Source: Planctomycetota bacterium (lineage in GTDB: Bacteria; Planctomycetota; Planctomycetia; Gemmatales; Gemmataceae). From it: 64,000 nucleotides of DNA. The notes beneath the pieces were generated by a model. That model did not search any database. It saw nothing but the letters and a program-made list of their open reading frames with translations, and was not told where the DNA came from. The first letter of the stretch is position 1, and each line of letters starts with the position of its first letter. The stretch covers positions 1-64,000 of the forward strand of contig JAIOPV010000109.1 of the NCBI GenBank assembly GCA_021413735.1, read 5' to 3'. This document shows positions 1-64,000 of the stretch, in pieces. The position numbers and the translations under genes were made by a program.

Positions 1-2
1 GC

Positions 3-21
3 GTCGCCCCGCTGGGGCGAC
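3..21. other. Short GC-rich hairpin downstream of the UbiB gene
   Basis: Positions 3-10 (gtcgcccc) are perfectly complementary to 14-21 (ggggcgac) around a 3-nt loop. It lies about 50 bp past the stop of the minus-strand UbiB gene, so it could help end that transcript. No clear U tract follows, so terminator function is uncertain. Confidence 0.4.
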
Positions 22-69
22 CGCTAAACGTGTTTGAAATTACTCGACTGGTGCGATGTGTGCAACCGT

Positions 70-1764
70 TCACTTCAATTCGTCGCTTTCCTCCAGTCTT
101 CCCGAATGCTGGATCGCCCGAAACAGGCGATACCCCAGAATCCCGCTCGCGAAGGAGCCTACAACACCAAACGCCGACGCTCCCCAGATCAACGGCGGAG
201 CCGAGAACGCCCACAGCATCGACGAACCCACAAACAACGCACTCACCATCAGCCCAAACACCAACCGATTCACCGACGGTTCAAGGTGTCGGTGAACCAA
301 CTGCACGCCCATTTCCTGCCGCTGCACCATCCGATAGAGAGTTCCGAGTTGTTGCGGGAGCCCACGGATCAACTCGTCCCAATCCGCAACGGCCGTACTC
401 AACTTCCGCCATGCCCGCCGCGGAGAGAGCCTCTTCAAGAGCATCGCACGCTGATACGGCTCCATCAACTCAACGAGGTTGAACGCCGGCGACAGCATCC
501 GCCCTGTTCCCTCCAACATCACCAACATTCGCATCAGCAGCGCGACCGTCGGTGGCAACACGATCTGGTATCGTCGAATGGCGTCGGTCATTTCGTTGAG
601 CGCGGTTCCGAGCTGAAACTGTTCCAGCGGCATCCCGTGGTAGAACGCGAGCTGCTCGGCCACTTCGCATTGCAACGCATCCGCATCGAAGCGAGTGGGC
701 ACTTCACCAACCTGAATGACTTGCTCCGTGAGCGTCACCGAATCTCGCCCAACCGCAGCGGCAACGGCTCGACCGATTCGATCACGCAAGCGGTCGTCGA
801 TCCGCCCAACCATGCCCGCATCGAGAAGCCCGATAGCGCCTTCGGGGTACTCGGGCGAAGGTCGCAGGTACAGCACGTTTCCGGGGTGCGGATCAGCGTG
901 GAAGAACCCATCCCGAAAGACCATGTCGAGGAAGACGCGTGCTCCGCGATGCGCGAGTTTGTTGAAATCGACTCCAGCCGCTCGCAACTCCTCCACTCGA
1001 CTGAACGCGATTCCATCAAGGAGTTCCATCGTCAAGATGCGGCCCGTCGAGTGAGTCGGGAACGGTTCCGGAAATACGATCCCCGCATCCGCACGGAACG
1101 CCTGACGGAACAGTTGCAGATGCCGTGATTCCCGACGGAAATCGAGTTCTCGCGTCAGCGTTCGCTCGAACTCAGCGACAAGTTTCACGGGTCGATATGA
1201 GCGCAGTTCAGGCAGGAATCGCTCCACGAGAATCGCCAGTTCCCCCAGGATCGCGATGTCGTCGGCAATCTTGGGACCGATCCCCGGATGTTGCACCTTC
1301 ACCGCGACCCGTCGTCCGTCGTGGAGAGTCGCACGGTGAACTTGGCCGATTGACGCCGACGCCATTGGCTCAGGCTCGAACGATGCGAACGCCTCCGTCA
1401 ACGGCCGACCGAGTTCCGCTTCGATCGTGGCCTGCGTGACAGAAAAAGCATCGGCCGGAACTTCCGACTGAAGCTTCTCCAACTCCGTGCCCAAGGCGAT
1501 GCCGATGAGATCGCGACGGGTGCTCAACACCTGACCGAATTTGATGAATGTGGTGCCCAGTTCCGTGAGGGCCAGTCGGATGCGAGCTTCACGGGTTTCA
1601 CCCGAGAGCCGAGCGACTTCCGTGCCTCTCGTCCAGTGCCTGACGAACCGATAGTCGAGCCGCGTCAGGACGTCCCCGAACCCATACTTGACCAGTGTGC
1701 GGGTGATCTCGACCATGCGGCCAAGGCTTCGCGCCAGCCGGGGGATCGAGGTGAGGTCAATCAT
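70..1764 (-). CDS. ABC1/UbiB (AarF) family atypical kinase
   Basis: Membrane-associated protein-kinase-like ATPase of the ABC1/ADCK/UbiB family, whose members support quinone or isoprenoid lipid metabolism. Visible motifs are the KxGQ-type segment (FIKFGQVLSTRRDLIG), the Ala/Ser-rich loop (ASASIGQVHRA), the lysine motif VAVKVQHPG, the ELDF glutamate/aspartate, the HADPHPGN catalytic loop and a DFG-like LLDAGMVG. Two hydrophobic helices close the C-terminus, the usual UbiB membrane anchor. The reading frame opens at a TTG (1791) that overlaps the TGA of trmB. The ATG at 1764 (MIDLTSIPRLAR) is preferred because family members start close to this point; with TTG the protein would be 573 aa, with ATG 564 aa. 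It is probably co-transcribed with the upstream trmB-like gene. The substrate cannot be read from sequence. Confidence 0.9.
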   Translation of the reverse strand: MIDLTSIPRLARSLGRMVEITRTLVKYGFGDVLTRLDYRFVRHWTRGTEVARLSGETREARIRLALTELGTTFIKFGQVLSTRRDLIGIALGTELEKLQSEVPADAFSVTQATIEAELGRPLTEAFASFEPEPMASASIGQVHRATLHDGRRVAVKVQHPGIGPKIADDIAILGELAILVERFLPELRSYRPVKLVAEFERTLTRELDFRRESRHLQLFRQAFRADAGIVFPEPFPTHSTGRILTMELLDGIAFSRVEELRAAGVDFNKLAHRGARVFLDMVFRDGFFHADPHPGNVLYLRPSPEYPEGAIGLLDAGMVGRIDDRLRDRIGRAVAAAVGRDSVTLTEQVIQVGEVPTRFDADALQCEVAEQLAFYHGMPLEQFQLGTALNEMTDAIRRYQIVLPPTVALLMRMLVMLEGTGRMLSPAFNLVELMEPYQRAMLLKRLSPRRAWRKLSTAVADWDELIRGLPQQLGTLYRMVQRQEMGVQLVHRHLEPSVNRLVFGLMVSALFVGSSMLWAFSAPPLIWGASAFGVVGSFASGILGYRLFRAIQHSGRLEESDELK

Positions 1765-1787
1765 GTTGGGCAAACTCAGGTGGTGGT

Positions 1788-2543
1788 TCAAGCAAGACGA
1801 TCGAGATCACGCAAGCGACGGTCTGCGTCGAACGTAGGCGGCGGCAGCGATTCGGCCAAGCGAATCGCCTCGGCTTCGCTGAGATCGCGTTTCGCAGTGC
1901 CGTAACCACGGAACACCGGCAGCTTCTTCTGCATCGCGATAATCTCTCGCCGCGTTCGTCCCTTCGGCGATTCTGGCCAGCGCCCACCGTGCTCCTGAAA
2001 GTCGAAGAACACAGGCACCACTGCGGAAATGTACTTCCAGTAACCCGGATTGTCTGTCTGCACGACGAACAGCCCGCCGGGCTTCAACGCACGATGCACG
2101 CTGGCCACGAAGCTGGGCGTGATGAGCCTGAGATGCACCTTCGCGGGATCATAGAACGGCTGCGGATGGTAGCAGTGGATCTCGGCCACGGAATGCGGTG
2201 GGATGTGCTTCTCCAGGAACTCGCGACCGCCCAACACCGCGAACTTGATGTTCGGCAATCCTCGCTGGTTGCCTCGCTTGCGGGCATAGCGAATCACAAC
2301 CGGAAGAATGTCGGTGCCGAGGTGGTCGTGATCGGAGCGCGCGAGCGCCGAGCCGATCAGATAGCGACCGTTGCCGCAACCGACATCCAGCACGATGGGA
2401 GCATCGCGGCCGAAGAGTTCCTGCCAGTTTAGCAGGCCGTCGGGCATCGCCTTCAGCGCGGTTTGCGTCCACTTCGCTTGGTCGAGAATCTGGCCTGGGA
2501 ATGCGACCCCAAATTCTCGTTCGATCCGACTCGGCTCATTCAT
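1788..2543 (-). CDS. trmB: tRNA (guanine-N7-)-methyltransferase, TrmB-like
   Basis: Class I SAM-dependent methyltransferase of 251 aa. The SAM motif VLDVGCGNGRYLIG lies near residues 50-63, and the second-strand acid follows in GTDILPV. The diagnostic TrmB segment, canonically FPDPWxKxRHxKRR, appears as a diverged HPQPFYDPAKVHLRL; D, P, K, H and R are kept but the Trp and the basic doublet are not. The product should methylate N7 of G46 in tRNA variable loops, in the cytoplasm. Its TGA overlaps a possible TTG start of the UbiB gene, suggesting translational coupling. The opposite neighbour (methyltransferase at 2604) is divergent across a 60-bp gap that must hold both promoters. Orthology to TrmB is likely but rests on a variant motif. 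Confidence 0.8.
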   Translation of the reverse strand: MNEPSRIEREFGVAFPGQILDQAKWTQTALKAMPDGLLNWQELFGRDAPIVLDVGCGNGRYLIGSALARSDHDHLGTDILPVVIRYARKRGNQRGLPNIKFAVLGGREFLEKHIPPHSVAEIHCYHPQPFYDPAKVHLRLITPSFVASVHRALKPGGLFVVQTDNPGYWKYISAVVPVFFDFQEHGGRWPESPKGRTRREIIAMQKKLPVFRGYGTAKRDLSEAEAIRLAESLPPPTFDADRRLRDLDRLA

Positions 2544-2603
2544 AAATTACCCAGTTTAACGCCGCTACGCCCATTCTGAGCTACACTATCACTTGATTAT
2601 GAT

Positions 2604-3317
2604 GTGCGGAGCCTGCTGTTGTTCCTGTCTCGGCTGAGAAACCGCGAACGGATTCCCGAGTTGATGGATAATCCGGGCATCGACCCTGGGGAGCATCGTC
2701 GCGCGCTTGCGGGGCTGGCCCGCATCAATCGCCTGAGCGGTTCGACTGGTGTGTTATGGCCCTCGATTACACGGCTCGCCAAGGAATTGAAGCGAACCGT
2801 TCGCGTTCTCGATGTGGCAACCGGAAGCGGAGACGTTCCCGCCGTATTGCTGCGGAAGGCAACCCGAACAGGCGTTTCGCTCGAAGTGGCGGGGTGCGAC
2901 ATCAGCCCCACGGCAATCGCGACCGCTTCGGCGAACTGTCCGGGTGGGAGGTTCTTCGTTCACGATGTCATCCGCGACCCGCTCCCGACAGACTTCGACG
3001 TGGTAACCTGCTCGCTGTTCTTGCATCATCTGTCGAGTGACGATGCGGTGTCACTGCTTGCGGGAATGCGAGAAGCTGCTGGCCGTTTGGTGCTGGTCAA
3101 CGATCTTGCGCGGTCGCGGTTCAGTTTCATCGGCGTGTGGCTGGCGTGCCATTTGCTCACTGGGTCGAAGGTGGTGCGCTTCGATGGCCCCGCATCAGTG
3201 CGGTCGGCATTCACGCCAAGCGAAGCAGTTGCCCTCGCGACGAAAGCTGGCTTAATGGGCACGACCGTGCGCAGCAAGTTCCCCGCGCGATTCCTGCTCT
3301 CATGGGAGCGCTCATGA
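2604..3317 (+). CDS. Class I SAM-dependent methyltransferase of the type III PKS cluster
   Basis: A 237-aa methyltransferase with SAM motif I at VRVLDVATGSGDVPAVLL and the acidic second strand in GCDISPTAI. It is the first gene of a three-gene cluster with an FAD oxidoreductase and a type III polyketide synthase, so it probably methylates the polyketide product (inference from context). The chosen start is a GTG; an in-frame ATG about 20 codons later (MDNPGIDPGEH) is the alternative. Its last codons overlap the next gene as ATGATG/TGA, a strong sign of translational coupling. Hydroxyl versus carbon methylation cannot be told from sequence. Confidence 0.85.
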   Translation: MRSLLLFLSRLRNRERIPELMDNPGIDPGEHRRALAGLARINRLSGSTGVLWPSITRLAKELKRTVRVLDVATGSGDVPAVLLRKATRTGVSLEVAGCDISPTAIATASANCPGGRFFVHDVIRDPLPTDFDVVTCSLFLHHLSSDDAVSLLAGMREAAGRLVLVNDLARSRFSFIGVWLACHLLTGSKVVRFDGPASVRSAFTPSEAVALATKAGLMGTTVRSKFPARFLLSWERS

Positions 3318-4384
3318 TGTGGGATGCGCTCGTCATCGGAGCTGGACCTGCCGGATCGGTCACCGCACGCGAACTTGCTCGTCGTGGGCGTCGTGTGCTG
3401 CTCGTCGATAAGGCGACGTTTCCACGAACGAAGGTGTGCGGGTGCTGTCTGAACGGTGCCGCGGTGAAAACGCTCGAACGCATCGGACTCGGGCACGTTC
3501 TTGAAGGAGCGGTACAGCTGAATCGCGTGAACATCGCCGCTGGTTCGCGATCCGCGAACGTGCGACTGATGCGGGGCGTCGCGCTTTCTCGCGACGTGTT
3601 CGACACTCGGCTGATTGAATCTGCGGTGCAGGCGGGCGTCGAGTTTCGGCCGAACACGATGATCCCGTTGAGCCGCGACCTGACGGGAAGTGAGTTCGAG
3701 GCTGGCGTCGTGATCGTGGCTTCCGGACTCACGGGCGGCGATGCGATTCCTGAACCCGGTTCACGAATCGGTGGTGGGGTCGTGTTGCCTGCAAGCGCAT
3801 CCGACAGGTTTTTCACGCCGGGTACGATCTACATGGCGACCGGCCGCAACGGGTACGTCGGACTCGTGCGTGTGGAAGACGATCGACTCGACATCGCGGC
3901 GGCGTTCGATCCGGCATTCGTGAAGTCGTCTGGCGGCTTGGGTCCGGCAGCAGAAACGATCTTGCAGGAAACCGACTGGCCGGTTCCATCGGGGCTTGCG
4001 ACTGCCGCGTGGAAGGGAACGCCGGCTCTCACGCGACGACCGACGCGGCTTGCGGGTCACAAGTATTTCGTGGTCGGCGACGCGGCTGGGTATGTCGAGC
4101 CATTCACCGGCGAAGGCATGGCGTGGGCCGTGATGTCGGCTGCGGCACTCGCCCCCATCGCTGCGCAAGAGTGGCATCCCGGCTTGATTCGCGAATGGGA
4201 AGCGACCCATCGCCGCATAGTTGCTCGCCGACAGCACCTGTGCCGGGTCGTGTCACGGGTCTTGCGGTCGCCGATGCTCACCGGCCTCGCAGTGCGTGCG
4301 CTCGAAGTCATGCCGATGCTTGCCAGACCAGTTGTATTGCGTTTGAATCGCCCAGACACACCGCTCAACGTGGTGCCGACATGA
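3314..4384 (+). CDS. FAD-dependent oxidoreductase of the geranylgeranyl-reductase-like family
   Basis: A 356-aa flavoprotein. The N-terminal dinucleotide-binding motif is VIGAGPAGSVTARELARRG with the acidic end of strand 2 at VDKATFPR. A KVCGCCLNG segment follows, as in geranylgeranyl reductase/FixC-like proteins, and the second FAD motif is VVGDAAGYVEPFTGEGM near residues 265-281. The start is set by overlap: ATG 3314 (or 3317) falls inside the methyltransferase stop region. Its own stop overlaps the ATG of the polyketide synthase (ATGA at 4381). It most likely oxidises or reduces the polyketide chain or a precursor. The frame stays open well upstream to 3137, but that part is antisense to nothing recognisable and duplicates methyltransferase coding sequence, so it is not coding here. 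Confidence 0.88.
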   Translation: MMWDALVIGAGPAGSVTARELARRGRRVLLVDKATFPRTKVCGCCLNGAAVKTLERIGLGHVLEGAVQLNRVNIAAGSRSANVRLMRGVALSRDVFDTRLIESAVQAGVEFRPNTMIPLSRDLTGSEFEAGVVIVASGLTGGDAIPEPGSRIGGGVVLPASASDRFFTPGTIYMATGRNGYVGLVRVEDDRLDIAAAFDPAFVKSSGGLGPAAETILQETDWPVPSGLATAAWKGTPALTRRPTRLAGHKYFVVGDAAGYVEPFTGEGMAWAVMSAAALAPIAAQEWHPGLIREWEATHRRIVARRQHLCRVVSRVLRSPMLTGLAVRALEVMPMLARPVVLRLNRPDTPLNVVPT

Positions 4385-5571
4385 GTTTCGTCATCCACGG
4401 TCTCGGCACGGCTCACCCGCCCGAGTATCTCACACCCGAGCAAGGGCTTGGGGTTGCGCGTTTCATGGCGGGTCCGGATGTCCGCACGTCAACGTGGCTC
4501 GGTCCGGTGTATGCGAACTCGGGCAACAACCGACGGTATCTCGTGATCGCTGGCGGAGTCGTTCAAGACATCCTCAATGGCACGCGGCACACCAATTCAC
4601 CATTCATCCCCACCGCTGCGAATGACGGCGTCGGCCCAACGACCGGCGAGCGGATGCGGGTGTACGCGGAGTTTGCCGGCCCGCTCGCGCTGCGAGCCGC
4701 GATCGAAGCGATGACCGAAGCGAAGTTTCACGGCGAAGAAATCACACATCTCGTGACCGTGTCGTGTACGGGGTTCCTCGCTCCGGGAGTCGATCTCGCC
4801 TTGATTTCTGGGCTGAGACTGCGTTCGACAATTCAGCGAACGCACGTTGGGTTCATGGGTTGTCACGGTGCGATGAACGGCTTGCGGGTCGCAAATGCCT
4901 TCGCCACCGCCGACTCAAATGCCCGCGTGCTGGTGGCTGCCGTGGAGTTGTGTAGCCTGCACTACTACTACGGCAACACAGCGGACAAGCTCGTCGCGAA
5001 CGCGATCTTCGCGGATGGTGCCGCAGCCGTGGTTGGAAAAGGAGAAGAACCTAACCCCCCAACCCCCTTCCCTAAGAAGGAAGGGGGAGCAAGAGTTGGG
5101 TTTGGTTTTAGCCCCTCTCCCCTTGGGGGAGGGGTTGGGGAGGGGTCTTGTCTGCGGCTCATTGCCTCGGGTTCGTGCGTGATCCCTGATTCGACCACCG
5201 ACATGGCCTGGACCGTCGGCGATCACGGCTTCGAGATGACGCTTTCTCGCCGCGTGCCGGGATTCATCGCAAAGCACTTGCGACCGTGGCTCGAAACGTG
5301 GCTCAGTGACAACGGGCTGTCACTCGGCGATGTGCGAAGTTGGGCTGTTCACCCTGGCGGGCCGAAGATCGTTTCGGCTGTCGAAGAATCACTCGGGCTG
5401 ACGACGGCAGATCTCGCAGCGTCGCGAGGCGTGTTCGCCGATCACGGGAATATGTCGAGTCCGACGGTATTGTTCGTGCTTGATCGACTCAGGCAGCAGA
5501 ATGCACCGCGACCGTGCGTCGCTCTTGGGTTTGGTCCGGGGCTGGTGGCGGAAGCGGCGCTCTTCGTGTGA
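4381..5571 (+). CDS. Type III polyketide synthase (chalcone/stilbene synthase family) with in-frame repeat insertion
   Basis: Homodimeric ketosynthase that condenses malonyl-CoA units on a CoA starter. All three catalytic residues are visible: Cys129 in TVSCTGFLAPGVD, His324 in WAVHPGGPKI and Asn357 in ADHGNMSSPTV. At 396 aa it is about 35 residues longer than usual. The extra block, roughly residues 221-257 (from EEPNPPTPFPKKEGG to GGGVGEGS), is encoded by a GC-rich palindromic repeat that also occurs in tilS. It falls between the conserved FADGAAAVVG strand and LRLIASGSC, a position that should be a surface loop, so the enzyme may remain active. ATG 4381 overlaps the upstream oxidoreductase stop. 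A strong hairpin terminator follows at 5576, so this is the last gene of the operon. Confidence 0.92.
   Translation: MSFVIHGLGTAHPPEYLTPEQGLGVARFMAGPDVRTSTWLGPVYANSGNNRRYLVIAGGVVQDILNGTRHTNSPFIPTAANDGVGPTTGERMRVYAEFAGPLALRAAIEAMTEAKFHGEEITHLVTVSCTGFLAPGVDLALISGLRLRSTIQRTHVGFMGCHGAMNGLRVANAFATADSNARVLVAAVELCSLHYYYGNTADKLVANAIFADGAAAVVGKGEEPNPPTPFPKKEGGARVGFGFSPSPLGGGVGEGSCLRLIASGSCVIPDSTTDMAWTVGDHGFEMTLSRRVPGFIAKHLRPWLETWLSDNGLSLGDVRSWAVHPGGPKIVSAVEESLGLTTADLAASRGVFADHGNMSSPTVLFVLDRLRQQNAPRPCVALGFGPGLVAEAALFV
5047..5150 (+). repeat. Palindromic coding repeat, copy 1 (inside the polyketide synthase gene)
   Basis: Two adjacent hairpin-forming blocks: C-rich/G-rich arms around ctaaga (cccccttcc ... 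ggaaggggg) and a second cccctctcccc ... ggggaggggttgggg block. The reverse complement of this element occurs at 30531-30622 within tilS with nearly the same sequence at both ends. Both copies are read through in frame with no stop codon. The boundaries are estimated from the shared sequence. Confidence 0.8.
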
Positions 5572-5575
5572 AATA

Positions 5576-5604
5576 GAAAGCCCCGGACTTCGTCCGGGGC
5601 TTTC
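5576..5604 (+). terminator. Rho-independent-type terminator after the type III PKS operon
   Basis: A perfect 13-bp stem (gaaagccccggac / gtccggggctttc) closes a TTC triloop 4 nt after the stop codon of the polyketide synthase. The 3' arm ends in ctttcgttt, a modest U-rich tail. Confidence 0.8.
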
Positions 5605-5658
5605 GTTTACCGATTCGGATGCAGTCTACTTCTCGGCCTGATCCGCGGAAGGCTCACG

Positions 5659-5760
5659 GCACCGCCGCCCTAGGTGACCTAGGCGCGTATTCGGTACCAC
5701 GACTCGCGGGGTTGCCCCAGTCCGAATACGCGCCTAGGTCACCTAGGGCGAAAGCGGTGC
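5659..5760. repeat. Large nested palindrome with CCTAGG blocks
   Basis: Positions 5666-5694 are perfectly complementary to 5722-5750 (29 bp). After a 3-nt bulge (5751-5753) pairing continues with 5659-5665 and 5754-5760, giving 36-bp arms around a 27-nt loop. Each arm contains its own smaller palindrome, cctaggtgacctagg. No coding sequence is present in the surrounding 5605-5894 gap apart from this element and a weak promoter-like site. Confidence 0.85.
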
Positions 5761-5854
5761 TGGAACAGCCTTCCTCGTGCAAAACAGCGAGCTAAACAGA
5801 AACCCGAATCGGTTCGTGAAGTTGTATTCCCACTGCCGGAAGCGACCAGCCGGG

Positions 5855-5860
5855 TATAAC
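5855..5860 (+). promoter_or_regulatory. Possible -10 element (tataac) upstream of the TIM-barrel gene
   Basis: The sequence gggtataacat lies 35 nt before the start codon at 5895. The same gg-tataacat string occurs upstream of the amidase gene at 36590. No convincing -35 box was found at 16-18 nt, so this is only a candidate. Confidence 0.35.
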
Positions 5861-5894
5861 ATCTCCGCAGCACGTTCATCCCCCGAGATTCGCC

Positions 5895-6863
5895 ATGTCC
5901 ACCGATCCCGTTTCCCGCCGCGATTTCTTCGCCGGTGTTGCCATGACCACCGCTGTCGCTGCTCAGGCTCCTGCCGCTGACATCCCGCAAAAGAAACCGG
6001 CGTTCGGCTTCTGTCTGAACACCAGCACGGTTCGCGACAAAGACGGCAAATCGCGGCCCATCACCGAACTCATCGACATCGCCGCGAAAGCTGGCTACAA
6101 CGCGATCGAGCCGTGGTCGTCCGAGATCGAAGCTCACATCAAGGGCGGCGGCAGCACCAAGGAAATTCGCAAGCGAATCGAGGACGCGGGATTGAAGGCC
6201 GCCGACGTGATTGGCTTCGCGGAGTGGATCGTCGAAGACGAAGCTCGTCGCAAGAAGGGGTTGGAGATCGCCAAGCGCGACATGGACTGGGCCGCCGAGA
6301 TCGGCAGTCCGCGAATCGCCGCGCCGCCCGTCGGCGCGACCGGCGGTATGAGCAAGCGCGACGACCCGAAGTTCACACAGCCAGTGATGGATCTCGTCGC
6401 GGCCGGGGATCGCTACCGTGCGTTGCTCGATCTCGGGAAGACCGCCGGCGTCACGCCATTGGTTGAAATCTGGGGCTTCTCGAAGACGCTCCGACGGCTC
6501 GGCGAGGCGCTGTGCGTCGCGGCCGAGTGCGGCGACGGCAAGGCCGCGATTCTGCCCGACATTTACCATCTGTACAAAGGCGGCTCCGACTTCGCCGGGC
6601 TTGGGCTAATCTCTGGCAACGCCGTCGGCATCTTCCACGTCAACGACTACCCCAAGATCGAACGCGATAAAATCAACGACGCCGACCGCGTTTATCCCGG
6701 CGACGGCATCGCACCGATGAAGGACATCTTCGCCGCGTTGCGCTTGATGAACTACAGCGGTTTCCTATCGCTGGAATTGTTCAATCGTGAGTATTGGAAG
6801 CAAGACCCCAACGAGGTCGCGAAGACCGGCCTCACCAAAATGAAAGCGGTGGCCCAGCTATGA
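5895..6863 (+). CDS. Sugar phosphate isomerase/epimerase-like TIM-barrel protein with Tat signal
   Basis: A 322-aa protein of the xylose isomerase-like TIM-barrel superfamily, resembling hydroxypyruvate isomerases. It begins with a twin-arginine motif (VSRRDFFAGVAMTT) and an Ala-rich h-region, so it may be exported. The barrel carries the expected metal-site strands: LVEIWGF, ILPDIYHLYKGG, GIFHVNDYP and the final SLELFNREYW. The gene overlaps the RraA-like gene by ATGA (6860-6863), so the two products are likely made together and may act on the same sugar-acid or 2-oxo-acid pathway (inference). The substrate cannot be assigned. Confidence 0.82.
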   Translation: MSTDPVSRRDFFAGVAMTTAVAAQAPAADIPQKKPAFGFCLNTSTVRDKDGKSRPITELIDIAAKAGYNAIEPWSSEIEAHIKGGGSTKEIRKRIEDAGLKAADVIGFAEWIVEDEARRKKGLEIAKRDMDWAAEIGSPRIAAPPVGATGGMSKRDDPKFTQPVMDLVAAGDRYRALLDLGKTAGVTPLVEIWGFSKTLRRLGEALCVAAECGDGKAAILPDIYHLYKGGSDFAGLGLISGNAVGIFHVNDYPKIERDKINDADRVYPGDGIAPMKDIFAALRLMNYSGFLSLELFNREYWKQDPNEVAKTGLTKMKAVAQL

Positions 6864-7522
6864 GTAACGCTACGAATCGCCCGCTGGAATGGGCAGACCG
6901 GCTCGCGAAGCTGTACACTCCCGTCGTGGCCGACATACTCGACAAACTCGGGTTCCGCAGTCAATGCATGAATCAGCGAGTGCGTCCGCTGTGGCCAGAT
7001 GCGAAGGCAGCAGGCTTCGCGCTCACCGTGCAAACGGTGCCTGCGCGTGAAGTGGCACCCCCCTGCCCTTACGCGGGCGAACTCGCTGCTGTCGATTCGC
7101 TCGCACCCGGAGATGTGTTGGTGGTCTCGGAGTCTGCGTGTAGCTTCTGGGGTGAACTGCTTTCGACAGCAGCAACCTACAGCGGTTGCCGTGGCGTGAT
7201 CCTTGATGGGCCGACGCGCGACTCAGGCGCGATTCACTCGATGAAGTTCCCGGTGTTCCACGTTGGGTTTCACCCTGCGGATAGCCTCGGGCGGCTGGAT
7301 GTTGTCGGGCACAACATTCCGATCGAATGCGGCGGCGTTCTCGTGTATCCGGGCGATCTCGTGCTTGCGGATCACGATGGCGTCGTGGTTGTTCCGGCGG
7401 GGGTCGCGGAGGAAACCTTGCGGCTCGCGGAAGAAAAGGTGAGCGGCGAGAACCTTGTTCGCAAGGCACTCGCCGATGGCATGAAGACCGCCGACGCCTT
7501 CAAGAAGTTCGGCATCTTGTGA
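6860..7522 (+). CDS. RraA family protein (HMG/CHA aldolase-like)
   Basis: A 220-aa member of the RraA/dimethylmenaquinone methyltransferase-like fold, which includes divalent-metal 4-hydroxy-4-methyl-2-oxoglutarate and oxaloacetate-type aldolases/decarboxylases. The family's key segment G-x-x-x-D-G-x-x-R-D is present as GVILDGPTRDSGAI. LVLADHDGVVVVPAG matches the conserved C-terminal strand. The start is the ATG that overlaps the stop of the TIM-barrel gene. Whether it is an aldolase or the RNase E-regulator subtype cannot be decided, but the context favours a metabolic enzyme. Confidence 0.83.
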   Translation: MSNATNRPLEWADRLAKLYTPVVADILDKLGFRSQCMNQRVRPLWPDAKAAGFALTVQTVPAREVAPPCPYAGELAAVDSLAPGDVLVVSESACSFWGELLSTAATYSGCRGVILDGPTRDSGAIHSMKFPVFHVGFHPADSLGRLDVVGHNIPIECGGVLVYPGDLVLADHDGVVVVPAGVAEETLRLAEEKVSGENLVRKALADGMKTADAFKKFGIL

Positions 7523-7623
7523 TCGTGGCTTTGCGGCGTCGAATGACCCACCAATGACAGATGACCACGGATTGGTTATCCCTTCGTCTGTGAGCGTCGA
7601 AGCCTGAGCTCGGCGGTGTGCGT

Positions 7624-7728
7624 AAATCCACCGTCTGCCTGACCAAATCCACCGTCGGCCTGACCAAATCCACCGTCGGCCTGACCAAATCCACCGTCGG
7701 CCTGACCAAATCCACCGTCGGCCTCACG
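7624..7728. repeat. Five tandem copies of a 21-bp unit
   Basis: The unit aaatccaccgtcggcctgac(c) recurs at 7624, 7645, 7666, 7687 and 7708; the first copy has a single T for G change and the last diverges at its end. The length is a multiple of three and the array is open on both strands (STVGLTK on plus, VRPTVDL on minus), but no credible gene surrounds it. It occupies the 268-bp gap between the RraA-like gene and the end of the WD40 gene; nothing else was recognised there. Confidence 0.85.
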
Positions 7729-7790
7729 GCTCGACGCTCACAAATACCTGGCATCCGGGTCTCAAATCCAAGGAATCGCGGAGCCCAGAT

Positions 7791-10739
7791 TCACTTCTCG
7801 ATCTTCAATTGCACCGATTTCGCCGCGTGTTCGGCATTCGTGCCCTCGCGACGTGCGAACACCACAATCGGCTTCTCCATCGGCTTCACCCACGGCTCCG
7901 CATAAAGCACAATCTCACGGTTCGTGTCGCGTTCCGTCACGAGGATGCCGTTCAAGCCGATGTTCAGAACGCGAACGCCGTGCGGCAAGCCTCGCACTTC
8001 CAATGGCACTCGACCCGCGAATTTCCCCTGACGAGCGATGTCCACCACGAACTTCGTTTCCTGACCCGGCTTCAGTGTCACTTCCGTTTCGCGGGTCGTG
8101 GTCACGATGTCGCCAACCGGAATTACCTTCGGCATCCCGCCCATCGTTTCGTGAACAACCTCCTTGCCGTCGATCATGCCGCGAGCCACGAGCTTCAGTT
8201 TCGTCTCGGGAGGAACCTTCGCATCAACCGCGGCGAACAACGTGAATGCAGTTGTGGTGTGGCCTGCTTCGACGAACGTTTCGGGTGCCGAGAAACCAGC
8301 CGGCAGACCTTCGAGCTTCACCTGCACGCGACCGTCGAAGCCATCGATACGGTTGAGCGTCACGTTCACCGGGATGCCGCCACCAGTATTCACCGACGGA
8401 GCCTCGGGGCTGAAGGTCACAGTGAAGTTCGGCTTCGGCGGTCGCACCGTCACGCGGTAAATGTGGTTCGCACTCGCTCCGCCGCGAGCATCCATGATCC
8501 GCACCTGATATTCGCCGTCAGCGGGTGGTTCGAACATCAGGAACGAGTCCTTGCCGAAGCCGCTGCCGCCATCGTCGTTGCGGTAATACACCGGCACCAC
8601 CGGCAGGCCGTTCGGTGGAAACGCTTTGCCCGGCGGGTGCATCTCGATCTTGTACATCGGCGTGCCGAGGGCGTGATGGCCCGGCGTGGTGCCAAGGTAA
8701 CCAACACGCTGCCCGCCGACCTGATAGAACTGGCAATCGTCGTCCGGGTTCTTCGGCAACGCCACGATTCGCATCACTTCGCCATCAACGAGCAGATAAT
8801 CGTCGATCGCCATTTCGTTCCACGTTTCCATGCGAATGCCGGTGGCGGCGGAATCGTTATCGCGGAACGTGGTGTAGGTCTTCGCGACACAGCGGAGTGT
8901 CGCGCGCTGCACCGGCTTGCCCGAGGAATCAAGAATCTCGATCACCGGATCGACCAGCGACCCGGCCCGGCGTGCCAGCACTTCGACGACCAATCTCTCG
9001 CCCTTCTTCGCCGTGAAGCGTGCGAGTTGTGCCACGCCGGGTTTGGTGAAGATGCCATCCGCTGACCCTGGAACGCGAATATCTGCACCCGCCACGGGAT
9101 CGGTCACCACGGAAGGAAACTCGGCGACCATCACGAACGCGGCACCGAGCGGCTTTTCGCCTGTCGTGGGCAGCGGCACATTCACACGCGAACCCACGGC
9201 CGCATCAGCGGGAACGCTCACTTTCACCTGCAAACCGGACGCCGCCCGCAGATTCACGCCTTCGATATGAACCTCGGCCGATCGCCCCCGTTGCACCGCC
9301 AGCGGGAACACCGATGTGACCACCGGAATGTCGCCGATACTGAGCCGATAAGTGAAGTCCGCAGCGCCACGGTAATCGCGATCGCGGATGCCGATGGAGT
9401 AGGTTCCGGCTTTCGTGATGCGATACCCGAGAACGCTGCTTCCTTCCGCAAGCACGACGCCTGCTGCATCTGCGAGCATGAGTGCTGGTTCGAGCTTCGA
9501 GCCGGTCGTGAGTGCTTCGACGCCAATCTGATCGCCAACCTTCGCTTCGAAGCGGTAGAAGTCGGCATCGCCTGCGCGATCAATGACGCCAACCACCGTG
9601 ACCGGAAGCGTCACGAGTTGTGCGACGCGAGCGGAATCGCTGCTGCCGGCTTCCTTCACCACCGGGAAGCGATCTTTTGGCGCAGGCTTCGGTTCCTGAT
9701 GTGCGGCAGGTGTGATTTTGGGATCAGCAATTGGTGCTGCGAGCGCGAGTTTCAACTCAGATGTCGGCTTGCCGGTTAGGGGATCGACCAGCAACGCAAC
9801 TCCATCGAAGCGTGCGAGCGCGAACTGCTTGCCGTCCGGCCGCAGTGCGAAGTCGAGAATGGTGTCGGGCTGGGCGGGGTAGGTCTTCGTCTCGGTGAGC
9901 TTCGCCGCGTCCCAAGTCTTCATCACGCGGTCTTCGCCCACAGTGAAGAGTTGCTTGCCATCTGGCGTGTACGCCAACCGCCAGACGGGCTTCTCGTGTG
10001 CGAACGCGGAAGCGACCAACTTGCTGCCGTCCTTGTTGGCTTCCCACACACGAATGCTCTTATCGACGCCGCCAGCCGCGAGGTGCTTCTTGTCCGGACT
10101 CCACGCGAGGCAATACACCCAGTCGGTCGGGTCGCCGAGCGTGTAGAGCCGCTTGCCGGTCGCGATTTCCCACACCTTCACGGAGCGATCCGCCGCCCCG
10201 GAAGCGAGCAGCGTTCCATCGTGGTTGAACGACACCGCGTAAATCGTGTCGCTGTGGTCCTTGAGTGTGAGCTTCGGCATCTTCATCACAAGCGGTTGCG
10301 CGGGTGCCGCCGAGAACACTTCCCACAGATGAATGACGCGGTCGTAGCCCGCCGTGGCGAGGGTTGTGCCATCCGGCGAGAAGGCGACGGCGAACACGGA
10401 ATCCTTGTGGCCGCTGATCGTGAAGCTAGCTACTTTCGCCGCCTTGCCTTCCGCGTCGAGCTTGAACAGCCGCACGTCGCCAGACTTGCCGGGTTCACCG
10501 CCTGCCACCGCGAGCCACCTGCCTTTCGGATCGAACGCGAGCGCCGTGACCTGACCCGGCGACACTGGCGACCCTTCAATCGGCTCGCCTTTCAGCGTGT
10601 CGAACTGTCGCACTTCGCCGTGGATGCCGAACGCGACGACCTTCCCTTGCGGGTGATACGCGGTCGCGGTGACAGCCGGCGGTGCTGCAAACGCCATCGC
10701 CGGAATCAACGTGACGACAGCGGAGAGGATGCGAGTCAT
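7791..10739 (-). CDS. Secreted WD40-repeat / pre-peptidase C-terminal domain protein
   Basis: A 982-aa exported protein. It starts MTRILSAVVTLIPAMAFA, a typical signal peptide. About seven WD40 units fill the first ~340 residues (for example GHKDSVFAVAFSPDGTTLATAG and DHSDTIYAVSFNHDGTLLASG). A PPC-like beta domain follows (DRAGDADFYRFEAKVGDQIGVEAL), then several beta-sandwich segments. It is the last gene of a five-gene minus-strand unit with a DUF1501 protein, an Ig-like/DUF1549/DUF1553 protein and two tiny membrane proteins. A scaffold role at the cell surface or periplasm is plausible but unproven. The start was moved from an upstream open stretch to the ATG with the signal peptide. Confidence 0.88.
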   Translation of the reverse strand: MTRILSAVVTLIPAMAFAAPPAVTATAYHPQGKVVAFGIHGEVRQFDTLKGEPIEGSPVSPGQVTALAFDPKGRWLAVAGGEPGKSGDVRLFKLDAEGKAAKVASFTISGHKDSVFAVAFSPDGTTLATAGYDRVIHLWEVFSAAPAQPLVMKMPKLTLKDHSDTIYAVSFNHDGTLLASGAADRSVKVWEIATGKRLYTLGDPTDWVYCLAWSPDKKHLAAGGVDKSIRVWEANKDGSKLVASAFAHEKPVWRLAYTPDGKQLFTVGEDRVMKTWDAAKLTETKTYPAQPDTILDFALRPDGKQFALARFDGVALLVDPLTGKPTSELKLALAAPIADPKITPAAHQEPKPAPKDRFPVVKEAGSSDSARVAQLVTLPVTVVGVIDRAGDADFYRFEAKVGDQIGVEALTTGSKLEPALMLADAAGVVLAEGSSVLGYRITKAGTYSIGIRDRDYRGAADFTYRLSIGDIPVVTSVFPLAVQRGRSAEVHIEGVNLRAASGLQVKVSVPADAAVGSRVNVPLPTTGEKPLGAAFVMVAEFPSVVTDPVAGADIRVPGSADGIFTKPGVAQLARFTAKKGERLVVEVLARRAGSLVDPVIEILDSSGKPVQRATLRCVAKTYTTFRDNDSAATGIRMETWNEMAIDDYLLVDGEVMRIVALPKNPDDDCQFYQVGGQRVGYLGTTPGHHALGTPMYKIEMHPPGKAFPPNGLPVVPVYYRNDDGGSGFGKDSFLMFEPPADGEYQVRIMDARGGASANHIYRVTVRPPKPNFTVTFSPEAPSVNTGGGIPVNVTLNRIDGFDGRVQVKLEGLPAGFSAPETFVEAGHTTTAFTLFAAVDAKVPPETKLKLVARGMIDGKEVVHETMGGMPKVIPVGDIVTTTRETEVTLKPGQETKFVVDIARQGKFAGRVPLEVRGLPHGVRVLNIGLNGILVTERDTNREIVLYAEPWVKPMEKPIVVFARREGTNAEHAAKSVQLKIEK

Positions 10740-10782
10740 GGGTGAATCATCCGAGTGAAGCGGAGGCCCCAACGGGGCTGAA

Positions 10783-11058
10783 TCACTTGAACATGGCGAA
10801 GGCGGCACCGGCTGTGAGGAACAGCCCGACGAACAGCGCGACGGAACAGCTTGCGCAGCCATCCAAGCAGCCCAGCGCATCGGCGATTGATGCGCCATCG
10901 AGCGCCGCACCAATTCCATCGCCGACGCCACTCACAATATCGCCGGCACTCGTGCCACCGTCCGTGGCAGCGCCGTCGAGAGGTGGTTGCTGTTGTTGAT
11001 TCGGGTCGTTTCCGTCGAGTCCACCAGGACGCATGTCTTCCGGGTTCATCGCTTTCAT
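10783..11058 (-). CDS. Small CxxC single-pass membrane protein A
   Basis: A 91-aa protein, not assigned to a known family. The N-terminal half is polar and Gln/Pro/Gly/Asp-rich (DPNQQQQPPLDG). It is followed by a Gly/Ala-rich stretch, then CLDGCASCS and a C-terminal hydrophobic helix (VALFVGLFLTAGAAFAMF). Three cysteines, two as CxxC, therefore sit at the membrane boundary. It starts 18 bp after the stop of a second small protein with the same layout (11077-11289), and 43 bp before the WD40-PPC gene. Coding status is supported by this operon position and spacing. Confidence 0.72.
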   Translation of the reverse strand: MKAMNPEDMRPGGLDGNDPNQQQQPPLDGAATDGGTSAGDIVSGVGDGIGAALDGASIADALGCLDGCASCSVALFVGLFLTAGAAFAMFK

Positions 11059-11076
11059 GGGCGTACTCTGTTTGGG

Positions 11077-11289
11077 TCAACTGAAGAAATACTTCGCCAC
11101 CGCAAGCAACAGGATAAAGATGATCGAGCAGGTGAGACACGATTCGACACCCACAGCAATGTCGACGGGCACGCCTCCGCCCAAACTCTCTTTCTCCAGT
11201 TCGGCAAGGTACGCTTCGTCTTCGGCGCTGAGAGTGTCGTCCTCTTGCGGGCTCGCGTTCGTTTCTGGCTCCTGCTGGTTCGGAGTCAT
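11077..11289 (-). CDS. Small CxxC single-pass membrane protein B
   Basis: A 70-aa protein with an acidic N-terminus (DDTLSAEDEAYLAELEKES), a short Gly/Val linker, then ESCLTCS followed by a C-terminal transmembrane helix (IIFILLLAVAKYFF). The arrangement of acidic tail, CxxCS and terminal helix matches the neighbouring 91-aa protein, though sequence identity is low. It lies 18 bp after the DUF1549/DUF1553 gene stop and 18 bp before protein A, so it is almost certainly co-transcribed. No histidine follows CxxC, so this is not a standard haem c site. Function is unknown. Confidence 0.7.
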   Translation of the reverse strand: MTPNQQEPETNASPQEDDTLSAEDEAYLAELEKESLGGGVPVDIAVGVESCLTCSIIFILLLAVAKYFFS

Positions 11290-11307
11290 GGCGAGTCTGA
11301 TCCGGAC

Positions 11308-13782
11308 TCAGTGGTTGAAGAAGAACTCGCGGCCGGTCAGCACTGCCCACACGAAGTCTTCGATTCCTTCGCGTCGCGATTGCGGCCCATCCTTCGCGGA
11401 TTCAGCCAGCAACGCCGCGAATTTCTTCTTCTCGGCAGCGGTCGGGTCGCGGGTGAGTGCTGCCGCGAACACGCGGTCCACGATCTCGGCATCGGAGAGC
11501 TTCATGTCGAGCCACTTGCCGACGACCGATTGCTTGTCGCGGAGTTTGTCGTTGAGCGTCACGCCGTTGTTCAGGTGCAATGCCTGCGTCACGCTCGCGT
11601 CGGCTGTGCGTTCGCAGGAACATGTGCCAATGCGATCCGCACGCCCGAACGCTTCGAGGAATCGCGACAACAGCAGCGAATCCGGAAGCTGCATCGCTCG
11701 CGTCCCAGGGGGATAGGTCGTCACGGCTGTGGCCGAGTCGCCCGCTGCCGACTTGATTTGATTGAATGCCGTTGGCACGCCGGTCAGATCGGAGTACGCA
11801 TCGAGGATCACTTCTGCCGGCAGTCGCCGCACGAGATACCGCGAATAGAAGCGATCATCGGCCGCATTCGCTGGCAGCGGTTGCGACGACCGCTGATAAG
11901 CCGCCGACAGCAGAATCTTCCGCATGAGCAACTTCACGTCGAACCGGTTCTTCACGAAGTCGTCGGCGAGAGCGTCGAGCAGTTCTGGGTTGCTCGCGGG
12001 ATTCGACACACGCAGATCGTCCTCGGCTTCGACCAACCCGCGACCCATGTAGTTTCGCCAGATGCGGTTCACGGCTGCTTTCGCGAAGAATGGGTTATTC
12101 GGAGCCGTGAGCCAGTCGGCGAAGTACGCTCGGCGGTCGTTGGCAGCGTCGAGCGCGAGCGGCTTGCCATCGAGCGGCATCGGCGGCATCGCCACACCCT
12201 TCCGCAGATGTAACGCGTCGCCGTCGAGTCGCGACTGTACCAGTACTTCGCCGGCACGGTCGCCGTTCTTTAGCCCGACGCGCGAAAACAGATTCGCGAA
12301 TGCCCAGTATTCGTCCTGTGTCCACTTCTCAAGCGGGTGGTTGTGGCACTTCGCACAGCCGATGTTCGTGCCGAGGAACGTGATCGCCGTGGCTTCCGCG
12401 AGAGCGCTCACGTCCTTGTGAAGCACGAAGAAGTTGCCGCCACCGTCGCTGAGGGAACTTCCCGACGCCGTGAGGATGCCGCGTGCGAATTTATCCCACG
12501 GTTGGTTATCGGCCACGCTTTGCCGGATCTTGCGATAGAAGGCCCACATCGCCGGTTGCTGCAATCGCCGACTCGACACCAACAGCAAATCCGACCAGCG
12601 ATACGCCCAGTAATCCGCGAACTCCGGGCGTTCGAGCAACTTGTCGATGAGCTTCTCGCGCTTCTTGGGGTCTTTGTCCGAGAGGAACGCTTTCGCCTCT
12701 TCGACCGGCGGGAGAATGCCGCAGGTATCGAGGAACGCCCGGCGAACGAACTCGGCATCGGTGCAGTTCCCCGCCGGCGGCAATCGCAGCAATTCGAGCT
12801 TCTTCAGGATGAGGTCGTCGATGTAGCTGGTGCCTGCGGGGCGTGCGAACGCTGCTGCATCGACCTTATTGGGGAAGGGCACTGTGACGGAAAGCGTGGT
12901 CACCTTCGTTCCGAAGTTCACAATGATCGCCGCTTCTCCGCTGCCGGTGACGGTGATCGCGCCATCCTCGCTAACGCCCGCAACAAGGTCTTCGCTCGAT
13001 GTGAACTTGGCCCAGCGAGTCACGTCTTCGGTGGTGCCGTCGGAGTAGATGGCGCGAGCGATCACGCGAATCTTGTCCTTCGGCTTCAGCAACGCCGCCT
13101 TGGGGAAGACTTCGATGCGTTCGAGTTGCGTGTCGGCATCGCGTGGGCCGTGCCCGCCGGATTTGATCCAGTCGAGCAGCAGCGAATAGTTGTCGTCGCC
13201 TTCGGTGATGCGAGTGCCGCCGCCGTGCGGCATCAACTTCGCGGCCTTCTTCAGCAGCAGACTATCAGCGGGCTTCGTCTGATCGACGCGGCGAGCGAGG
13301 GCTTGGCGGGTGAGCACGAACCAGTCGGATTCAGGGTCGAAGCCGCGAAGCGAGAGCTTCATGCCGCCCTTACCCGCGAGGGCACCGTGACACGCGCCCG
13401 AGTTGCACGCCGCCCGCGTGAGCACCGGAACGACGTGGTTGCGGAAGCTCCATTCGATCGCCTTCTCGAATCCCGAGACTTTGACTTCAACCGGCGTAGG
13501 GCGTCCGTCGAGAGTGACGAGGAGCATGACCCCGCCGTTGCTCACTGCGGTCACGACGCCGCTGGGGCTGACCTTCGCGATCTTCTCGTCGTTGACAGAG
13601 AACTTCGCGCTGGCCGTGTAATCCTTGACGACGCGGCCGTTCTCTTCTGAGACGACGAGAAGTTGCTGCGTTCGGTTCGGTCCGGAGAGCTTGACAGGCG
13701 ATGGGTAGATACGCAGTTCGCCCGCCGACGCGGGCACAGCAGAGCACAACAGCACAACAACGGAGAGAAGTCGCAGGTGCAT
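11308..13782 (-). CDS. Ig-like / DUF1549 / DUF1553 planctomycete surface protein with CxxCH-type motifs
   Basis: An 824-aa exported protein with an N-terminal signal peptide (LRLLSVVVLLCSAVPASA). A bacterial Ig-like (BIG2) segment follows with the typical AKVSPSGVVTAVSNG. Next comes the cytochrome-like motif CNSGACH, a second Ig-like segment, the DUF1549 region (with GCAKCHNHP, another haem-type CxxCH) and the DUF1553 region (NPFFAKAAVNRIWRNYMGRGLVEAEDD). The partner DUF1501 gene lies 32 bp upstream in the same operon. Such proteins are abundant in planctomycetes; a periplasmic redox or polymer-handling role has been proposed only by context. The architecture is shared with the gene at 38881-41367. 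Confidence 0.9.
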   Translation of the reverse strand: MHLRLLSVVVLLCSAVPASAGELRIYPSPVKLSGPNRTQQLLVVSEENGRVVKDYTASAKFSVNDEKIAKVSPSGVVTAVSNGGVMLLVTLDGRPTPVEVKVSGFEKAIEWSFRNHVVPVLTRAACNSGACHGALAGKGGMKLSLRGFDPESDWFVLTRQALARRVDQTKPADSLLLKKAAKLMPHGGGTRITEGDDNYSLLLDWIKSGGHGPRDADTQLERIEVFPKAALLKPKDKIRVIARAIYSDGTTEDVTRWAKFTSSEDLVAGVSEDGAITVTGSGEAAIIVNFGTKVTTLSVTVPFPNKVDAAAFARPAGTSYIDDLILKKLELLRLPPAGNCTDAEFVRRAFLDTCGILPPVEEAKAFLSDKDPKKREKLIDKLLERPEFADYWAYRWSDLLLVSSRRLQQPAMWAFYRKIRQSVADNQPWDKFARGILTASGSSLSDGGGNFFVLHKDVSALAEATAITFLGTNIGCAKCHNHPLEKWTQDEYWAFANLFSRVGLKNGDRAGEVLVQSRLDGDALHLRKGVAMPPMPLDGKPLALDAANDRRAYFADWLTAPNNPFFAKAAVNRIWRNYMGRGLVEAEDDLRVSNPASNPELLDALADDFVKNRFDVKLLMRKILLSAAYQRSSQPLPANAADDRFYSRYLVRRLPAEVILDAYSDLTGVPTAFNQIKSAAGDSATAVTTYPPGTRAMQLPDSLLLSRFLEAFGRADRIGTCSCERTADASVTQALHLNNGVTLNDKLRDKQSVVGKWLDMKLSDAEIVDRVFAAALTRDPTAAEKKKFAALLAESAKDGPQSRREGIEDFVWAVLTGREFFFNH

Positions 13783-13814
13783 TTCGTGTTGTCCGGCAAG
13801 TGTATCGCGTCAGA

Positions 13815-15188
13815 TCAGAATAATTCGTTGATCGGCTTCAGGTTGTAATCGACCAGCGGGATCGGTCGGTTTTGCGGTCCGGGCAACTCCTTGTGCGGGT
13901 CAAGCCCCAAACCCTTGTACAGCGTCGCAGCAACCTCTCCCGTCGTCACCGGCCGTGTCTTTGGAGCGTAGCCCAACTCGTCGGATTCGCCGATGATCTG
14001 CCCGCCCTTGATCGGGCCGCCGCCCATCAGAATCGACCACACATGCGGATGGTGGTCGCGACCGCCTGCGGGGTTCACCTTCGGCGTGCGGCCGAACTCG
14101 CCACATGCGATCACCATCGTGTTCGACAGCAAGCCGCGTTCGGCGAGGTCTTCGAGCAGTGCCGTGTATGCCGTGTCGAAGTTCGGCGCGACTTCCTTCG
14201 CCATCTGCTGCACGTCGGTGAACGGCCGCGAGCCGTGAATGTCCCAGGTCACTTCGTCGAAGACCGTCTCGAACATGTTCACGGTCACGAACCGCACGCC
14301 CGCTTCAATGAGACGACGAGCCATCAGGCACGATTGCCCGAATCGCGTGCGGCCATAGCGATCGCGGGTCTTGGCTGACTCCTTTTCCAGCGCGAACCCC
14401 TCACGAGCTTTCGCCGAGGACATCAGCTTGTAAGCGAGTGCGAAGTTGTCATCGAGTTGCTTCGCGGCTCCGTTGTTCTCGAACGCAGCGGTCGCACCAT
14501 CCACGGCATCACGGAACTTCTGCCGACGCTCAGCCCGCAGTCCCGTGATGTAATCGGGCGGCAACAGGTCAGGCACCTTGAAGCCGGGGGCATTCGGGTC
14601 GGCGTTCAGAATGAACGGATCGTGCGTCTTGCCGAGATAACCCGCCGCGTGACCGTGCGGCAGATTCCCACCCGTGCGGCCGATTGGCTTCGGAATCAGA
14701 ACGTGTGCGGGCAGTTCGCCGCGACCGCCCTTGAGGTAGCCGAGTGCGCAGCCGACGTGCGGGTACTCGATGCCGCCCGCGAAGAGTCGGCCCGTCTGCA
14801 TCATCTGGTGGCCCGTGTCGTGGACGGCCGTGGCGGTGTGATACACCGAGCGAATGATCGAGAACTTGTCGGCGTGCTTGGCGGTCTTCGGGAAGATTTC
14901 GCTGATGTGTGTCCCCACGACGTTCGTCTTCGTTGCCGTGAACGGTCCCCGAACCTCGGCGGGGGCTTTCGGTTTCGGGTCGAACGTGTCGAGCTGGCTT
15001 GGGCCACCGACAAGGAACAGCATGATGCAGTTCACGTCGTTGTCTTTGGTGGGGCCGGCAGCAGCTTTCGCTCGGTTCAACCCGGCGAGGGTGAGGCCGA
15101 GCGGCGCAATGGCCCCCGCATGAAGGAAATCGCGGCGGGTGTGACCGTCGCAGAACGTAGCGGGGCGGTCGGCATCGAGCCGGATCAT
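13815..15188 (-). CDS. DUF1501 Tat-exported protein (sulfatase-like fold)
   Basis: A 457-aa DUF1501 protein, a family distantly related to alkaline-phosphatase/sulfatase enzymes. The N-terminus has a twin-arginine motif, GHTRRDFLHAGAIAPLGLTL. Conserved family blocks are MLFLVGGPSQLDTFDPKP, RSVYHTAT...GHQMMQTG, MVIACGEFGRTPKVN and GGRDHHPHVWSILMGGG. It is the first gene of the five-gene unit ending at the WD40-PPC gene. The start is the ATG at 15188; the open frame continues upstream only because it runs antisense through kinase coding sequence. Confidence 0.9.
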   Translation of the reverse strand: MIRLDADRPATFCDGHTRRDFLHAGAIAPLGLTLAGLNRAKAAAGPTKDNDVNCIMLFLVGGPSQLDTFDPKPKAPAEVRGPFTATKTNVVGTHISEIFPKTAKHADKFSIIRSVYHTATAVHDTGHQMMQTGRLFAGGIEYPHVGCALGYLKGGRGELPAHVLIPKPIGRTGGNLPHGHAAGYLGKTHDPFILNADPNAPGFKVPDLLPPDYITGLRAERRQKFRDAVDGATAAFENNGAAKQLDDNFALAYKLMSSAKAREGFALEKESAKTRDRYGRTRFGQSCLMARRLIEAGVRFVTVNMFETVFDEVTWDIHGSRPFTDVQQMAKEVAPNFDTAYTALLEDLAERGLLSNTMVIACGEFGRTPKVNPAGGRDHHPHVWSILMGGGPIKGGQIIGESDELGYAPKTRPVTTGEVAATLYKGLGLDPHKELPGPQNRPIPLVDYNLKPINELF

Positions 15189-15289
15189 GGCTGAACCCCT
15201 ATGGAATTGCGGCAATTGCTCTTCAACCTGTCGTAGCCGATTGTCCCACACCCAGCAACGAGAAACAACGAAGTTGGGCGATGATGGGA

Positions 15290-17947
15290 TCACTTCTTTG
15301 GTTCGATGGTGCCGCCGTCCCACTCGATCTTGCACTGGGGCAACGCCGCCGCAAGTTGCTTCACGCCCGCTTCGGTGACGCTTGTCTTGCGAATGTCGAG
15401 AACAGTCAACTTCGACTTGTCCACAAGTTCCTTCAGCCCCGCGTCGCTCACCCGCGTTCCGCTCAGGTAGAGGTACATGAGGTTCTGGCACTCCTTGAAG
15501 TTTGCGAGTCCAGCATCACCCACCTGTGTGTTGTTCAATTCGAGGCGAGTGAGGTTCTTGCATTCTTTGAAGTGTGCCAACCCCGCGTCACCCACCTGCG
15601 TGTTGGTCAGGTAGAGACCTGTGAGGTTCTTGCATTCTTTGAAGTGAACCATCCCCACATCGCTCACCCGCGTGAAAGCCAGGTGGAGGAACATGAGGGA
15701 TTTACAGTCCTTGAAGTGTTCCAGGCCCGCATCACCCACCTGTGTGTTGTTCAGGTTGATGCCCGTGAGGTTCTTGCATTCTTTGAAGTGTGCCAACCCT
15801 GCGTCGCTCACCCCCGTCTTGGCGAGGTTGAGGACCGTGAGCGCCTTGCAATTTTCGAAATTTGCCAGCCCGTCGTCCGTCGTCCCTTTCTTATTCTCAA
15901 GGTTCACGCCTGAGAGCCTGAACGTCTCCTTCGGTAACTCGCCGACGGCCTTGATGTCGCGATTCTCACGGTTGATCTGCACGGTGCCGCCCATGCCCAG
16001 CACATATTCCGCGGCGAGGCGGTCGGGCGATTTCCTCGGCTCGATGGTGTCGCCGTCCCACTCGATCTTGCACTCGGGCAACGCCGCCGAAAGCTGCTTC
16101 ACGCCCGCTTCGGTGACGCTTGTCTTGCGAATGTCGAGAACAGTCAACTTCGACTTGTCCACGAGTTCCTTCAACCACGCATCGCTCACCTGTGTCCCGT
16201 GCAATAATACGTACGATAGGTCTTTGCAATCTTTGAAGTTGGCCAATCCCGCGTCACTCACCTTCGTGTTCATCAAGTGGAGCCGTGTCAGGTTTTTGCA
16301 ATCTTTGAAGTTGACCAACCCCACGTCGCTCACCTGTGTGCCGCTCAGCCAAAGACCGGTGAAGTTTTTACAGTCTTTAAAGTTTACTAGCCCCACGTCC
16401 GTCAACTGCGTGTTGTCCAGGAGGAGAGACCTCAGGTTTTTGCAATCCTTGTACGTAGCCAGAACCTCATCGGTCACCTGCTTGTTGTCTTGCAGACCCA
16501 AGTAGGTCAACTCGAACGGGGTTGCCGGCAACGCGGCGACGGCCTTGATGTTGCGGTTCTCACCGTTGATCTGCACGGTGCCGCCGATGCTCAGCGTGTA
16601 TTCCGCGGCGATGCGGTCGGGGCCTTTCTCTTTCGCTGACACACTCCCCTTTTGGTCGCGGTTAACGGGTTGCTTGTTCTCCAGCGGCGACGGTTCGGGT
16701 TGCACCACCTGCTCGGGCTTCTTGCCCGTCTGCGACACGACGAACCCGACGATGCCAGCAACCGCGAGCAACACGACGCCCACGATGGCCCACATGGGGA
16801 AACCACGCCGAGAACTCCGCTCCCTCGCAGTCGCGGCTCGTCCAGATTCCTCCGCCTCTTGCGGCGGTGCATCCGCCGAGTTTATCTCTGTTGCGTCGAG
16901 ATCGGCGAATGGGTCGGGACCTTCCGGCGTAACGATCAGCGGCGGTGGCGTCCCCAGTGGAATCACTCGCACGGCGTTGACCTGACTCGCTTCGATGGCC
17001 CGCAGTTCCTCCGCCACCGCTTCCGCTGTCGGCGGACGATTTGCCGCGTCCTTCGACAGCAACCGCGTCGTCAAATCCGAAAGCGACGGCGGAACTGCCG
17101 GATTCTTCTCGATTGGCGGCTGTGGAGTCTCGGCGGCGACGCGAGCCAGGGTCGCCATCGCGTTCCGCCCTTGGAACGGTATGTCGCCCGTCGTCATCTG
17201 GTAAAGGATGATCCCGAGACTCCACAAGTCTGTGCGGCCATCCACAGCATCGCCGCGGGCTTGCTCGGGGCTCATGTACGCCGGCGTCCCGACGATCGCA
17301 CCTTCCTGCGTGACCGGTCCGGTTGTGCTGTTCTCACTGTCGGTGAGGGCATCCGAAACCCGGGCGAGTCCAAAGTCGAGCACTTTGACGCGAAGTTTCT
17401 TACCTTCGAGCCAGATGTTCGCGGGTTTGATGTCCCGGTGAACCAGTCCCTTCTCGTGCGCTGCTGCCAACCCTTCCGCCACTTCACGCGCGATGCGGAT
17501 CGTCTCCGGCAGTGGCGGTCGCGGATTCGCTCGCAGCGCGGCCTGGAGCGTCATGCCCTTCAAGAGTGGCATCACCAGATACGGCAAGCCGTCGGATTCA
17601 TCGACGCTGTGGATTGCAGCGACGTGATCGTGTTCGACTTTCGCTTGAGCACGGGCTTCGCGAACGAATCGCGCCTTGGCCATGGGATTAGCTGCGAACT
17701 GTGGCAGCATCACCTTGAGTGCGACTTCGCGTTTCAGCTTGCTGTCCTCGGCACGATACACGACCCCCATACCTCCACGGCCCAACTCGCCGAGTAGAAC
17801 ATAATCGCTGAGGCGAGTTGGTACGGGCGAACCATCCAGATTCAGCGGTTGTGCAACCGTGTCTGACCCGGCCCCCGTTGCCTCGGAAACCGACGGCGCG
17901 GTGTGCGGGTTCGTTATGGAGTTGTGGTTCAGCTCACGCATGGGCAT
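15290..17947 (-). CDS. Membrane Ser/Thr protein kinase with duplicated leucine-rich-repeat sensor
   Basis: An 885-aa Hanks-type kinase. The N-lobe begins near residue 49 (YVLLGELGRGGMGVVY), with the ATP-anchoring lysine in EVALKVM (about K78), the catalytic HRDIKPANIW and the DFG in VKVLDFGLA. One transmembrane helix (AIVGVVLLAVAGIVGFVV) follows a linker. The exterior part holds two tandem modules, each starting with a DRxAAEY...GGTVQIN block and continuing in 24-residue LRRs of the NLTxLxLxNTQVxDAGLxxFKxC type. Each ends in the same KLTVLDIRKTSVTEAGVKQL block. The DNA of these ends (15297-15440 and 16030-16180) is nearly identical, showing recent duplication. Starts considered: ATG 17947 or 17941. 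It is divergent from the gene at 18090. Confidence 0.92.
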   Translation of the reverse strand: MPMRELNHNSITNPHTAPSVSEATGAGSDTVAQPLNLDGSPVPTRLSDYVLLGELGRGGMGVVYRAEDSKLKREVALKVMLPQFAANPMAKARFVREARAQAKVEHDHVAAIHSVDESDGLPYLVMPLLKGMTLQAALRANPRPPLPETIRIAREVAEGLAAAHEKGLVHRDIKPANIWLEGKKLRVKVLDFGLARVSDALTDSENSTTGPVTQEGAIVGTPAYMSPEQARGDAVDGRTDLWSLGIILYQMTTGDIPFQGRNAMATLARVAAETPQPPIEKNPAVPPSLSDLTTRLLSKDAANRPPTAEAVAEELRAIEASQVNAVRVIPLGTPPPLIVTPEGPDPFADLDATEINSADAPPQEAEESGRAATARERSSRRGFPMWAIVGVVLLAVAGIVGFVVSQTGKKPEQVVQPEPSPLENKQPVNRDQKGSVSAKEKGPDRIAAEYTLSIGGTVQINGENRNIKAVAALPATPFELTYLGLQDNKQVTDEVLATYKDCKNLRSLLLDNTQLTDVGLVNFKDCKNFTGLWLSGTQVSDVGLVNFKDCKNLTRLHLMNTKVSDAGLANFKDCKDLSYVLLHGTQVSDAWLKELVDKSKLTVLDIRKTSVTEAGVKQLSAALPECKIEWDGDTIEPRKSPDRLAAEYVLGMGGTVQINRENRDIKAVGELPKETFRLSGVNLENKKGTTDDGLANFENCKALTVLNLAKTGVSDAGLAHFKECKNLTGINLNNTQVGDAGLEHFKDCKSLMFLHLAFTRVSDVGMVHFKECKNLTGLYLTNTQVGDAGLAHFKECKNLTRLELNNTQVGDAGLANFKECQNLMYLYLSGTRVSDAGLKELVDKSKLTVLDIRKTSVTEAGVKQLAAALPQCKIEWDGGTIEPKK

Positions 17948-18089
17948 CACTCCGTGGCGTTCCTGCGATTGTACCGATGCTGTCAGCAACGTGAAACAAT
18001 CGTTCCCTGCAAGCACCTGTGGACCTAGAATGGGGTTACACTCTCCAGCGCACCGATCCGCGTTCCTGATCGTGTTTCGAGGGGTTCTG

Positions 18090-20819
18090 ATGTGCCGTTG
18101 GCTGCTCCTGTCTCTCGTGTTCGTTCCGGCTTCCCCGCTCATCGCGGCCCCGCACGCCCCACCGAAGCCGACTCCCGAGCAGATCGAATTCTTCGAGAAG
18201 AAGGTGCGGCCAATCCTGGCCGATCACTGTTACACCTGCCACGGTCCCAAGAAGCAGAACGGCGGGTTGCGCCTCGATACCGTTGCTGGCATTAAAGCGG
18301 GCGCTGACGATGGCCCCGTGCTTGTTCCCGGTGACCCCGCGAAGAGTCGGCTGCTGAAATCGGTTCGGCACGAAGGCGACTTCAAGATGCCGCCGAAGAT
18401 GGCACTGCCTGCGGAAGCGGTCGCGACTCTCACAGAATGGGTGAAGGCCGGTGCTGCCATTCCAGCGGAAACCGCTACCACGGTTACCAACGACCCACGC
18501 AAGCACTGGGCATTTCAGCCTGTAAAGTTGGTCGCAGCGCCGGACGTGCCGAACCCGAAGCAAGAAACCCGCAATGAGATTGATCGCTTCATTCTCACGA
18601 AACTGGCCGGCGCGAAGCTCGAACCCGCACCACTCGCGGATCGCCGCACGCTGATTCGCCGGGCTTACTTCGATCTGACCGGCTTGCCGCCTGGCGCAGA
18701 TGAGATTGAAGCGTTCGTGAAGGACGCCAGCCCGAAGGCGTGGGAAGCGGTGATCGACCGGTTGCTCGCGTCGCCGCAGTACGGCCAGCGTTGGGGCCGT
18801 TATTGGCTCGACCTCGCACGCTACGCCGACACGAAAGGCTACGTCTTCAACGAGGATCGCAACTTCCCGTTCGCGTACACCTACCGCGATTACGTCATTC
18901 GGTCGCTGAACGAAGACAAACCCTACGATCAGTTCGTGACGGAGCAACTCGCCGCGGATCGCCTGCCACTCGGAGCCGACAAGCGACCACTCGCCGCTCT
19001 TGGCTTCCTCACGCTCGGCAGGCGATTCCTGAGCAACACTCACGACATCATCGACGATCGCATCGACGTCGTGACTCGCGGGCTGATGGGCCTGTCGGTG
19101 GGTTGTGCCCGGTGTCACGATCACAAGTTCGACCCGATTCCGACGGCCGATTACTACTCGCTGTACGGGATCTTCGCGAGCACCACCGAACCGAAGGATC
19201 TGCCACTTATCGGAGAGGTGGTTCGCACGCCGGAAGTGATCGCGTTCGAGAAGGAAGTCGAGAAGCGTGAAGCTGACTACAAGGCCGAACTTCAGAAGCG
19301 ATACACGACGACGCTGAAGAAACTTCGCGATCCGTCAACGGTGGCCGATTACATTCGTGGGGTAATAGATGCTCGCAAGATCCCCGAGGCGCAGCTGCAG
19401 AACTTCGTCCGCGAACGCGATCTGACGCCGCACGTCCTCGGCCGCTGGCGTGCGTTCTTGTCGCAGCAATTCAAGCAGTGGTCGCCGGTGTACGGGCCGC
19501 TGTCCATTCTTGCGGACGTACCTGATATCGACTTCCCGGAGAAGTCGGCAGAACTGCTTGAAGGCATGACCAAGAACCCGAAGACGCCACCAAACCCGCT
19601 CGTGCTCGATGCACTCACAGCCAGGAAGTTGAAGTCATTCAGGGCTGCGGCCGAAGCGGTTGCGAGTGTGATTACCGCAGCTCCACCCACCGGCGAACAG
19701 ACGAAGGAACAGGTCGAAGTCTTCAAAGTGTGGGGGCCGGGCGGGCCACTCGACATCCCGATCACGGACTTCGACAAGATCCAGAATCGTGCCGACCGCG
19801 ACGCACTCACGGCGAGCCAGAAGAAGATCGACGCGTTCAAGGCGGCGAGTCCGTTCGCGCCGCCGCGGGCCCATGTGCTGAACGACAAGCCAGCTCCGTT
19901 TCAGTCGTATGTGTTCCTTCGCGGCAATCCGGGAAACCACGGTGCGAACGTGCCGCGACAATCGCCGGAGATCGCAACGCCGAATCGCAAGCCGTTCACC
20001 GACGGCAGCGGTCGCCTCGAACTCGCGAAGGCGATCGTAAGTGCCGACAACCCGCTGACCGCTCGCGTGATGGTGAACCGCGTGTGGGTCGGCCACTTCG
20101 GGCAAGGGCTTGTTCGCACGCCGAGCGACTTCGGCGTTCGTTCTGATGCTCCGAGTCATCCGGAACTGCTCGACTGGCTCGCGGTGCAGTTCGTGAAAGA
20201 GGGTTGGTCGCTAAAGAAACTCCACAAGCTCATGATGACGTCGGCCGCGTATCAGCGGTCGTCGCTGGTGTCGGCGGAGGCGTTCAAGCTCGACACCGAC
20301 AACAAACTGCTGTCGCATCAGAATCGCCGGCGGCTCGACTTCGAGGCGATGCGAGACAGTTTCCTGTTGGTATCCAGCAAGCTCGATCTCATGGCCGAAG
20401 GCAAGCCGGTCGATCTGTTCAAGGCACCGTTCTCGACGCGCCGCAGCATCTACGGGCTGATCGACCGCACGAATTTCCCTGGCACGATGCGAGCGTTCGA
20501 CGTCGCCAGCCCGGACACACACAGCCCGCAACGCTTCCAGACAACCGCCCCGCAGCAGGCGTTGTTCCTGATGAACAGTCCGTTCGTGACGGAGCAAGCC
20601 AAGCACCTCGCGACCCGCACCGACGTGATGATGGCGAAGACTCCAACCGAGAAGGTGACGCTGCTGTATCGGCTGGCGTTGAGTCGTAACCCGACGAAGG
20701 CTGAACTGGCGTTGGCGTTGGAGTTCACAGCGGAAGAAGACCCGAAGGCTGCGTTCGGCGTGTGGCCGCAACTGGCGCAAACGCTGCTGCTGTGCAACGA
20801 ATTCGCGTTCATCGACTGA
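18090..20819 (+). CDS. Planctomycete cytochrome-like / DUF1549 / DUF1553 protein
   Basis: A 909-aa exported protein. A signal peptide (WLLLSLVFVPASPLIA) precedes the planctomycete cytochrome C domain with haem motif CYTCHGPKKQNGGLRLD. The DUF1549 region follows (PNPKQETRNEIDRFILTKL..., then GCARCHDHKFDPI, a second CxxCH). The DUF1553 region (ADNPLTARVMVNRVWVGHFGQGLV and SAAYQRSS) closes it. The DUF1501 partner starts 68 bp downstream. A periplasmic redox role is likely from the haem motifs; the substrate is unknown. Compared with the Ig-like subtype at 11308, this subtype has the cytochrome domain at the N-terminus and no Ig-like repeats. Confidence 0.9.
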   Translation: MCRWLLLSLVFVPASPLIAAPHAPPKPTPEQIEFFEKKVRPILADHCYTCHGPKKQNGGLRLDTVAGIKAGADDGPVLVPGDPAKSRLLKSVRHEGDFKMPPKMALPAEAVATLTEWVKAGAAIPAETATTVTNDPRKHWAFQPVKLVAAPDVPNPKQETRNEIDRFILTKLAGAKLEPAPLADRRTLIRRAYFDLTGLPPGADEIEAFVKDASPKAWEAVIDRLLASPQYGQRWGRYWLDLARYADTKGYVFNEDRNFPFAYTYRDYVIRSLNEDKPYDQFVTEQLAADRLPLGADKRPLAALGFLTLGRRFLSNTHDIIDDRIDVVTRGLMGLSVGCARCHDHKFDPIPTADYYSLYGIFASTTEPKDLPLIGEVVRTPEVIAFEKEVEKREADYKAELQKRYTTTLKKLRDPSTVADYIRGVIDARKIPEAQLQNFVRERDLTPHVLGRWRAFLSQQFKQWSPVYGPLSILADVPDIDFPEKSAELLEGMTKNPKTPPNPLVLDALTARKLKSFRAAAEAVASVITAAPPTGEQTKEQVEVFKVWGPGGPLDIPITDFDKIQNRADRDALTASQKKIDAFKAASPFAPPRAHVLNDKPAPFQSYVFLRGNPGNHGANVPRQSPEIATPNRKPFTDGSGRLELAKAIVSADNPLTARVMVNRVWVGHFGQGLVRTPSDFGVRSDAPSHPELLDWLAVQFVKEGWSLKKLHKLMMTSAAYQRSSLVSAEAFKLDTDNKLLSHQNRRRLDFEAMRDSFLLVSSKLDLMAEGKPVDLFKAPFSTRRSIYGLIDRTNFPGTMRAFDVASPDTHSPQRFQTTAPQQALFLMNSPFVTEQAKHLATRTDVMMAKTPTEKVTLLYRLALSRNPTKAELALALEFTAEEDPKAAFGVWPQLAQTLLLCNEFAFID

Positions 20820-20824
20820 TCATG

Positions 20825-20856
20825 TTTAGCCACGCTCCCTCTGGGTCGTGGCTAAA
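20825..20856. repeat. Hairpin tttagccacg / cgtggctaaa between the paired genes
   Basis: Ten-bp perfect arms (20825-20834 and 20847-20856) around a 12-nt loop lie 5 bp after the stop of the cytochrome-like gene and 31 bp before the DUF1501 start. The arm resembles the tttagccgcg arm of the repeat at 23756, so it may be a degenerate copy. It could uncouple expression of the two genes. Confidence 0.55.
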
Positions 20857-20887
20857 TGATGGGAAATTCTTTTGGAGTCCGTCGATA

Positions 20888-22321
20888 ATGTTCCCCTTCA
20901 ATATGTCCCGCCGTGACCTGCTCAACCGCTGTGGCGTCGGCATGGGGATGCTCGGCCTCACGCAGCTAATGGGGCAGTCTGGGCTTCTCACGGCTCACGC
21001 CAAGGCGGCTGATGGCCTGAATCCGCTTGCACCGAAGCAACCACACTTCCCCGCGAAGGCCAAGCACGTCATTCACATCTTCGCCAACGGCGGGCCGAGT
21101 CAGGTCGATACGTTCGACCCCAAGCCCGCACTTGCGAAGTACGCCGGGAAGCCGTTGCCAGCCGCGAACCTCAAGACCGAACGACGCACCGGAGCTGCGT
21201 TCCCGTCGCCGTTCAAGTTTCAGAAGTATGGGCAGTCGGGCCTCGAAGTTAGTGAGATCTTCAGTAACACCGCCAAACACATCGACGACATTTGCGTCAT
21301 CCGCTCGATGCACGCCGACGTGCCGAACCATGAGCCGTCGTTCCTGCTCATGAACTGCGGCGAACCCAGGCTCATCCGTCCGAGTGTGGGCAGTTGGGTG
21401 ACCTACGGCCTCGGCACCGAGAACCAGAACTTGCCGGGATTCGTGGCGATGTGTCCAGGTGGCTTCCCGCTGCAAGAAGCACAGAACTGGCAATCCGGCT
21501 TCCTGCCCGGCATCTTCCAGGGAAGCTACGTCGATACGCGGAACACTGACGTCGAGAAGCTCGTTGAGTTCGTCAAGAACAAGACCGCCCCCGGTGCCGC
21601 ACAGCGGAAACAGCTCGATTTGCTGGCGAAGATGAACGCGGCACACCAGGCGGAGCGGCCGAATGACCCGCAACTCGAAGCTCGCATTCAGTCGTTCGAG
21701 TTGGCATATCGGATGCAGTCAGAGGCGAGCGAAGCGTTCGACGTGAGCAAGGAACCGAAGCACATCCTCGAAGCGTATGGCCCCGGTGAGCAGGCCCGCA
21801 GTCTGCTTCTCGCTCGGCGGTTGGTCGAGCGTGGCGTGCGGTTCGTGCAATTGAGTCACGGGCCAGTGCAGCCGTGGGATAGTCACGACGATCTGGAGAA
21901 GGAACACCGCCGACTCGCGGGGCAGGTCGATAAGGGGATCGCGGCTCTGATCTCGGACCTGAAACGCCTCGGGCTGTTCGAGTCAACGCTCATCATCTGG
22001 GGTGGCGAGTTCGGACGCACTCCCGTGGTGGAGTTGCCGACGCCTGGCTCGAATCAGGGCAAGGTGAACGGCCGCGACCACAATCACTGGGGCTTCACGG
22101 TGTGGATGGCGGGCGGTGGCGTAAAGGGCGGGCAGGCGATCGGCGCGACCGACGAGTTCGGCTTCAAGGCGGTGGAGAATCCTGTTCACGTCCACGATCT
22201 GCACGCGACGATTCTCTGGCTCCTGGGCTTCGACCACGAGAAGTTCACGTATCGCTATGCTGGCCGCGACTTCCGCCTGACAGATGTGAAGGGCAACGTG
22301 GTCAAGCAAATCCTGAGTTGA
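20888..22321 (+). CDS. DUF1501 Tat-exported protein
   Basis: A 477-aa DUF1501 protein paired with the upstream cytochrome-like protein. A twin-arginine motif, MSRRDLLNRCGVGMGMLGLT, opens the protein. Conserved blocks are HIFANGGPSQVDTFDPKP, RSMHADVPNHEPSFLLMNCG, LIIWGGEFGRTPVVE, GRDHNHWGFTVWMAGGG and HVHDLHATILWLLGFDHEKFT. ATG 20888 is chosen; ATG 20903 is possible and would leave the Tat motif at the extreme N-terminus. A bidirectional terminator-like hairpin follows. Confidence 0.9.
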   Translation: MFPFNMSRRDLLNRCGVGMGMLGLTQLMGQSGLLTAHAKAADGLNPLAPKQPHFPAKAKHVIHIFANGGPSQVDTFDPKPALAKYAGKPLPAANLKTERRTGAAFPSPFKFQKYGQSGLEVSEIFSNTAKHIDDICVIRSMHADVPNHEPSFLLMNCGEPRLIRPSVGSWVTYGLGTENQNLPGFVAMCPGGFPLQEAQNWQSGFLPGIFQGSYVDTRNTDVEKLVEFVKNKTAPGAAQRKQLDLLAKMNAAHQAERPNDPQLEARIQSFELAYRMQSEASEAFDVSKEPKHILEAYGPGEQARSLLLARRLVERGVRFVQLSHGPVQPWDSHDDLEKEHRRLAGQVDKGIAALISDLKRLGLFESTLIIWGGEFGRTPVVELPTPGSNQGKVNGRDHNHWGFTVWMAGGGVKGGQAIGATDEFGFKAVENPVHVHDLHATILWLLGFDHEKFTYRYAGRDFRLTDVKGNVVKQILS

Positions 22322-22366
22322 GGAGGGTACGCCGCTCCTCGATGAAGAATGCTGATTCTGCTTTTT

Positions 22367-22399
22367 GCTGCTCATCCCACGTGATTGGGGATGAGCAGC
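22367..22399. terminator. Bidirectional terminator-like hairpin between convergent genes
   Basis: Arms gctgctcatccc (22367-22378) and gggatgagcagc (22388-22399) pair perfectly over a 9-nt loop. A run of five T precedes the left arm and tttt follows closely after the right arm. It lies between the convergent DUF1501 gene and nuoD, so it can serve both strands. Confidence 0.75.
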
Positions 22400-22446
22400 A
22401 GCAATTTTCTTCTCGTCCTGAATCTGGGACGATCCTCGCTACCGAG

Positions 22447-23736
22447 TCACCGGTCGATCTCTCCCATCACGACGTCGATGCTGCCGACGATAGCTGACAC
22501 GTCTGCGATAAGGCAGCCTTTGCAGAGTTCCTTCGTCACGCTCAGATTGCAGAAACAACTCGACCGTGCCCGCACCCGCAGTGGCACGTTCTCCTTCGTG
22601 AACCGACCCACGATGTGGAAGCCCATCTGTCCCCGTGGGCATTCCGTTTCGACATAACACTCACCGGCGGGCAACGCACGCGGCGGCTCCACACGGTGCG
22701 AGTATTTCGTCTTCATCAGTTCCGCGAGTTTGGTAGCCGCTGGACCCTTGGGTTCCTTGGCGATATCTGCTGCGAGTTCCGCTTTCACTCGCTCGCCCTC
22801 GGCGTTCAGTGCGTCGTACTTCTCCATCGCCTGTTCCACGATGCGGATGCTCTGCACCACTTCCATCATGCGAACGTAGAAGCGGTGCCAGCAGTCGCCG
22901 ATTACTGCGCCATTGGGGGCACCATCGAACGGCGGGATTGGCACGTCGAACGCGTACTGCTCGTAACCCGAGTACGGTTCCGTCTTGCGAAGATCCCAGG
23001 CGGGGTCGCCCTTGGTGCGATCGAGCGAGGCACGGAGCATCGGACCGGTGCAGCCGTAACTCAGCGCCATTTCCTTCGAGAGAACGCCGATGTTCGCGGT
23101 TCGCTTCACGAAAATGTGGTTGTTCGTGAGCAGTGCGTGATACTCGGGAATGCGTGGCTTGAAGTAAGCGAGGAACTTGCGACAGCGTTCAGTCCAACCG
23201 ACGGGAAGATCGTCGTGAGCACCGCCGATGGTGAGGTAGCTGTAGGTGAGGCGGGCACCGCAAACGTCCTCGAAGAGATCGAGGATGTGTTCGCGTTCGC
23301 GGAACGCATACAGGAACGGCGAGATGGTGCCGAGGTCGAGCCCGTAGGCACCCATGCCGACGAGGTGCGACGCGATGCGGTTCATTTCGCAGATCAGCAC
23401 GCGGATGATCTGGGCCTTGTCGGGAATCTTCAGGCCGGCGAGCTTCTCGATGGCGAGCGAGTACCCGAGGTTCATGTTCATGCCGGCGAGGTAGTCCATC
23501 CGATCCGTGTACGGGATGAACTGAATCGGCGTAACGTTCTCGCCAATCTTCTCGGCGCAACGATGCAGATAACCGAGGTGTGGGGTGACTTCGGAGATCA
23601 TTTCGCCGTCGGTGCGAAGCACGAGCCGCAGCACGCCGTGCGTGCTGGGGTGTTGCGGACCCATGTTTACGAGCATCTCGTCGGTCCGGACATCGAACTC
23701 GACGATGGTGGGGTCGTTGCGTTCTTCGGGGGGCAT
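22447..23736 (-). CDS. nuoD: NADH-quinone oxidoreductase subunit D
   Basis: A 429-aa 49-kDa-type subunit of complex I; its quinone-binding cavity lies at the peripheral arm/membrane interface. Diagnostic segments are NMGPQHPSTHGVLRL at the N-terminus, ECGIN-equivalent HLGYLHRCAEKI, YTDRMDYLAGMNMN and GGAHDDLPVGW. The C-terminal PRGQMGFHIVG and CKGCLIADVSAIVGSIDVVMGEIDR are also present, the latter ending at the very end as expected. It is separated from nuoC by about 2.4 kb holding three unrelated genes, so it may need its own promoter. A palindromic repeat and the RAYT gene lie just upstream. Confidence 0.97.
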   Translation of the reverse strand: MPPEERNDPTIVEFDVRTDEMLVNMGPQHPSTHGVLRLVLRTDGEMISEVTPHLGYLHRCAEKIGENVTPIQFIPYTDRMDYLAGMNMNLGYSLAIEKLAGLKIPDKAQIIRVLICEMNRIASHLVGMGAYGLDLGTISPFLYAFREREHILDLFEDVCGARLTYSYLTIGGAHDDLPVGWTERCRKFLAYFKPRIPEYHALLTNNHIFVKRTANIGVLSKEMALSYGCTGPMLRASLDRTKGDPAWDLRKTEPYSGYEQYAFDVPIPPFDGAPNGAVIGDCWHRFYVRMMEVVQSIRIVEQAMEKYDALNAEGERVKAELAADIAKEPKGPAATKLAELMKTKYSHRVEPPRALPAGECYVETECPRGQMGFHIVGRFTKENVPLRVRARSSCFCNLSVTKELCKGCLIADVSAIVGSIDVVMGEIDR

Positions 23737-23755
23737 GGTTATTTACGCAGGTTCC

Positions 23756-23855
23756 GTTTAGCCGCGACGCGGAGTCTTCGTAGCGGAGCCCGTGGAGTTA
23801 AAACCGCTCCGCTACGAACGCGCTCCGCTACGAAGACTCCGCGTCGCGGCTAAAC
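23756..23855. repeat. REP-like palindrome with 34-bp arms beside the RAYT gene
   Basis: Positions 23756-23789 and 23822-23855 are perfect 34-bp inverted repeats starting gtttagccgcgacgcg. The 32-nt loop holds a third partial copy of the arm sequence (ccgctccgctacgaa). The outer end of the right arm contains the TAG stop of the RAYT gene. The same gtttagccgcgacgcg string ends nuoI at about 27888. Confidence 0.9.
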
Positions 23856-24455
23856 CGCATGGGGTTTGTATGGGGTAACGAACGACCACCGCTGTTGTGG
23901 GAGTCCGGCCTTCACGGGGTTATTCTCGACATATTGGACCGCAGACGCAATGCGTTCGTTATCGTTGAGGAAAACTTTCCATTCACCCCGTGCCCAACAC
24001 TTTGGGGGCAGTTCAGCCGGATTCGCAAGATCAGCAAATGGGTGAAGCCGTTCATCGAGAAGTGCAGCGGTTGCCTCGCCCTTCAACTGGATGACGATTT
24101 GTTCGACCGACAAGCGGAACGGCCCCACGACGAGATGCACATGATCCGGCATGATGGCACACGCCCAGACCGGCAGCCCCGAGCGAGCAACGTAGTCGCG
24201 AAATCCGTGGCCGATGGCTCGTGCCTGCAACCCGGTGAACTTCACAGGCGGTCGAGCAAGTTCGCGTTTGACCGCCAAGCGTTTCGAGCGATCATGTGGA
24301 TCGTACGCCAACGAACGCGATTCGGTTGTCTTGGTCGCCTTTCCGCCAGCGAGAAACAGTTCCCACGCACCCACGAACTCGGACCACGAACCACGCGGAT
24401 CGTTCGGCAACCAAAAGCCATACGCGCTGAAAATGATGTGATAACCCAGAACCAT
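23850..24455 (-). CDS. REP-associated tyrosine transposase (RAYT, Y1/HUH family)
   Basis: A 201-aa single-strand DNA transposase related to IS200/IS605 TnpA. The family start MVLGYHIIFSAYGFWLPNDP fixes the ATG at 24455 rather than the upstream GTG. The HUH motif is in ACAIMPDHVHLVVGP. The C-terminal YVENNPVKAGLPQQRW is the classic RAYT catalytic-tyrosine segment. RAYTs are domesticated enzymes thought to spread REP palindromes. Here the gene ends inside the 34-bp-arm palindrome, which supplies its TAG stop, an arrangement expected for a RAYT with its cognate repeat. It lies between nuoC and nuoD, oriented like the nuo genes. Confidence 0.9.
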   Translation of the reverse strand: MVLGYHIIFSAYGFWLPNDPRGSWSEFVGAWELFLAGGKATKTTESRSLAYDPHDRSKRLAVKRELARPPVKFTGLQARAIGHGFRDYVARSGLPVWACAIMPDHVHLVVGPFRLSVEQIVIQLKGEATAALLDERLHPFADLANPAELPPKCWARGEWKVFLNDNERIASAVQYVENNPVKAGLPQQRWSFVTPYKPHAV

Positions 24456-24528
24456 TTTGAGGCTCCGACCACGTTCCGCGAAACCCGCATAAACTATCAC
24501 ACTGTCCCCTCCTCATCACGGAAAAACC

Positions 24529-25185
24529 ATGCTGCCTCTCTTGCTTGTAGCTGCGTTTCAGCCGCCCGAAGTCGCACCACCACCGCACGCGGTGACACCC
24601 TTCACCAAGTGGGAGAAAAGCATTCTCGCACTCGAAAAACGACTCGCCACGAACCCGCCGAAACCGGGCGGCGTGTTCTTCGTCGGTAGTTCCAGCATCG
24701 TTGGCTGGGATCTGAAGAAGTCATTCCCCGATGCGGGCTACGTGAACGTCGGCTTCGGCGGTTCCGTGATCGCGGATAGCACTCACTTCGCTTCTCGGAT
24801 CATCACACCGTTCAAACCCGCGGCGGTCGTGTTCTACGCCGGAGACAACGACATCGGCGGGGGTCGGAAACCTGAACAGGTCATCGACGACTTCAAGGCA
24901 TTCGTCGCTGCCGTGCGTGCCGACAATCCTTCGTGCAAGGTGCTGTTCATTGCCGTGAAGCCGAGCATCGCCCGAGCAAAACAGTTCGAGGTGCAAAAGA
25001 AAGCGAACTCGCTTGTGAAGGAGTTCTGTGAGAAGGGCACCGGGTTGGTGTACGTTGATGTGGTGCCGTTGATGCTGGGATCGGACGGCACACCTGTTGT
25101 GGAGTTGTTTCAGAAAGACGGCTTACACATGACGCCAAAGGGCTACGAAATCTGGGCCGCAATGGTGAGCAAGTCGTTGAAGTAG
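24529..25185 (+). CDS. SGNH/GDSL-type hydrolase
   Basis: A 218-aa secreted esterase/lipase-like hydrolase. A short hydrophobic N-terminus (MLPLLLVAAFQPPE) suggests a signal peptide. All SGNH blocks can be seen: block I FFVGSSSIVGW (Ser nucleophile), block II NVGFGGSVIAD, block III VVFYAGDNDIGGG (GxND) and block V FQKDGLHMTPKGY (Asp and His). The substrate is unknown; relatives act on acetylated sugars and lipids. It is the only plus-strand gene within the interrupted nuo region. It is convergent with the FkbM gene (9-bp gap) and divergent from the RAYT. Confidence 0.9.
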   Translation: MLPLLLVAAFQPPEVAPPPHAVTPFTKWEKSILALEKRLATNPPKPGGVFFVGSSSIVGWDLKKSFPDAGYVNVGFGGSVIADSTHFASRIITPFKPAAVVFYAGDNDIGGGRKPEQVIDDFKAFVAAVRADNPSCKVLFIAVKPSIARAKQFEVQKKANSLVKEFCEKGTGLVYVDVVPLMLGSDGTPVVELFQKDGLHMTPKGYEIWAAMVSKSLK

Positions 25186-25193
25186 CCGAGCGG

Positions 25194-26009
25194 TTACAGG
25201 AGTTTGCCGTCCACGAGAATCGAGTTGGGGAACGTGGCTCCGCGAAGCACGTATCCCTTACTCGTCAGGAGTTCGACAGATTCCAGTTTCTGTTTCGTGG
25301 TCCCACCGACCAATGTTTCAACGCAGATCACTTTCGGACGCAGTTTCTCGAAGTTTATGGACTTCAGGATGGGGACTTCAAATCCTTCGACGTCCAGCGA
25401 AATATAGTCCGGAGCTTCGCCATTGAAGTTCTGGGTGAACACATCGTTGATATTCATCAATGGAACTTTGATGACTTCCTTTACAGTGATTTTCCCACCG
25501 CTAACCTTTGAGTAGGTATCGGCTGTTTCCTTATCGAATGTGTTCCAACTCGGTTCGGTCGTGCGGTAGTAATCGGCTTCTTTCTCAGAACTCACACCGA
25601 TCCCAACAGGTAGAACCGTGTCTTTTGGTCGGGCATCTCGGAGGCGGGCAGTCAAATCTGGGTTCGGTTCGACCAACACACCACGAGCCCCATTCCGGTA
25701 AAACCAGTACGTGTTGTTGCTTTTGATGGGCTCCCAAGCCCCGATATCCAGGTAGGAACGCACCACGAGACGCAGAGAAACGAATATGTGGTTGACGATC
25801 AGGTCTTCACCCGATTGAGCAAATGATCGATGAACACCCTCGGTGGGGTCGAGGCTCGCGGCGATCCACTGAGCACTCTGAACGACGCACCCTCCCGCAA
25901 CAGCACCGACCAGGAATTGTCGCTTTGAAAACTTCGGTGGGCCTTGCTCGTTTGCAGCTTCGGGTGTCGGTGGAATTGGGTCGGGTGTCGATGGAATTGG
26001 GGACGCCAT
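25194..26009 (-). CDS. FkbM-family methyltransferase with N-terminal anchor
   Basis: A 271-aa protein. The C-terminal part is the FkbM/Methyltransf_21 domain: SYLDIGAWEPIKSNNTYWFY (SAM site), RGVLVEPNPDLTARLRD, and PDYISLDVEGFEVPILKSINF. The first ~60 residues are unusual: a Pro/Thr-rich tail, then KFSKRQFLVGAVAGGCVVQSA. That resembles a Tat-like or uncleaved anchor, suggesting membrane attachment or export. The Pro-rich tail is coded by two near-identical 21-bp units. FkbM enzymes usually O-methylate sugars or other small molecules. Its place between nuoC and nuoD is not functionally explained. Confidence 0.85.
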   Translation of the reverse strand: MASPIPSTPDPIPPTPEAANEQGPPKFSKRQFLVGAVAGGCVVQSAQWIAASLDPTEGVHRSFAQSGEDLIVNHIFVSLRLVVRSYLDIGAWEPIKSNNTYWFYRNGARGVLVEPNPDLTARLRDARPKDTVLPVGIGVSSEKEADYYRTTEPSWNTFDKETADTYSKVSGGKITVKEVIKVPLMNINDVFTQNFNGEAPDYISLDVEGFEVPILKSINFEKLRPKVICVETLVGGTTKQKLESVELLTSKGYVLRGATFPNSILVDGKLL

Positions 26010-26125
26010 AAACAGTCTCGCATTAGATTCAGGCGATGTTCTGAACTCACTCTAGAACAGGAACCTGGGATTCGTGCGTGACTTGAACGAAATCCCGCGA
26101 CCAGATATTTGTCGTGATATAGAGG

Positions 26126-26659
26126 TCAGCGGCAGCGAATGCCGTGATATTCGAGCGGGAACTCGTAGTCCTTCCGCAGTGGGTGCCCCACCCAGTCGTC
26201 GCCAAGCAGAATACGAGTCATATCTGGGTGGCCGAGGAACTTTACGCCCACGAGATCGTAGACTTCGCGTTCCTGCCAGTCGGCGGTTCGCCACACGCCG
26301 CAGAGCGATGGCACTTCCGGGAGTTGACCCACAACGCCATCTTTCCACCGAGGTAGAACAAGTTTCACGGTGAAGCGTCGGCCTGGGAAGCTGAAACTCG
26401 ACAGGTGATAGACCACTTCGAGGTGCGGATCGAAGCCCGCCTTCGCGACCTTTTTCGGGTCAGTCTCGAAGTAATCGACGCCCGACACATCGTTGAGCAA
26501 CTCGAACTTCAGTCGGGGATCGTCGCGAAGAAACAGCGAGACATCGAGCAGCTTCGTGGGATCGACCGTTACGAACGGATCGAGAGCGTCCGCGTTCTTG
26601 GCGGTGATCGCGGATCCGAACTGCTGTTCAAGCAGAGCGATGATTTCGGCGTGTGTCAT
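26126..26659 (-). CDS. nuoC: NADH-quinone oxidoreductase subunit C
   Basis: A 177-aa 30-kDa-type complex I subunit. The diagnostic block ADWQEREVYDLVGVKFLGHP, followed by DMTRILLGDDWVGHPLRKDY, is fully conserved. Earlier ELLNDVSGVDY and FEVVYHLSS-like EVVYHLSSFSFPGRR strands fit the family. The subunit is separate, not fused to NuoD. It lies 7 bp after nuoB. The gene order then breaks: nuoD is 2.4 kb further on. Confidence 0.95.
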   Translation of the reverse strand: MTHAEIIALLEQQFGSAITAKNADALDPFVTVDPTKLLDVSLFLRDDPRLKFELLNDVSGVDYFETDPKKVAKAGFDPHLEVVYHLSSFSFPGRRFTVKLVLPRWKDGVVGQLPEVPSLCGVWRTADWQEREVYDLVGVKFLGHPDMTRILLGDDWVGHPLRKDYEFPLEYHGIRCR

Positions 26660-26666
26660 GGTTTCG

Positions 26667-27278
26667 TCACTTCGCGGGTTTGGCCCGTTCCTTGTTCTCG
26701 GTCAGGAACGCGAACGATTTCTCTGGCGTGGCCAACTCGGGTGGCAACAGGACGCTTCCTGTGCGGGTCGGCACGGGCACCTCGGCAAGTTGCCCCTTGT
26801 GGTATTCCTTCATCTTGTGAATCTTATCCTGAATCCGCATCAGTCCTTCGAGCAACGCCTCGGGTCGTGGCGGGCAACCGGGCACATACACATCGACCGG
26901 CACCACAAGATCGACGCCCTTCGCGACGTTGTAGCCGTACTTGTAGTACGGGCCGCCGCCGCAAGTGCAGGCCCCCATCGCGATGACGAACTTCGGATCG
27001 GGCATCTGGTTGTAGAGCCGACGCACGCGATCCGCCATCTTCAGATTCACCGTACCCGCGACGATCATGAGGTCAGCTTGTCTTGGCGAAGCGCGGAATG
27101 CGCCAGCACCAAAGCGGTCGATGTCGTATCGCGGTGCGCCGGTGGCCATCATTTCGATGGCACAACACGCCAGCCCGAACGTCATCGGCCACAGACTTGA
27201 TTCGCGAGCCCAGTTCACGGCCGCTTCCAAGCTCGTGACGACGAATCCGTCTTCCATTCTGCCTTCGAGCAATCCCAT
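26667..27278 (-). CDS. nuoB: NADH-quinone oxidoreductase subunit B
   Basis: A 203-aa 20-kDa/PSST subunit that carries iron-sulfur cluster N2 next to the quinone site. The four ligands are visible: the adjacent pair in [11 protein letters not shown], one in [16 protein letters not shown] and one in [16 protein letters not shown]. The C-terminal tail after GQLAEVP is longer than in minimal homologues. It is followed by nuoC at 7 bp and preceded by nuoA across a 60-bp gap filled by a hairpin. Confidence 0.96.
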
Positions 27279-27284
27279 ATCAGT

Positions 27285-27350
27285 GCGAGTGGTTAGTGTA
27301 AGTGTGAGTGAAAGACCGCCCGTGGTGCCGTGGCTTCGCTAACCACTCGC
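27285..27350. repeat. Hairpin gcgagtggttag / ctaaccactcgc between nuoA and nuoB
   Basis: Twelve-bp perfect arms (27285-27296 and 27339-27350) enclose a 42-nt loop rich in agtgtgagtg. The right arm overlaps the end of nuoA and contributes its final codons and TAG stop. A related element with agtggctag arms lies at 29335-29413. Confidence 0.8.
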
Positions 27351-27860
27351 AACCTCTCCTTGACCCGCTGTGCTCCGCACCCATTCGAGGTCGCCACGCC
27401 GCCAGAGATACGCGAACCCCACCAGCAACACGCCGAAGAACACCAAGATGTCCGCGAACGCGACCCACGCGAGCGATTTTGCCGCTGCGGGTTGCGGAGG
27501 CGTGTCCGTTGCCGACACAGGAGGCTCGCTTTGAGGTTGCAGGTTCTTCGCTGCTTCCAGGCGAACCTCGGCAGGTTTCGATTCATCACCGGTTCGGACG
27601 GCGCTGCCAAACACGACAGCCCACGGGAAGAAGAACGCCAGTTCCACATCGAAGATCACGAACAGCAACGCCACGACATAGAACCGCAGGTCGAACTGAA
27701 TCCACGCATCGCCGATCGGTTGCTCGCCGCACTCGTAGACTTCGCCCTTCTCGGCGCTCGGCTTGTCCGGGCGCACGAACAGTCCGAGAATCAGGTTCGC
27801 CGCAAGAAGCGTGAACCCGGCGACTGTGAAGATCAGAATGACGAGGACGAGTTCAGTCAT
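27339..27860 (-). CDS. nuoA: NADH-quinone oxidoreductase subunit A
   Basis: A 173-aa membrane subunit of complex I. The first helix is near residues 4-28. The conserved loop EKGEVYECGEQPIGDAWIQF comes next, then helix 2 with LLFVIFDVELAFFFPWAVVF and helix 3 with ILVFFGVLLVGFAYLW. It is longer than the usual 120-145 aa because of a Pro/Ala/Glu-rich stretch of about 50 residues between helices 2 and 3. The last residues (EVASG) and stop are coded by a palindrome arm. It lies 28 bp after nuoI. Confidence 0.94.
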   Translation of the reverse strand: MTELVLVILIFTVAGFTLLAANLILGLFVRPDKPSAEKGEVYECGEQPIGDAWIQFDLRFYVVALLFVIFDVELAFFFPWAVVFGSAVRTGDESKPAEVRLEAAKNLQPQSEPPVSATDTPPQPAAAKSLAWVAFADILVFFGVLLVGFAYLWRRGDLEWVRSTAGQGEVASG

Positions 27861-27888
27861 TGCGGAATTCAGATTGCGGGTTCATCGT

Positions 27889-28380
27889 TTAGCCGCGACG
27901 CGAAGCGTTTGCGGTGGGGCTGAGTGTCGCCTGTCCGGAGGCGACCTCTAACGGTAACTTCGCGTAATCGACGACGCAGCCATCGCGGCCAAAAGTGCTG
28001 AGGTCAAAGTTCGAGCCCATGAAGATGCAATCGACGGGGCACGGGTCCACGCAAAGCGCGCAGAACATGCACTTCGTGTAGTCGATCTTGAAGCCGGTGA
28101 CCACGAACCCCTTGGCGGGCGGAGTGGCCTTTTCCTTGTCGATGTAGATGCAATCGACGGGGCAGGCACGAGCGCATTTGTCGCAGCCGATGCAGGTGGT
28201 CAGGTCGAAGCGATGGAAGCCGCGGTATCGCGGGCGGATTGGCACCGGCTTCTCGGGATACTCGAAGTATTGCGTGAACGGCTTGCGACGGTACGACTGC
28301 ACGAAATATTGAAGGGTGACGTACATCCCACGGGCGATTGTCGATGTCGCCAGAGTAACGTTTCGGAACCAGCTCTTCAT
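27889..28380 (-). CDS. nuoI: NADH-quinone oxidoreductase subunit I
   Basis: A 163-aa ferredoxin-like complex I subunit with two 4Fe-4S clusters: CIGCDKCARACPVDC and CMFCALCVDPCPVDC. The ATG at 28380 (MKSWFRNVTLATS) is preferred over an upstream open stretch that lacks similarity. The C-terminal tail ends in NASRRG and a TAA stop, coded by the same gtttagccgcgacgcg sequence found in the RAYT-linked repeat; the natural tail may have been altered by a repeat insertion. nuoI placed before nuoA is unusual. The remaining nuo genes are not in this window. Confidence 0.93.
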   Translation of the reverse strand: MKSWFRNVTLATSTIARGMYVTLQYFVQSYRRKPFTQYFEYPEKPVPIRPRYRGFHRFDLTTCIGCDKCARACPVDCIYIDKEKATPPAKGFVVTGFKIDYTKCMFCALCVDPCPVDCIFMGSNFDLSTFGRDGCVVDYAKLPLEVASGQATLSPTANASRRG

Positions 28381-28475
28381 GGTTGGTTGTGGGCAGAAGG
28401 CAGCGGAGAGTCGAACCCTTGCGAATTGTAGCAAGCTAACCAACCAGATGCATCCGTGAAACGAACGAATGTCGT

Positions 28476-28494
28476 CGGCACACTCCGTGTGCCG
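28476..28494. other. Small perfect hairpin cggcacac-tcc-gtgtgccg
   Basis: Eight-bp arms with a 3-nt loop in the 226-bp gap between nuoI and the upstream lipoprotein gene. It may be a short repeat of the same kind as the others in this window. No function is assigned. Confidence 0.5.
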
Positions 28495-28550
28495 TTCTTG
28501 GCTTTTCTCCGAATGCGTTTCGAGTGTGCCTTCTCCATTGAAACGAAGAA

Positions 28551-28579
28551 GACCGGCAACCCGCGAATGGGTGCCGGTC
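28551..28579 (-). terminator. Terminator-like hairpin after the lipoprotein gene
   Basis: On the minus strand gaccggcaccc (28579-28569) pairs with gggttgccggtc (28562-28551) with one bulge. It is followed by ttcttcgtttc. It lies 28 nt past the lipoprotein stop and would separate it from the nuo operon. Confidence 0.6.
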
Positions 28580-28606
28580 AAGTTTGTGTTTCAGCACGAC
28601 TCAACC

Positions 28607-29308
28607 TTAGTGGCTGTCTGCGATGCCGCTGCTCGGGTGGTGCTCGACGTGGCGTTCGCAAATTTCGAGAGCCAGCTTCTCGATGAACTCGCGACGGAAC
28701 GCACTGACAGGCTTGGTACTCGCGTCGCGGAACCCTGTCTTCGGATACGCGAACCCCTGTGAGTACGTGTTCTTCGGGTCGCCCGGACCATCTTCGACAT
28801 CGTACATATCCACGGTCGCGTCGGCCCGCCCTTCGTAGAAACTGTTCTGGCTTCCCGGCTGGAAGAGGCTCATCTTCTCGAGATCGATCACGAGAACGAA
28901 GTCGGCGCCGAGTTGCTTACCCCGTTCGACAGGGTGCATCAGCTTCCAGTTCGGATTCTTCATCTTGAACTTGTTCACCTGAGCCATCGTGAGAACCGTC
29001 AACTTCTGCTTCTGCTTGGTTTCCTTGACCATCTCGGGGAGGCGTTTGATGATTTCATTCGCCAAAGCGCTGTCGGCTCCAGCGAATTCATAGCTTTGCC
29101 CCGTGCCCTGACTCACGAACAGGGCCACGACAATCTCTTCCTTGTCCTTCTTCGGACCTTCCTTGTACGTGAGTGGAAACTCGGCTGCCACTTTCGTGTC
29201 TTTGTGCGTCAGGAACGCGATGGTCGTGAGCGGATTGCACCCAATTGTGCAAACCACGAACAACGTTCCCCACACGGCCCGGCGGGCCCACCGATAAGTC
29301 TTGTTCAT
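28607..29308 (-). CDS. Predicted lipoprotein, function unknown
   Basis: A 233-aa protein with a lipoprotein signal peptide: basic n-region, hydrophobic stretch LFVVCTIGC and a lipobox cysteine near residue 24. The mature part contains an alpha/beta segment (AGADSALANEIIKRLPEMVKE, KLTVLTMAQVNKFKMK) and GKQLGADFVLVIDLEKMSLF. These recall small outer-membrane lipoproteins that test for a named component, but the family was not identified. The ATG at 29308 gives a proper signal peptide, whereas the longer open frame does not. The C-terminus is His-rich (ERHVEHHPSSG). Confidence 0.8.
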   Translation of the reverse strand: MNKTYRWARRAVWGTLFVVCTIGCNPLTTIAFLTHKDTKVAAEFPLTYKEGPKKDKEEIVVALFVSQGTGQSYEFAGADSALANEIIKRLPEMVKETKQKQKLTVLTMAQVNKFKMKNPNWKLMHPVERGKQLGADFVLVIDLEKMSLFQPGSQNSFYEGRADATVDMYDVEDGPGDPKNTYSQGFAYPKTGFRDASTKPVSAFRREFIEKLALEICERHVEHHPSSGIADSH

Positions 29309-29334
29309 CCGTGAACGCCCCCCAAGCAAGTGTG

Positions 29335-29413
29335 AGTGGCTAGTGCGAGCGCGAGTGAAAACCGGGAAGACAATCCCCGACTTTCCCTCACACTCACACT
29401 CACACTAGCCACT
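29335..29413. repeat. Hairpin agtggctagtg / cactagccact with AG-TG-rich interior
   Basis: Eleven-bp perfect arms at 29335-29345 and 29403-29413 surround gcgagcgcgagtgaaa and tttccctcacactcac segments that also pair in part. The right arm overlaps the end of the DUF2752 gene and supplies its TAG stop. It is related to the element between nuoA and nuoB. Confidence 0.78.
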
Positions 29414-29893
29414 AATCAGAATCCCCACCCACCGAATCAGCATCAGCGTCAGCACCACCCCGACCACCACCGTCAGGATCAGTTCGCCCCGACCCTGCGG
29501 GATGAACAGCGGTCGATTCTTGATGCCACTGGCCAGCGCCCACACCATTGCCAGTGCCCACAGCACTGCGATGATTGTGCCTGTCCAGTTCGCCCGCATC
29601 GACGCTGCCACGTCCCCCCGGACGAGCAGCGAGAAGCTTGTCGTCATTCCGCACGCCGGGCACGGTTTGCCCATCATCATCACGAAGTTGCACGGCGGCA
29701 TGCCAAGTTGCGTGTGCGTCGCCATCGTCCGCGGCGAGCCATCCGGCCCATACGGGTTGATGTAGAAGGCCGCACCGAACACGCAGGCCAGCACAGCAGC
29801 CACCGCAAGCAACCCGAAGCGGGCGTATCGCCCCGCTCGAGCGGCTTGCATCGCCGCTGACTCCACCTTCGGCAGTTCTTCTTCGTTATCCAT
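29405..29893 (-). CDS. DUF2752 membrane protein
   Basis: A 162-aa membrane protein. The family signature is a Pro/Cys-rich motif between helices: PPCNFVMMMGKPCPACGMTTSF. Three hydrophobic helices are apparent (LLAVAAVLACVFGAAFYI, TIIAVLWALAMVWALA, LILTVVVGVVLTLMLI). The function of DUF2752 is not established. ATG 29893 is used; a GTG seven codons upstream is possible. The last residues (ILISG) and TAG stop lie in a palindromic repeat arm. Confidence 0.85.
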   Translation of the reverse strand: MDNEEELPKVESAAMQAARAGRYARFGLLAVAAVLACVFGAAFYINPYGPDGSPRTMATHTQLGMPPCNFVMMMGKPCPACGMTTSFSLLVRGDVAASMRANWTGTIIAVLWALAMVWALASGIKNRPLFIPQGRGELILTVVVGVVLTLMLIRWVGILISG

Positions 29894-30000
29894 ATCGGTA
29901 TGCTCGGGTCGCACGCATAGCCTCCGATGAAATGCGATGCAAGCGGACTTTCATCTTCGTTGTCGATCCGCCACGATAAGTTCATTCTACCAGCCAGTAT

Positions 30001-30072
30001 GAATGAGAACCCGGCAGGCCGCATTCTCATTCAGTTCGGTGAATGAGAACCCGGCAGGCCGCGTTCTCATTC
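30001..30072. repeat. Two tandem 32-bp hairpins (gaatgagaac ... ttctcattc)
   Basis: Copies at 30001-30032 and 30041-30072 each form a stem gaatgagaa/ttctcattc around ccggcaggccgc. They differ by one base and are 8 bp apart. They fill most of the intergenic space between the DUF2752 gene and tilS, which are divergent. A diverged third copy lies at 43519-43548. Confidence 0.85.
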
Positions 30073-30090
30073 AAGCGGGGGTAATTTACG

Positions 30091-31125
30091 GTGACGCGGG
30101 TATTGCGCGAAGTTCGGCGATTCGTCTCGGCGCTGCCAGTATGCCGTGAACCCGCCGTGGTTGCTGTCTCTGGTGGTGCGGACAGCGTCGCACTGCTTCG
30201 AGCGCTCGCAGCATGTCGCACGGGTGTTCTCACGGTGGCTCACGTCAACCATCAACTGCGGGGAGCCGAGTCGGATGCGGACGAAGCATTCGTCCGCAAC
30301 CTCGCGGCGGAACTTGGTCTGCAATGCCGTGTGAAGTCGCTCGATATCGCGGCTCTCGGCGGGAATCTGGAATCGACGGCCCGGCGAGTGCGTTACGAGT
30401 TCTTCGCGGGACTCGGGGCTGCCTGGATCGCGACGGGACACACCGCCGACGATCAGGCCGAGACGGTGCTGCATCGTCTGGTGCGTGGCACCGGCATCCA
30501 GGGTTTGCGAGGAATAGCCCGGAGCCAGGAAAGCAACCCCTCCCCAACCCCTCCCCGAAGAGGAGAGGGGCTAAATTTGACTCCCCCTTCCTTTTTAGGG
30601 AAGGGGGTTGGGGGGTTAGGTTCTTCGATTCTCCGTCCCCTTCTCACAGTCACGCGTGCCGACGTCCTCGCACATCTCGCCGAACTCGGGCAAGCGTTCC
30701 GCGAAGACTCGTCGAACGCTGACCCGCGGTTCACCCGCAACCGCATCCGTCACGAACTGCTGCCATTGCTGCGGACCTTCAACCCGGATGTCGTGACGAG
30801 TCTCGCTCGGCTCGCGGAACACGCTGCGGAAGCTCACGAGATCATCGCGGAACACGCGACGGCTGTGCTGGCAACAGCTGAACGCCCGCGAGTTGGTGAC
30901 ACCGTCATTCTGGATGTTACGGATTTGGGGGCGTCGCGAGCGGTGGTGCGTGCGGCGTTGCGGCTCGTGTGGGAACGCGAAGGTTGGCCGATGGATCAGA
31001 TGGACGCTGACGCCTGGGATCGGACGTGCGATGTTGCGGGTCGTAACGTTCCCGCGTGGGATTTCCCGGGCGGCATCTCGGCACGACACACGGGGCGAGT
31101 GGTTCAGATTGGGCCACGCAAATAG
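30091..31125 (+). CDS. tilS: tRNA(Ile)-lysidine synthase with in-frame repeat insertion
   Basis: Essential enzyme that converts C34 of the tRNA-Ile CAU anticodon to lysidine. The PP-loop ATPase motif is VAVSGGADSVALLRAL, followed by VAHVNHQLRGAESDADEAFV and ATGHTADDQAETVLHRLVRG, all canonical. A block of about 34 residues (146-179, ESNPSPTPPRRGEG to GKGVGGLGSS) sits between TGIQGLRGI and ILRPLLTVTR, where homologues have a short loop. It is coded by the inverted copy of the repeat found in the polyketide synthase. The start is a GTG; tandem hairpins lie just upstream. The C-terminal domain is short, so substrate-recognition details may differ from E. coli. Confidence 0.92.
   Translation: MTRVLREVRRFVSALPVCREPAVVAVSGGADSVALLRALAACRTGVLTVAHVNHQLRGAESDADEAFVRNLAAELGLQCRVKSLDIAALGGNLESTARRVRYEFFAGLGAAWIATGHTADDQAETVLHRLVRGTGIQGLRGIARSQESNPSPTPPRRGEGLNLTPPSFLGKGVGGLGSSILRPLLTVTRADVLAHLAELGQAFREDSSNADPRFTRNRIRHELLPLLRTFNPDVVTSLARLAEHAAEAHEIIAEHATAVLATAERPRVGDTVILDVTDLGASRAVVRAALRLVWEREGWPMDQMDADAWDRTCDVAGRNVPAWDFPGGISARHTGRVVQIGPRK
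30531..30622 (-). repeat. Palindromic coding repeat, copy 2 (inside tilS)
   Basis: This is the reverse complement of the element at 5047-5150: its minus strand reads gaacctaaccccccaacc..., then ccctctcc...ggggagggg. The interior differs from copy 1, but both terminal hairpins are conserved. It keeps the tilS frame open with no stop codon. Confidence 0.8.
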
Positions 31126-31154
31126 AACAAAGGTTTCCGCATGAGGAACCTTCT

Positions 31155-32735
<1,581 letters not shown>

Positions 32736-32737
32736 GA

Positions 32738-33270
32738 AGAGAAGAGTTTTATCCGCAGATTACGCAGATAGACACAGATTTGAAAACCAAGACGGAGAGT
32801 TGAAAGACAGAGATACGAAAGGGAGACGACGATGGAAAACGATCCAAGGACATACGCGCTGATCGGCGCGGCTATGGAAGTGCATGGCCAACTTGGGTGT
32901 GGATTCCTCGAAGCCGTTTATCAGGAGGCGTTGGAAATCGAGCTCGTGGCACGTGGAATTCCGTTTCGACCGCAAGTCGAACTTCCAATTCGCTACAAGG
33001 GACGAGTGTTGAAGACGTTCTACAAAGCCGACGTCCTCTCACATGATGCGGTTGCGGTTGAGATCAAAGCTCTCTCGCAGCTCGGGCCGGCTGAAGAGGC
33101 CCAAGTGCTCAATTACTTGAAAGCAACCGGATATGATACCGGGCTGTTGTTGAACTTCGGCCGCACCTCGCTCCAATACAAGCGGTACGTTCGCACGCAA
33201 GCTGAGAACCCGGAGTCCTGATTTTTAATCTGTGTCTATCTGCGTAATCTGCGGATAAAAACTCTTCTCT
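32738..33270. mobile_element. Inverted-repeat-bounded cassette carrying a GxxExxY gene
   Basis: The 43 bases 32738-32780 and the 44 bases 33227-33270 are inverted repeats that match except for one T (four versus five in a T run). Both contain atccgcagattacgcagat and agacacagatt. The 446-bp interior holds only the GxxExxY gene. The left repeat begins 2 bp after the purH stop and the right ends 9 bp before the start of the M42 peptidase gene. No clear target-site duplication was found. Mobility is inferred from the structure, not demonstrated. Confidence 0.7.
32832..33221 (+). CDS. GxxExxY family protein (PD-(D/E)xK nuclease-like)
   Basis: A 129-aa protein with the signature GCGFLEAVYQEALEIEL (GFLEAVY). 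Two further core segments follow: LPIRYKGRVLKTFYKADVL and AVAVEIKALSQLGPAEEAQVLNYL. The Asp in KADVL, the E-x-K in VEIK and the Q/N of QVLNYL match the PD-(D/E)xK nuclease core, as known for the family. The physiological role of these proteins is not established. It is the only gene inside a 0.53-kb cassette with long inverted repeats, as described for that element. The purine-rich gggagacgac before ATG 32832 could act as a ribosome site. Confidence 0.93.
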   Translation: MENDPRTYALIGAAMEVHGQLGCGFLEAVYQEALEIELVARGIPFRPQVELPIRYKGRVLKTFYKADVLSHDAVAVEIKALSQLGPAEEAQVLNYLKATGYDTGLLLNFGRTSLQYKRYVRTQAENPES

Positions 33271-33279
33271 GGAGAGCTA

Positions 33280-34350
33280 GTGGAATATCTGTCGCACGAG
33301 TTTCTCAAGTCACTGCTCGAAACGCCAAGCCCGTCGGGGTTCGAGCAGCAAATTCAGCACGTCGTTCGCGAGCGAATGAAGCCGTTCTCGGATGAAGTGA
33401 CCACCGATTCGCACGGCAACGTCTTCGCGGCACGCTTCCCCGAGTGGCGAGGAGACACCACCCCGCGAATCATGCTCGCCGGGCACTGCGACCAGATCGG
33501 CCTCATGGTGCAGTACATCGACAGCGAAGGCTACCTCTACATCCAGCCCATCGGCGGCTGGGACATGCAGATCCTCCTCGGCCAATACCTCACCGTCTGG
33601 GCGAAGGATGGGCCGATCACCGGGGTCGTTGCACGACGAGCCATTCACCTCCTCAAGCCCGAAGAACGCAGCAAGGTGCCCGACTTCACCGATGTGTGGG
33701 TCGATATCGGTGCCAAGAACCGCGAAGAAGCCGAGTCGCTCGTGCGCTGCGGTGATCCGCTCACGTTCGCGCTCGGCTATCGGCCACTGCGGAACAGCCT
33801 CGCGGCAAGCCCAGCGATGGACGACAAGGTTGGCCTGTGGGTGTGCATGGAAGCCGTGCGGTTGCTGCAAGGTCGGCCACTGAAGGCGTCGGTTTATGGC
33901 GTTTCCACTGTGTCGGAAGAGATCGGGCTTCGCGGTGCGACCACGGCGGCGTATGCCATCAATCCCACGGTCGGCATCGCGGTCGATGTGACGCACGCGA
34001 CAGACACGCCCGGCAACGACAAGAAGACGCAAGGCGACATCAAGTGCGGGGGCGGCCCCGTGCTGTATCGCGGACCGAACATCAGTCCGCGTGTGTTCGA
34101 TCTGCTCGAAACGACCGCGAAGGCTCACGAGATTCCCGTGCAGGTTCGTGGAACGCCGCGAGCCACCGGCACCGATGCGAACGCGATTCAGATTGCTCGG
34201 GCAGGTGTCGCGACCGGGCTCATCGGCATCCCGAACCGCTACATGCACAGCCCTGTCGAAGTGATTCACCTTGATGACCTCACGAACGCCGCGAAACTGC
34301 TCGCGGAGTTCTGTGCCACCGTCGGCCCTGAAACGAACTGGATTCCGTGA
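33280..34350 (+). CDS. M42 family metallopeptidase (deblocking aminopeptidase-like)
   Basis: A 356-aa cytoplasmic cocatalytic metallo-aminopeptidase of the FrvX/glutamyl-aminopeptidase family. Metal-site and catalytic segments are visible: LAGHCDQIGLMV (His, Asp), SPAMDDKVGLWV (Asp), VSEEIGLRGATT (Glu pair), AVDVTHATDTPG (Asp) and NRYMHSPVEVI (His). The start is a GTG (gtggaatatctg) just outside the right arm of the GxxExxY cassette; the original promoter could have been displaced by that insertion. It may trim N-termini or short peptides; the substrate is not predictable. Confidence 0.93.
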   Translation: MEYLSHEFLKSLLETPSPSGFEQQIQHVVRERMKPFSDEVTTDSHGNVFAARFPEWRGDTTPRIMLAGHCDQIGLMVQYIDSEGYLYIQPIGGWDMQILLGQYLTVWAKDGPITGVVARRAIHLLKPEERSKVPDFTDVWVDIGAKNREEAESLVRCGDPLTFALGYRPLRNSLAASPAMDDKVGLWVCMEAVRLLQGRPLKASVYGVSTVSEEIGLRGATTAAYAINPTVGIAVDVTHATDTPGNDKKTQGDIKCGGGPVLYRGPNISPRVFDLLETTAKAHEIPVQVRGTPRATGTDANAIQIARAGVATGLIGIPNRYMHSPVEVIHLDDLTNAAKLLAEFCATVGPETNWIP

Positions 34351-34353
34351 CCA

Positions 34354-34494
34354 GCGGCTACCTTCTGAGACCGCGTGGCCGAGCAGCGCGGTCTTGCCAC
34401 ATTTCAGAAGCGTCGAAAGCGTGGTGCCCGCACCGCGAGCCAGGAAGCCGTCCCACACCCAACTGATGCCGCCCACGTTCGGAGCAACCAGCAA
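34354..34494 (-). pseudogene. Fragment of an AAA ATPase (P-loop segment)
   Basis: On the minus strand a 46-residue stretch contains ISWVWDGFLARG and TLLKCGKTALLGHAV. These resemble the N-terminal Walker A region of AAA_25-type ATPases common in planctomycetes. Nothing of the remaining domain follows, because the frame runs antisense into the M42 gene. It is best read as a remnant of a lost gene. Confidence 0.5.
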
Positions 34495-34582
34495 GGACCA
34501 ATGACGAAGGGGAAACGAATCCTTGGTGATTGGTGATTGGTCATTCCTTCGTGATCGGCGGATCGGTGGGTCAGTCGTCGTT

Positions 34583-36532
<1,950 letters not shown>

Positions 36533-36589
36533 GGGAGTGGTGCGTGGGTTGTGGGACGTTGGTTGTGTTCGGAGGAATTCCCCGATTGG

Positions 36590-36595
36590 TATAAC
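36590..36595 (+). promoter_or_regulatory. Possible -10 element (tataac) upstream of the amidase gene
   Basis: tataac lies 55 nt before the start at 36651 in ttggtataacatact. The same extended string occurs before the TIM-barrel gene. The -35 region is not clear. The spacer must also hold the acs promoter on the other strand. Confidence 0.35.
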
Positions 36596-36650
36596 ATACT
36601 GCGGGCGAAGAACCAACGACCACCGAACAACAACCCACGCAAAACCAGCC

Positions 36651-37529
36651 ATGTCGGATACGTTTACCATCGCAGCCGTGCAGATGCGAATTACGGCGGA
36701 TAAGGAAGCCAACCTCGCGAAAGCCGAAGCAGCGATTGCCGACGCCGCGAAGAAGGGGGCACAGATCGTGTGCCTGCCGGAGCTGTTCACTGGCGAGTAT
36801 TTCTGCCAGAAGGAAGACATCGCACTCTTCGATCTCGCGGAACCGATTCCGGGACCAAGCGAATCTCGCCTCGCAGCTGCGGCCAAAAAGAATGGCGTCG
36901 TCGTGGTCGGTTCGCTGTTCGAGAAGCGGATGCCAGGGGTGTATCACAACACGGCGACAGTTCACGATGCCAAGGGCGAACTCCTCGGCATTTACCGCAA
37001 GATGCACATTCCGGACGACCCGCTGTTCCTCGAAAAATTCTATTTCACGCCGGGCGACCTCGGCTTCAAAGTGTTCTCAACCCCGCAGGCAAAGGTCGGC
37101 ACGCTCGTGTGCTGGGATCAGTGGTATCCGGAGGCCGCGCGGCTGACGGCACTCATGGGGGCGGAAGTGATCTTCTACCCCACGGCGATCGGCTGGCACC
37201 CCCGCGAGAAGGCGGAGTTCGGCGAGGCACAGCATTCCGCTTGGGAAACGAGCATGCGGGGCCACGCCATCGCGAACGGCACCTACGTTTGCGGCGTGAA
37301 CCGCGTAGGGCACGAGATCATCGTGGGTGAGGGGCTGGAGTTCTGGGGCGGCTCGTTCGTGAGCGACCCGTTTGGGCGGGTGATCGCGAAGGCGAGCCAC
37401 GACAAGGAGGAAGTGCTGGTCGTGGAGTGTTCGCGGAAGCACATGGAAGACGTGCGGCGAAACTGGCCGTTCTTCCGCGATCGCCGCATTGATGCGTTCG
37501 GCGGAATCACGAAGCGCGTCGCGGATTGA
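36651..37529 (+). CDS. Carbon-nitrogen hydrolase, N-carbamoylputrescine amidase-like
   Basis: A 292-aa nitrilase-superfamily amidase. The catalytic triad is visible: Glu in [15 protein letters not shown], Lys in [12 protein letters not shown] and Cys in [28 protein letters not shown] and [20 protein letters not shown] are typical of AguB-like enzymes of arginine/agmatine-to-putrescine conversion. No agmatine deiminase gene lies nearby, so the pathway assignment is by family only. It is convergent with the oxidase gene, with 2 bp between stops. Confidence 0.9.
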
Positions 37530-37531
37530 GG

Positions 37532-38779
37532 TCAACCGAACCGGCTCAACCCATACGGTGCGGGGTCGATGTGCGTCTTCCCCGCGCCGAGCATTTCCGA
37601 CACGAGCTTCCCCGTCGCAGTCGCCATCGACAGCCCGAGCATGTTGTGCCCCGCCGCGATCAGCACATTCGACATTACCGGGCTGCGGTCGATCACTGGC
37701 AAGCCGTCGAACGTCATCGGTCGCCAGCCCCACCATTCTTCTTGCACTGGTTCCGCCAGCGGATCACGCAGATAGTGCTTCGCCGCGTCCGTGAGAATTG
37801 ACAGTCGGGAACGGTTCATGCTGTCGTCGTAGCCCGCGAACTCCATCGTCGAACCGAGCCGATACCCTGACGCGAACGGCGTGACAGCAACGCGGTGTTC
37901 CTCGAAGATCAAAGGATATGTCGGGCACACTGCTGGTCGCGGCATCGTGAGCGAGTAACCCTTCCCAGGCTGAATCGGGATGCGGCAACCGAGTTCCGCG
38001 TTCAACAGCGGTGCCCACGCTCCGGTTGCAATCACGACCTGATCCGCCACGATATCGCCGGTGTTCGTGCGAAGGGCGGTCGCGGTATTGCCCGATTTCA
38101 CGAAGCCGCTGACCGTGCAGTTCTCGCGAATCTCGACGCCGAGCCCGACCAGCACGCGACGCAACTCCGACATGAGCTTGTCTGGCCGCAGGTGGGCATC
38201 GGACTGATAGAGGTAGCCGCCAGCCATACCCGGCTTCAGGGCCGGTTCCAGTGCCGCCAGTTCCGACGAGTCGAAACGCTTGGCGGGCATCGCGAACTCG
38301 TGACTGAGCAGCTCGTCGGTGTGGGCGTAATGCTCGAAGTGCTTCGGCGTCTGAAACACGAAGAGCAGCCCCTTCGTTTCCCATTCGCACGAAATGTGTT
38401 CGTCCTGCAGCAATTGGTCGTACAGGGCGCGCGACGAGTTCAAGAGCGCCTGGATGCTGCGACCCGTGGCGAGCATGTCGCGTTGATTGCAGCGACGGGC
38501 GAAGCCGAGGAACCAGCTGAGGTTTCGCAGCACGACCCCCGGCCGCACCTTCAACGGCGAGTTGCGATGGAAGAGCGTCTTCAGCGTGGACGTGATGGCA
38601 CCCGGCACCGCGAGCGGCAGTACGTGACTCGGGCAGACGTAGCCGCAGTTGGCGTGCGAGCAAGCCGCTCCGAACTTTGCTCGATCGACGACGGTGACAT
38701 GCCAGCCCGCTTTCGCGAGGTAATACGCAGAGCACGCCCCGACCACGCCGCCGCCGACAACCACGACACGCCCAGGCAT
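37532..38779 (-). CDS. FAD-dependent amino-acid oxidase/dehydrogenase (DadA-like)
   Basis: A 415-aa DAO-superfamily flavoprotein. The nucleotide-binding motif is VVVVGGGVVGACSAYYLAKAG with VVDRAKFG, then HANCGYVCPSHVLPLAVPG, typical of D-amino-acid dehydrogenase DadA. Near the C-terminus are EEWWGWRPMTFDGLPVIDRSP and GHNMLGLSMATATGKLV. The start ATG 38779 is chosen; the upstream open frame runs into a palindromic repeat. Substrate specificity within DadA, glycine oxidase and sarcosine oxidase relatives is not settled. Confidence 0.88.
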   Translation of the reverse strand: MPGRVVVVGGGVVGACSAYYLAKAGWHVTVVDRAKFGAACSHANCGYVCPSHVLPLAVPGAITSTLKTLFHRNSPLKVRPGVVLRNLSWFLGFARRCNQRDMLATGRSIQALLNSSRALYDQLLQDEHISCEWETKGLLFVFQTPKHFEHYAHTDELLSHEFAMPAKRFDSSELAALEPALKPGMAGGYLYQSDAHLRPDKLMSELRRVLVGLGVEIRENCTVSGFVKSGNTATALRTNTGDIVADQVVIATGAWAPLLNAELGCRIPIQPGKGYSLTMPRPAVCPTYPLIFEEHRVAVTPFASGYRLGSTMEFAGYDDSMNRSRLSILTDAAKHYLRDPLAEPVQEEWWGWRPMTFDGLPVIDRSPVMSNVLIAAGHNMLGLSMATATGKLVSEMLGAGKTHIDPAPYGLSRFG

Positions 38780-38803
38780 ACAAGCCTCTGCCAAAAAATG
38801 GGA

Positions 38804-38855
38804 TTCGCCGCTTGCGGCGTAGCGCTCCATGGAGCGCTACGCCGCAAGCGGCGAA
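38804..38855. repeat. 52-bp perfect palindrome (ttcgccgcttgcggcgtagc family)
   Basis: Positions 38804-38829 are the exact reverse complement of 38830-38855, with no loop. Related hairpins lie at 53875-53927 and 59438-59485. This one sits between two minus-strand genes, 25 bp past the stop of the DUF1549/1553 gene and 24 bp before the start of the oxidase gene, so it may stop or pause transcription. Confidence 0.9.
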
Positions 38856-38880
38856 GAAATCACAGACTCGGCTCACCATC

Positions 38881-41367
38881 TTATTGATTGAACAGGAAGC
38901 CCTTGCTGTTCAGCAGCGCCCAGATGATGTTCTCATACGCCATCTTTGTGGTCTTTGCGGCCTTGTGCTTCTCGATGTGCTCAAGGGCCAGTTTCAACTT
39001 GTCCTCGCTCGGTTTGCTGCCGACTGCCACGACGAACAACTCCGTCACCTTCTCGGCGTCGGGACGTGGGTCCTTCGCGATCTGCTCGGCACGAGCGCCG
39101 GCGCGAGCAATCTTGTCCTGCACTTCCTGACTGTTCAGCAGGTGCAGCGTCATGGCGAGACTTGCCTCGTTTACCCGTTCGCACTCGCACGCACTGATAC
39201 GCTGCGGGCGGCCGGTCACGTCCAGGAAGTACGACGCGAACGACTCGTCTGGCAGCATGATCGCACGGTTCGGCGAGAACTTGTCCGACGGCAGGCCTGG
39301 GAACACGGTCGGGCTGTCGGTCAACTTGCACACGGCGTCGAACAGCACTTCCGCTTGCAGACGCTTCGGATAGTAGCGGGCGAACGATTGCTTGTCGGCC
39401 GAGTTGAAGTCGTTCGGCATCGACGACAACTGATACGTGCGGCTCTTGCAAATCGTCTTCACGAGCGCCTTCAGGCTGTACTTGTTATCGATCAGGTTCT
39501 GTGCGAGCGCTTCGAGCAGTTCGGGATTCGACGGCGGGTTCGTGATTCGCATGTCGTCGAGCGGGTCAACGATGCCGCGACCGAAGAAGTGAGCCCAGTA
39601 ACGGTTCGCCACGGCCTTCGCGAAGAACGGATTCTTCGGGCTCGTCATCCAGTCGGCGAACTTCTGGCGGGGGTCTTCGTCGGTGCCGGGGGTCATCGGC
39701 TCGCCGTCGAGCGGCTTCATCGGAGCCGTCTGGCCCGTGCGCTTGTTCTGCACATTGCCAGAGGTTTTCACGAACAGAATCTGCCGTTGGTTCTGCTGGT
39801 TGTTCTGCTGAATGCGGCCCGGAATCTGAACCGTCTTCGTGCCGACGCGAGCGAAGAACGCGGCGAAGCCCCAGTAATCGTCCTGGCTCCACTTTTCGTA
39901 TGGGTGGTGGTGACAGTTCGCACACGCGAGGCGCTGCCCCAGGAACACCTGGCTCACGTCATCGACGAAGTTCTCGGGCGTCTTCACTTCCTTGTACCAC
40001 ACCGTCGTCGGCGACTTCGACTCGTCGCCGATCGCACACACGATGTCACGTGCGAAGTCGTCGTAGCCCTTGTCGGCCGCGATCGACTCACGAATCCAGG
40101 TGTGGAACGCGAACGTGCCGTAAGCACGATCGGCCTGATTGCGGCGCTTCACGCGCAGGATGTCGGCCCACTTGTTCGCGAAGAAGTAGGCGTATTCGGG
40201 TGTCTCCAACAGGCTATCGACGAGCTTGTCACGCTTCTTCGAGTCTTTGCTCGCCAGGAACGCAGCAACGTCCGCCGGGTTCGGCAGCGTGCCGCACACA
40301 TCGAGGTACACGCGGCGGATGAACACTTCATCGCTGCACAGTTCCGACGGCGTGATGTTCAGTTCCTTCCACTTGTTCGCGGTCGCCTTGTCGACAACCG
40401 TTTGCTCGGGGAAGTCGAACTTCACCACGTCGCCGGGTCGCGGGACGATCGCACGGAACACCGCGACGTTACCGTTGAAGCGCGCCATCACGGCGGCCTG
40501 GCCAGTCATGGCTTGAGTGGTCACGACGCCGGCTTCATTCACGCTTGCAATGTCAGCATCGTTGCTTTCGTACTGTGCCCGGCGGGTCACGTCTTCGACT
40601 GTGCCGTCCGAGAAGTGAGCGTGCACGGCGACCTGTTGCCGACCCTTGCGTTCGACAACACGGCTCTCCGGGTGAATCGTGATCTTCGTGACGGTTGGGT
40701 CGCTCGGCGTGCCATACGGCAGGCCAGACGCGATCCACCGCCGAACGATCTTGTATTCTTCGCTGCCGACTTCGGTCTTCTTGCCGCCACCGTGAGCAGC
40801 GGTTCCGCTCATCTTCGTGAGAAGCAAGCTGGCTTCCGGCGAAGCCGGGAACACGCGGCGACCACGACCTTCCTTCAGCAGATTCTCGTAATCGAACTGC
40901 GGATCGAAGCCGAGGAGCGAGAGGCGGAAACCGTTCTGTCCCGCGATCTTTCCGTGACAGCCGCCGGAACTGCACGAGAGTTTCGTGAAGATCGGCACAA
41001 CGTGATTCGGGAAGTTCAGGGGCAGCGGTGCTTCCATCTTCTCAGCAGTGACCGCCACGCGAATCGTCTTGCCCTCGAACGTCGCGGTGATCTCTGCGGA
41101 ACCGTTCCCAACCGGGAATACCCGACCGTTCGGCTCGACGCGAACCACCTTGAGATCGGATGCGGTGTAGGTCGCAGCGCCCGACAAATCGACTTCGCGA
41201 CCGTCAGCTTGTTTGCCGGTGATGAGCAGTTGTGGCGCGTCGTCCATTCCCTTGAGCTTGAGGCTGGTTGGGAACGCGGTGATTGCCGTCACGGGTTTGG
41301 GAGCCTGAGCAGTCGCGGCAGCGGCTGAGAGTAATGCGACGGCAGCGGTGAGCAGGAAGCGAGTCAT
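38881..41367 (-). CDS. Ig-like / DUF1549 / DUF1553 planctomycete surface protein
   Basis: An 828-aa paralogue of the protein at 11308-13782, same architecture. It has a signal peptide (RFLLTAAVALLSAAAATA), an Ig-like segment ending VRVEPNGRVFPVGNGSAEI, then CSSGGCHGKIAG (CxxxCH), a second Ig-like segment (SVNEAGVVTTQAMTG), DUF1549 with ACANCHHHPYEKW and DUF1553 (NPFFAKAVANRYWAHFFGRGIVDP). A Gln/Asn-rich loop (QQNNQQNQRQ) is local to this copy. It is the last gene of the minus-strand cluster 38881-47907; a 52-bp palindrome follows. Confidence 0.9.
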   Translation of the reverse strand: MTRFLLTAAVALLSAAAATAQAPKPVTAITAFPTSLKLKGMDDAPQLLITGKQADGREVDLSGAATYTASDLKVVRVEPNGRVFPVGNGSAEITATFEGKTIRVAVTAEKMEAPLPLNFPNHVVPIFTKLSCSSGGCHGKIAGQNGFRLSLLGFDPQFDYENLLKEGRGRRVFPASPEASLLLTKMSGTAAHGGGKKTEVGSEEYKIVRRWIASGLPYGTPSDPTVTKITIHPESRVVERKGRQQVAVHAHFSDGTVEDVTRRAQYESNDADIASVNEAGVVTTQAMTGQAAVMARFNGNVAVFRAIVPRPGDVVKFDFPEQTVVDKATANKWKELNITPSELCSDEVFIRRVYLDVCGTLPNPADVAAFLASKDSKKRDKLVDSLLETPEYAYFFANKWADILRVKRRNQADRAYGTFAFHTWIRESIAADKGYDDFARDIVCAIGDESKSPTTVWYKEVKTPENFVDDVSQVFLGQRLACANCHHHPYEKWSQDDYWGFAAFFARVGTKTVQIPGRIQQNNQQNQRQILFVKTSGNVQNKRTGQTAPMKPLDGEPMTPGTDEDPRQKFADWMTSPKNPFFAKAVANRYWAHFFGRGIVDPLDDMRITNPPSNPELLEALAQNLIDNKYSLKALVKTICKSRTYQLSSMPNDFNSADKQSFARYYPKRLQAEVLFDAVCKLTDSPTVFPGLPSDKFSPNRAIMLPDESFASYFLDVTGRPQRISACECERVNEASLAMTLHLLNSQEVQDKIARAGARAEQIAKDPRPDAEKVTELFVVAVGSKPSEDKLKLALEHIEKHKAAKTTKMAYENIIWALLNSKGFLFNQ

Positions 41368-41478
41368 TGGCAGCTCCGACGGGAGGTGATTCTGGCGGGC
41401 AGGGTGAGCGTCGCCCGAGGGCGATGTGGGCACCGGAATTTCCGGTGCCCGTTGGAACAACAAACGCAGCGTCCCAGT

Positions 41479-42003
41479 TTACTTCTTTTTCGGCGGGTTT
41501 CCGGGCTTGGGAGTCTCGACGACTTTTGGTGTCTCTGCGGGGGCGGCGTCCGCCTTCAAACGAGTCAGTTTCCCAGTTCCGTCGGTCCCCGTGATCGTCA
41601 TATTGTCACCGTCGATCTGGATCTTCAAGCGGCTTTGGTCGCCTTTCCCGAAGAGTCCTCCGCCTTTCTTGGGATCATTCAATCCCGAAAACTCGACATC
41701 GTCTCCATTCAGGAGTTTGTACTTTCCGGACATGCTGGTCTTCTCGCCGGATTTGGCGATCATCTCCTGCATCGTGGGGTCGGTGAAGCCAGCCCCAACA
41801 GTGACCGTCCCGTCTTCCTTGAACTCGAAATACACATACGCCTTGAACGCCTCCATCATCTTGGCTTGTTCGTCAAACCCAGGGGCCGACACGAGTTTCC
41901 ACTTCCCATTGATCTTGCCGGAGTTGTTTGAGCCGCAACCGGAAACAACGACGGCCAAACTCGCGAAGACAAGGAACGCGAGCTTTCGGGGTGCGAGCAG
42001 CAT
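41479..42003 (-). CDS. Predicted lipoprotein, function unknown
   Basis: A 174-aa protein with a lipoprotein signal (LAFLVFASLAVVVSGC; lipobox VSGC). The mature part has a beta-rich segment (KINGKWKLVSAPGF, AYVYFEFKEDGTVTVG) typical of small lipocalin-like/TIGR-type planctomycete lipoproteins, and a Pro/Lys-rich tail (PKVVETPKPGNPPKKK). It lies between a DUF1501 gene and a DUF1549/1553 gene, both on the same strand. It is probably part of the same surface system, but this is by position only. Confidence 0.75.
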   Translation of the reverse strand: MLLAPRKLAFLVFASLAVVVSGCGSNNSGKINGKWKLVSAPGFDEQAKMMEAFKAYVYFEFKEDGTVTVGAGFTDPTMQEMIAKSGEKTSMSGKYKLLNGDDVEFSGLNDPKKGGGLFGKGDQSRLKIQIDGDNMTITGTDGTGKLTRLKADAAPAETPKVVETPKPGNPPKKK

Positions 42004-42115
42004 GAATCTGCCTCAGTGAAGAAGAGCCCGAACGTCCGCAGAGGTTCGACGGGATACCGTTCGGGGCGATTCATTTGTACCGCCCCAAACGGTGAAATGC
42101 CAGCTTCGAAGCGGA

Positions 42116-43408
42116 TCAACTAATGAGTTCTTTCACGACATCGCGGTCGTCGAGAATGTACATCGGGCGACCAGCGCCGTTCGGGAACGTCATTGCTGGG
42201 TCGATGTCGAGTTGGCGGTAGATCGTGCTCAGCAGTTGCGGCACAGTCACCGGGCGATCCTTGGGTCGCTCGCCCTTCGCGGTGCTGGCCCCGACCGCTT
42301 GCCCCATCTTCAGCCCGCCGCCAGCGATCATGGCACCCATCACCGGGCTCCAGTGGTCGCGGCCCGCGTTCATGTTCACCTTCGGTGTGCGGCCGAACTC
42401 GCCCCACATCACCGTAATCACGTCGTCGCCCATGCCGCGATCGTGAAGGTCTTGGATCAGGTTCGCAATGCCACGGTCAACCTGAGGAAGCTGCTTCTTC
42501 AAGGTCTGGAAGTTCTGGCCGTGCGTGTCCCAGCCGCCGATGCTCAGCGTGACGCAACCGACGCCAGCTTCGACGAGCCGACGAGCGGTGAGGAACTGCT
42601 CGACGCCCTTGTATCGTTCCTGAACCTTCTGGTCTTCCTTGCGGATGTCGAGAGCGTTGCGAACAACGCCAGCCGTCACCATTTCGATGGCCTTCTCGGT
42701 GTAGGAGTCCATGCCGAGCATGGTGCCGCTGGCGTCAATCTCACGACGGGTGTCGTCGAAGCTCGTGAGCAGGTTCTTGCGGTCGTCGAGGCGATCGACG
42801 GTCACGCCGTTGGCCATCTTCAGGTTCGAGTTGCCCTGACCGCTTGGGGTGAACGGACGATGCGCGATGCCGAGGTAACCCGGCTCTGTGCCGCGGCTCA
42901 TGCCACGCAGCGAAACGAATGGCGGCACAGCTCCGTTGCTCTCGGAACGCAACTTCGACACGACGGAGCCGAAGCACGGGTGATCGGCGATGCGGTTGAC
43001 GCGATCCGGGTAGCCGGTCATCACGAGAGTGTCGCTGTGTTCATCAACCGACACAACCGAGCGGACGCAGGCGAGCTTGTCCCACATCTTGGCTTGCATC
43101 GGGAAGTGTTCGCAGATTTCAACGCCGGTCACGTTCGTCTTGATCGGGTTGAATTCACCCTTGAACTCGACGGGTGCCTCGGGCTTGAGGTCGTACATAT
43201 CCATGTGCGACGGGCCACCGGGCAGGTAAATCATGATCGCGGCCTTGTTCGACCGCGAGGCTTGTTTCTTGGCTGTCGCCGCCGAAGCGGTGCGAGCGTG
43301 GAGCATGTCGGCCAGCGTGAGGCCAGCGCCGAATGCACCGATTTGCAGGAAGTCGCGGCGAGTGCCGCCATCACAGAACTTGTGAGATGCGCCGAGGAAC
43401 CGCAGCAT
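42116..43408 (-). CDS. DUF1501 Tat-exported protein
   Basis: A 430-aa DUF1501 protein with twin-arginine motif GTRRDFLQIGAFGAGLTLAD. Conserved blocks are IMIYLPGGPSHMDMYDLKPE, VRSVVSVDEHSDTLVM, VTVMWGEFGRTPKVN and GRDHWSPVMGAMIAGGG. It is the second of two consecutive DUF1501 genes (264-bp gap), followed by the lipoprotein and the Ig-like/DUF1549/DUF1553 gene, which is its likely partner. Confidence 0.9.
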   Translation of the reverse strand: MLRFLGASHKFCDGGTRRDFLQIGAFGAGLTLADMLHARTASAATAKKQASRSNKAAIMIYLPGGPSHMDMYDLKPEAPVEFKGEFNPIKTNVTGVEICEHFPMQAKMWDKLACVRSVVSVDEHSDTLVMTGYPDRVNRIADHPCFGSVVSKLRSESNGAVPPFVSLRGMSRGTEPGYLGIAHRPFTPSGQGNSNLKMANGVTVDRLDDRKNLLTSFDDTRREIDASGTMLGMDSYTEKAIEMVTAGVVRNALDIRKEDQKVQERYKGVEQFLTARRLVEAGVGCVTLSIGGWDTHGQNFQTLKKQLPQVDRGIANLIQDLHDRGMGDDVITVMWGEFGRTPKVNMNAGRDHWSPVMGAMIAGGGLKMGQAVGASTAKGERPKDRPVTVPQLLSTIYRQLDIDPAMTFPNGAGRPMYILDDRDVVKELIS

Positions 43409-43518
43409 GGTTCGCCCTCAAACGAAAGGAACGGAGCAGAAGGTGGGAAGCAACGCAATCGGGGTGTGGCGGGTACCGGGTGATCCGGTGATTTTGGTGG
43501 GATACCGTCAACTGGGTG

Positions 43519-43548
43519 GATGAGAAATCGACAGGTCGCGTTCTCATC
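43519..43548. repeat. Diverged hairpin gatgagaa ... ttctcatc
   Basis: Eight-bp arms at 43519-43526 and 43541-43548 enclose atcgacaggtcgcg. The layout matches the tandem hairpins at 30001. It lies in the 264-bp gap between two DUF1501 genes; nothing else was recognised in that gap. Confidence 0.6.
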
Positions 43549-43672
43549 GCGTTCGCCCCGACAACTCGGATAATCACACAGGATTGGGGTGAAGTCAACT
43601 CAAAAAGCCGTCCGAATTCCCACGGAATCACCACGGGCTTCCGAAGTTGAGATGGCCCCTTAACGCCGCCAA

Positions 43673-45112
43673 TTAAACCAAAATCTCTTTCACCACGTTG
43701 CCGTGAACATCGGTTAAGCGGTAGTCGCGGCCCTGGAAGCGGAACGTCAGCTTCGTGTGGTCCATCCCCATCTGGTTGAGGATCGTCGCCTGCAAATCGT
43801 GAACGTGAACCGGGTTCTCCGTCACGTTGTAACCGATCTCATCCGACTGCCCGTAGAGCAGACCGGGCTTGAAGCCGCCGCCGGCGACCCACATTGTGTA
43901 GGCGTCGATGTGGTGGTCGCGACCGATCGTTTCGCGGCTCTCGCCCATCGGTGTGCGGCCGAACTCGCCACCCCACACGACAATCGTGCTGTCCAGCAGC
44001 CCCATTCGCTTCAGGTCTTTGATGAGCGCCGCACACGGCCGATCGACTTCCTTGCAAATGCTGTCGAGCGGTTTCGTGAGGTCCAGGCTGCCGCCGTGCA
44101 TGTCCCAGTCGGTGTGATAGAGCTGCACGAACCGCACGCCGCGTTGAACCAGCCGACGAGCCAGCAGGCAGTTCGTGCCGAAGCTCGGCTTCCCCGGCGT
44201 GACGCCGTACATATCGAGAACCTTCTGCGGCTCCTTCGACAGATCGGTCAGTTCCGGAGCCGACGTCTGCATCCGATACGCCATCTCGTAAGCCGCGATG
44301 CGCGTCTCGATTTCGGGGTCGCCGGTCGCGTCGAGTCGCAGCTTGTTCAGATCCTTCACGGCATCGACGAACTCACCCTGCTTCGCAATGTCGACGCCAG
44401 GAGGCGGTGCGAGGTCGAGAATGGGACTTGAGCCGCGAAGGAACGGCACGCCCTGATACACGCTCGGCAGGAAGCCCGACCCGTACAGGCTCGCGCCACC
44501 ACGCGGACCCCGTGGCCCCGACTGCAGCACCACGAACCCAGGCAAACTGTCGCATTCGGAGCCGAGGCCATACGTGAGCCAGGCACCCATGCTCGGTCTA
44601 CCAAACTGCGGCGAGCCAGTGTTGATGAAGCACTTCGCCGGGCCGTGGTTGAACACGTCCGTCTTCATGCTGCGAATCCAGCACAGTTCGTCGGCGACTT
44701 CGGCGTGATGCGGCAGCAACTCACTGATGTCCATGCCGCACTTGCCGGCTTTGTTGAACTTGCGGGCACAGCCGAGGATCTTGGCGTCGCCTTTGATGAA
44801 GGCGAACCGTTTGCCGTTGGTGAACGACTCGGGCACCTTCTGGCCGCTGAGTTCGTTGAGCTTCGGTTTCGGCTCGAAGAGTTCGAGTTGGCTCGGCGCA
44901 CCGGCCATGAACAGGTAAATGACGGCCTTGGCCTTCGCGGGAAAGTGCGACTTCTTCGGTACGAGCGGGTCTTTGCGTTCGGTTGACGCCTGCGAATCGC
45001 GTGCGAGCAGCGACGCGAGCGCCATCGACCCGACGCCAACGCCGCAATCGTGGAAGAAGTGCCGCCGCGTGCGGGCGAGTGTCAATGCGTTGTCAATGTC
45101 GTGTATTTGCAT
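43673..45112 (-). CDS. DUF1501 Tat-exported protein
   Basis: A 479-aa DUF1501 protein. The twin-arginine motif LARTRRHFFHDCGVGVGSMALA lies after a 14-residue leader. Conserved blocks are VIYLFMAGAPSQLELFEPKP, RSMKTDVFNHGPAKCFINTG, VVWGGEFGRTPMGE and GRDHHIDAYTMWVAGGG. Its likely partner is the cytochrome-like protein at 45709-47907. They are separated by a 0.55-kb inverted-repeat cassette that probably entered between them. Confidence 0.9.
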   Translation of the reverse strand: MQIHDIDNALTLARTRRHFFHDCGVGVGSMALASLLARDSQASTERKDPLVPKKSHFPAKAKAVIYLFMAGAPSQLELFEPKPKLNELSGQKVPESFTNGKRFAFIKGDAKILGCARKFNKAGKCGMDISELLPHHAEVADELCWIRSMKTDVFNHGPAKCFINTGSPQFGRPSMGAWLTYGLGSECDSLPGFVVLQSGPRGPRGGASLYGSGFLPSVYQGVPFLRGSSPILDLAPPPGVDIAKQGEFVDAVKDLNKLRLDATGDPEIETRIAAYEMAYRMQTSAPELTDLSKEPQKVLDMYGVTPGKPSFGTNCLLARRLVQRGVRFVQLYHTDWDMHGGSLDLTKPLDSICKEVDRPCAALIKDLKRMGLLDSTIVVWGGEFGRTPMGESRETIGRDHHIDAYTMWVAGGGFKPGLLYGQSDEIGYNVTENPVHVHDLQATILNQMGMDHTKLTFRFQGRDYRLTDVHGNVVKEILV

Positions 45113-45132
45113 TTGATTTCAGCCCTGGAAGG

Positions 45133-45686
45133 GCGTCGGATGGTAGCCAGGGGTGGAGCGAAGCGCAACCCCTGGAAACGCAAACGTAAATCCAAAAACG
45201 CGAACCAGCCAATCACCCAAGCCCCGGAGGGGCGACAGAAGTTTCAATCGTCGACGACCGACCATGTGAACCGCGACTTCCACGATCCATCGCAATGGAG
45301 GTATTCCAGAAACGCTTGCGTGATTTGGGCTATGGTCAGATGCCCGTCAGCAACGAGAAGATCTCCCGCCGGAGCGCGATACTCCAATCGGAAAGGAGTG
45401 GAACCCGTCTCCCGGAGAAACCTCGCGGACACTTCTCCTGGCTCCCACATACAAGCTACCTGGATAAACGCTTCCTCAGACGCAGACAACACAGCGAATT
45501 TTCCGAACGTCTCTTCCGTCAATATCTGTTCAAGCTGGTCTGCGGTCACGTCCTCGATTTCGGGAAGATCGTCGGTCGTGAGTCGCATCGTTCTGTCGCC
45601 CCTCCGGGGCTTGGCGTTCTGTATATCGTCGGCTTCCAGGGGTTGCGCTCGAAGACTCGCTCCACCCCCTGGCTACCATCCGTCGC
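45133..45686. mobile_element. Second inverted-repeat cassette enclosing a 114-aa gene
   Basis: Two nested pairs of inverted repeats. The outer pair, 45133-45177 versus 45634-45686, shares cggatggtagccagggg and gcgcaacccctggaa with small indels. The inner pair, 45217-45240 versus 45591-45614, is a perfect 24-bp match (ccaagccccggaggggcgac...). The enclosed gene fills 45244-45588 exactly between the inner repeats. The layout and size (~0.55 kb) parallel the GxxExxY cassette at 32738. Mobility is inferred. Confidence 0.65.
45244..45588 (-). CDS. Small protein of unknown function inside an inverted-repeat cassette
   Basis: A 114-aa protein starting MRLTTDDLPEIEDVTADQLEQ. It has an Asp/Glu-rich N-terminus, a central FAVLSASEEAFIQVACMWEPG, then RLEYRAPAGDLLVADGHLTIAQITQAFLEYLHCDGSW. 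The pattern FIQ...LEYR...AFLEYL..W resembles immunity-type or other small cytoplasmic families, but no family is assigned. The coding sequence ends 3 bp from one inner repeat and starts 2 bp from the other, strongly suggesting that gene and repeats travel together. Confidence 0.65.
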   Translation of the reverse strand: MRLTTDDLPEIEDVTADQLEQILTEETFGKFAVLSASEEAFIQVACMWEPGEVSARFLRETGSTPFRLEYRAPAGDLLVADGHLTIAQITQAFLEYLHCDGSWKSRFTWSVVDD

Positions 45687-45708
45687 CGCATCCGCGGCTA
45701 AAAACAAA

Positions 45709-47907
45709 TCACTCCCGTGTGATGAACTCGTCGAGGTTCATCAGCACGCGGGCCACGGCTACCCAAGCAGTCTTTGGGTCGGCCTTGCGCTTCGCGTCGA
45801 GATACGCCAGCACACGCTCGGCTTCGGTCGATGACGGGTTACGCGAGAAACACACCCGGAACGCGAACGCAATCTTGCCCGCGTCGTCGGTCGGGCCTTC
45901 CTTCTCGATTCGCTTGCCGAGGTAGCTCGCCAACTCCGCGAACACCGGGTCGTTCGCCATGTGCAACGCCTGCAACGGCGTGTTGCTGCGGTTGCGTTTC
46001 GTGCAGGCCGTCTGTGCGTCCGCAGCGTCGAACGTCGTCAGCAGATGGTGCTGCGATTGCCGCCAGATGTAGGTGTACATGCCGCGACGGAAACGTTCCG
46101 GACCCGTGCTTTCCACCCAGGCGTGATTGCTCTGCGTGAACAGGAACACTTCCTTCGGCTGCGGTGGAAACACCCCGGGGCCGCCAACCTTCGGGCTGAA
46201 CTGGCCACTGGCACACAGCGACGCATCGCGGATGATTTCCGCTTCGAGGCGTAACCGTGTTTGCCGACCAAGCAGCAGATTGCGGGGATCCTTCTGGGCA
46301 ATGTCGGCACGCGCCGCCGAAGATTGCCGATAGGTTGCGGACATCACGATGAGCTTGTGCAACGTCTTGAACGACCAACCGCGTTCGCGGAACTCCACCG
46401 CGAGCCAGTCGAGCAACTCAGGGTGCGTCGGGAAACTGCCCTGCAAACCGAAGTCGTTCTCCGTTTCCACGATGCCACGCCCGAAGAACTTCTGCCATTC
46501 GCGGTTCACCGTCACGCGAGCCGTCAACGGATTCTCGGCCGATGTGAGCCACTTCGAGAGATCGAGCCGTGACAACTTGCCAGGCGAGCCGATCACGGCA
46601 CTGATCGCCGTCGGATACGCCGGTTGCACCACGTCGCCTTTGCGAAGGAAGTCGCCGCGAATCTGAACGTGCGTCTCACGCTGCTTCGGACGTTCTCGCA
46701 TCACGAGCGTCGTCGGCACCTTCCCCTGCAACCGCTTGATCTGTGCCTGCACGACGGCGATGTCTTCGCGACTGCCGCCGTTCTTCTGGATGTACGCCTC
46801 CATGTGCTTCAACTTCGTGATCGTCTCTTCCAGATCCGGCGAGCCGCCAATCGGCATCGTCGGTTCGTCGCACGAGTCGAAGAACGCATACAGGCGGTAG
46901 TAGTCCTTCTGCGAAACGGGGTCGTACTTGTGGTCGTGACACTGCGCACAGCCAGCGGTGAGGCCAAGCCACACGGCAGCAGTCGTATTCGCCCGATCAA
47001 CCGTGCGTTCGACGCGGAACTGCTCGGCGTCGGTGCCGCCTTCCTCGTTGAACGACGTGTTGCGGTGGAAGCCCGTCGCCACCTTTTGGTCGTTGGTCGC
47101 CTTCGGCAGCAGATCGCCGGCGAGTTGTTCGGTGGTGAACTGACTGAACGGCATGTCGTCGTTGAGTGCCTTGATGACCCAATCGCGGTATGGCCAGATG
47201 GAGCGAGCGCCGTCGATGGTGTAGCCGTTGCTGTCGGCGTAGCGTGCAAGATCGAGCCAGTGACGTGCTTGGCGTTCGCCGTAGTGCGGCGACGCGAGCA
47301 ACCGATTCACCACCGTTTCGTAAGCCTGCGGCGAGGTGTCTTTCAGGAAGTCATCGACTTCTTTCGGCGTCGGCAGCAACCCAGTGAGGTCGAGCGTGAC
47401 ACGGCGAATCAGCGTGGCCTTGTCGGCTTCCGGCGACAGTGACAGCCCGTTGTCACTCAGCTTCGCCTGAACGAACGCATCGATCGGGTTTGGAAGTGCT
47501 GTCTTGGTCGCAGGAACGGCTGGCCGCTTCGGAGCGATGAACGCCCAGTGCGGTTTGTACTCCGCGCCTTGTTTGATCCACGCGGTGAGTTTCGCGATCT
47601 GTTCCGGCGTGAGGCGGTCACCGATCTCGACAGGGGGCATCCGGCGTTCGTCGGAATCGGGCAGCGTCAACCGCTTGAGGAGTTCGCTCGCCTCGGGCTT
47701 GCCGGGTGTGATGGCATCCTTCCCGATCGCGGCGGCGCGATCATCGAGACGGAGCTTGGCCTTCTGTGTCGCGGGACCGTGACACTTGAAGCACTTGTTC
47801 GACAGAATTGGTCGAATGTCGCGGCCATAATCAACCTCATCCGCAGCGTGTGCCACGGCAGGAGCGATCAGGATTGCGACAACGGAGAAATAACGGATAG
47901 CCGGCAT
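45709..47907 (-). CDS. Planctomycete cytochrome-like / DUF1549 / DUF1553 protein
   Basis: A 732-aa exported protein. A signal peptide (YFSVVAILIAPAVAHA) precedes the cytochrome-like domain with CFKCHGPATQKAKLRLD. DUF1549 follows (LARYADSNGYTIDG, then GCAQCHDHKYDPV, second CxxCH), then DUF1553 (NPLTARVTVNREWQKFFGRGIVETENDFG). It lacks the Ig-like domains of the 11308 and 38881 paralogues and is shorter than the 18090 paralogue, because the central linker is reduced. The ATG at 47907 gives the signal peptide. It is divergent from the ATP-grasp gene. Confidence 0.9.
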   Translation of the reverse strand: MPAIRYFSVVAILIAPAVAHAADEVDYGRDIRPILSNKCFKCHGPATQKAKLRLDDRAAAIGKDAITPGKPEASELLKRLTLPDSDERRMPPVEIGDRLTPEQIAKLTAWIKQGAEYKPHWAFIAPKRPAVPATKTALPNPIDAFVQAKLSDNGLSLSPEADKATLIRRVTLDLTGLLPTPKEVDDFLKDTSPQAYETVVNRLLASPHYGERQARHWLDLARYADSNGYTIDGARSIWPYRDWVIKALNDDMPFSQFTTEQLAGDLLPKATNDQKVATGFHRNTSFNEEGGTDAEQFRVERTVDRANTTAAVWLGLTAGCAQCHDHKYDPVSQKDYYRLYAFFDSCDEPTMPIGGSPDLEETITKLKHMEAYIQKNGGSREDIAVVQAQIKRLQGKVPTTLVMRERPKQRETHVQIRGDFLRKGDVVQPAYPTAISAVIGSPGKLSRLDLSKWLTSAENPLTARVTVNREWQKFFGRGIVETENDFGLQGSFPTHPELLDWLAVEFRERGWSFKTLHKLIVMSATYRQSSAARADIAQKDPRNLLLGRQTRLRLEAEIIRDASLCASGQFSPKVGGPGVFPPQPKEVFLFTQSNHAWVESTGPERFRRGMYTYIWRQSQHHLLTTFDAADAQTACTKRNRSNTPLQALHMANDPVFAELASYLGKRIEKEGPTDDAGKIAFAFRVCFSRNPSSTEAERVLAYLDAKRKADPKTAWVAVARVLMNLDEFITRE

Positions 47908-48063
47908 AGTGGCTCCGGTGGCAGCCCGAAGCTGGGCAGGACACGCATTAAAGCACAATTGCCACAAAAAGGCACGACGAAGACGCAAAAAGTAGACGAA
48001 AACCGGAGGCCGCTTCAGGAGCCTTGCGTTGCATCGAACCCCCAACTCCGGTATACGTTCACT

Positions 48064-48081
48064 CGGGGGCTTCTGCCCCCG
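48064..48081 (+). other. GC hairpin 20 nt upstream of the ATP-grasp start codon
   Basis: cgggggc / gcccccg with a 4-nt ttct loop. It is close enough to the ATG at 48102 to affect translation or mark the 5' leader. The rest of the 194-bp gap 47908-48101 shows no other feature. Confidence 0.4.
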
Positions 48082-48101
48082 CCGCCGTTCCGGAGTCTTC
48101 C

Positions 48102-49124
48102 ATGCACATTGGTATCGCGTTCGACCTGAAGCCGGCCGGCCCCGCACCCGCTGACGCCCCCGACGACATCCACGAAGAGTTCGACTCGCCGATCACCGTG
48201 AAGGCCATCGCCGACGTCTTCCGTTCGCTCGGCCACACCGCGAGCGAACTCGGCAACGGTCGGCCACTCATCGAAAGCCTTCTCCGCAATCCGCCCGATC
48301 TCGTGTTCAACTTCGCCGAAGGCTCTGGCATCTCGCGTTCACGCGAAGCTCGCGTGCCGGCCGTGTGCGAAATGCTCGGCGTGCCGTACACCGGTTCCGA
48401 TCCGCTGGCACTCGCTGTCGCCCTCGACAAAGACATGACTCGCCGGTTCGCGGAGTCGCTAGGGCTGACCGTTCCGAAGGGTATCACGCTGGCCCCGCCG
48501 CCCGGCGACTATGACGGCGACTGTGCCGAGTTCCGGCCTGTGCTGGAAGAAGCGGGGTTGCCGTTGCCAGTGATCGCGAAGCCGACGTGCGAAGGATCGA
48601 GCAAGGGTATCCGCAACCGCTGCGTGATTCGCACAGTGGAAGAGTTCGGGCCGACAGTCGTGGAACTGTGGCGAAACTATCACCAACCCGTGTTAGTGGA
48701 GGAGTTCATCGCGGGCGAAGAAGTGACGGTCGGCATTGTGGGCAACGACCCGCCGGAACCGCTCGGCGTGATGCGAGTAATCCCGAAGACCGCGAACGAA
48801 CACTTCGTTTATAGCCTCGAAGTGAAACGCAACTGGGAAGCAACCGTCGAGTACGAAGCGCCAGCGAACTTGCCTGCGAGTGTGATTCGTGCCGTGGAAG
48901 GCGATGCGTTGGCGATCTTCGCGGGGCTCGGTTGTCGCGATGTCGCGCGTGCTGACTTCCGCATTCGCGACGGCATCCCGTACTTCCTGGAGATCAATCC
49001 GTTGCCGGGGCTGAACCCCGAGTCCGGCGACATCGTGTTCCTGGCGTACCGCATGGGTCTGACGTATCCGCAACTCGTCGGCATGATCCTCGACGCCGCC
49101 GTGAAACGCTGCGGTCTGGGGTGA
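48102..49124 (+). CDS. D-alanine--D-alanine ligase family ATP-grasp protein
   Basis: A 340-aa ATP-grasp enzyme. Segments typical of Ddl-like ligases are DLVFNFAEGSGISRSREARVPA, MLGVPYTGSDPLALAVALDKDMTR, VIAKPTCEGSSKGI, VLVEEFIAGEEVTVGIVG, ARADFRIRDGIPYFLEINPLPG and AYRMGLTYPQLVGMIL. It probably joins two amino acids or similar units with ATP hydrolysis. Planctomycete walls contain peptidoglycan, so a Ddl role is possible, but the divergent EGS segment and lack of wall-gene neighbours leave specificity open. ATG 48102 is chosen; an upstream open stretch includes the hairpin. Confidence 0.85.
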   Translation: MHIGIAFDLKPAGPAPADAPDDIHEEFDSPITVKAIADVFRSLGHTASELGNGRPLIESLLRNPPDLVFNFAEGSGISRSREARVPAVCEMLGVPYTGSDPLALAVALDKDMTRRFAESLGLTVPKGITLAPPPGDYDGDCAEFRPVLEEAGLPLPVIAKPTCEGSSKGIRNRCVIRTVEEFGPTVVELWRNYHQPVLVEEFIAGEEVTVGIVGNDPPEPLGVMRVIPKTANEHFVYSLEVKRNWEATVEYEAPANLPASVIRAVEGDALAIFAGLGCRDVARADFRIRDGIPYFLEINPLPGLNPESGDIVFLAYRMGLTYPQLVGMILDAAVKRCGLG

Positions 49125-49128
49125 GCAA

Positions 49129-49392
49129 GTGGCGATACATTTCGTGCGTGCTGGAGACCCCTCAATGGATGAGCAAGAAGCAATCCGGCGAGCCTTGGCT
49201 TTTCTTCAGAGGCGGACGTCGATTGCAGATGAACACACCCCAGTACGAGTGGTCTATGAGGCCTCAGGTGATGTGCATCCCTTTGAACGATGGCTAGTTG
49301 GTTTCGAGACGCATCCGGGATGTGCCCCAGCCTTTACCGTTGTGGAGATTCAATACCCGTCGCTAAAGATGAGATCTCTTCCTCTGATGTAA
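49129..49392 (+). CDS. Small hypothetical protein
   Basis: An 87-aa protein that begins 4 bp after the ATP-grasp stop. GTG 49129 and ATG 49165 (MDEQEAIRRALAFLQ) are both possible starts; the latter gives 75 aa. Helical N-terminus, then VRVVYEASGDVHPFERWLVGFE and FTVVEIQYPSL, suggesting a small alpha/beta fold. No family was recognised. Its position suggests co-transcription with the upstream gene. Confidence 0.5.
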   Translation: MAIHFVRAGDPSMDEQEAIRRALAFLQRRTSIADEHTPVRVVYEASGDVHPFERWLVGFETHPGCAPAFTVVEIQYPSLKMRSLPLM

Positions 49393-49414
49393 AGCGTTGA
49401 GATGCCCTGTCATT

Positions 49415-49645
49415 TCAGCAGGATTCTGATCGGATCTGTACTCGCGCCTGGGACCAGGGCACGGTCTTCACGCGACCGCTTCGCACGTCTTCGATCCGCT
49501 GTTGAATCTCTTTGTCCCACGCTTCGCTGGCGGAGTCATCAATTTCCGAATCGAGGCTTTCCAAGAGTTGCGCGGCGAGTTCTGCTCGATCCGCAGGAGT
49601 GAGTTGGAGTAGGGTTTGGAGAAGTTGATTTGCTGCGGTTGTCAT
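49415..49645 (-). CDS. Putative addiction-module component (orphan antitoxin-like)
   Basis: A 76-aa protein of the 'putative addiction module component' type: LTPADRAELAAQLLESLDSE and a following helix with AWDKEIQQRIEDVRSGRVKTVPWSQAR. This layout is typical of antitoxins that pair with RelE/ParE-like toxins. No toxin gene lies adjacent on either side, so it is orphan or uses a distant partner. Confidence 0.8.
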   Translation of the reverse strand: MTTAANQLLQTLLQLTPADRAELAAQLLESLDSEIDDSASEAWDKEIQQRIEDVRSGRVKTVPWSQARVQIRSESC

Positions 49646-49714
49646 GGCTTACCTCAGTTCACCAGAATACTAATCCACTCCGCAAATTCTCGCAACCACA
49701 GGCATCTTAGACTT

Positions 49715-49993
49715 ATGGCAATCGTTGCTGGCGTGCTGCTGACGCTCTACTTCCTCGGCATCGTGTTCGTGCTGCTCGCTCCGCATCGCGGACCAGACCC
49801 GCAACGCGGGCAAGCGGTCGGTTGCCTCATGATTGTGGCGGGTGGGTTGCTGCTGCTCGGCGTGTCGCTCGGTCTGGGAGTGGCGTTCGATCTCACTTGG
49901 CTCGTCGATGCAATTGTCGCGGTGGTCGTCTACCCAAGTCTGATTCTGCTGGCGAATGGCGTCTACTTCGTTGTGCGAAAGTTTCGGCAGTGA
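49715..49993 (+). CDS. Small membrane protein, function unknown
   Basis: A 92-aa protein with three hydrophobic helices (IVAGVLLTLYFLGIVFVLLA, VGCLMIVAGGLLLLGVSLGLG, AIVAVVVYPSLILLANGVYFVV). The ATG at 49715 is preferred over a longer open frame. Its stop is 4 bp from the convergent livF stop. No family was recognised. Confidence 0.6.
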   Translation: MAIVAGVLLTLYFLGIVFVLLAPHRGPDPQRGQAVGCLMIVAGGLLLLGVSLGLGVAFDLTWLVDAIVAVVVYPSLILLANGVYFVVRKFRQ

Positions 49994-49996
49994 GCG

Positions 49997-50719
49997 TCAC
50001 TCCCCAAGGTACGCGGCTCGGATGCGAGGGTCGTTCAACAGCACGTCGGCCTTGTCCGTGAACGTGATGCGGCCCGTTTCCAGAACGTAACCGCGGTGTG
50101 CCACCTTCAACGCCATCCGGGCGTTCTGCTCCACCAACAGCACCGACACCCCCGCCTTGTTCAACTCCTTGATGACGTCAAAGATCTGCACCACGATCTG
50201 CGGAGCAAGCCCCAGCGACGGTTCATCGAGCAGCAACAGCTTCGGGCGTGCCATCAGCGCACGCGCGATCGCGAGCATCTGCTGCTGACCACCCGACAGC
50301 AAGCCACCAGCCTGATGTTGCCGTTCCCGCAGAATCGGAAACATGACGAACGCCTTCTCGATGTCGGCCTTCACGCCGTCCTTGTCGGAACGAGTGAACG
50401 CGCCCATCTCCAGGTTTTCCAGCACCGTGAGCCGCGAGAAAATCTTGCGGCCCTCCGGCGACTGTGCCAGCCCGAGTTTCACGATGTCGTGAGCGGGAAC
50501 GCGATCGGCTACGAGGTCGCGGCCCTCGAATGCGATCTTGCCAGCACGGGCACGCACCACACCGGAAAGACACATCAGCGTCGTCGTTTTGCCGGCACCG
50601 TTCGCGCCGATCATGGCGACAATCTCGCCGCGATCAACTCGCAGCGACAGCTTGTGCAGCACGTTAATTGGACCGTAGCCCGCTTCGAGATCGGTCACTT
50701 CGAGCAAGGCGGAACTCAC
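49997..50719 (-). CDS. livF: Branched-chain amino-acid ABC transporter ATPase LivF
   Basis: A 240-aa nucleotide-binding subunit with Walker A GANGAGKTT, the Q-loop in GLAQSPEGRKIF, signature LLSGGQQQMLAIARAL and Walker B LLLLDEPSLGLAP. The segment EGRKIFSRLTVLENLEMGAF is typical of LivF. GTG 50719 overlaps the stop of livG (GTGA), so the two ATPases are translationally coupled. It is the last gene of the liv operon. Confidence 0.95.
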   Translation of the reverse strand: MSSALLEVTDLEAGYGPINVLHKLSLRVDRGEIVAMIGANGAGKTTTLMCLSGVVRARAGKIAFEGRDLVADRVPAHDIVKLGLAQSPEGRKIFSRLTVLENLEMGAFTRSDKDGVKADIEKAFVMFPILRERQHQAGGLLSGGQQQMLAIARALMARPKLLLLDEPSLGLAPQIVVQIFDVIKELNKAGVSVLLVEQNARMALKVAHRGYVLETGRITFTDKADVLLNDPRIRAAYLGE

Positions 50720-51750
50720 GTCACTTCCTCCTTGCCCAGATACGCTTCGATCACCTTCGGATCACGGCTCACATCAGCAGGACTGCCCTCGGCGATCTTC
50801 ACGCCGTAGTCCAACACCGCGACGCGATCTGAAATGCCCATCACGAGGTTCATGTGGTGTTCGATCAGCAACACCGTCACGCCACGATCGCGAATCTTGC
50901 GAATCAGCGTCATTAGGTCGGCGGTCTCGCTCGGGTTCATGCCGGCGGCGGGCTCATCGAGCAACAGCAACTTCGGCTTTGTGGCGAGCGCGCGAGCGAT
51001 TTCGAGGCGTCGTTGATCGCCGTAAGGCAGGTTTTTCGCGAGTTCGTTGTGCTTCCCAGCCAACCCGACGAACGCCAGCAACTCGGCCGCTTGCTTCTCT
51101 GTGTCGCGTTCTTCTCGCCGGTGCGGCGCAAGATTGAGTGCGCCCAGAATCGGATGCGACTTCATCGAGTGGGTCATGCCGACCAGAACGTTCTCGATGG
51201 CAGTCATGGCGTGGAACAGCCGAATGTTCTGGAACGTGCGACCGATGCCTTGCTGCGAGATGTTATCGGGAGCGTGTCGGCTACGTCGCCAACTCGCCAG
51301 TGTACCCGCAACGCCGATGAACAATCCCAAACCAAAGCCGAGACCGGCACGCTTGCTACGGTCGGCGAAGTGCTGGCCCGCGTCGTCGAATGCCTTGCCC
51401 CACGGGAACGCCTTCTTCCGCTCGAAGTTGTCGCGAATCGCCGTCTGCCACAGCGTTTCGATGTTCACCGCGAGCGTCGCGAACACGACCCCCGCGAACA
51501 GCCCGACCGCCGCCGCGAACGCGATCGTCCTCGCGGCGATCGGCTTCACGAGCGGTCGATCCTCGAAAAGAACCCGGCCTTCGGTCGGTTCGTAGATGCC
51601 GGTGACCGCGTTGAAGACGGTCGTCTTGCCGGCTCCGTTCGGACCGATCACGGAGAAGATCTGCCCTTGCTCAATGGTGAGATCGACAGCGTTCACCGCG
51701 GTGATGCCGCCGAACCGCATCGTCAGTTTTTCAATCTTCAACACTGACAT
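50716..51750 (-). CDS. livG: Branched-chain amino-acid ABC transporter ATPase LivG with membrane insertion
   Basis: A 344-aa LivG, about 90 residues longer than usual (near 255). The ATPase core is complete: Walker A GPNGAGKT (residues 36-43), Q-loop RTFQNIRLF (about 171-179), signature LPYGDQRRLEIARAL, Walker B LLLLDEPAAGMNP and switch IEHHMNLV. Between EGRVLFEDRP and the Q-loop lies a foreign block (about residues 66-163). It contains two predicted transmembrane helices (IAFAAAVGLFAGVVFATLAV and GLGFGLGLFIGVAG) around a charged stretch (RDNFERKKAFPWGKAF). Homologues have only about ten residues there. The start ATG follows a C-rich leader that can pair with the end of livM. Confidence 0.93.
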   Translation of the reverse strand: MSVLKIEKLTMRFGGITAVNAVDLTIEQGQIFSVIGPNGAGKTTVFNAVTGIYEPTEGRVLFEDRPLVKPIAARTIAFAAAVGLFAGVVFATLAVNIETLWQTAIRDNFERKKAFPWGKAFDDAGQHFADRSKRAGLGFGLGLFIGVAGTLASWRRSRHAPDNISQQGIGRTFQNIRLFHAMTAIENVLVGMTHSMKSHPILGALNLAPHRREERDTEKQAAELLAFVGLAGKHNELAKNLPYGDQRRLEIARALATKPKLLLLDEPAAGMNPSETADLMTLIRKIRDRGVTVLLIEHHMNLVMGISDRVAVLDYGVKIAEGSPADVSRDPKVIEAYLGKEEVT

Positions 51751-51860
51751 AGGGGGTAGGGGATAGGGGGAAGGGGATAGAAAAGACACGCTGCAGGGTG
51801 ACGATCATCCCGTTCCCGGCTTGGTATTTACTGTCTCCTCGCCCCTCTCCCCTACCCCCT
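51751..51860. promoter_or_regulatory. Inverted repeat joining the end of livM to the livG leader
   Basis: Positions 51751-51769 (agggggtaggggatagggg) and 51842-51860 (cccctctcccctaccccct) are inverted repeats that match at 18 of 19 positions. In the liv transcript the G-rich arm lies in the last codons of livM and the C-rich arm immediately precedes the livG ATG (51750). Pairing could hide the livG start. The plus strand at 51752-51776 has four G runs suited to a G-quadruplex. No Shine-Dalgarno sequence is seen. Confidence 0.55.
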
Positions 51861-52911
51861 CGCTGAGTTCGCACGCAACTCGCTTTTCCGGAAGCAACCC
51901 CGCCGGTCGGAACCGCATCATCAAGATCAGCACCATCCCGAAGATGGAGAGCTTCCACCCGCTGACCTTCAGGTAATTCGAGCCGCCGGTGCCGATCTGC
52001 TCCTGAATCAGGTTATCCAGCATGTTCGTGGCTATGCGGTCGAACCCCATGAGTAGGAAGACGCCAAGCAGCACCCCGGGCCGGTTGCCGAGTCCGCCAA
52101 GAATCACGCAGCAGACCATAATCATCGACAGCGTGAAGTCGTATCCCTGCGGGTTGCCGGTCGTGCGGAGGGCCATCGCATAGAACGCACCCGCCAACCC
52201 CGCCAGCCCCGCACCAATCGCGATCGCCGATAGCTTGAGGCGGGCCGGGTTCAGCCCCATGCACGAAGCCGCGAGTTCGTCTTCCCGCAACGCGATCCAC
52301 GCGCGCCCGAGCCGAGAGCGTTCCAGATTCCGCAGGAACACCATCACCATTCCGAGCGTGCCCAGCGCGAGGAAGTACAGGTACGGGTACTTGTACCACC
52401 GCACGCCCCACTCGGAATTCACCTTCAGAGAACTCAAGTCGACGTCTTCCGCGACGCCCGGAATCGGTCCGGCCTCGATCGGGTTCAACCCCTTCGTTCC
52501 CTCGGTGATTGCGTCGAGGTTGCGTATGGCGTAAAGCGTGATGAGCCCGAATCCGAGTGTCACGAGCGCGAGATAATCCCCACGCAGTCGCAGGATGGGT
52601 GCGGTGGTGACGACCCCAACGAAGGCCGCGAGAAGGGTTGCGGCAATGGCTGCGACCAGGAAGCTCTGTTGAAACGGGAAGAACGGCACGGTTAGGATGC
52701 CAACGGTGTACGCCCCGATGCCGAAGAACGCGGCGATGCCGAGATGCAACAGGCCGGTGTAACCGATGACGACGTTCAAACCCAGCGCAAGAATCGCGTA
52801 GATGAACAAGATGGTGAACTGCTCACCGCGGTTGGCCTCGGCAAACGGAAGAAACGGGTAGATGGCCAGCAGCGCGAACAGGGCGGGAACCCACGACCGG
52901 AGCGAAGTCAT
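51805..52911 (-). CDS. livM: Branched-chain amino-acid ABC transporter permease LivM
   Basis: A 368-aa inner-membrane permease with about nine hydrophobic helices. Family segments include LGLNVVIGYTGLLHLGIAAFFGIGAY, LRGDYLALVTLGFGLI, LGRAWIALREDELAA and the C-terminal MRFRPAGLLP. A periplasmic loop (EAGPIPGVAEDVDLSSLKVN) is typical. The tail beyond PEKRVACELSEG is coded by a G-rich stretch that can pair with the livG leader. Its ATG overlaps the livH stop (ATGA). Confidence 0.93.
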   Translation of the reverse strand: MTSLRSWVPALFALLAIYPFLPFAEANRGEQFTILFIYAILALGLNVVIGYTGLLHLGIAAFFGIGAYTVGILTVPFFPFQQSFLVAAIAATLLAAFVGVVTTAPILRLRGDYLALVTLGFGLITLYAIRNLDAITEGTKGLNPIEAGPIPGVAEDVDLSSLKVNSEWGVRWYKYPYLYFLALGTLGMVMVFLRNLERSRLGRAWIALREDELAASCMGLNPARLKLSAIAIGAGLAGLAGAFYAMALRTTGNPQGYDFTLSMIMVCCVILGGLGNRPGVLLGVFLLMGFDRIATNMLDNLIQEQIGTGGSNYLKVSGWKLSIFGMVLILMMRFRPAGLLPEKRVACELSEGVGERGEETVNTKPGTG

Positions 52912-53858
52912 ACCTTCTCCCTGATACGGGCACCGAGCAGACCCGTCGGTCGGAACAACAGCACGAGAATCAGGATTCCGAAGATCAGTGCTTCGCTCCA
53001 CTTCGCCCCGACGTAGGCCTTGCCGAGTTCACCGACCACGCCAATCACAAGACCGCCCAGCACCGCACCGGGGATGTTTCCGATGCCGCCCAGCACAGCC
53101 GCCGTGAACGCGTACAGCCCGTTCTGAAAGCCCATCTGATACTCGACCGCCTTGATGTACAGCCCATACACCACCGACGCGACACCAGCCAACGCCCCGC
53201 CGATGGCGAACGTCACGGCAATCACGCGGTCAACGTTGATGCCCATGAGCTGCGCCGCGGTCGGGTTCTGAGCTGTCGCCCGCATGGCTTTTCCGAGCGA
53301 AGTGAACTTTACGAACAGCGTCAGGGCGATCATCGCGGGGATGGTCACGCCAATCACCATGACGTCTTTCCAGGTGACCACAACGCCGGTGTCGGGAGTG
53401 AGGTTGGTGTCTGGGATCAAGTCGGGGAATTTAACAGGTGTCGCGCCCATCCAGAAGAGACCGACGTTCATGAAGATGAAGCTCACCCCGATTGCGGACA
53501 CGATGACCGTCAGTTTGGGGGAACTTCGGAGAGGCTTGTAGATCACGCGATCGGTGGCGACGTTCAAGGCAGCACAGGCGAGGGGAGTCACCAAAAGCAT
53601 CACGAAAAGTAGCCCGATCACCGCCCCGGCACTGTTCGCGTCGCCGACAACATACCGCAACCACCACGCGGACAGTTGCAACGCCAGAAACGACCCGAGC
53701 ATGAACAGGTCGCCGTGCGCGAAGTTAATGAGCTCGATGATCCCGTAGACCATCGTGTAGCCGAGTGCGATGAGGGCGTAGAGCGATCCGAGGACAAGCC
53801 CGAGGAGCAAGAACTGCCCGAACTGGGCCGTTTCGGACTGAGCGAACAACTCAAGCAT
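52908..53858 (-). CDS. livH: Branched-chain amino-acid ABC transporter permease LivH
   Basis: A 316-aa permease, about eight helices. Family segments: LGSLYALIALGYTMVYGIIELINFAHGDLFMLG, MRATAQNPTAAQLMGINVDRVI, VYGLYIKAVEYQMGFQNGLYAFTAAVLGGIGNIPGAVLGG and LLFRPTGLLG. The ATG at 53858 is used; the upstream open frame runs through a palindrome. It is separated from livK by that hairpin (53875-53927). Confidence 0.94.
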   Translation of the reverse strand: MLELFAQSETAQFGQFLLLGLVLGSLYALIALGYTMVYGIIELINFAHGDLFMLGSFLALQLSAWWLRYVVGDANSAGAVIGLLFVMLLVTPLACAALNVATDRVIYKPLRSSPKLTVIVSAIGVSFIFMNVGLFWMGATPVKFPDLIPDTNLTPDTGVVVTWKDVMVIGVTIPAMIALTLFVKFTSLGKAMRATAQNPTAAQLMGINVDRVIAVTFAIGGALAGVASVVYGLYIKAVEYQMGFQNGLYAFTAAVLGGIGNIPGAVLGGLVIGVVGELGKAYVGAKWSEALIFGILILVLLFRPTGLLGARIREKV

Positions 53859-53874
53859 CGGCCCCCCTCGAGAA

Positions 53875-53927
53875 TTTTCGCCGCTCGCGGCGTTGCCAAT
53901 TGAGTGCAACGCCGCGAGCGGCGAAAA
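53875..53927. repeat. REP-like hairpin between livK and livH
   Basis: Twenty-two-bp perfect arms (53875-53896 and 53906-53927, ttttcgccgctcgcggcg...) with a 9-nt loop caattgagt. It belongs to the same family as 38804 and 59438. It lies between the stop of livK and the start of livH inside the operon. Confidence 0.88.
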
Positions 53928-53938
53928 CCAAGAATCCC

Positions 53939-55201
53939 TTATGAACGCGGGACAGGCGAGAACTTCCCATCAACGATCTTGCTGATGGTGAGGTCTTGGA
54001 GAGTCGTGTCGCCGTCGTTGTTGAAGCTCCATTTACCGAGTACGCCCTTGTCGAAGTCCTTCGTTTCGAGGACAGTCTTGAGGAGGGCTGCACGATCCTT
54101 CGTGCCGACCTTCTTCACCGCTTCGAGGAACACCTTGGCGGCTTCGTAGCCGTAGAGTGCGTAGGCTTCAGGATCGTTCTTGTACTTCTCCTTGTACTTC
54201 TTCACGAAATCCCCACCGGGGCCGCTCGTCAACTGGCTCGGGTCTTTGCTGCCGATAGTGGCATAGCAGGTAAGCGTCTTGAACGTGTCGGCGCCGGCCC
54301 CGTCGATGAACGCCTTCTCGTAGCAGCCGTCCGGAACGACCAGCGGACAGTTCAGGCCCAACCCCTTCATGTCGATCGCAATCTGCGGCGCACCGCTCTG
54401 ACTCGTCGCTCCGAGGTAGAGCACATCGGGCTTCAGAGGCATGATTCCGCGAATCGTCGCCTGGTAGTTGCTCTGTTTCGGGACGATGTTCTCGTGACCC
54501 AGAACCTTGATTCCAAGTTCGTCGCACTTCTTGTGGAACAGGCCAGCGATGCCCGCACCGTAGAGCTCCTTGTCGTCGAGGATGTAAACGGTCTTCGCCT
54601 TCAGAACCTTCGCCACGAACTCGGCGGTCAATGGGCCTTGTGTGTCGTCGGTCGGGCAAACGCGGCAGAACGTGATCTTCCCAGACTTGCGGTAGATGTC
54701 GGGTTCGCCGTTGTCGAGTCCCGGGACTTTCTTGGTGAGACCAGGCCAGGTTGCGGCTGGCGAGATTTGGAGCAATCCTGCTTCGTTCAGCAGCGGCATG
54801 GAGACCTTCGCGGCCCCCGAGTTATACGGCCCGATAAACACCATCACGTCTTTGTCGTTGGCCGCTTCGCGAGCGTTGTCGGCTTCTTTGCCCGCGTCCC
54901 ATTGCCCCTGGGCGGCAGTCGCGTCGTCCATGTCCTGATGATGAATCTTCATCCCGGCGATTTCACCGTTGTAATCGTCAATCGCCATCTTGATGCCGTT
55001 GACGATAGTATCCGTCTGCCCTTGGGCACTGCCCGTACGAGGCAAACTGGAAGCGATCTTCAGGACGTTCTCTTTCTTGCCGCAACCGCTGGTGAGAAGG
55101 AGCCCACCAGCGGCAACCGCGCCGACTCCGCCACCCGCGACGGAAAGAAACTTGCGACGATCCACGATGAACTCCCGGTTGTATTGTGCGAAGGGAATCA
55201 T
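53939..55201 (-). CDS. livK: Branched-chain amino-acid ABC transporter substrate-binding lipoprotein
   Basis: A 420-aa periplasmic-binding protein of the type I (LivJ/LivK) fold. It has a Tat-type lipoprotein signal: VDRRKFLSVAGGGVGAVAAGG, with lipobox LLLTSGC (Cys about 44). Ligand-binding-protein segments are SLPRTGSAQGQTDTIVNGIK, VMVFIGPYNSGAAKVSMPLLNEAG, TVYILDDKELYGAGIAGLFHKK and PDVLYLGATSQSG. It heads the liv operon; a hairpin follows it. ATG 55201 is chosen; an internal GTG near 55168 would also leave a full Tat signal. Which amino acids or amides it binds is unknown. Confidence 0.93.
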   Translation of the reverse strand: MIPFAQYNREFIVDRRKFLSVAGGGVGAVAAGGLLLTSGCGKKENVLKIASSLPRTGSAQGQTDTIVNGIKMAIDDYNGEIAGMKIHHQDMDDATAAQGQWDAGKEADNAREAANDKDVMVFIGPYNSGAAKVSMPLLNEAGLLQISPAATWPGLTKKVPGLDNGEPDIYRKSGKITFCRVCPTDDTQGPLTAEFVAKVLKAKTVYILDDKELYGAGIAGLFHKKCDELGIKVLGHENIVPKQSNYQATIRGIMPLKPDVLYLGATSQSGAPQIAIDMKGLGLNCPLVVPDGCYEKAFIDGAGADTFKTLTCYATIGSKDPSQLTSGPGGDFVKKYKEKYKNDPEAYALYGYEAAKVFLEAVKKVGTKDRAALLKTVLETKDFDKGVLGKWSFNNDGDTTLQDLTISKIVDGKFSPVPRS

Positions 55202-55277
55202 TCCGAATTTAGGGGCAAACGCTGCCCACGTCAACGATGCGATCCCCAAGCTGCCTCGCTTATTCCCCGGGAGCAGT

Positions 55278-56423
55278 TTACGCGACCCGCCGCACAACCT
55301 TCTGTCCGGTCACCGCGTCGAGATACTCGAACAGTTCCGCCTCGAAACGATCCTTCCGGAATCGCACCGCCTGCCGACGCGCTGCCTTGGGGTCGAACCG
55401 ATCCGCGTTTCGCTCGAATTCCTCGATGGCTTCGACCACCGCATCCGGGGTTTGCTCCGAAAAGAACACGCCCGTCGCGTTCGCACCGTCGCCCAGCGGC
55501 CGAACCGTTTCCGTCAAGCCGCCGCGACCATAGCCGATCACCGGGCACCCACACGCATGGGCTTCCAGGGGAACAATGCCGAAGTCTTCTTCGCCTGGGA
55601 AAAGCAACGCCTTTGCACGCCGCAGATGGTCGCGAATCACCTCGTCCGATTGCCAGCCGAGGAAGGTCGTGTTCGCGTTCGCGTGAGCCTTCAGTTTCGC
55701 CGCGTTCTGGCCGCTGCCGATCACGATGAGCTTCCGACCAAGTTTGCGGCACGCGTCCACGGCCAGATCGAACCGTTTGTACGGTGCCAGCGCCGAAACC
55801 ACGAGATAAAAGTCTTCGCGTGGCTCGTTCGAGGGTTTGTAGAAGTCGGTGTCCACGGGCGGATAAATGACGTCGGCGTCGCGGTTGTAGCAGTCGCGGA
55901 TGCGGTCGCGGACGGTGTTACTGATGGCGACGAAATGCGTGACGCGGTCGGCGGTGCGGCGATCCCAGTCACGGATTCGCGAGAGCAGCAGGTCGATGGC
56001 CTTCGCTTTCAGGCCGCCGATCAGCCCATTTTTCGCGAAGTACGAATCCTTCATGTGCCAGGCGTACCGCATCGGCGTGAAGCAGTAACAGACGTGCGGA
56101 ACACCCTTCGGCGGGCGAACCGACTTCGCGACGGCATGACTCAGGCTCACGACGAGATCGACGTCGGTGACTCGCCAGCCAGCCGCGAACGGCATCAGCG
56201 GCAGGAGATAACGGTAATAGCGTTCGACCTTCGGCAAGCGATTTAGCACGCTCGGCTGAAGCCGCGTCTGCTCAATAATGGGAGAAACGCTTCCGGGCTT
56301 GTGCAGAAGTGTGAGCAACCGGCTCGCGGGCCATCGCTGACAGAGCGGTTCGAGACATTTCTCGCCGCCTCGCATACCCGTCAGCCAGTCGTGAACCAAC
56401 ACCACGCGTTCGCCGGCATCCAT
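55278..56423 (-). CDS. Glycosyltransferase family 4 protein
   Basis: A 381-aa GT-B enzyme. It opens VVLVHDWLTGMRGGEKCLE (donor loop), with FTPMRYAWHMKDSYF and VYPPVDTDFY-like VIYPPVDTDFYKP in the middle. The C-lobe catalytic segment is LFPGEEDFGIVPLEAHACGCPVIGYGRGGLTE, typical of GT4. It probably adds a sugar to a polysaccharide or lipid. No other envelope genes are adjacent. ATG 56423 is preferred to the upstream open frame. Confidence 0.9.
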   Translation of the reverse strand: MDAGERVVLVHDWLTGMRGGEKCLEPLCQRWPASRLLTLLHKPGSVSPIIEQTRLQPSVLNRLPKVERYYRYLLPLMPFAAGWRVTDVDLVVSLSHAVAKSVRPPKGVPHVCYCFTPMRYAWHMKDSYFAKNGLIGGLKAKAIDLLLSRIRDWDRRTADRVTHFVAISNTVRDRIRDCYNRDADVIYPPVDTDFYKPSNEPREDFYLVVSALAPYKRFDLAVDACRKLGRKLIVIGSGQNAAKLKAHANANTTFLGWQSDEVIRDHLRRAKALLFPGEEDFGIVPLEAHACGCPVIGYGRGGLTETVRPLGDGANATGVFFSEQTPDAVVEAIEEFERNADRFDPKAARRQAVRFRKDRFEAELFEYLDAVTGQKVVRRVA

Positions 56424-56678
56424 GCCATGCTCCTTCGCGGAACCCCGTGAAAGGGTCCAGGGGTGCGGAGTGTAACGACTTTGGGGGATACGTGAAAGGG
56501 ATACCTGTCGAGAAATCCGTGAATCCTGGGGCTTGGATTGCCCCACACAGTTGCCAAGTGTAAGCTAAACCTAATTAGACGCAGCTCGCGCCCCGCGATA
56601 ACCATTATCCTGTGGCATCCGGACGCACTCAGTTGAGTCGACGGTTCCGCTCACGTCGCGAGTTCGGGGATCGATCTT

Positions 56679-57434
56679 ATGGCATTCACGCTGAACATCG
56701 GCAAGTGCAGCTTGCTTGGCAACTATCGCGAAAACAACGAAGACTCAATCGACGTGAAGGCTTTCCCGGACCTCACGGTGACGATTGTCGCCGACGGTAT
56801 GGGTGGGCAGGCAGCCGGTGAAATCGCCAGTAAACGGGCGGTTGAAATTATCCCGGCGGTCTTGCGGAAAACGTTGGCACCGAGTCTGAACGGAGAAGCG
56901 GTCAAAACCGCGACTCGGCGGGCGATTGTGCAGGCGAACGAAGAAATCATGGCGATGGGTGCCCTCGACAAAGACATGAAGAACATGGGCACGACCGTCG
57001 TGCTCGCGCTCTTCCGGAAGGGTGGCGAGGTGTACGTCGCGGGTGTAGGCGATAGCCGTGGTTATCTGGTGCGGAACAAGAAGATTCAGCAACTCACCGT
57101 CGATCACTCACTCGCACAGGCGTTGGTCGAAGCGAAAACCATCACGCCGGCCGAGGCGAAGGATCACCGCTTCAAGAACGTGCTGTGGAAGTACCTCGGC
57201 AGCAAGGAAGTCGGCGAAGGGCCGGAAGTGTCAGTCGTTTCCGTGCAGTCCGGCGACCGTTTCCTGCTCTGCACCGACGGTTTGACGGGTGTGGTTCCTG
57301 ACGAACAACTCGCATCCGAGATCGCGGCAGCCGAGGACATGCAGGCGTTGGCGGAAGGTCTTGGGCAGCTCGCGCTCACCCAAGGCTCCCGCGACAACGT
57401 CTCGTGCATCGTGTTTGAAGTGATCGAGGGCTGA
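56679..57434 (+). CDS. PP2C-type Ser/Thr protein phosphatase
   Basis: A 251-aa metal-dependent phosphatase. PPM motifs are visible: GNYRENNEDSI (Arg and Asp), VTIVADGMGGQAAGE, NMGTTVVLALF, VAGVGDSRGYLVRN, LLCTDGLTGVVPDEQL and QGSRDNVSCIVFEV. It likely reverses phosphorylation by Hanks-type kinases such as the two encoded in this window. It is divergent from the glycosyltransferase across a 255-bp gap, in which nothing was recognised beyond an AT-rich stretch near 56560. Its stop is 3 bp from the convergent SDR stop. Confidence 0.92.
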   Translation: MAFTLNIGKCSLLGNYRENNEDSIDVKAFPDLTVTIVADGMGGQAAGEIASKRAVEIIPAVLRKTLAPSLNGEAVKTATRRAIVQANEEIMAMGALDKDMKNMGTTVVLALFRKGGEVYVAGVGDSRGYLVRNKKIQQLTVDHSLAQALVEAKTITPAEAKDHRFKNVLWKYLGSKEVGEGPEVSVVSVQSGDRFLLCTDGLTGVVPDEQLASEIAAAEDMQALAEGLGQLALTQGSRDNVSCIVFEVIEG

Positions 57435-57437
57435 TGG

Positions 57438-58172
57438 TTACCAGTACAGTTGTGCCGTCGGCTTGATGACCAGCTCCGGCACCGACACCCGTGGCGGCAA
57501 CGTCGCCACGAAGAACACTGCTTCCGCCACATCTTCCGCCTTCAGAATCACCGCTCGTTGTTCCTCCGAAACCGGTCGCGGTCGCGCTGCCAGAATCGGC
57601 GTGTCGATCTCGCCCGGATAAACATTGCTCACCCGGACACCGCTGTCTTTCTCTTCGCCAGCCAGCACCAATCCGAGCGCTCCCATGCCGAACTTCGCCG
57701 CGACATAAGCCGCGCCGCCGAGTGGATTCGCACGCTTCCCGGCCACCGAAACCACGTTCACGATGACGCCGTCCTTGCGGTCGAACATCTGCTGGAGTAC
57801 GGCCTTCGTGCAGTAGAACGCACCGTCGAGATTCGTGCGGATCATCATGTCCCACGATTCAGGGGTGAGTTCTCGCAGCGTGCGGTCCTTGATGTTGGTG
57901 CCCGCGTTGTTCACGAGGATATCAACCCGTCCGAAGGCTTTCGTGGCAGCGGCGATTAACGCCGAACACTGTTCGGCCTTGGTGACATCCGTGGGAACTG
58001 CAATCAGTTTGTCGCCAGCCTTGAGTTCAGCCACGACGGCGGCGAGTTTGGCTGCGTCACGCCCGGCGATGACGACCTTCGCGCCTTCCTTCAGGAACAG
58101 CGCTGCGGTCGCTTTGCCGACGCCGGACCCGCCTCCGGTGATGACCGCTACCTTGTCTGCAAGTTTCGACAT
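57438..58172 (-). CDS. Short-chain dehydrogenase/reductase (SDR)
   Basis: A 244-aa classical SDR. The cofactor motif is VAVITGGGSGVGKATA; the NNAG motif is DILVNNAGTNI; the active site is Ser in VVSVAGKR with YxxxK in AAYVAAKFG. AGRDAAKL at the end of strand 2 suggests NADP preference. PGEIDTPIL follows. The substrate is unknown. It is convergent with the PP2C gene. Confidence 0.9.
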   Translation of the reverse strand: MSKLADKVAVITGGGSGVGKATAALFLKEGAKVVIAGRDAAKLAAVVAELKAGDKLIAVPTDVTKAEQCSALIAAATKAFGRVDILVNNAGTNIKDRTLRELTPESWDMMIRTNLDGAFYCTKAVLQQMFDRKDGVIVNVVSVAGKRANPLGGAAYVAAKFGMGALGLVLAGEEKDSGVRVSNVYPGEIDTPILAARPRPVSEEQRAVILKAEDVAEAVFFVATLPPRVSVPELVIKPTAQLYW

Positions 58173-58304
58173 AATTGGTGCCTCACGCGGTCCCGTTGGG
58201 ACCGCCGCTATTGCTTGGCCTTTGGTGTGTGAACCCTGTTCGCTATGCTACTGTCTAACTGATTGGGTGGCAGACGCCCGGCGACTTCACAAAGGACGAT
58301 TCCC

Positions 58305-59430
58305 ATGAACGCAGACCTCCGACGGCGAACCGACGAGCTGTGCGCCCGACTCACCCAGCTACGGGACTCTCTTTGACTTGCCTGGCAAAACCGCATACCG
58401 CAACTCACTCGAAGCCAAGCAAAGCGAACCCGACTTCTGGACGAATCAGGAGAAGGCCAAGGGCATCATCGCGCAGATCAAGGTCGCGAACTCACTGGTG
58501 AAGCCGTTCGAGGAACTCACTGCCGCAACCACCGAAATCAAGGCGATGGCGGAGTTAGCTGAGGAAGATGCTTCCTTTGAAGCCGAGATCGAACCGGTCT
58601 TGTCGAAGGCCGAGACGCAGTACGAAGCGTTCGAGCTTCAGACGATGATGAGCGGCAAGCACGACTCGGCGACGGCAATCGTGTCGATCAAACCTGGCGC
58701 TGGCGGCACCGACGCTTGCGACTGGGCGAACATCCTGTTCCGGGCGTACTCGCGCTGGGCACAGCGGCACGGTTTCGACATTCCGAAAGATGAGATCGAC
58801 CTCGAACCGAACCTCGAAGCGGGTATCGCGTCGGTGTCGTTCAAGATCGTCGGGCCATACGCCTACGGTTACATGCAAAGCGAAATCGGCGTCCACCGAC
58901 TCGTTCGCATGAGTCCGTTCGGCTCCGGCGACACTCGCCAGACGTCATTCGCCGCGGTGGATGTGTTGCCGGAACTGCCCGACGACATCGAGATCATCAT
59001 CAAGGACACCGACCTCGAATGGCAGCACTTCAGCACGGGCGGCCCTGGTGGGCAGCACCAGAACAAGACGCAATCGGGGGCGCGCTGTATCCACAAGCCG
59101 ACGGGCATTCGCGCCGAGAGCCGCGTCGATAAGAGCCAGCACAAGAACAAGGACAACGCCTTGAAATTGCTGAAGGCTCGACTCTACGCGATCGAGGAAC
59201 AGAAGCGGATTGGCGACACGGTGAAGGCTTACGACGCGAAGGGCGAAATCGCGTTTGGCTCGCAGATTCGCAGCTACATCATGCAGCCGTACACGTTGGT
59301 GCGGGAGGAACGCGAAGGGATCGACGTGAAGACGCCGGCCATCAACGACGTGCTCGACGGTGACTTCGACCAGTTCATGCACGCCTTCTTGCGGAACAAG
59401 TCGGCCAAGCAGAACAAGACGAAGAAGTAA
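58305..59430 (+). CDS. prfB: Peptide chain release factor 2, with programmed +1 frameshift
   Basis: Release factor that recognises UAA and UGA. The reading starts at ATG 58305 (MNADLRRRTDELCARL), preceded by aaaggacg as ribosome site. It reaches CTT-TGA-C at 58371-58377, the classic RF2 recoding site; a +1 shift skips one base and continues as GAC TTG CCT through to 59430, giving about 374 aa. The second part holds the anticodon-mimicking SPF (RMSPFGSGDTRQTSF) and the peptidyl-transferase GGQ (TGGPGGQHQNKTQSGAR). The site lets RF2 autoregulate its level. A small hairpin follows 7 nt past the stop. Confidence 0.95.
58371..58377 (+). promoter_or_regulatory. prfB programmed frameshift site (CTT TGA C)
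   Basis: CTT TGA C is the canonical RF2 slippery stop; the zero frame from 58305 ends here and the +1 frame continues in register with RF2. The usual internal Shine-Dalgarno of E. coli (agggggt) is only partly matched by acgggac just upstream. Confidence 0.92.
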
Positions 59431-59437
59431 TTCTTTC

Positions 59438-59485
59438 CGCCGCTTGCGGCGTAGCACCAAATTGAGCGCTACGCCGCAAGCGGCG
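59438..59485. repeat. REP-like hairpin between prfB and tsaE
   Basis: Eighteen-bp perfect arms (59438-59455 and 59468-59485, cgccgcttgcggcgtagc) around a 12-nt loop. It is the same family as 38804 and 53875. It ends 6 bp before the tsaE ATG, so it covers the place where a ribosome-binding site would be expected. Confidence 0.88.
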
Positions 59486-59491
59486 AACCCC

Positions 59492-59956
59492 ATGATCCTC
59501 GAAATCCCTGATCTCGCGGCCACGGAAGCCTTCGGACGGCAACTCGGCGAATTGCTGTTCCCAGGGGCAGTGATTGCCCTCATCGGTCAACTCGGAGCTG
59601 GCAAGACACATCTCACGCGAGCCGTCGCCGAGGGGCTTGGCGTCAAGAATCCCGCCGCGGTGAACAGCCCCACGTTCGTGCTCATTCAGGAATACCCCGC
59701 CCGTTTACCCATCGCGCACTTCGACGCTTACCGACTCAGCGGAGCGAAGGAGTTCGCGGAACTCGGCGTCGATGAATACTTCAACGGCGACGGCGTCTGC
59801 CTCGTGGAATGGGCCGACAAGGTGGAAACGACTCTGCCCGTTGAGCATCTTCGCATCGAAATCAGCATCGTGGACGAGAACCGCCGACGGTTCAAATTGA
59901 TTGCGACGGGCGAACAATACGAGCGATTGTTGGAGAAGATTTCGTCGCCCGGATGA
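59492..59956 (+). CDS. tsaE: tRNA threonylcarbamoyladenosine biosynthesis ATPase TsaE
   Basis: A 154-aa ATPase needed for t6A modification of tRNA with TsaB/TsaD/TsaC. Walker A is GQLGAGKTHLTRAVAEGLG, followed by VNSPTFVLIQEY, LPIAHFDAYRLSG (Walker B-like) and CLVEWADKV. The length is normal. ATG 59492 is the first in-frame start after the palindrome. The stop overlaps the next ATG (ATGA at 59953), though the kinase start is more likely at 60046. Confidence 0.93.
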   Translation: MILEIPDLAATEAFGRQLGELLFPGAVIALIGQLGAGKTHLTRAVAEGLGVKNPAAVNSPTFVLIQEYPARLPIAHFDAYRLSGAKEFAELGVDEYFNGDGVCLVEWADKVETTLPVEHLRIEISIVDENRRRFKLIATGEQYERLLEKISSPG

Positions 59957-60045
59957 ACACCATTTCACCACGCTCTCGCACAAACGTCACGGTTCGTTTA
60001 GACTTGTTGAAGATTCTGCGTTGTTCCGGAGCGAGGGCATCGAGG

Positions 60046-61842
60046 ATGTCGAAGACGGCACCGACTCCAAACGGGGCTGACGCCAAGCCCGTCTCTCCTC
60101 CGGCGAAAGCCAGCGACGGCGCCGTTCCAGCTGGACCGTACTCGTTCCTCCTGCCACCCGTTGAGCCAGACGAAATCGGTCGAGTCGGGCACTACCGCGT
60201 CCTGCATCTGCTCGGTTCCGGCGGAATGGGAATGGTCTTCGCCGCTGAAGACATCGCGCTCCAGCGACACGTCGCGATCAAGGTGATGCATCCGGAGTTG
60301 GCCTCCGACCCCAGCGGTGGCTGGCAGCGTTTCCTCCGTGAAGCCCGCGCTTTGGGCGGCGTCAAGCATCAACATCTCGTCACCGTGTACCAGGCGTTTC
60401 AGGATCGCGGCACCGTCTTCCTCGTCATGGAGTTGCTCGAAGGCGAATCGCTCGAAGCACGGATTCGCCGTCCGGAACCGCTCACTCTGCCGGAGATACT
60501 TCAGATTGGCCGCGAGATCGCGGTCGGTTTGGCTGCTCTGCACGGCCAGGGCTTAATTCACCGCGACATCAAACCCGCGAACATCTGGCTGGAGAGGAAG
60601 CCGCAGGGGGCAAGGCAGAAGGCAGAATCCGAGCCAACAGTGCAGGTAAAGATTCTCGATCTCGGGCTTGTGCGGTCTGTCGAGGATGAATCGGGGCTTA
60701 CCGCGTCGGGGATGGTGATGGGCACTCCGGCGTATATGTCGTTGGAGCAGGTTCGCGGGCTTGCTCTGGATCACCGCACCGACTTGTTCAGTCTGGGCTG
60801 TGTGCTTTACGCCATGTGTACGGGGAAGGCACCATTCCAGGCCGACAACCCCGTCGCACAGGCCACAGCGCTCATCAGAGGCAGGGTGCAACCCGCCAGC
60901 GATTTAAACCCGACGATTCCGAAATCGCTGTCCGACTTCATCATGAAACTGCTCGCCAAAGAACCCGAGGACCGACCCGCGTCGGCGCTAGAAGTGGTCG
61001 AAATGCTGCGAGACATTCGGCGACCCTCGCCGACCGCAACTGAGATACGCAACCCGGAGCAGAAAACCGAACCAATTCGGAAGGCTCTCTCGGGACCGAA
61101 GACCGAGCGAATCGCGAAAGCCGGACCAACGACCGAACCGATCCGGAAGCTGACACACAAGACACAGGTTGCACTCGTTTCGGACCTGGAACCCAATCAA
61201 GACACCGAGAGACCGAGTCGCCGCACGAAGGCGAAACGCAAGAAGAAGAAGTCGTTCATCAAGCAGCACGGGCTGACGCTACTTGCGTTGTTGTGGCTCA
61301 TCGTTGCAACGCTGCTCGTGATCTCCGTGGTTGGTCGGGGTGACAAATCAGCACCCAACAACACACCCGACCCCACGCCACAGCCTTTGGCGAAAGGCTC
61401 CGAGAAGGGGCCGAATGTCGTGTACCTTTCCGAGTTCCCGACCTCGAAGACGGTCAGCGGAGCGTTGCCTCCACCGCCGCCAGGATACGACGGCACGATT
61501 CGTGTGGGTGGTCGCCTCGTGGATCACGGCCTCTTCATGCACGCGGCTCCGCCCGATCGTCCGCCTGCTCGAATCACCTACAAACTCGGCAAAGAGTTCT
61601 CCAAGTTCAATGCGGAAGTTGGCTTCAACGATACCGCTCCGCCGAATGCTTCCGCTGTGCGGTTCATCGTGTATTTCGACGGCGTGAAGAAGTGGACATC
61701 CAGCCCAATCCAACGCGACACGCCACTCATTGCTTGCGATCTGGACGTGAAGAGCGTGAATGAGTTGACGCTGGAAGTTACCTGCGACGGAACCGAACGC
61801 GGGGCGCACGCTGTGTGGCTCGATCCGCGAGTCAAGAAGTGA
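60046..61842 (+). CDS. Membrane Ser/Thr protein kinase with C-terminal NPCBM-like domain
   Basis: A 598-aa Hanks-type kinase. The N-lobe begins near residue 50 (YRVLHLLGSGGMGMVF), with VAIKVM lysine (about K79), catalytic HRDIKPANIWL, and a DLG in VKILDLGLV in place of DFG. One transmembrane helix (LTLLALLWLIVATLLVISVV) follows a Lys/Arg-rich juxtamembrane segment (KAKRKKKKSF). The exterior C-terminus resembles an NPCBM/NEW2 domain: YDGTIRVGGRLVDHGLFMHA, FSKFNAEVGFNDTAP, VRFIVYFDGVKKW and VTCDGTERGAHAVWLDP. That suggests a sensor for surface sugars. ATG 60046 is chosen because it gives a standard N-terminus; ATG 59953, overlapping tsaE, is possible. It is convergent with the broken panE-like gene, overlapping 11 bp. 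Confidence 0.9.
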   Translation: MSKTAPTPNGADAKPVSPPAKASDGAVPAGPYSFLLPPVEPDEIGRVGHYRVLHLLGSGGMGMVFAAEDIALQRHVAIKVMHPELASDPSGGWQRFLREARALGGVKHQHLVTVYQAFQDRGTVFLVMELLEGESLEARIRRPEPLTLPEILQIGREIAVGLAALHGQGLIHRDIKPANIWLERKPQGARQKAESEPTVQVKILDLGLVRSVEDESGLTASGMVMGTPAYMSLEQVRGLALDHRTDLFSLGCVLYAMCTGKAPFQADNPVAQATALIRGRVQPASDLNPTIPKSLSDFIMKLLAKEPEDRPASALEVVEMLRDIRRPSPTATEIRNPEQKTEPIRKALSGPKTERIAKAGPTTEPIRKLTHKTQVALVSDLEPNQDTERPSRRTKAKRKKKKSFIKQHGLTLLALLWLIVATLLVISVVGRGDKSAPNNTPDPTPQPLAKGSEKGPNVVYLSEFPTSKTVSGALPPPPPGYDGTIRVGGRLVDHGLFMHAAPPDRPPARITYKLGKEFSKFNAEVGFNDTAPPNASAVRFIVYFDGVKKWTSSPIQRDTPLIACDLDVKSVNELTLEVTCDGTERGAHAVWLDPRVKK

Positions 61843-62579
61843 GTGTGTCCAGCACCGTGCGAGTCGGCATTGTTCGCGATGCCGTCATGCGGGTGACCAA
61901 CTCGAAGACCATCCGATTGAGCGGGCTCGGTGTGCCGGTCTGTTCCGCCAACCGAATGAGATGGCCGTTATAGTTGTCGATTTCGGTGCGGCCCTTTTCA
62001 ATCTCGCCAGCCATCGAGCAGTAGGTTCCCCGCAGAGACGGCTCGAAGAACTTCGCCATCACGGCCGCGAGCAACTTCCGCCTGAGAATCCACGCCACGG
62101 TCGCCGGATGAAACGGCCCAACCTTCCCGAGTTCGATGCCAGCGGCGCTCAGAATCCGATGATTCTCCTGAAGCAACGCGAAGAACAATCGGCGGGCGAC
62201 CGGCACGGAGAGAAGCTGTCCGTTGTCGATTCCGGCAGCAGCCTTCGGTCGTGTGCCCGAATGCATCCAACTGCGGATCGAACCCGTTCTGGATGGGGAT
62301 CAGTTCCACGCCGTGCGGCAGTTTCGCCAGCACGGCGTGGTTGTCGTAGCACTTGGTACACAGCAGAACGGGTACATCGGGGAGCGGTTTCCAGTCGTCT
62401 GAGGGGGTGAACTCGGCCGTGAGGGGAGAACGTTCATCGACTCGCACACCGTCACGCAGCCCGGCTGCAATTTTCGCTGGGTTTCGCTCCACGAAAATGA
62501 CTCGCACGCCCGCAGCACGCAGAGCGTAACCGACCGCACAGCCGATGCCCCCTGCCCCAACAATTTGGACGACATCCAT
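61832..62579 (-). pseudogene. Ketopantoate reductase-like gene (PanE/ApbA), broken by internal deletion
   Basis: The first part (62579 to about 62255) reads MDVVQIVGAGGIGCAVGYALRAAG, VIFVERNPAKI and VELIPIQNGFDPQLDAFGHTTEG, the NADP-binding half of a PanE/ApbA-type reductase. The second part continues in another frame from about 62266 to 61832 with AAAGIDNGQLLSVPVARRLFFAL, WILRRKLLAAVMAKFFEPSLRG and AGEIEKGRTEIDNYNGHL, the C-terminal helical half. About 60 residues normally between these halves are missing, and the frame shifts at the junction near gaaggctgctgccgg. Both halves keep good similarity, so the break is recent. Confidence 0.85.
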
Positions 62580-62678
62580 GCCAACCACGCCCCCAACTTG
62601 AATCCGTTGCAGTATGCTGGTAGGTTACGATCTTGAGACCGTGGATTCTCGTTTAGTTCGCCCCCAAGACGACCGGCC

Positions 62679-63629
62679 ATGTCGCTGACTCTCGAACAGT
62701 ACGTCGAGCGCCTCGACTCGCGATCCGACCTACCCTGGCCGATCGCACCGAAGATTGACCCCGTAAAGGCCAAGCCGTCGCTGCACGCGCTGCCCGTTAA
62801 GGCCGTTTTCTGGACCGTTTACGGCACCCTCGTAGCCATCCCCGGCGGCGAATTGCAATTCGAGCATCCGCAGGATTTCGTAACGGATGCAGCGCTCGAG
62901 AAGCTCATCAAAGAGTTCAAAATGTGGAACTCGATGAGCCGGAAACCTGGGGCACCTTCGGCGTACATGAAGGAACTGTTCCGCAAGGCGCTCACGACGA
63001 TGCAGATGGCCGGCAGCGGCGGCGAAAAGTTCCCTGAGATTCAAGCCGAGCGAGTCTGGGACGACATCGTCAAGAAGTTGCTCCAGAAGGATTATTCCTA
63101 CGACGCTTCGACTTATGGGTCGATGGGTGATTACGTCAAGAAGATCGCGTATTTCTATCATGCGAGTATCCAGGGTTCCGGAGCGTACCCCGGCGCAGCC
63201 GACGCTCTGAAACTTCTCGCGGATCGCAGCATCACGCAGGGGTTGCTTGGGGATGGTCAGTGCTTCACCGTTGGCCAACTGCAACGGTGCCTGAAGCAGC
63301 AAGATCCGGGGTTCGAGTTGGCTGCTGTGATGCCCGAAACAATGCGGTTGATCTCATCCGACAAGAAAGCGAAAAAGCCGTCGGAGACGCTGTTCAAGGC
63401 CGCGGTTCAGGCAGCATCGGCGCGTGGAATTTCGCCAAGCGAGGTTCTCCATGTGGGATCGAGCCTGACCCGCGACATCGCACCCGCGAAGAAGGTCGGG
63501 TTCCGCACCGCATTGTTCGCGGGTGACCGAAACAGTTTGGTAGCCACGCCTGAACAGTTGAAGGATCCTGCCACGCGGCCCGACGTCCTGCTGACGGAGT
63601 TGCCGCAGATTCTCGACGCGATTGCGTAA
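62679..63629 (+). CDS. HAD-superfamily protein lacking the catalytic aspartate
   Basis: A 316-aa protein with HAD-like motifs. Motif I, normally DxDGT or DVYGT, reads FWTVYGTLVAIPGGE near residues 44-58, so the nucleophilic Asp is Thr (FWT) while YGTL is kept. Motif IV reads VLHVGSSLTRDIAPAKKVGF; the usual GDS is GSS, but the second Asp remains. Motif III is KKPSETLFKAA. The protein is probably not a normal phosphatase; it may have a structural role or an altered mechanism. A long helical cap (SAYMKELFRKALTTMQ) follows motif I. It is divergent from the broken panE-like gene. Confidence 0.8.
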   Translation: MSLTLEQYVERLDSRSDLPWPIAPKIDPVKAKPSLHALPVKAVFWTVYGTLVAIPGGELQFEHPQDFVTDAALEKLIKEFKMWNSMSRKPGAPSAYMKELFRKALTTMQMAGSGGEKFPEIQAERVWDDIVKKLLQKDYSYDASTYGSMGDYVKKIAYFYHASIQGSGAYPGAADALKLLADRSITQGLLGDGQCFTVGQLQRCLKQQDPGFELAAVMPETMRLISSDKKAKKPSETLFKAAVQAASARGISPSEVLHVGSSLTRDIAPAKKVGFRTALFAGDRNSLVATPEQLKDPATRPDVLLTELPQILDAIA

Positions 63630-63732
63630 GTCCCTGACCCATTCGCGGTGATGTTGATGTGTGTGTAGGGTGGCAGTGCCCACCGCTGTTGCTGGAATTT
63701 GAGACGATTGATTGTGGTTGAGGAGAAGCCGC

Positions 63733-64000
63733 GTGCCCGCTGACCCACCCATCGACCTGAGCATCTTCAACTTCGACAATCCCGTGATCGGGCTCGAAGC
63801 GATTCGCGCTGTGAATCCGCAGCGGTTCGAGTTCGAGATGCTCTCGGGCATCGTTCACGTCGATACGGATAAAAATCTCGTTATCGGCTTCAAGGATCTC
63901 ACCCAAGACGAGTTCTGGATCAAGGGGCACGTGCCTGGTCTTCCGATGTTGCCGGGCGTGCTGATGTGCGAAGCGGCTGCACAGTTGTGTGGTTACTACA
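63733..64000 (+). CDS. 3-hydroxyacyl-ACP dehydratase, FabZ/HotDog-like (partial, runs off the window)
   Basis: Starts at GTG 63733 (VPADPPIDLSIFN) after a good ribosome site (gaggag, about 7 nt upstream). The window ends within the active-site helix. Visible family segments are IRAVNPQRFEFEM, the catalytic His in FWIKGHVPGLPMLPGV and the Glu in MCEAAAQL. This would remove water from 3-hydroxyacyl-ACP in fatty-acid synthesis, though related HotDog enzymes exist. The 103-bp gap to the preceding HAD-like gene shows no other feature. Confidence 0.88.
   Translation, partial: MPADPPIDLSIFNFDNPVIGLEAIRAVNPQRFEFEMLSGIVHVDTDKNLVIGFKDLTQDEFWIKGHVPGLPMLPGVLMCEAAAQLCGYY

Follow-up and report, generated by a model that had tools for sequence, protein, structure and literature searches.

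The window, a 64-kb stretch of Gemmataceae (Planctomycetota) DNA taken at its full length, holds a single small gene enclosed by inverted repeats between purH and a gene for an M42 peptidase. The region is laid out as follows.

31146..32735, + strand: purH, the upstream neighbour (NF002049, 710.5 bits); its TGA stop lies 2 bp short of the left arm
32738..32780, + strand: left inverted arm, 43 nt (inverted-repeat alignment)
32753..32779, + strand: iteron array of the left arm, with CGCAGAT at 32754-32760 and 32763-32769 and CACAGAT at 32773-32779 (spacing 9 and 10)
32832..33221, + strand: GxxExxY gene, 129 aa, predicted PD-(D/E)XK nuclease (TIGR04256, PF13366, alignment, model)
33227..33270, - strand: right inverted arm, 44 nt, with one extra T (inverted-repeat alignment)
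33228..33254, - strand: iteron array of the right arm, inward-facing (word matches)
33280..34350, + strand: M42 peptidase gene, the downstream neighbour (PF05343, 295.4 bits); its GTG start lies 9 bp past the right arm

An earlier note on this DNA had described one GxxExxY gene inside inverted arms of 43 and 44 nt that differ by one T, with the left arm 2 bp beyond the purH stop and the right arm 9 bp ahead of the next gene. With the gene intact, the purH stop ending at 32735 and the GTG at 33280, those coordinates are exact and the distances correct, and the Pfam match bears out the naming of the next gene as an M42 peptidase. The arms are 97.7% identical over 44 columns, with the single extra T, and both contain three tandem words, CGCAGAT-CGCAGAT-CACAGAT, 9 and 10 bp apart and reading inward. 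When up to three mismatches were allowed, a 19-nt core of the arm was found twice in the 64-kb window, both copies being exact, against an expectation of 0.03; none of 100 shuffled windows contained two copies.

An inverted-repeat scan of 864 kb returned five pairs with loops of 200-1000 nt, three of which enclose a GxxExxY gene; within this sample, contigs of the window's genome (G000) were partly picked at known matches, and only the part from G002 is blind. The same scan of one Markov-resampled copy per stretch (864 kb) found no pairs. The blind 400 kb of G002 gave no such inverted pair and contained 31 hairpins. Elsewhere in the window, a 100-nt hairpin (23756-23855) lies beside a weak Y1_Tnp (RAYT-like) match (23919-24212), the whole (23756-24212) perhaps being a REPtron-like unit, and a second inverted pair (45217-45614) has identical 24-nt arms with GCCCCGGAGGGGCGACAGAA, ~350 nt apart.

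By its sequence, the window gene is a clear member of the GxxExxY family (TIGR04256; Pfam PDDEXK_3), its product scoring 137.5 bits against TIGR04256 (cut-off 35) and 129.8 bits against PF13366 (cut-off 22). Only these two families match the protein at E 0.001, and it is thus neither a Y1 HUH transposase nor S23p. Residues G24, E27, Y30, D67, E77 and K79 are invariant in a 44-sequence alignment, and we take D...ExK to be the catalytic motif. The ExK portion appeared altered by eye in three of the 36 relatives' proteins (L077, ELN; L080, EIE; L083, DPK), and some GxxExxY copies may be inactive as nucleases. No sequence relative with a solved structure was found at E 0.1. An AlphaFold2 model of the window protein (pLDDT 90.2) gave 4ic1 as the best Foldseek match (E 7.8e-5), followed by lambda-type exonucleases (E >0.001); VIA-align scored 4ic1 at Z 10.0 and every other structure below 8. 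4ic1 (SSO0001) is a Cas4. Judged from the alignment and the model, the protein looks like an intact PD-(D/E)XK nuclease, predicted to be Cas4/lambda-exonuclease-like. For gene pairs, pN was below pS in 9/9, with pS near saturation in most; purifying selection probably acts on the window's gene, whose product is probably active. Searches for a defence or phage annotation gave no PADLOC match at E 1 and no PHROGs match at E 0.1.

Inverted arms and iteron words at GxxExxY genes

The window's genome encodes eight GxxExxY genes, six of which are surrounded by long inverted arms (32-67 nt). A seventh copy (L031) has related but weaker arms, and the eighth (L028), close to a contig end, has a word of the same kind on one side only. 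Arm words match within a locus and vary between most loci.

In all, 178 loci were read, and dropping 16 duplicate proteins and seven loci with cut flanks left 155: 45 from relatives, 76 from a multi-phylum scan and 34 further copies. Among the first 36, from a search of 41 genomes of relatives, the inverted-arm score reached at least 16 in 30, while the direct orientation did so in two. Over all loci, 105/155 reached 16 and 81/155 reached 20, the multi-phylum part being drawn from the best 80 loci. By set, inverted arms were found in 38/45 loci of relatives, 44/76 multi-phylum loci (from the best 80) and 23/34 further copies in 16 genomes. Scores in the direct orientation reached 16 in 27/155 loci, and inverted-arm scores fell below 16 in 50/155; both figures count against the miniature-element reading given below. 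For controls, we scored ParE toxin genes from the 41 genomes, which had inverted arms in 1/29 cases, and, as a positive control, Y1_Tnp (RAYT-type) genes from 19 related genomes, which had arms in 16/29, GC-rich and REP-like; each set comprised 30 loci, one being left out as too short. At the multi-phylum loci (best 80), no mock gene of 750 scored, compared with 16/76 same-locus direct comparisons. Inverted comparisons across these loci scored in 354/5700 cases, because the words themselves are common to the loci.

The multi-phylum scan took the best 80 loci with a GPGLLES-type pattern and hence samples one subclade. Record titles among these 80 include Planctomycetota, Chloroflexota, Acidobacteria, Verrucomicrobia, Bacteroidetes, cyanobacteria, Proteobacteria, Chlorobiaceae, Parachlamydiales and two archaea, most of them metagenome-assembled genomes. 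Arms are absent in some groups within this set, and the two archaeal loci score 17 (L206) and 8 (L198). One copy (L148, 2717-3088) has an in-frame stop, either because it is decaying or through a sequencing error; in the multi-phylum arm scoring, its downstream flank starts inside the gene, owing to this internal stop.

Enough flank for placement was available at 84 of the 105 armed loci (the other 21 having too little), and, with ORFs called mechanically, a main upstream ORF was found in 81. This ORF is co-directional in 63/81, and where it is, the arm begins a median of 6 nt past its stop codon, within -10 to +20 in 42/63. The downstream ORF is co-directional in 57/84. The suggestion that such units sit at gene borders is thus upheld.

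A typical multi-phylum arm (best 80 loci) reads AACCACAGAGACACAGAGACACAGAGA. Tandem words of the form CRCNRAK occur at 112/155 loci and face inward on both sides in 78; outward-facing ones occur at 37 loci and flank both sides at 13. The words show a spacing peak at 8-10 bp across the 155 loci, the multi-phylum ones from the best 80 included. Neither control set had CRCNRAK words on both sides of any gene (ParE, 0/29; Y1_Tnp, 0/29). A Bacteroides fragilis primer by an invertible promoter ends in CTCTGTGTTCTCTGTGGTG, the word class of the pan-phylum arms, as given in the available part of PMC3090145.

The last base of the word varies with the protein. Among proteins with GPG..E it is G in 82 and T in one, whereas among proteins lacking the P it is G in two and T in 12 (Fisher 1.6e-12, uncorrected for kinship). 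This comparison is confined to loci that have three or more words and a clear motif, 97 in all (three further loci lacked a clear motif), and 64 of the 82 GPG..E/G loci derive from the subclade-biased scan of the best 80. Coupling is also seen in the set of relatives alone (12:0 versus 0:7, p 2e-5) and, more weakly, in the 16-genome set (6:1 versus 2:5, p 0.10). Over 89 loci, for pairs below 0.6 protein similarity, a Mantel test likewise uncorrected for kinship gave r 0.31, the largest of 999 permutations being 0.17. A functional unit itself predicts co-inheritance of word and protein over such distances.

Gene-less hairpins and the purH site

One test set by the earlier note was whether the repeat occurs elsewhere than here, and it does: its 27-nt word form has 14 matches in the window's own genome with up to three mismatches. 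Gene-less inverted pairs of the window's word are complete on contigs C75, C119, C190, C222 and C8 (five in all) and degraded on C135 (one), with singles on C34, C162 and C283. Two of the gene-less hairpins (L019 on C119 and L024 on C135), in opposite orientation, have an arm and visible loop that are near-identical by eye, making them candidates, on sequence likeness, for a recent copying event. In a sample of the same genome (L114-L133), other words of low complexity (GTGTTTAG, AGCTATC and AAAGTCGTAACGTC types) form numerous gene-less hairpins, to which no gene is assigned.

The word GGCCACAAAAANGCACAAA, searched for in 19 genomes belonging to the genus, gave 0 to 129 pattern matches in each, and a reversed-word control in the same genomes gave none. 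Five genomes with a gene-bearing copy had 9, 38, 62, 107 and 129 matches, compared with 0 to 52 in the other 14 (one-sided Mann-Whitney p 0.005). The window's word is likewise more frequent where a gene-bearing copy exists (p 0.035, three gene-bearing genomes), with G013, whose orthologous arms have drifted from this word, counted as lacking one. Word matches often come in plus/minus pairs about 80-300 bases apart. Genomes G011 and G017 have no GxxExxY gene and no match to GGCCACAAAAANGCACAAA or the window's word. The pattern is plainly broken by G005, whose draft assembly yielded 67 matches of the window's word but no GxxExxY gene; either the repeats outlast a lost gene or the gene falls in a gap of the draft.

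Within the genus, purH could be read ahead of M42 in 17 genomes (counting G000), and the site between the two genes was compared in these. Three have the gene with arms (G000, G013 and G016); 11 have a hairpin without a gene, in most cases built from a different word or of a different type; and three have no clear hairpin, G005 among them, with a 1.3-kb spacer. That the cassette might be fixed at one place in all relatives, the other test set by the note, is thereby ruled out. On an M42 tree, the supported sister of G000 (G008) has no gene, and the three carriers need three changes, at least two of them forced by supported branches, so that gain and loss are not distinguishable.

Neither an exact empty site nor a target duplication was found at the purH site or in comparisons of G007 with G009 and G012; syntenic sites in these genomes had other or nested hairpins, or a flank that was not found. 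At four intergenic sites, G007 and G009 have unrelated hairpins. Hairpins are nested in hairpins at G007 L334-L349, where CGCGGAT-type words lie either within or around arms of the GGCCACAAAAA type. Unrelated hairpins at shared sites, together with nested ones, imply that the exchangeable thing is the hairpin, with or without a gene. In sequence comparisons, related sites resemble the replacement of one hairpin by another, and nesting, more than clean insertion. A loxP-like 34-mer in G009 (L232:11901-11934) resembles what we take to be a sequencing mate-pair linker and is likely assembly contamination.

Arms within a locus change in concert. In 19 related locus pairs, 61 substitutions had occurred in both arms versus 68 in a single arm (15 other), and 11 internal indel events were concerted versus four confined to one arm; were the arms independent, nearly all changes would be expected in one arm alone. 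Single-arm counts are limited here by the setting of arm ends by similarity, pairs sharing a locus are not independent, and indels were counted in internal columns only, many indel columns at arm ends being artefacts.

A proposed miniature element and its rivals

The earlier note's view of gene and repeats as one unit has strong support: the two occur jointly across phyla, word class tracks protein subclade, and gene-less versions exist. The description as a mobile cassette was incomplete, the unit being embedded in a wider population of hairpins that lack a gene. As for 'nuclease-driven' and 'homing to repeats', these are terms for what the predicted protein may do, and movement, DNA cleavage and iteron binding are likewise things that we infer. 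The reading we prefer, at a probability of about 0.6, is a self-contained miniature element that consists of the gene for the predicted Cas4/RecB/lambda-exonuclease-like nuclease and inverted iteron arrays (CRCNRAK every 8-10 bp) and works as proposed below. Gene-less hairpins with the same arms would then, going by the words they share, be its non-autonomous relatives.

The strongest rival, which we nonetheless consider unlikely, operates at the level of RNA: the arms would form a long stem in a polycistronic transcript, be cut by RNase III and be kept for mRNA processing, with the nuclease a passenger or acting on RNA. Consistent with this, the unit often lies right after the stop codon of a co-directional gene (63/81), and arms or hairpins are present at the purH site in 14/17 genomes despite changing sequence. 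There is also a precedent in the 23S intervening sequence of Coxiella, which, in the portion of PMC4990558 available, has a 28-bp terminal stem and a loop ORF and is cut by RNase III. However, of the single mismatches between arms at 81 loci, read on the mRNA strand, 80 are G-U, 64 are A-C and 112 are transversions, so G-U shows no clear excess over A-C, and it is not clear that RNA pairing maintains the similarity of the arms; as an RNA stem maintained by pairing, the structure leaves no clear signature in its mismatch spectrum. The words, moreover, recur across phyla and track protein subclade, neither of which a mere stem needs. Nor is a known RNA family indicated, as Rfam gave no match at E 1 within 1 kb of the unit.

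Somewhat less probable again is that the gene is cargo, the hairpins being spread by another enzyme (RAYT tyrosine transposases are frequent in these genomes) and GxxExxY having a separate role, for instance in repair or defence. Y1_Tnp matches are indeed present in 15 of 19 genomes searched, with 16/29 in inverted arms, and 50/155 GxxExxY loci lack arms. But the Y1_Tnp arms are GC-rich palindromic modules, none of the 29 with CRCNRAK on both sides, and G007, without any Y1_Tnp match, has 46 matches of the GGCCACAAAAA word. Word identity tracks the GxxExxY subclade, and neither PADLOC nor PHROGs gave a match. RAYT hairpins are rejected on protein family and words alike.

That a small gene merely happens to fall inside hairpin-rich intergenic DNA is favoured by the hairpin-richness of these genomes (31 in 400 kb of G002) but is so improbable that we dismiss it, since arms surround 0/750 mock genes and 1/29 ParE genes versus 105/155 GxxExxY loci, the same words occur in other phyla as well as in G002 and G007, whose genomes are single contigs, and chance is also rejected on the core counts and shuffles and on the resampled scan.

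For the miniature element, we propose the following working. The gene would be expressed by read-through from the upstream gene, whose stop codon is observed a few bases ahead. Its product would recognise iterons of its own class, as the coupling of subclade and word suggests, and may nick or otherwise process arms that have folded into a hairpin or cruciform. The two arms would become identical through repair, or through fold-back synthesis on the opposite arm, which is consistent with the concerted changes. Finally, the same synthesis may place copies of the hairpin or the whole unit at further intergenic positions, frequently at or within hairpins already present, a step suggested by the nested hairpins and the site-by-site replacement.

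A wider version of this reading, which we put forward tentatively and hold to be rather less probable than the element itself, is that of an undescribed, bacteria-wide class of mobile elements. GxxExxY nucleases would read inward iterons of their own class and open the arms as hairpins; fold-back or template-switch copying would homogenise the arms and seed gene-less hairpins into gene borders and existing hairpins; and S23p four-helix units with 7-8 bp words, the 23S rRNA intervening sequences included, would form a parallel lineage that follows the same principle.

Relation to known repeat-borne systems

RAYT/REPIN systems, in the parts of PMC3116915 and PMC3733652 available, combine a small enzyme gene in inverted repeats with many gene-less hairpin doublets between genes, the repeat groups being enzyme-specific. 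To that extent, the unit described here resembles RAYT REPtrons or TIRtrons and REPINs, with an enzyme gene in inverted repeats and gene-less inverted doublets as hairpins. It differs in that its enzyme is a PD-(D/E)XK nuclease and theirs a Y1 HUH transposase, and in having tandem 7-nt words rather than GTAG palindromes; by eye, there is no GTAG in either window arm. RAYT units of related genomes have arms other than CRCNRAK words. The best reading, by analogy, is that the unit is a nuclease-encoding counterpart of RAYT/REPIN (TIRtron) systems.

A second likeness is to the 23S rRNA intervening sequences and S23p genes (TIGR02436), which share a unit size of ~0.4 kb, terminal inverted repeats and one small ORF. 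In Coxiella, heptamers precede the S23p ORF of the 23S intervening sequence, which has a terminal stem (PMC4990558, available in part), and heptamer repeats are reported in Beggiatoaceae, again in a source available in part. Unlike those sequences, our unit encodes a protein other than S23p, lies between protein genes (purH and M42) rather than in rRNA, and has words of different length and sequence. In relatives, TIGR02436 four-helix-bundle (S23p) genes (L234-L263; 30 loci, two partial matches being left out) had inverted arms in 21/28 cases and direct ones in 4/28, and these arms consist of 7-8 bp tandem words of AGTTCCA, GTGTTTTG and AAGGCGG types. The S23p loci look like a parallel system, which may include the 23S rRNA intervening sequences. 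MITEs and insertion sequences share terminal inverted repeats and short gene-less relatives with our unit; in contrast to them, it has no transposase. No target duplication was found at the compared syntenic sites, which hold other or nested hairpins.

In the literature outside subscription titles, we found no description that ties the GxxExxY family to flanking repeats. Words such as CACAGAGACACAGAG, which recur beside GxxExxY genes in many phyla, gain a candidate owner, and a widespread nuclease family without an assigned role gains a testable function and a candidate target site. These data suggest that the hairpin-with-enzyme lifestyle, known from RAYT transposases, arose more than once with unrelated proteins.
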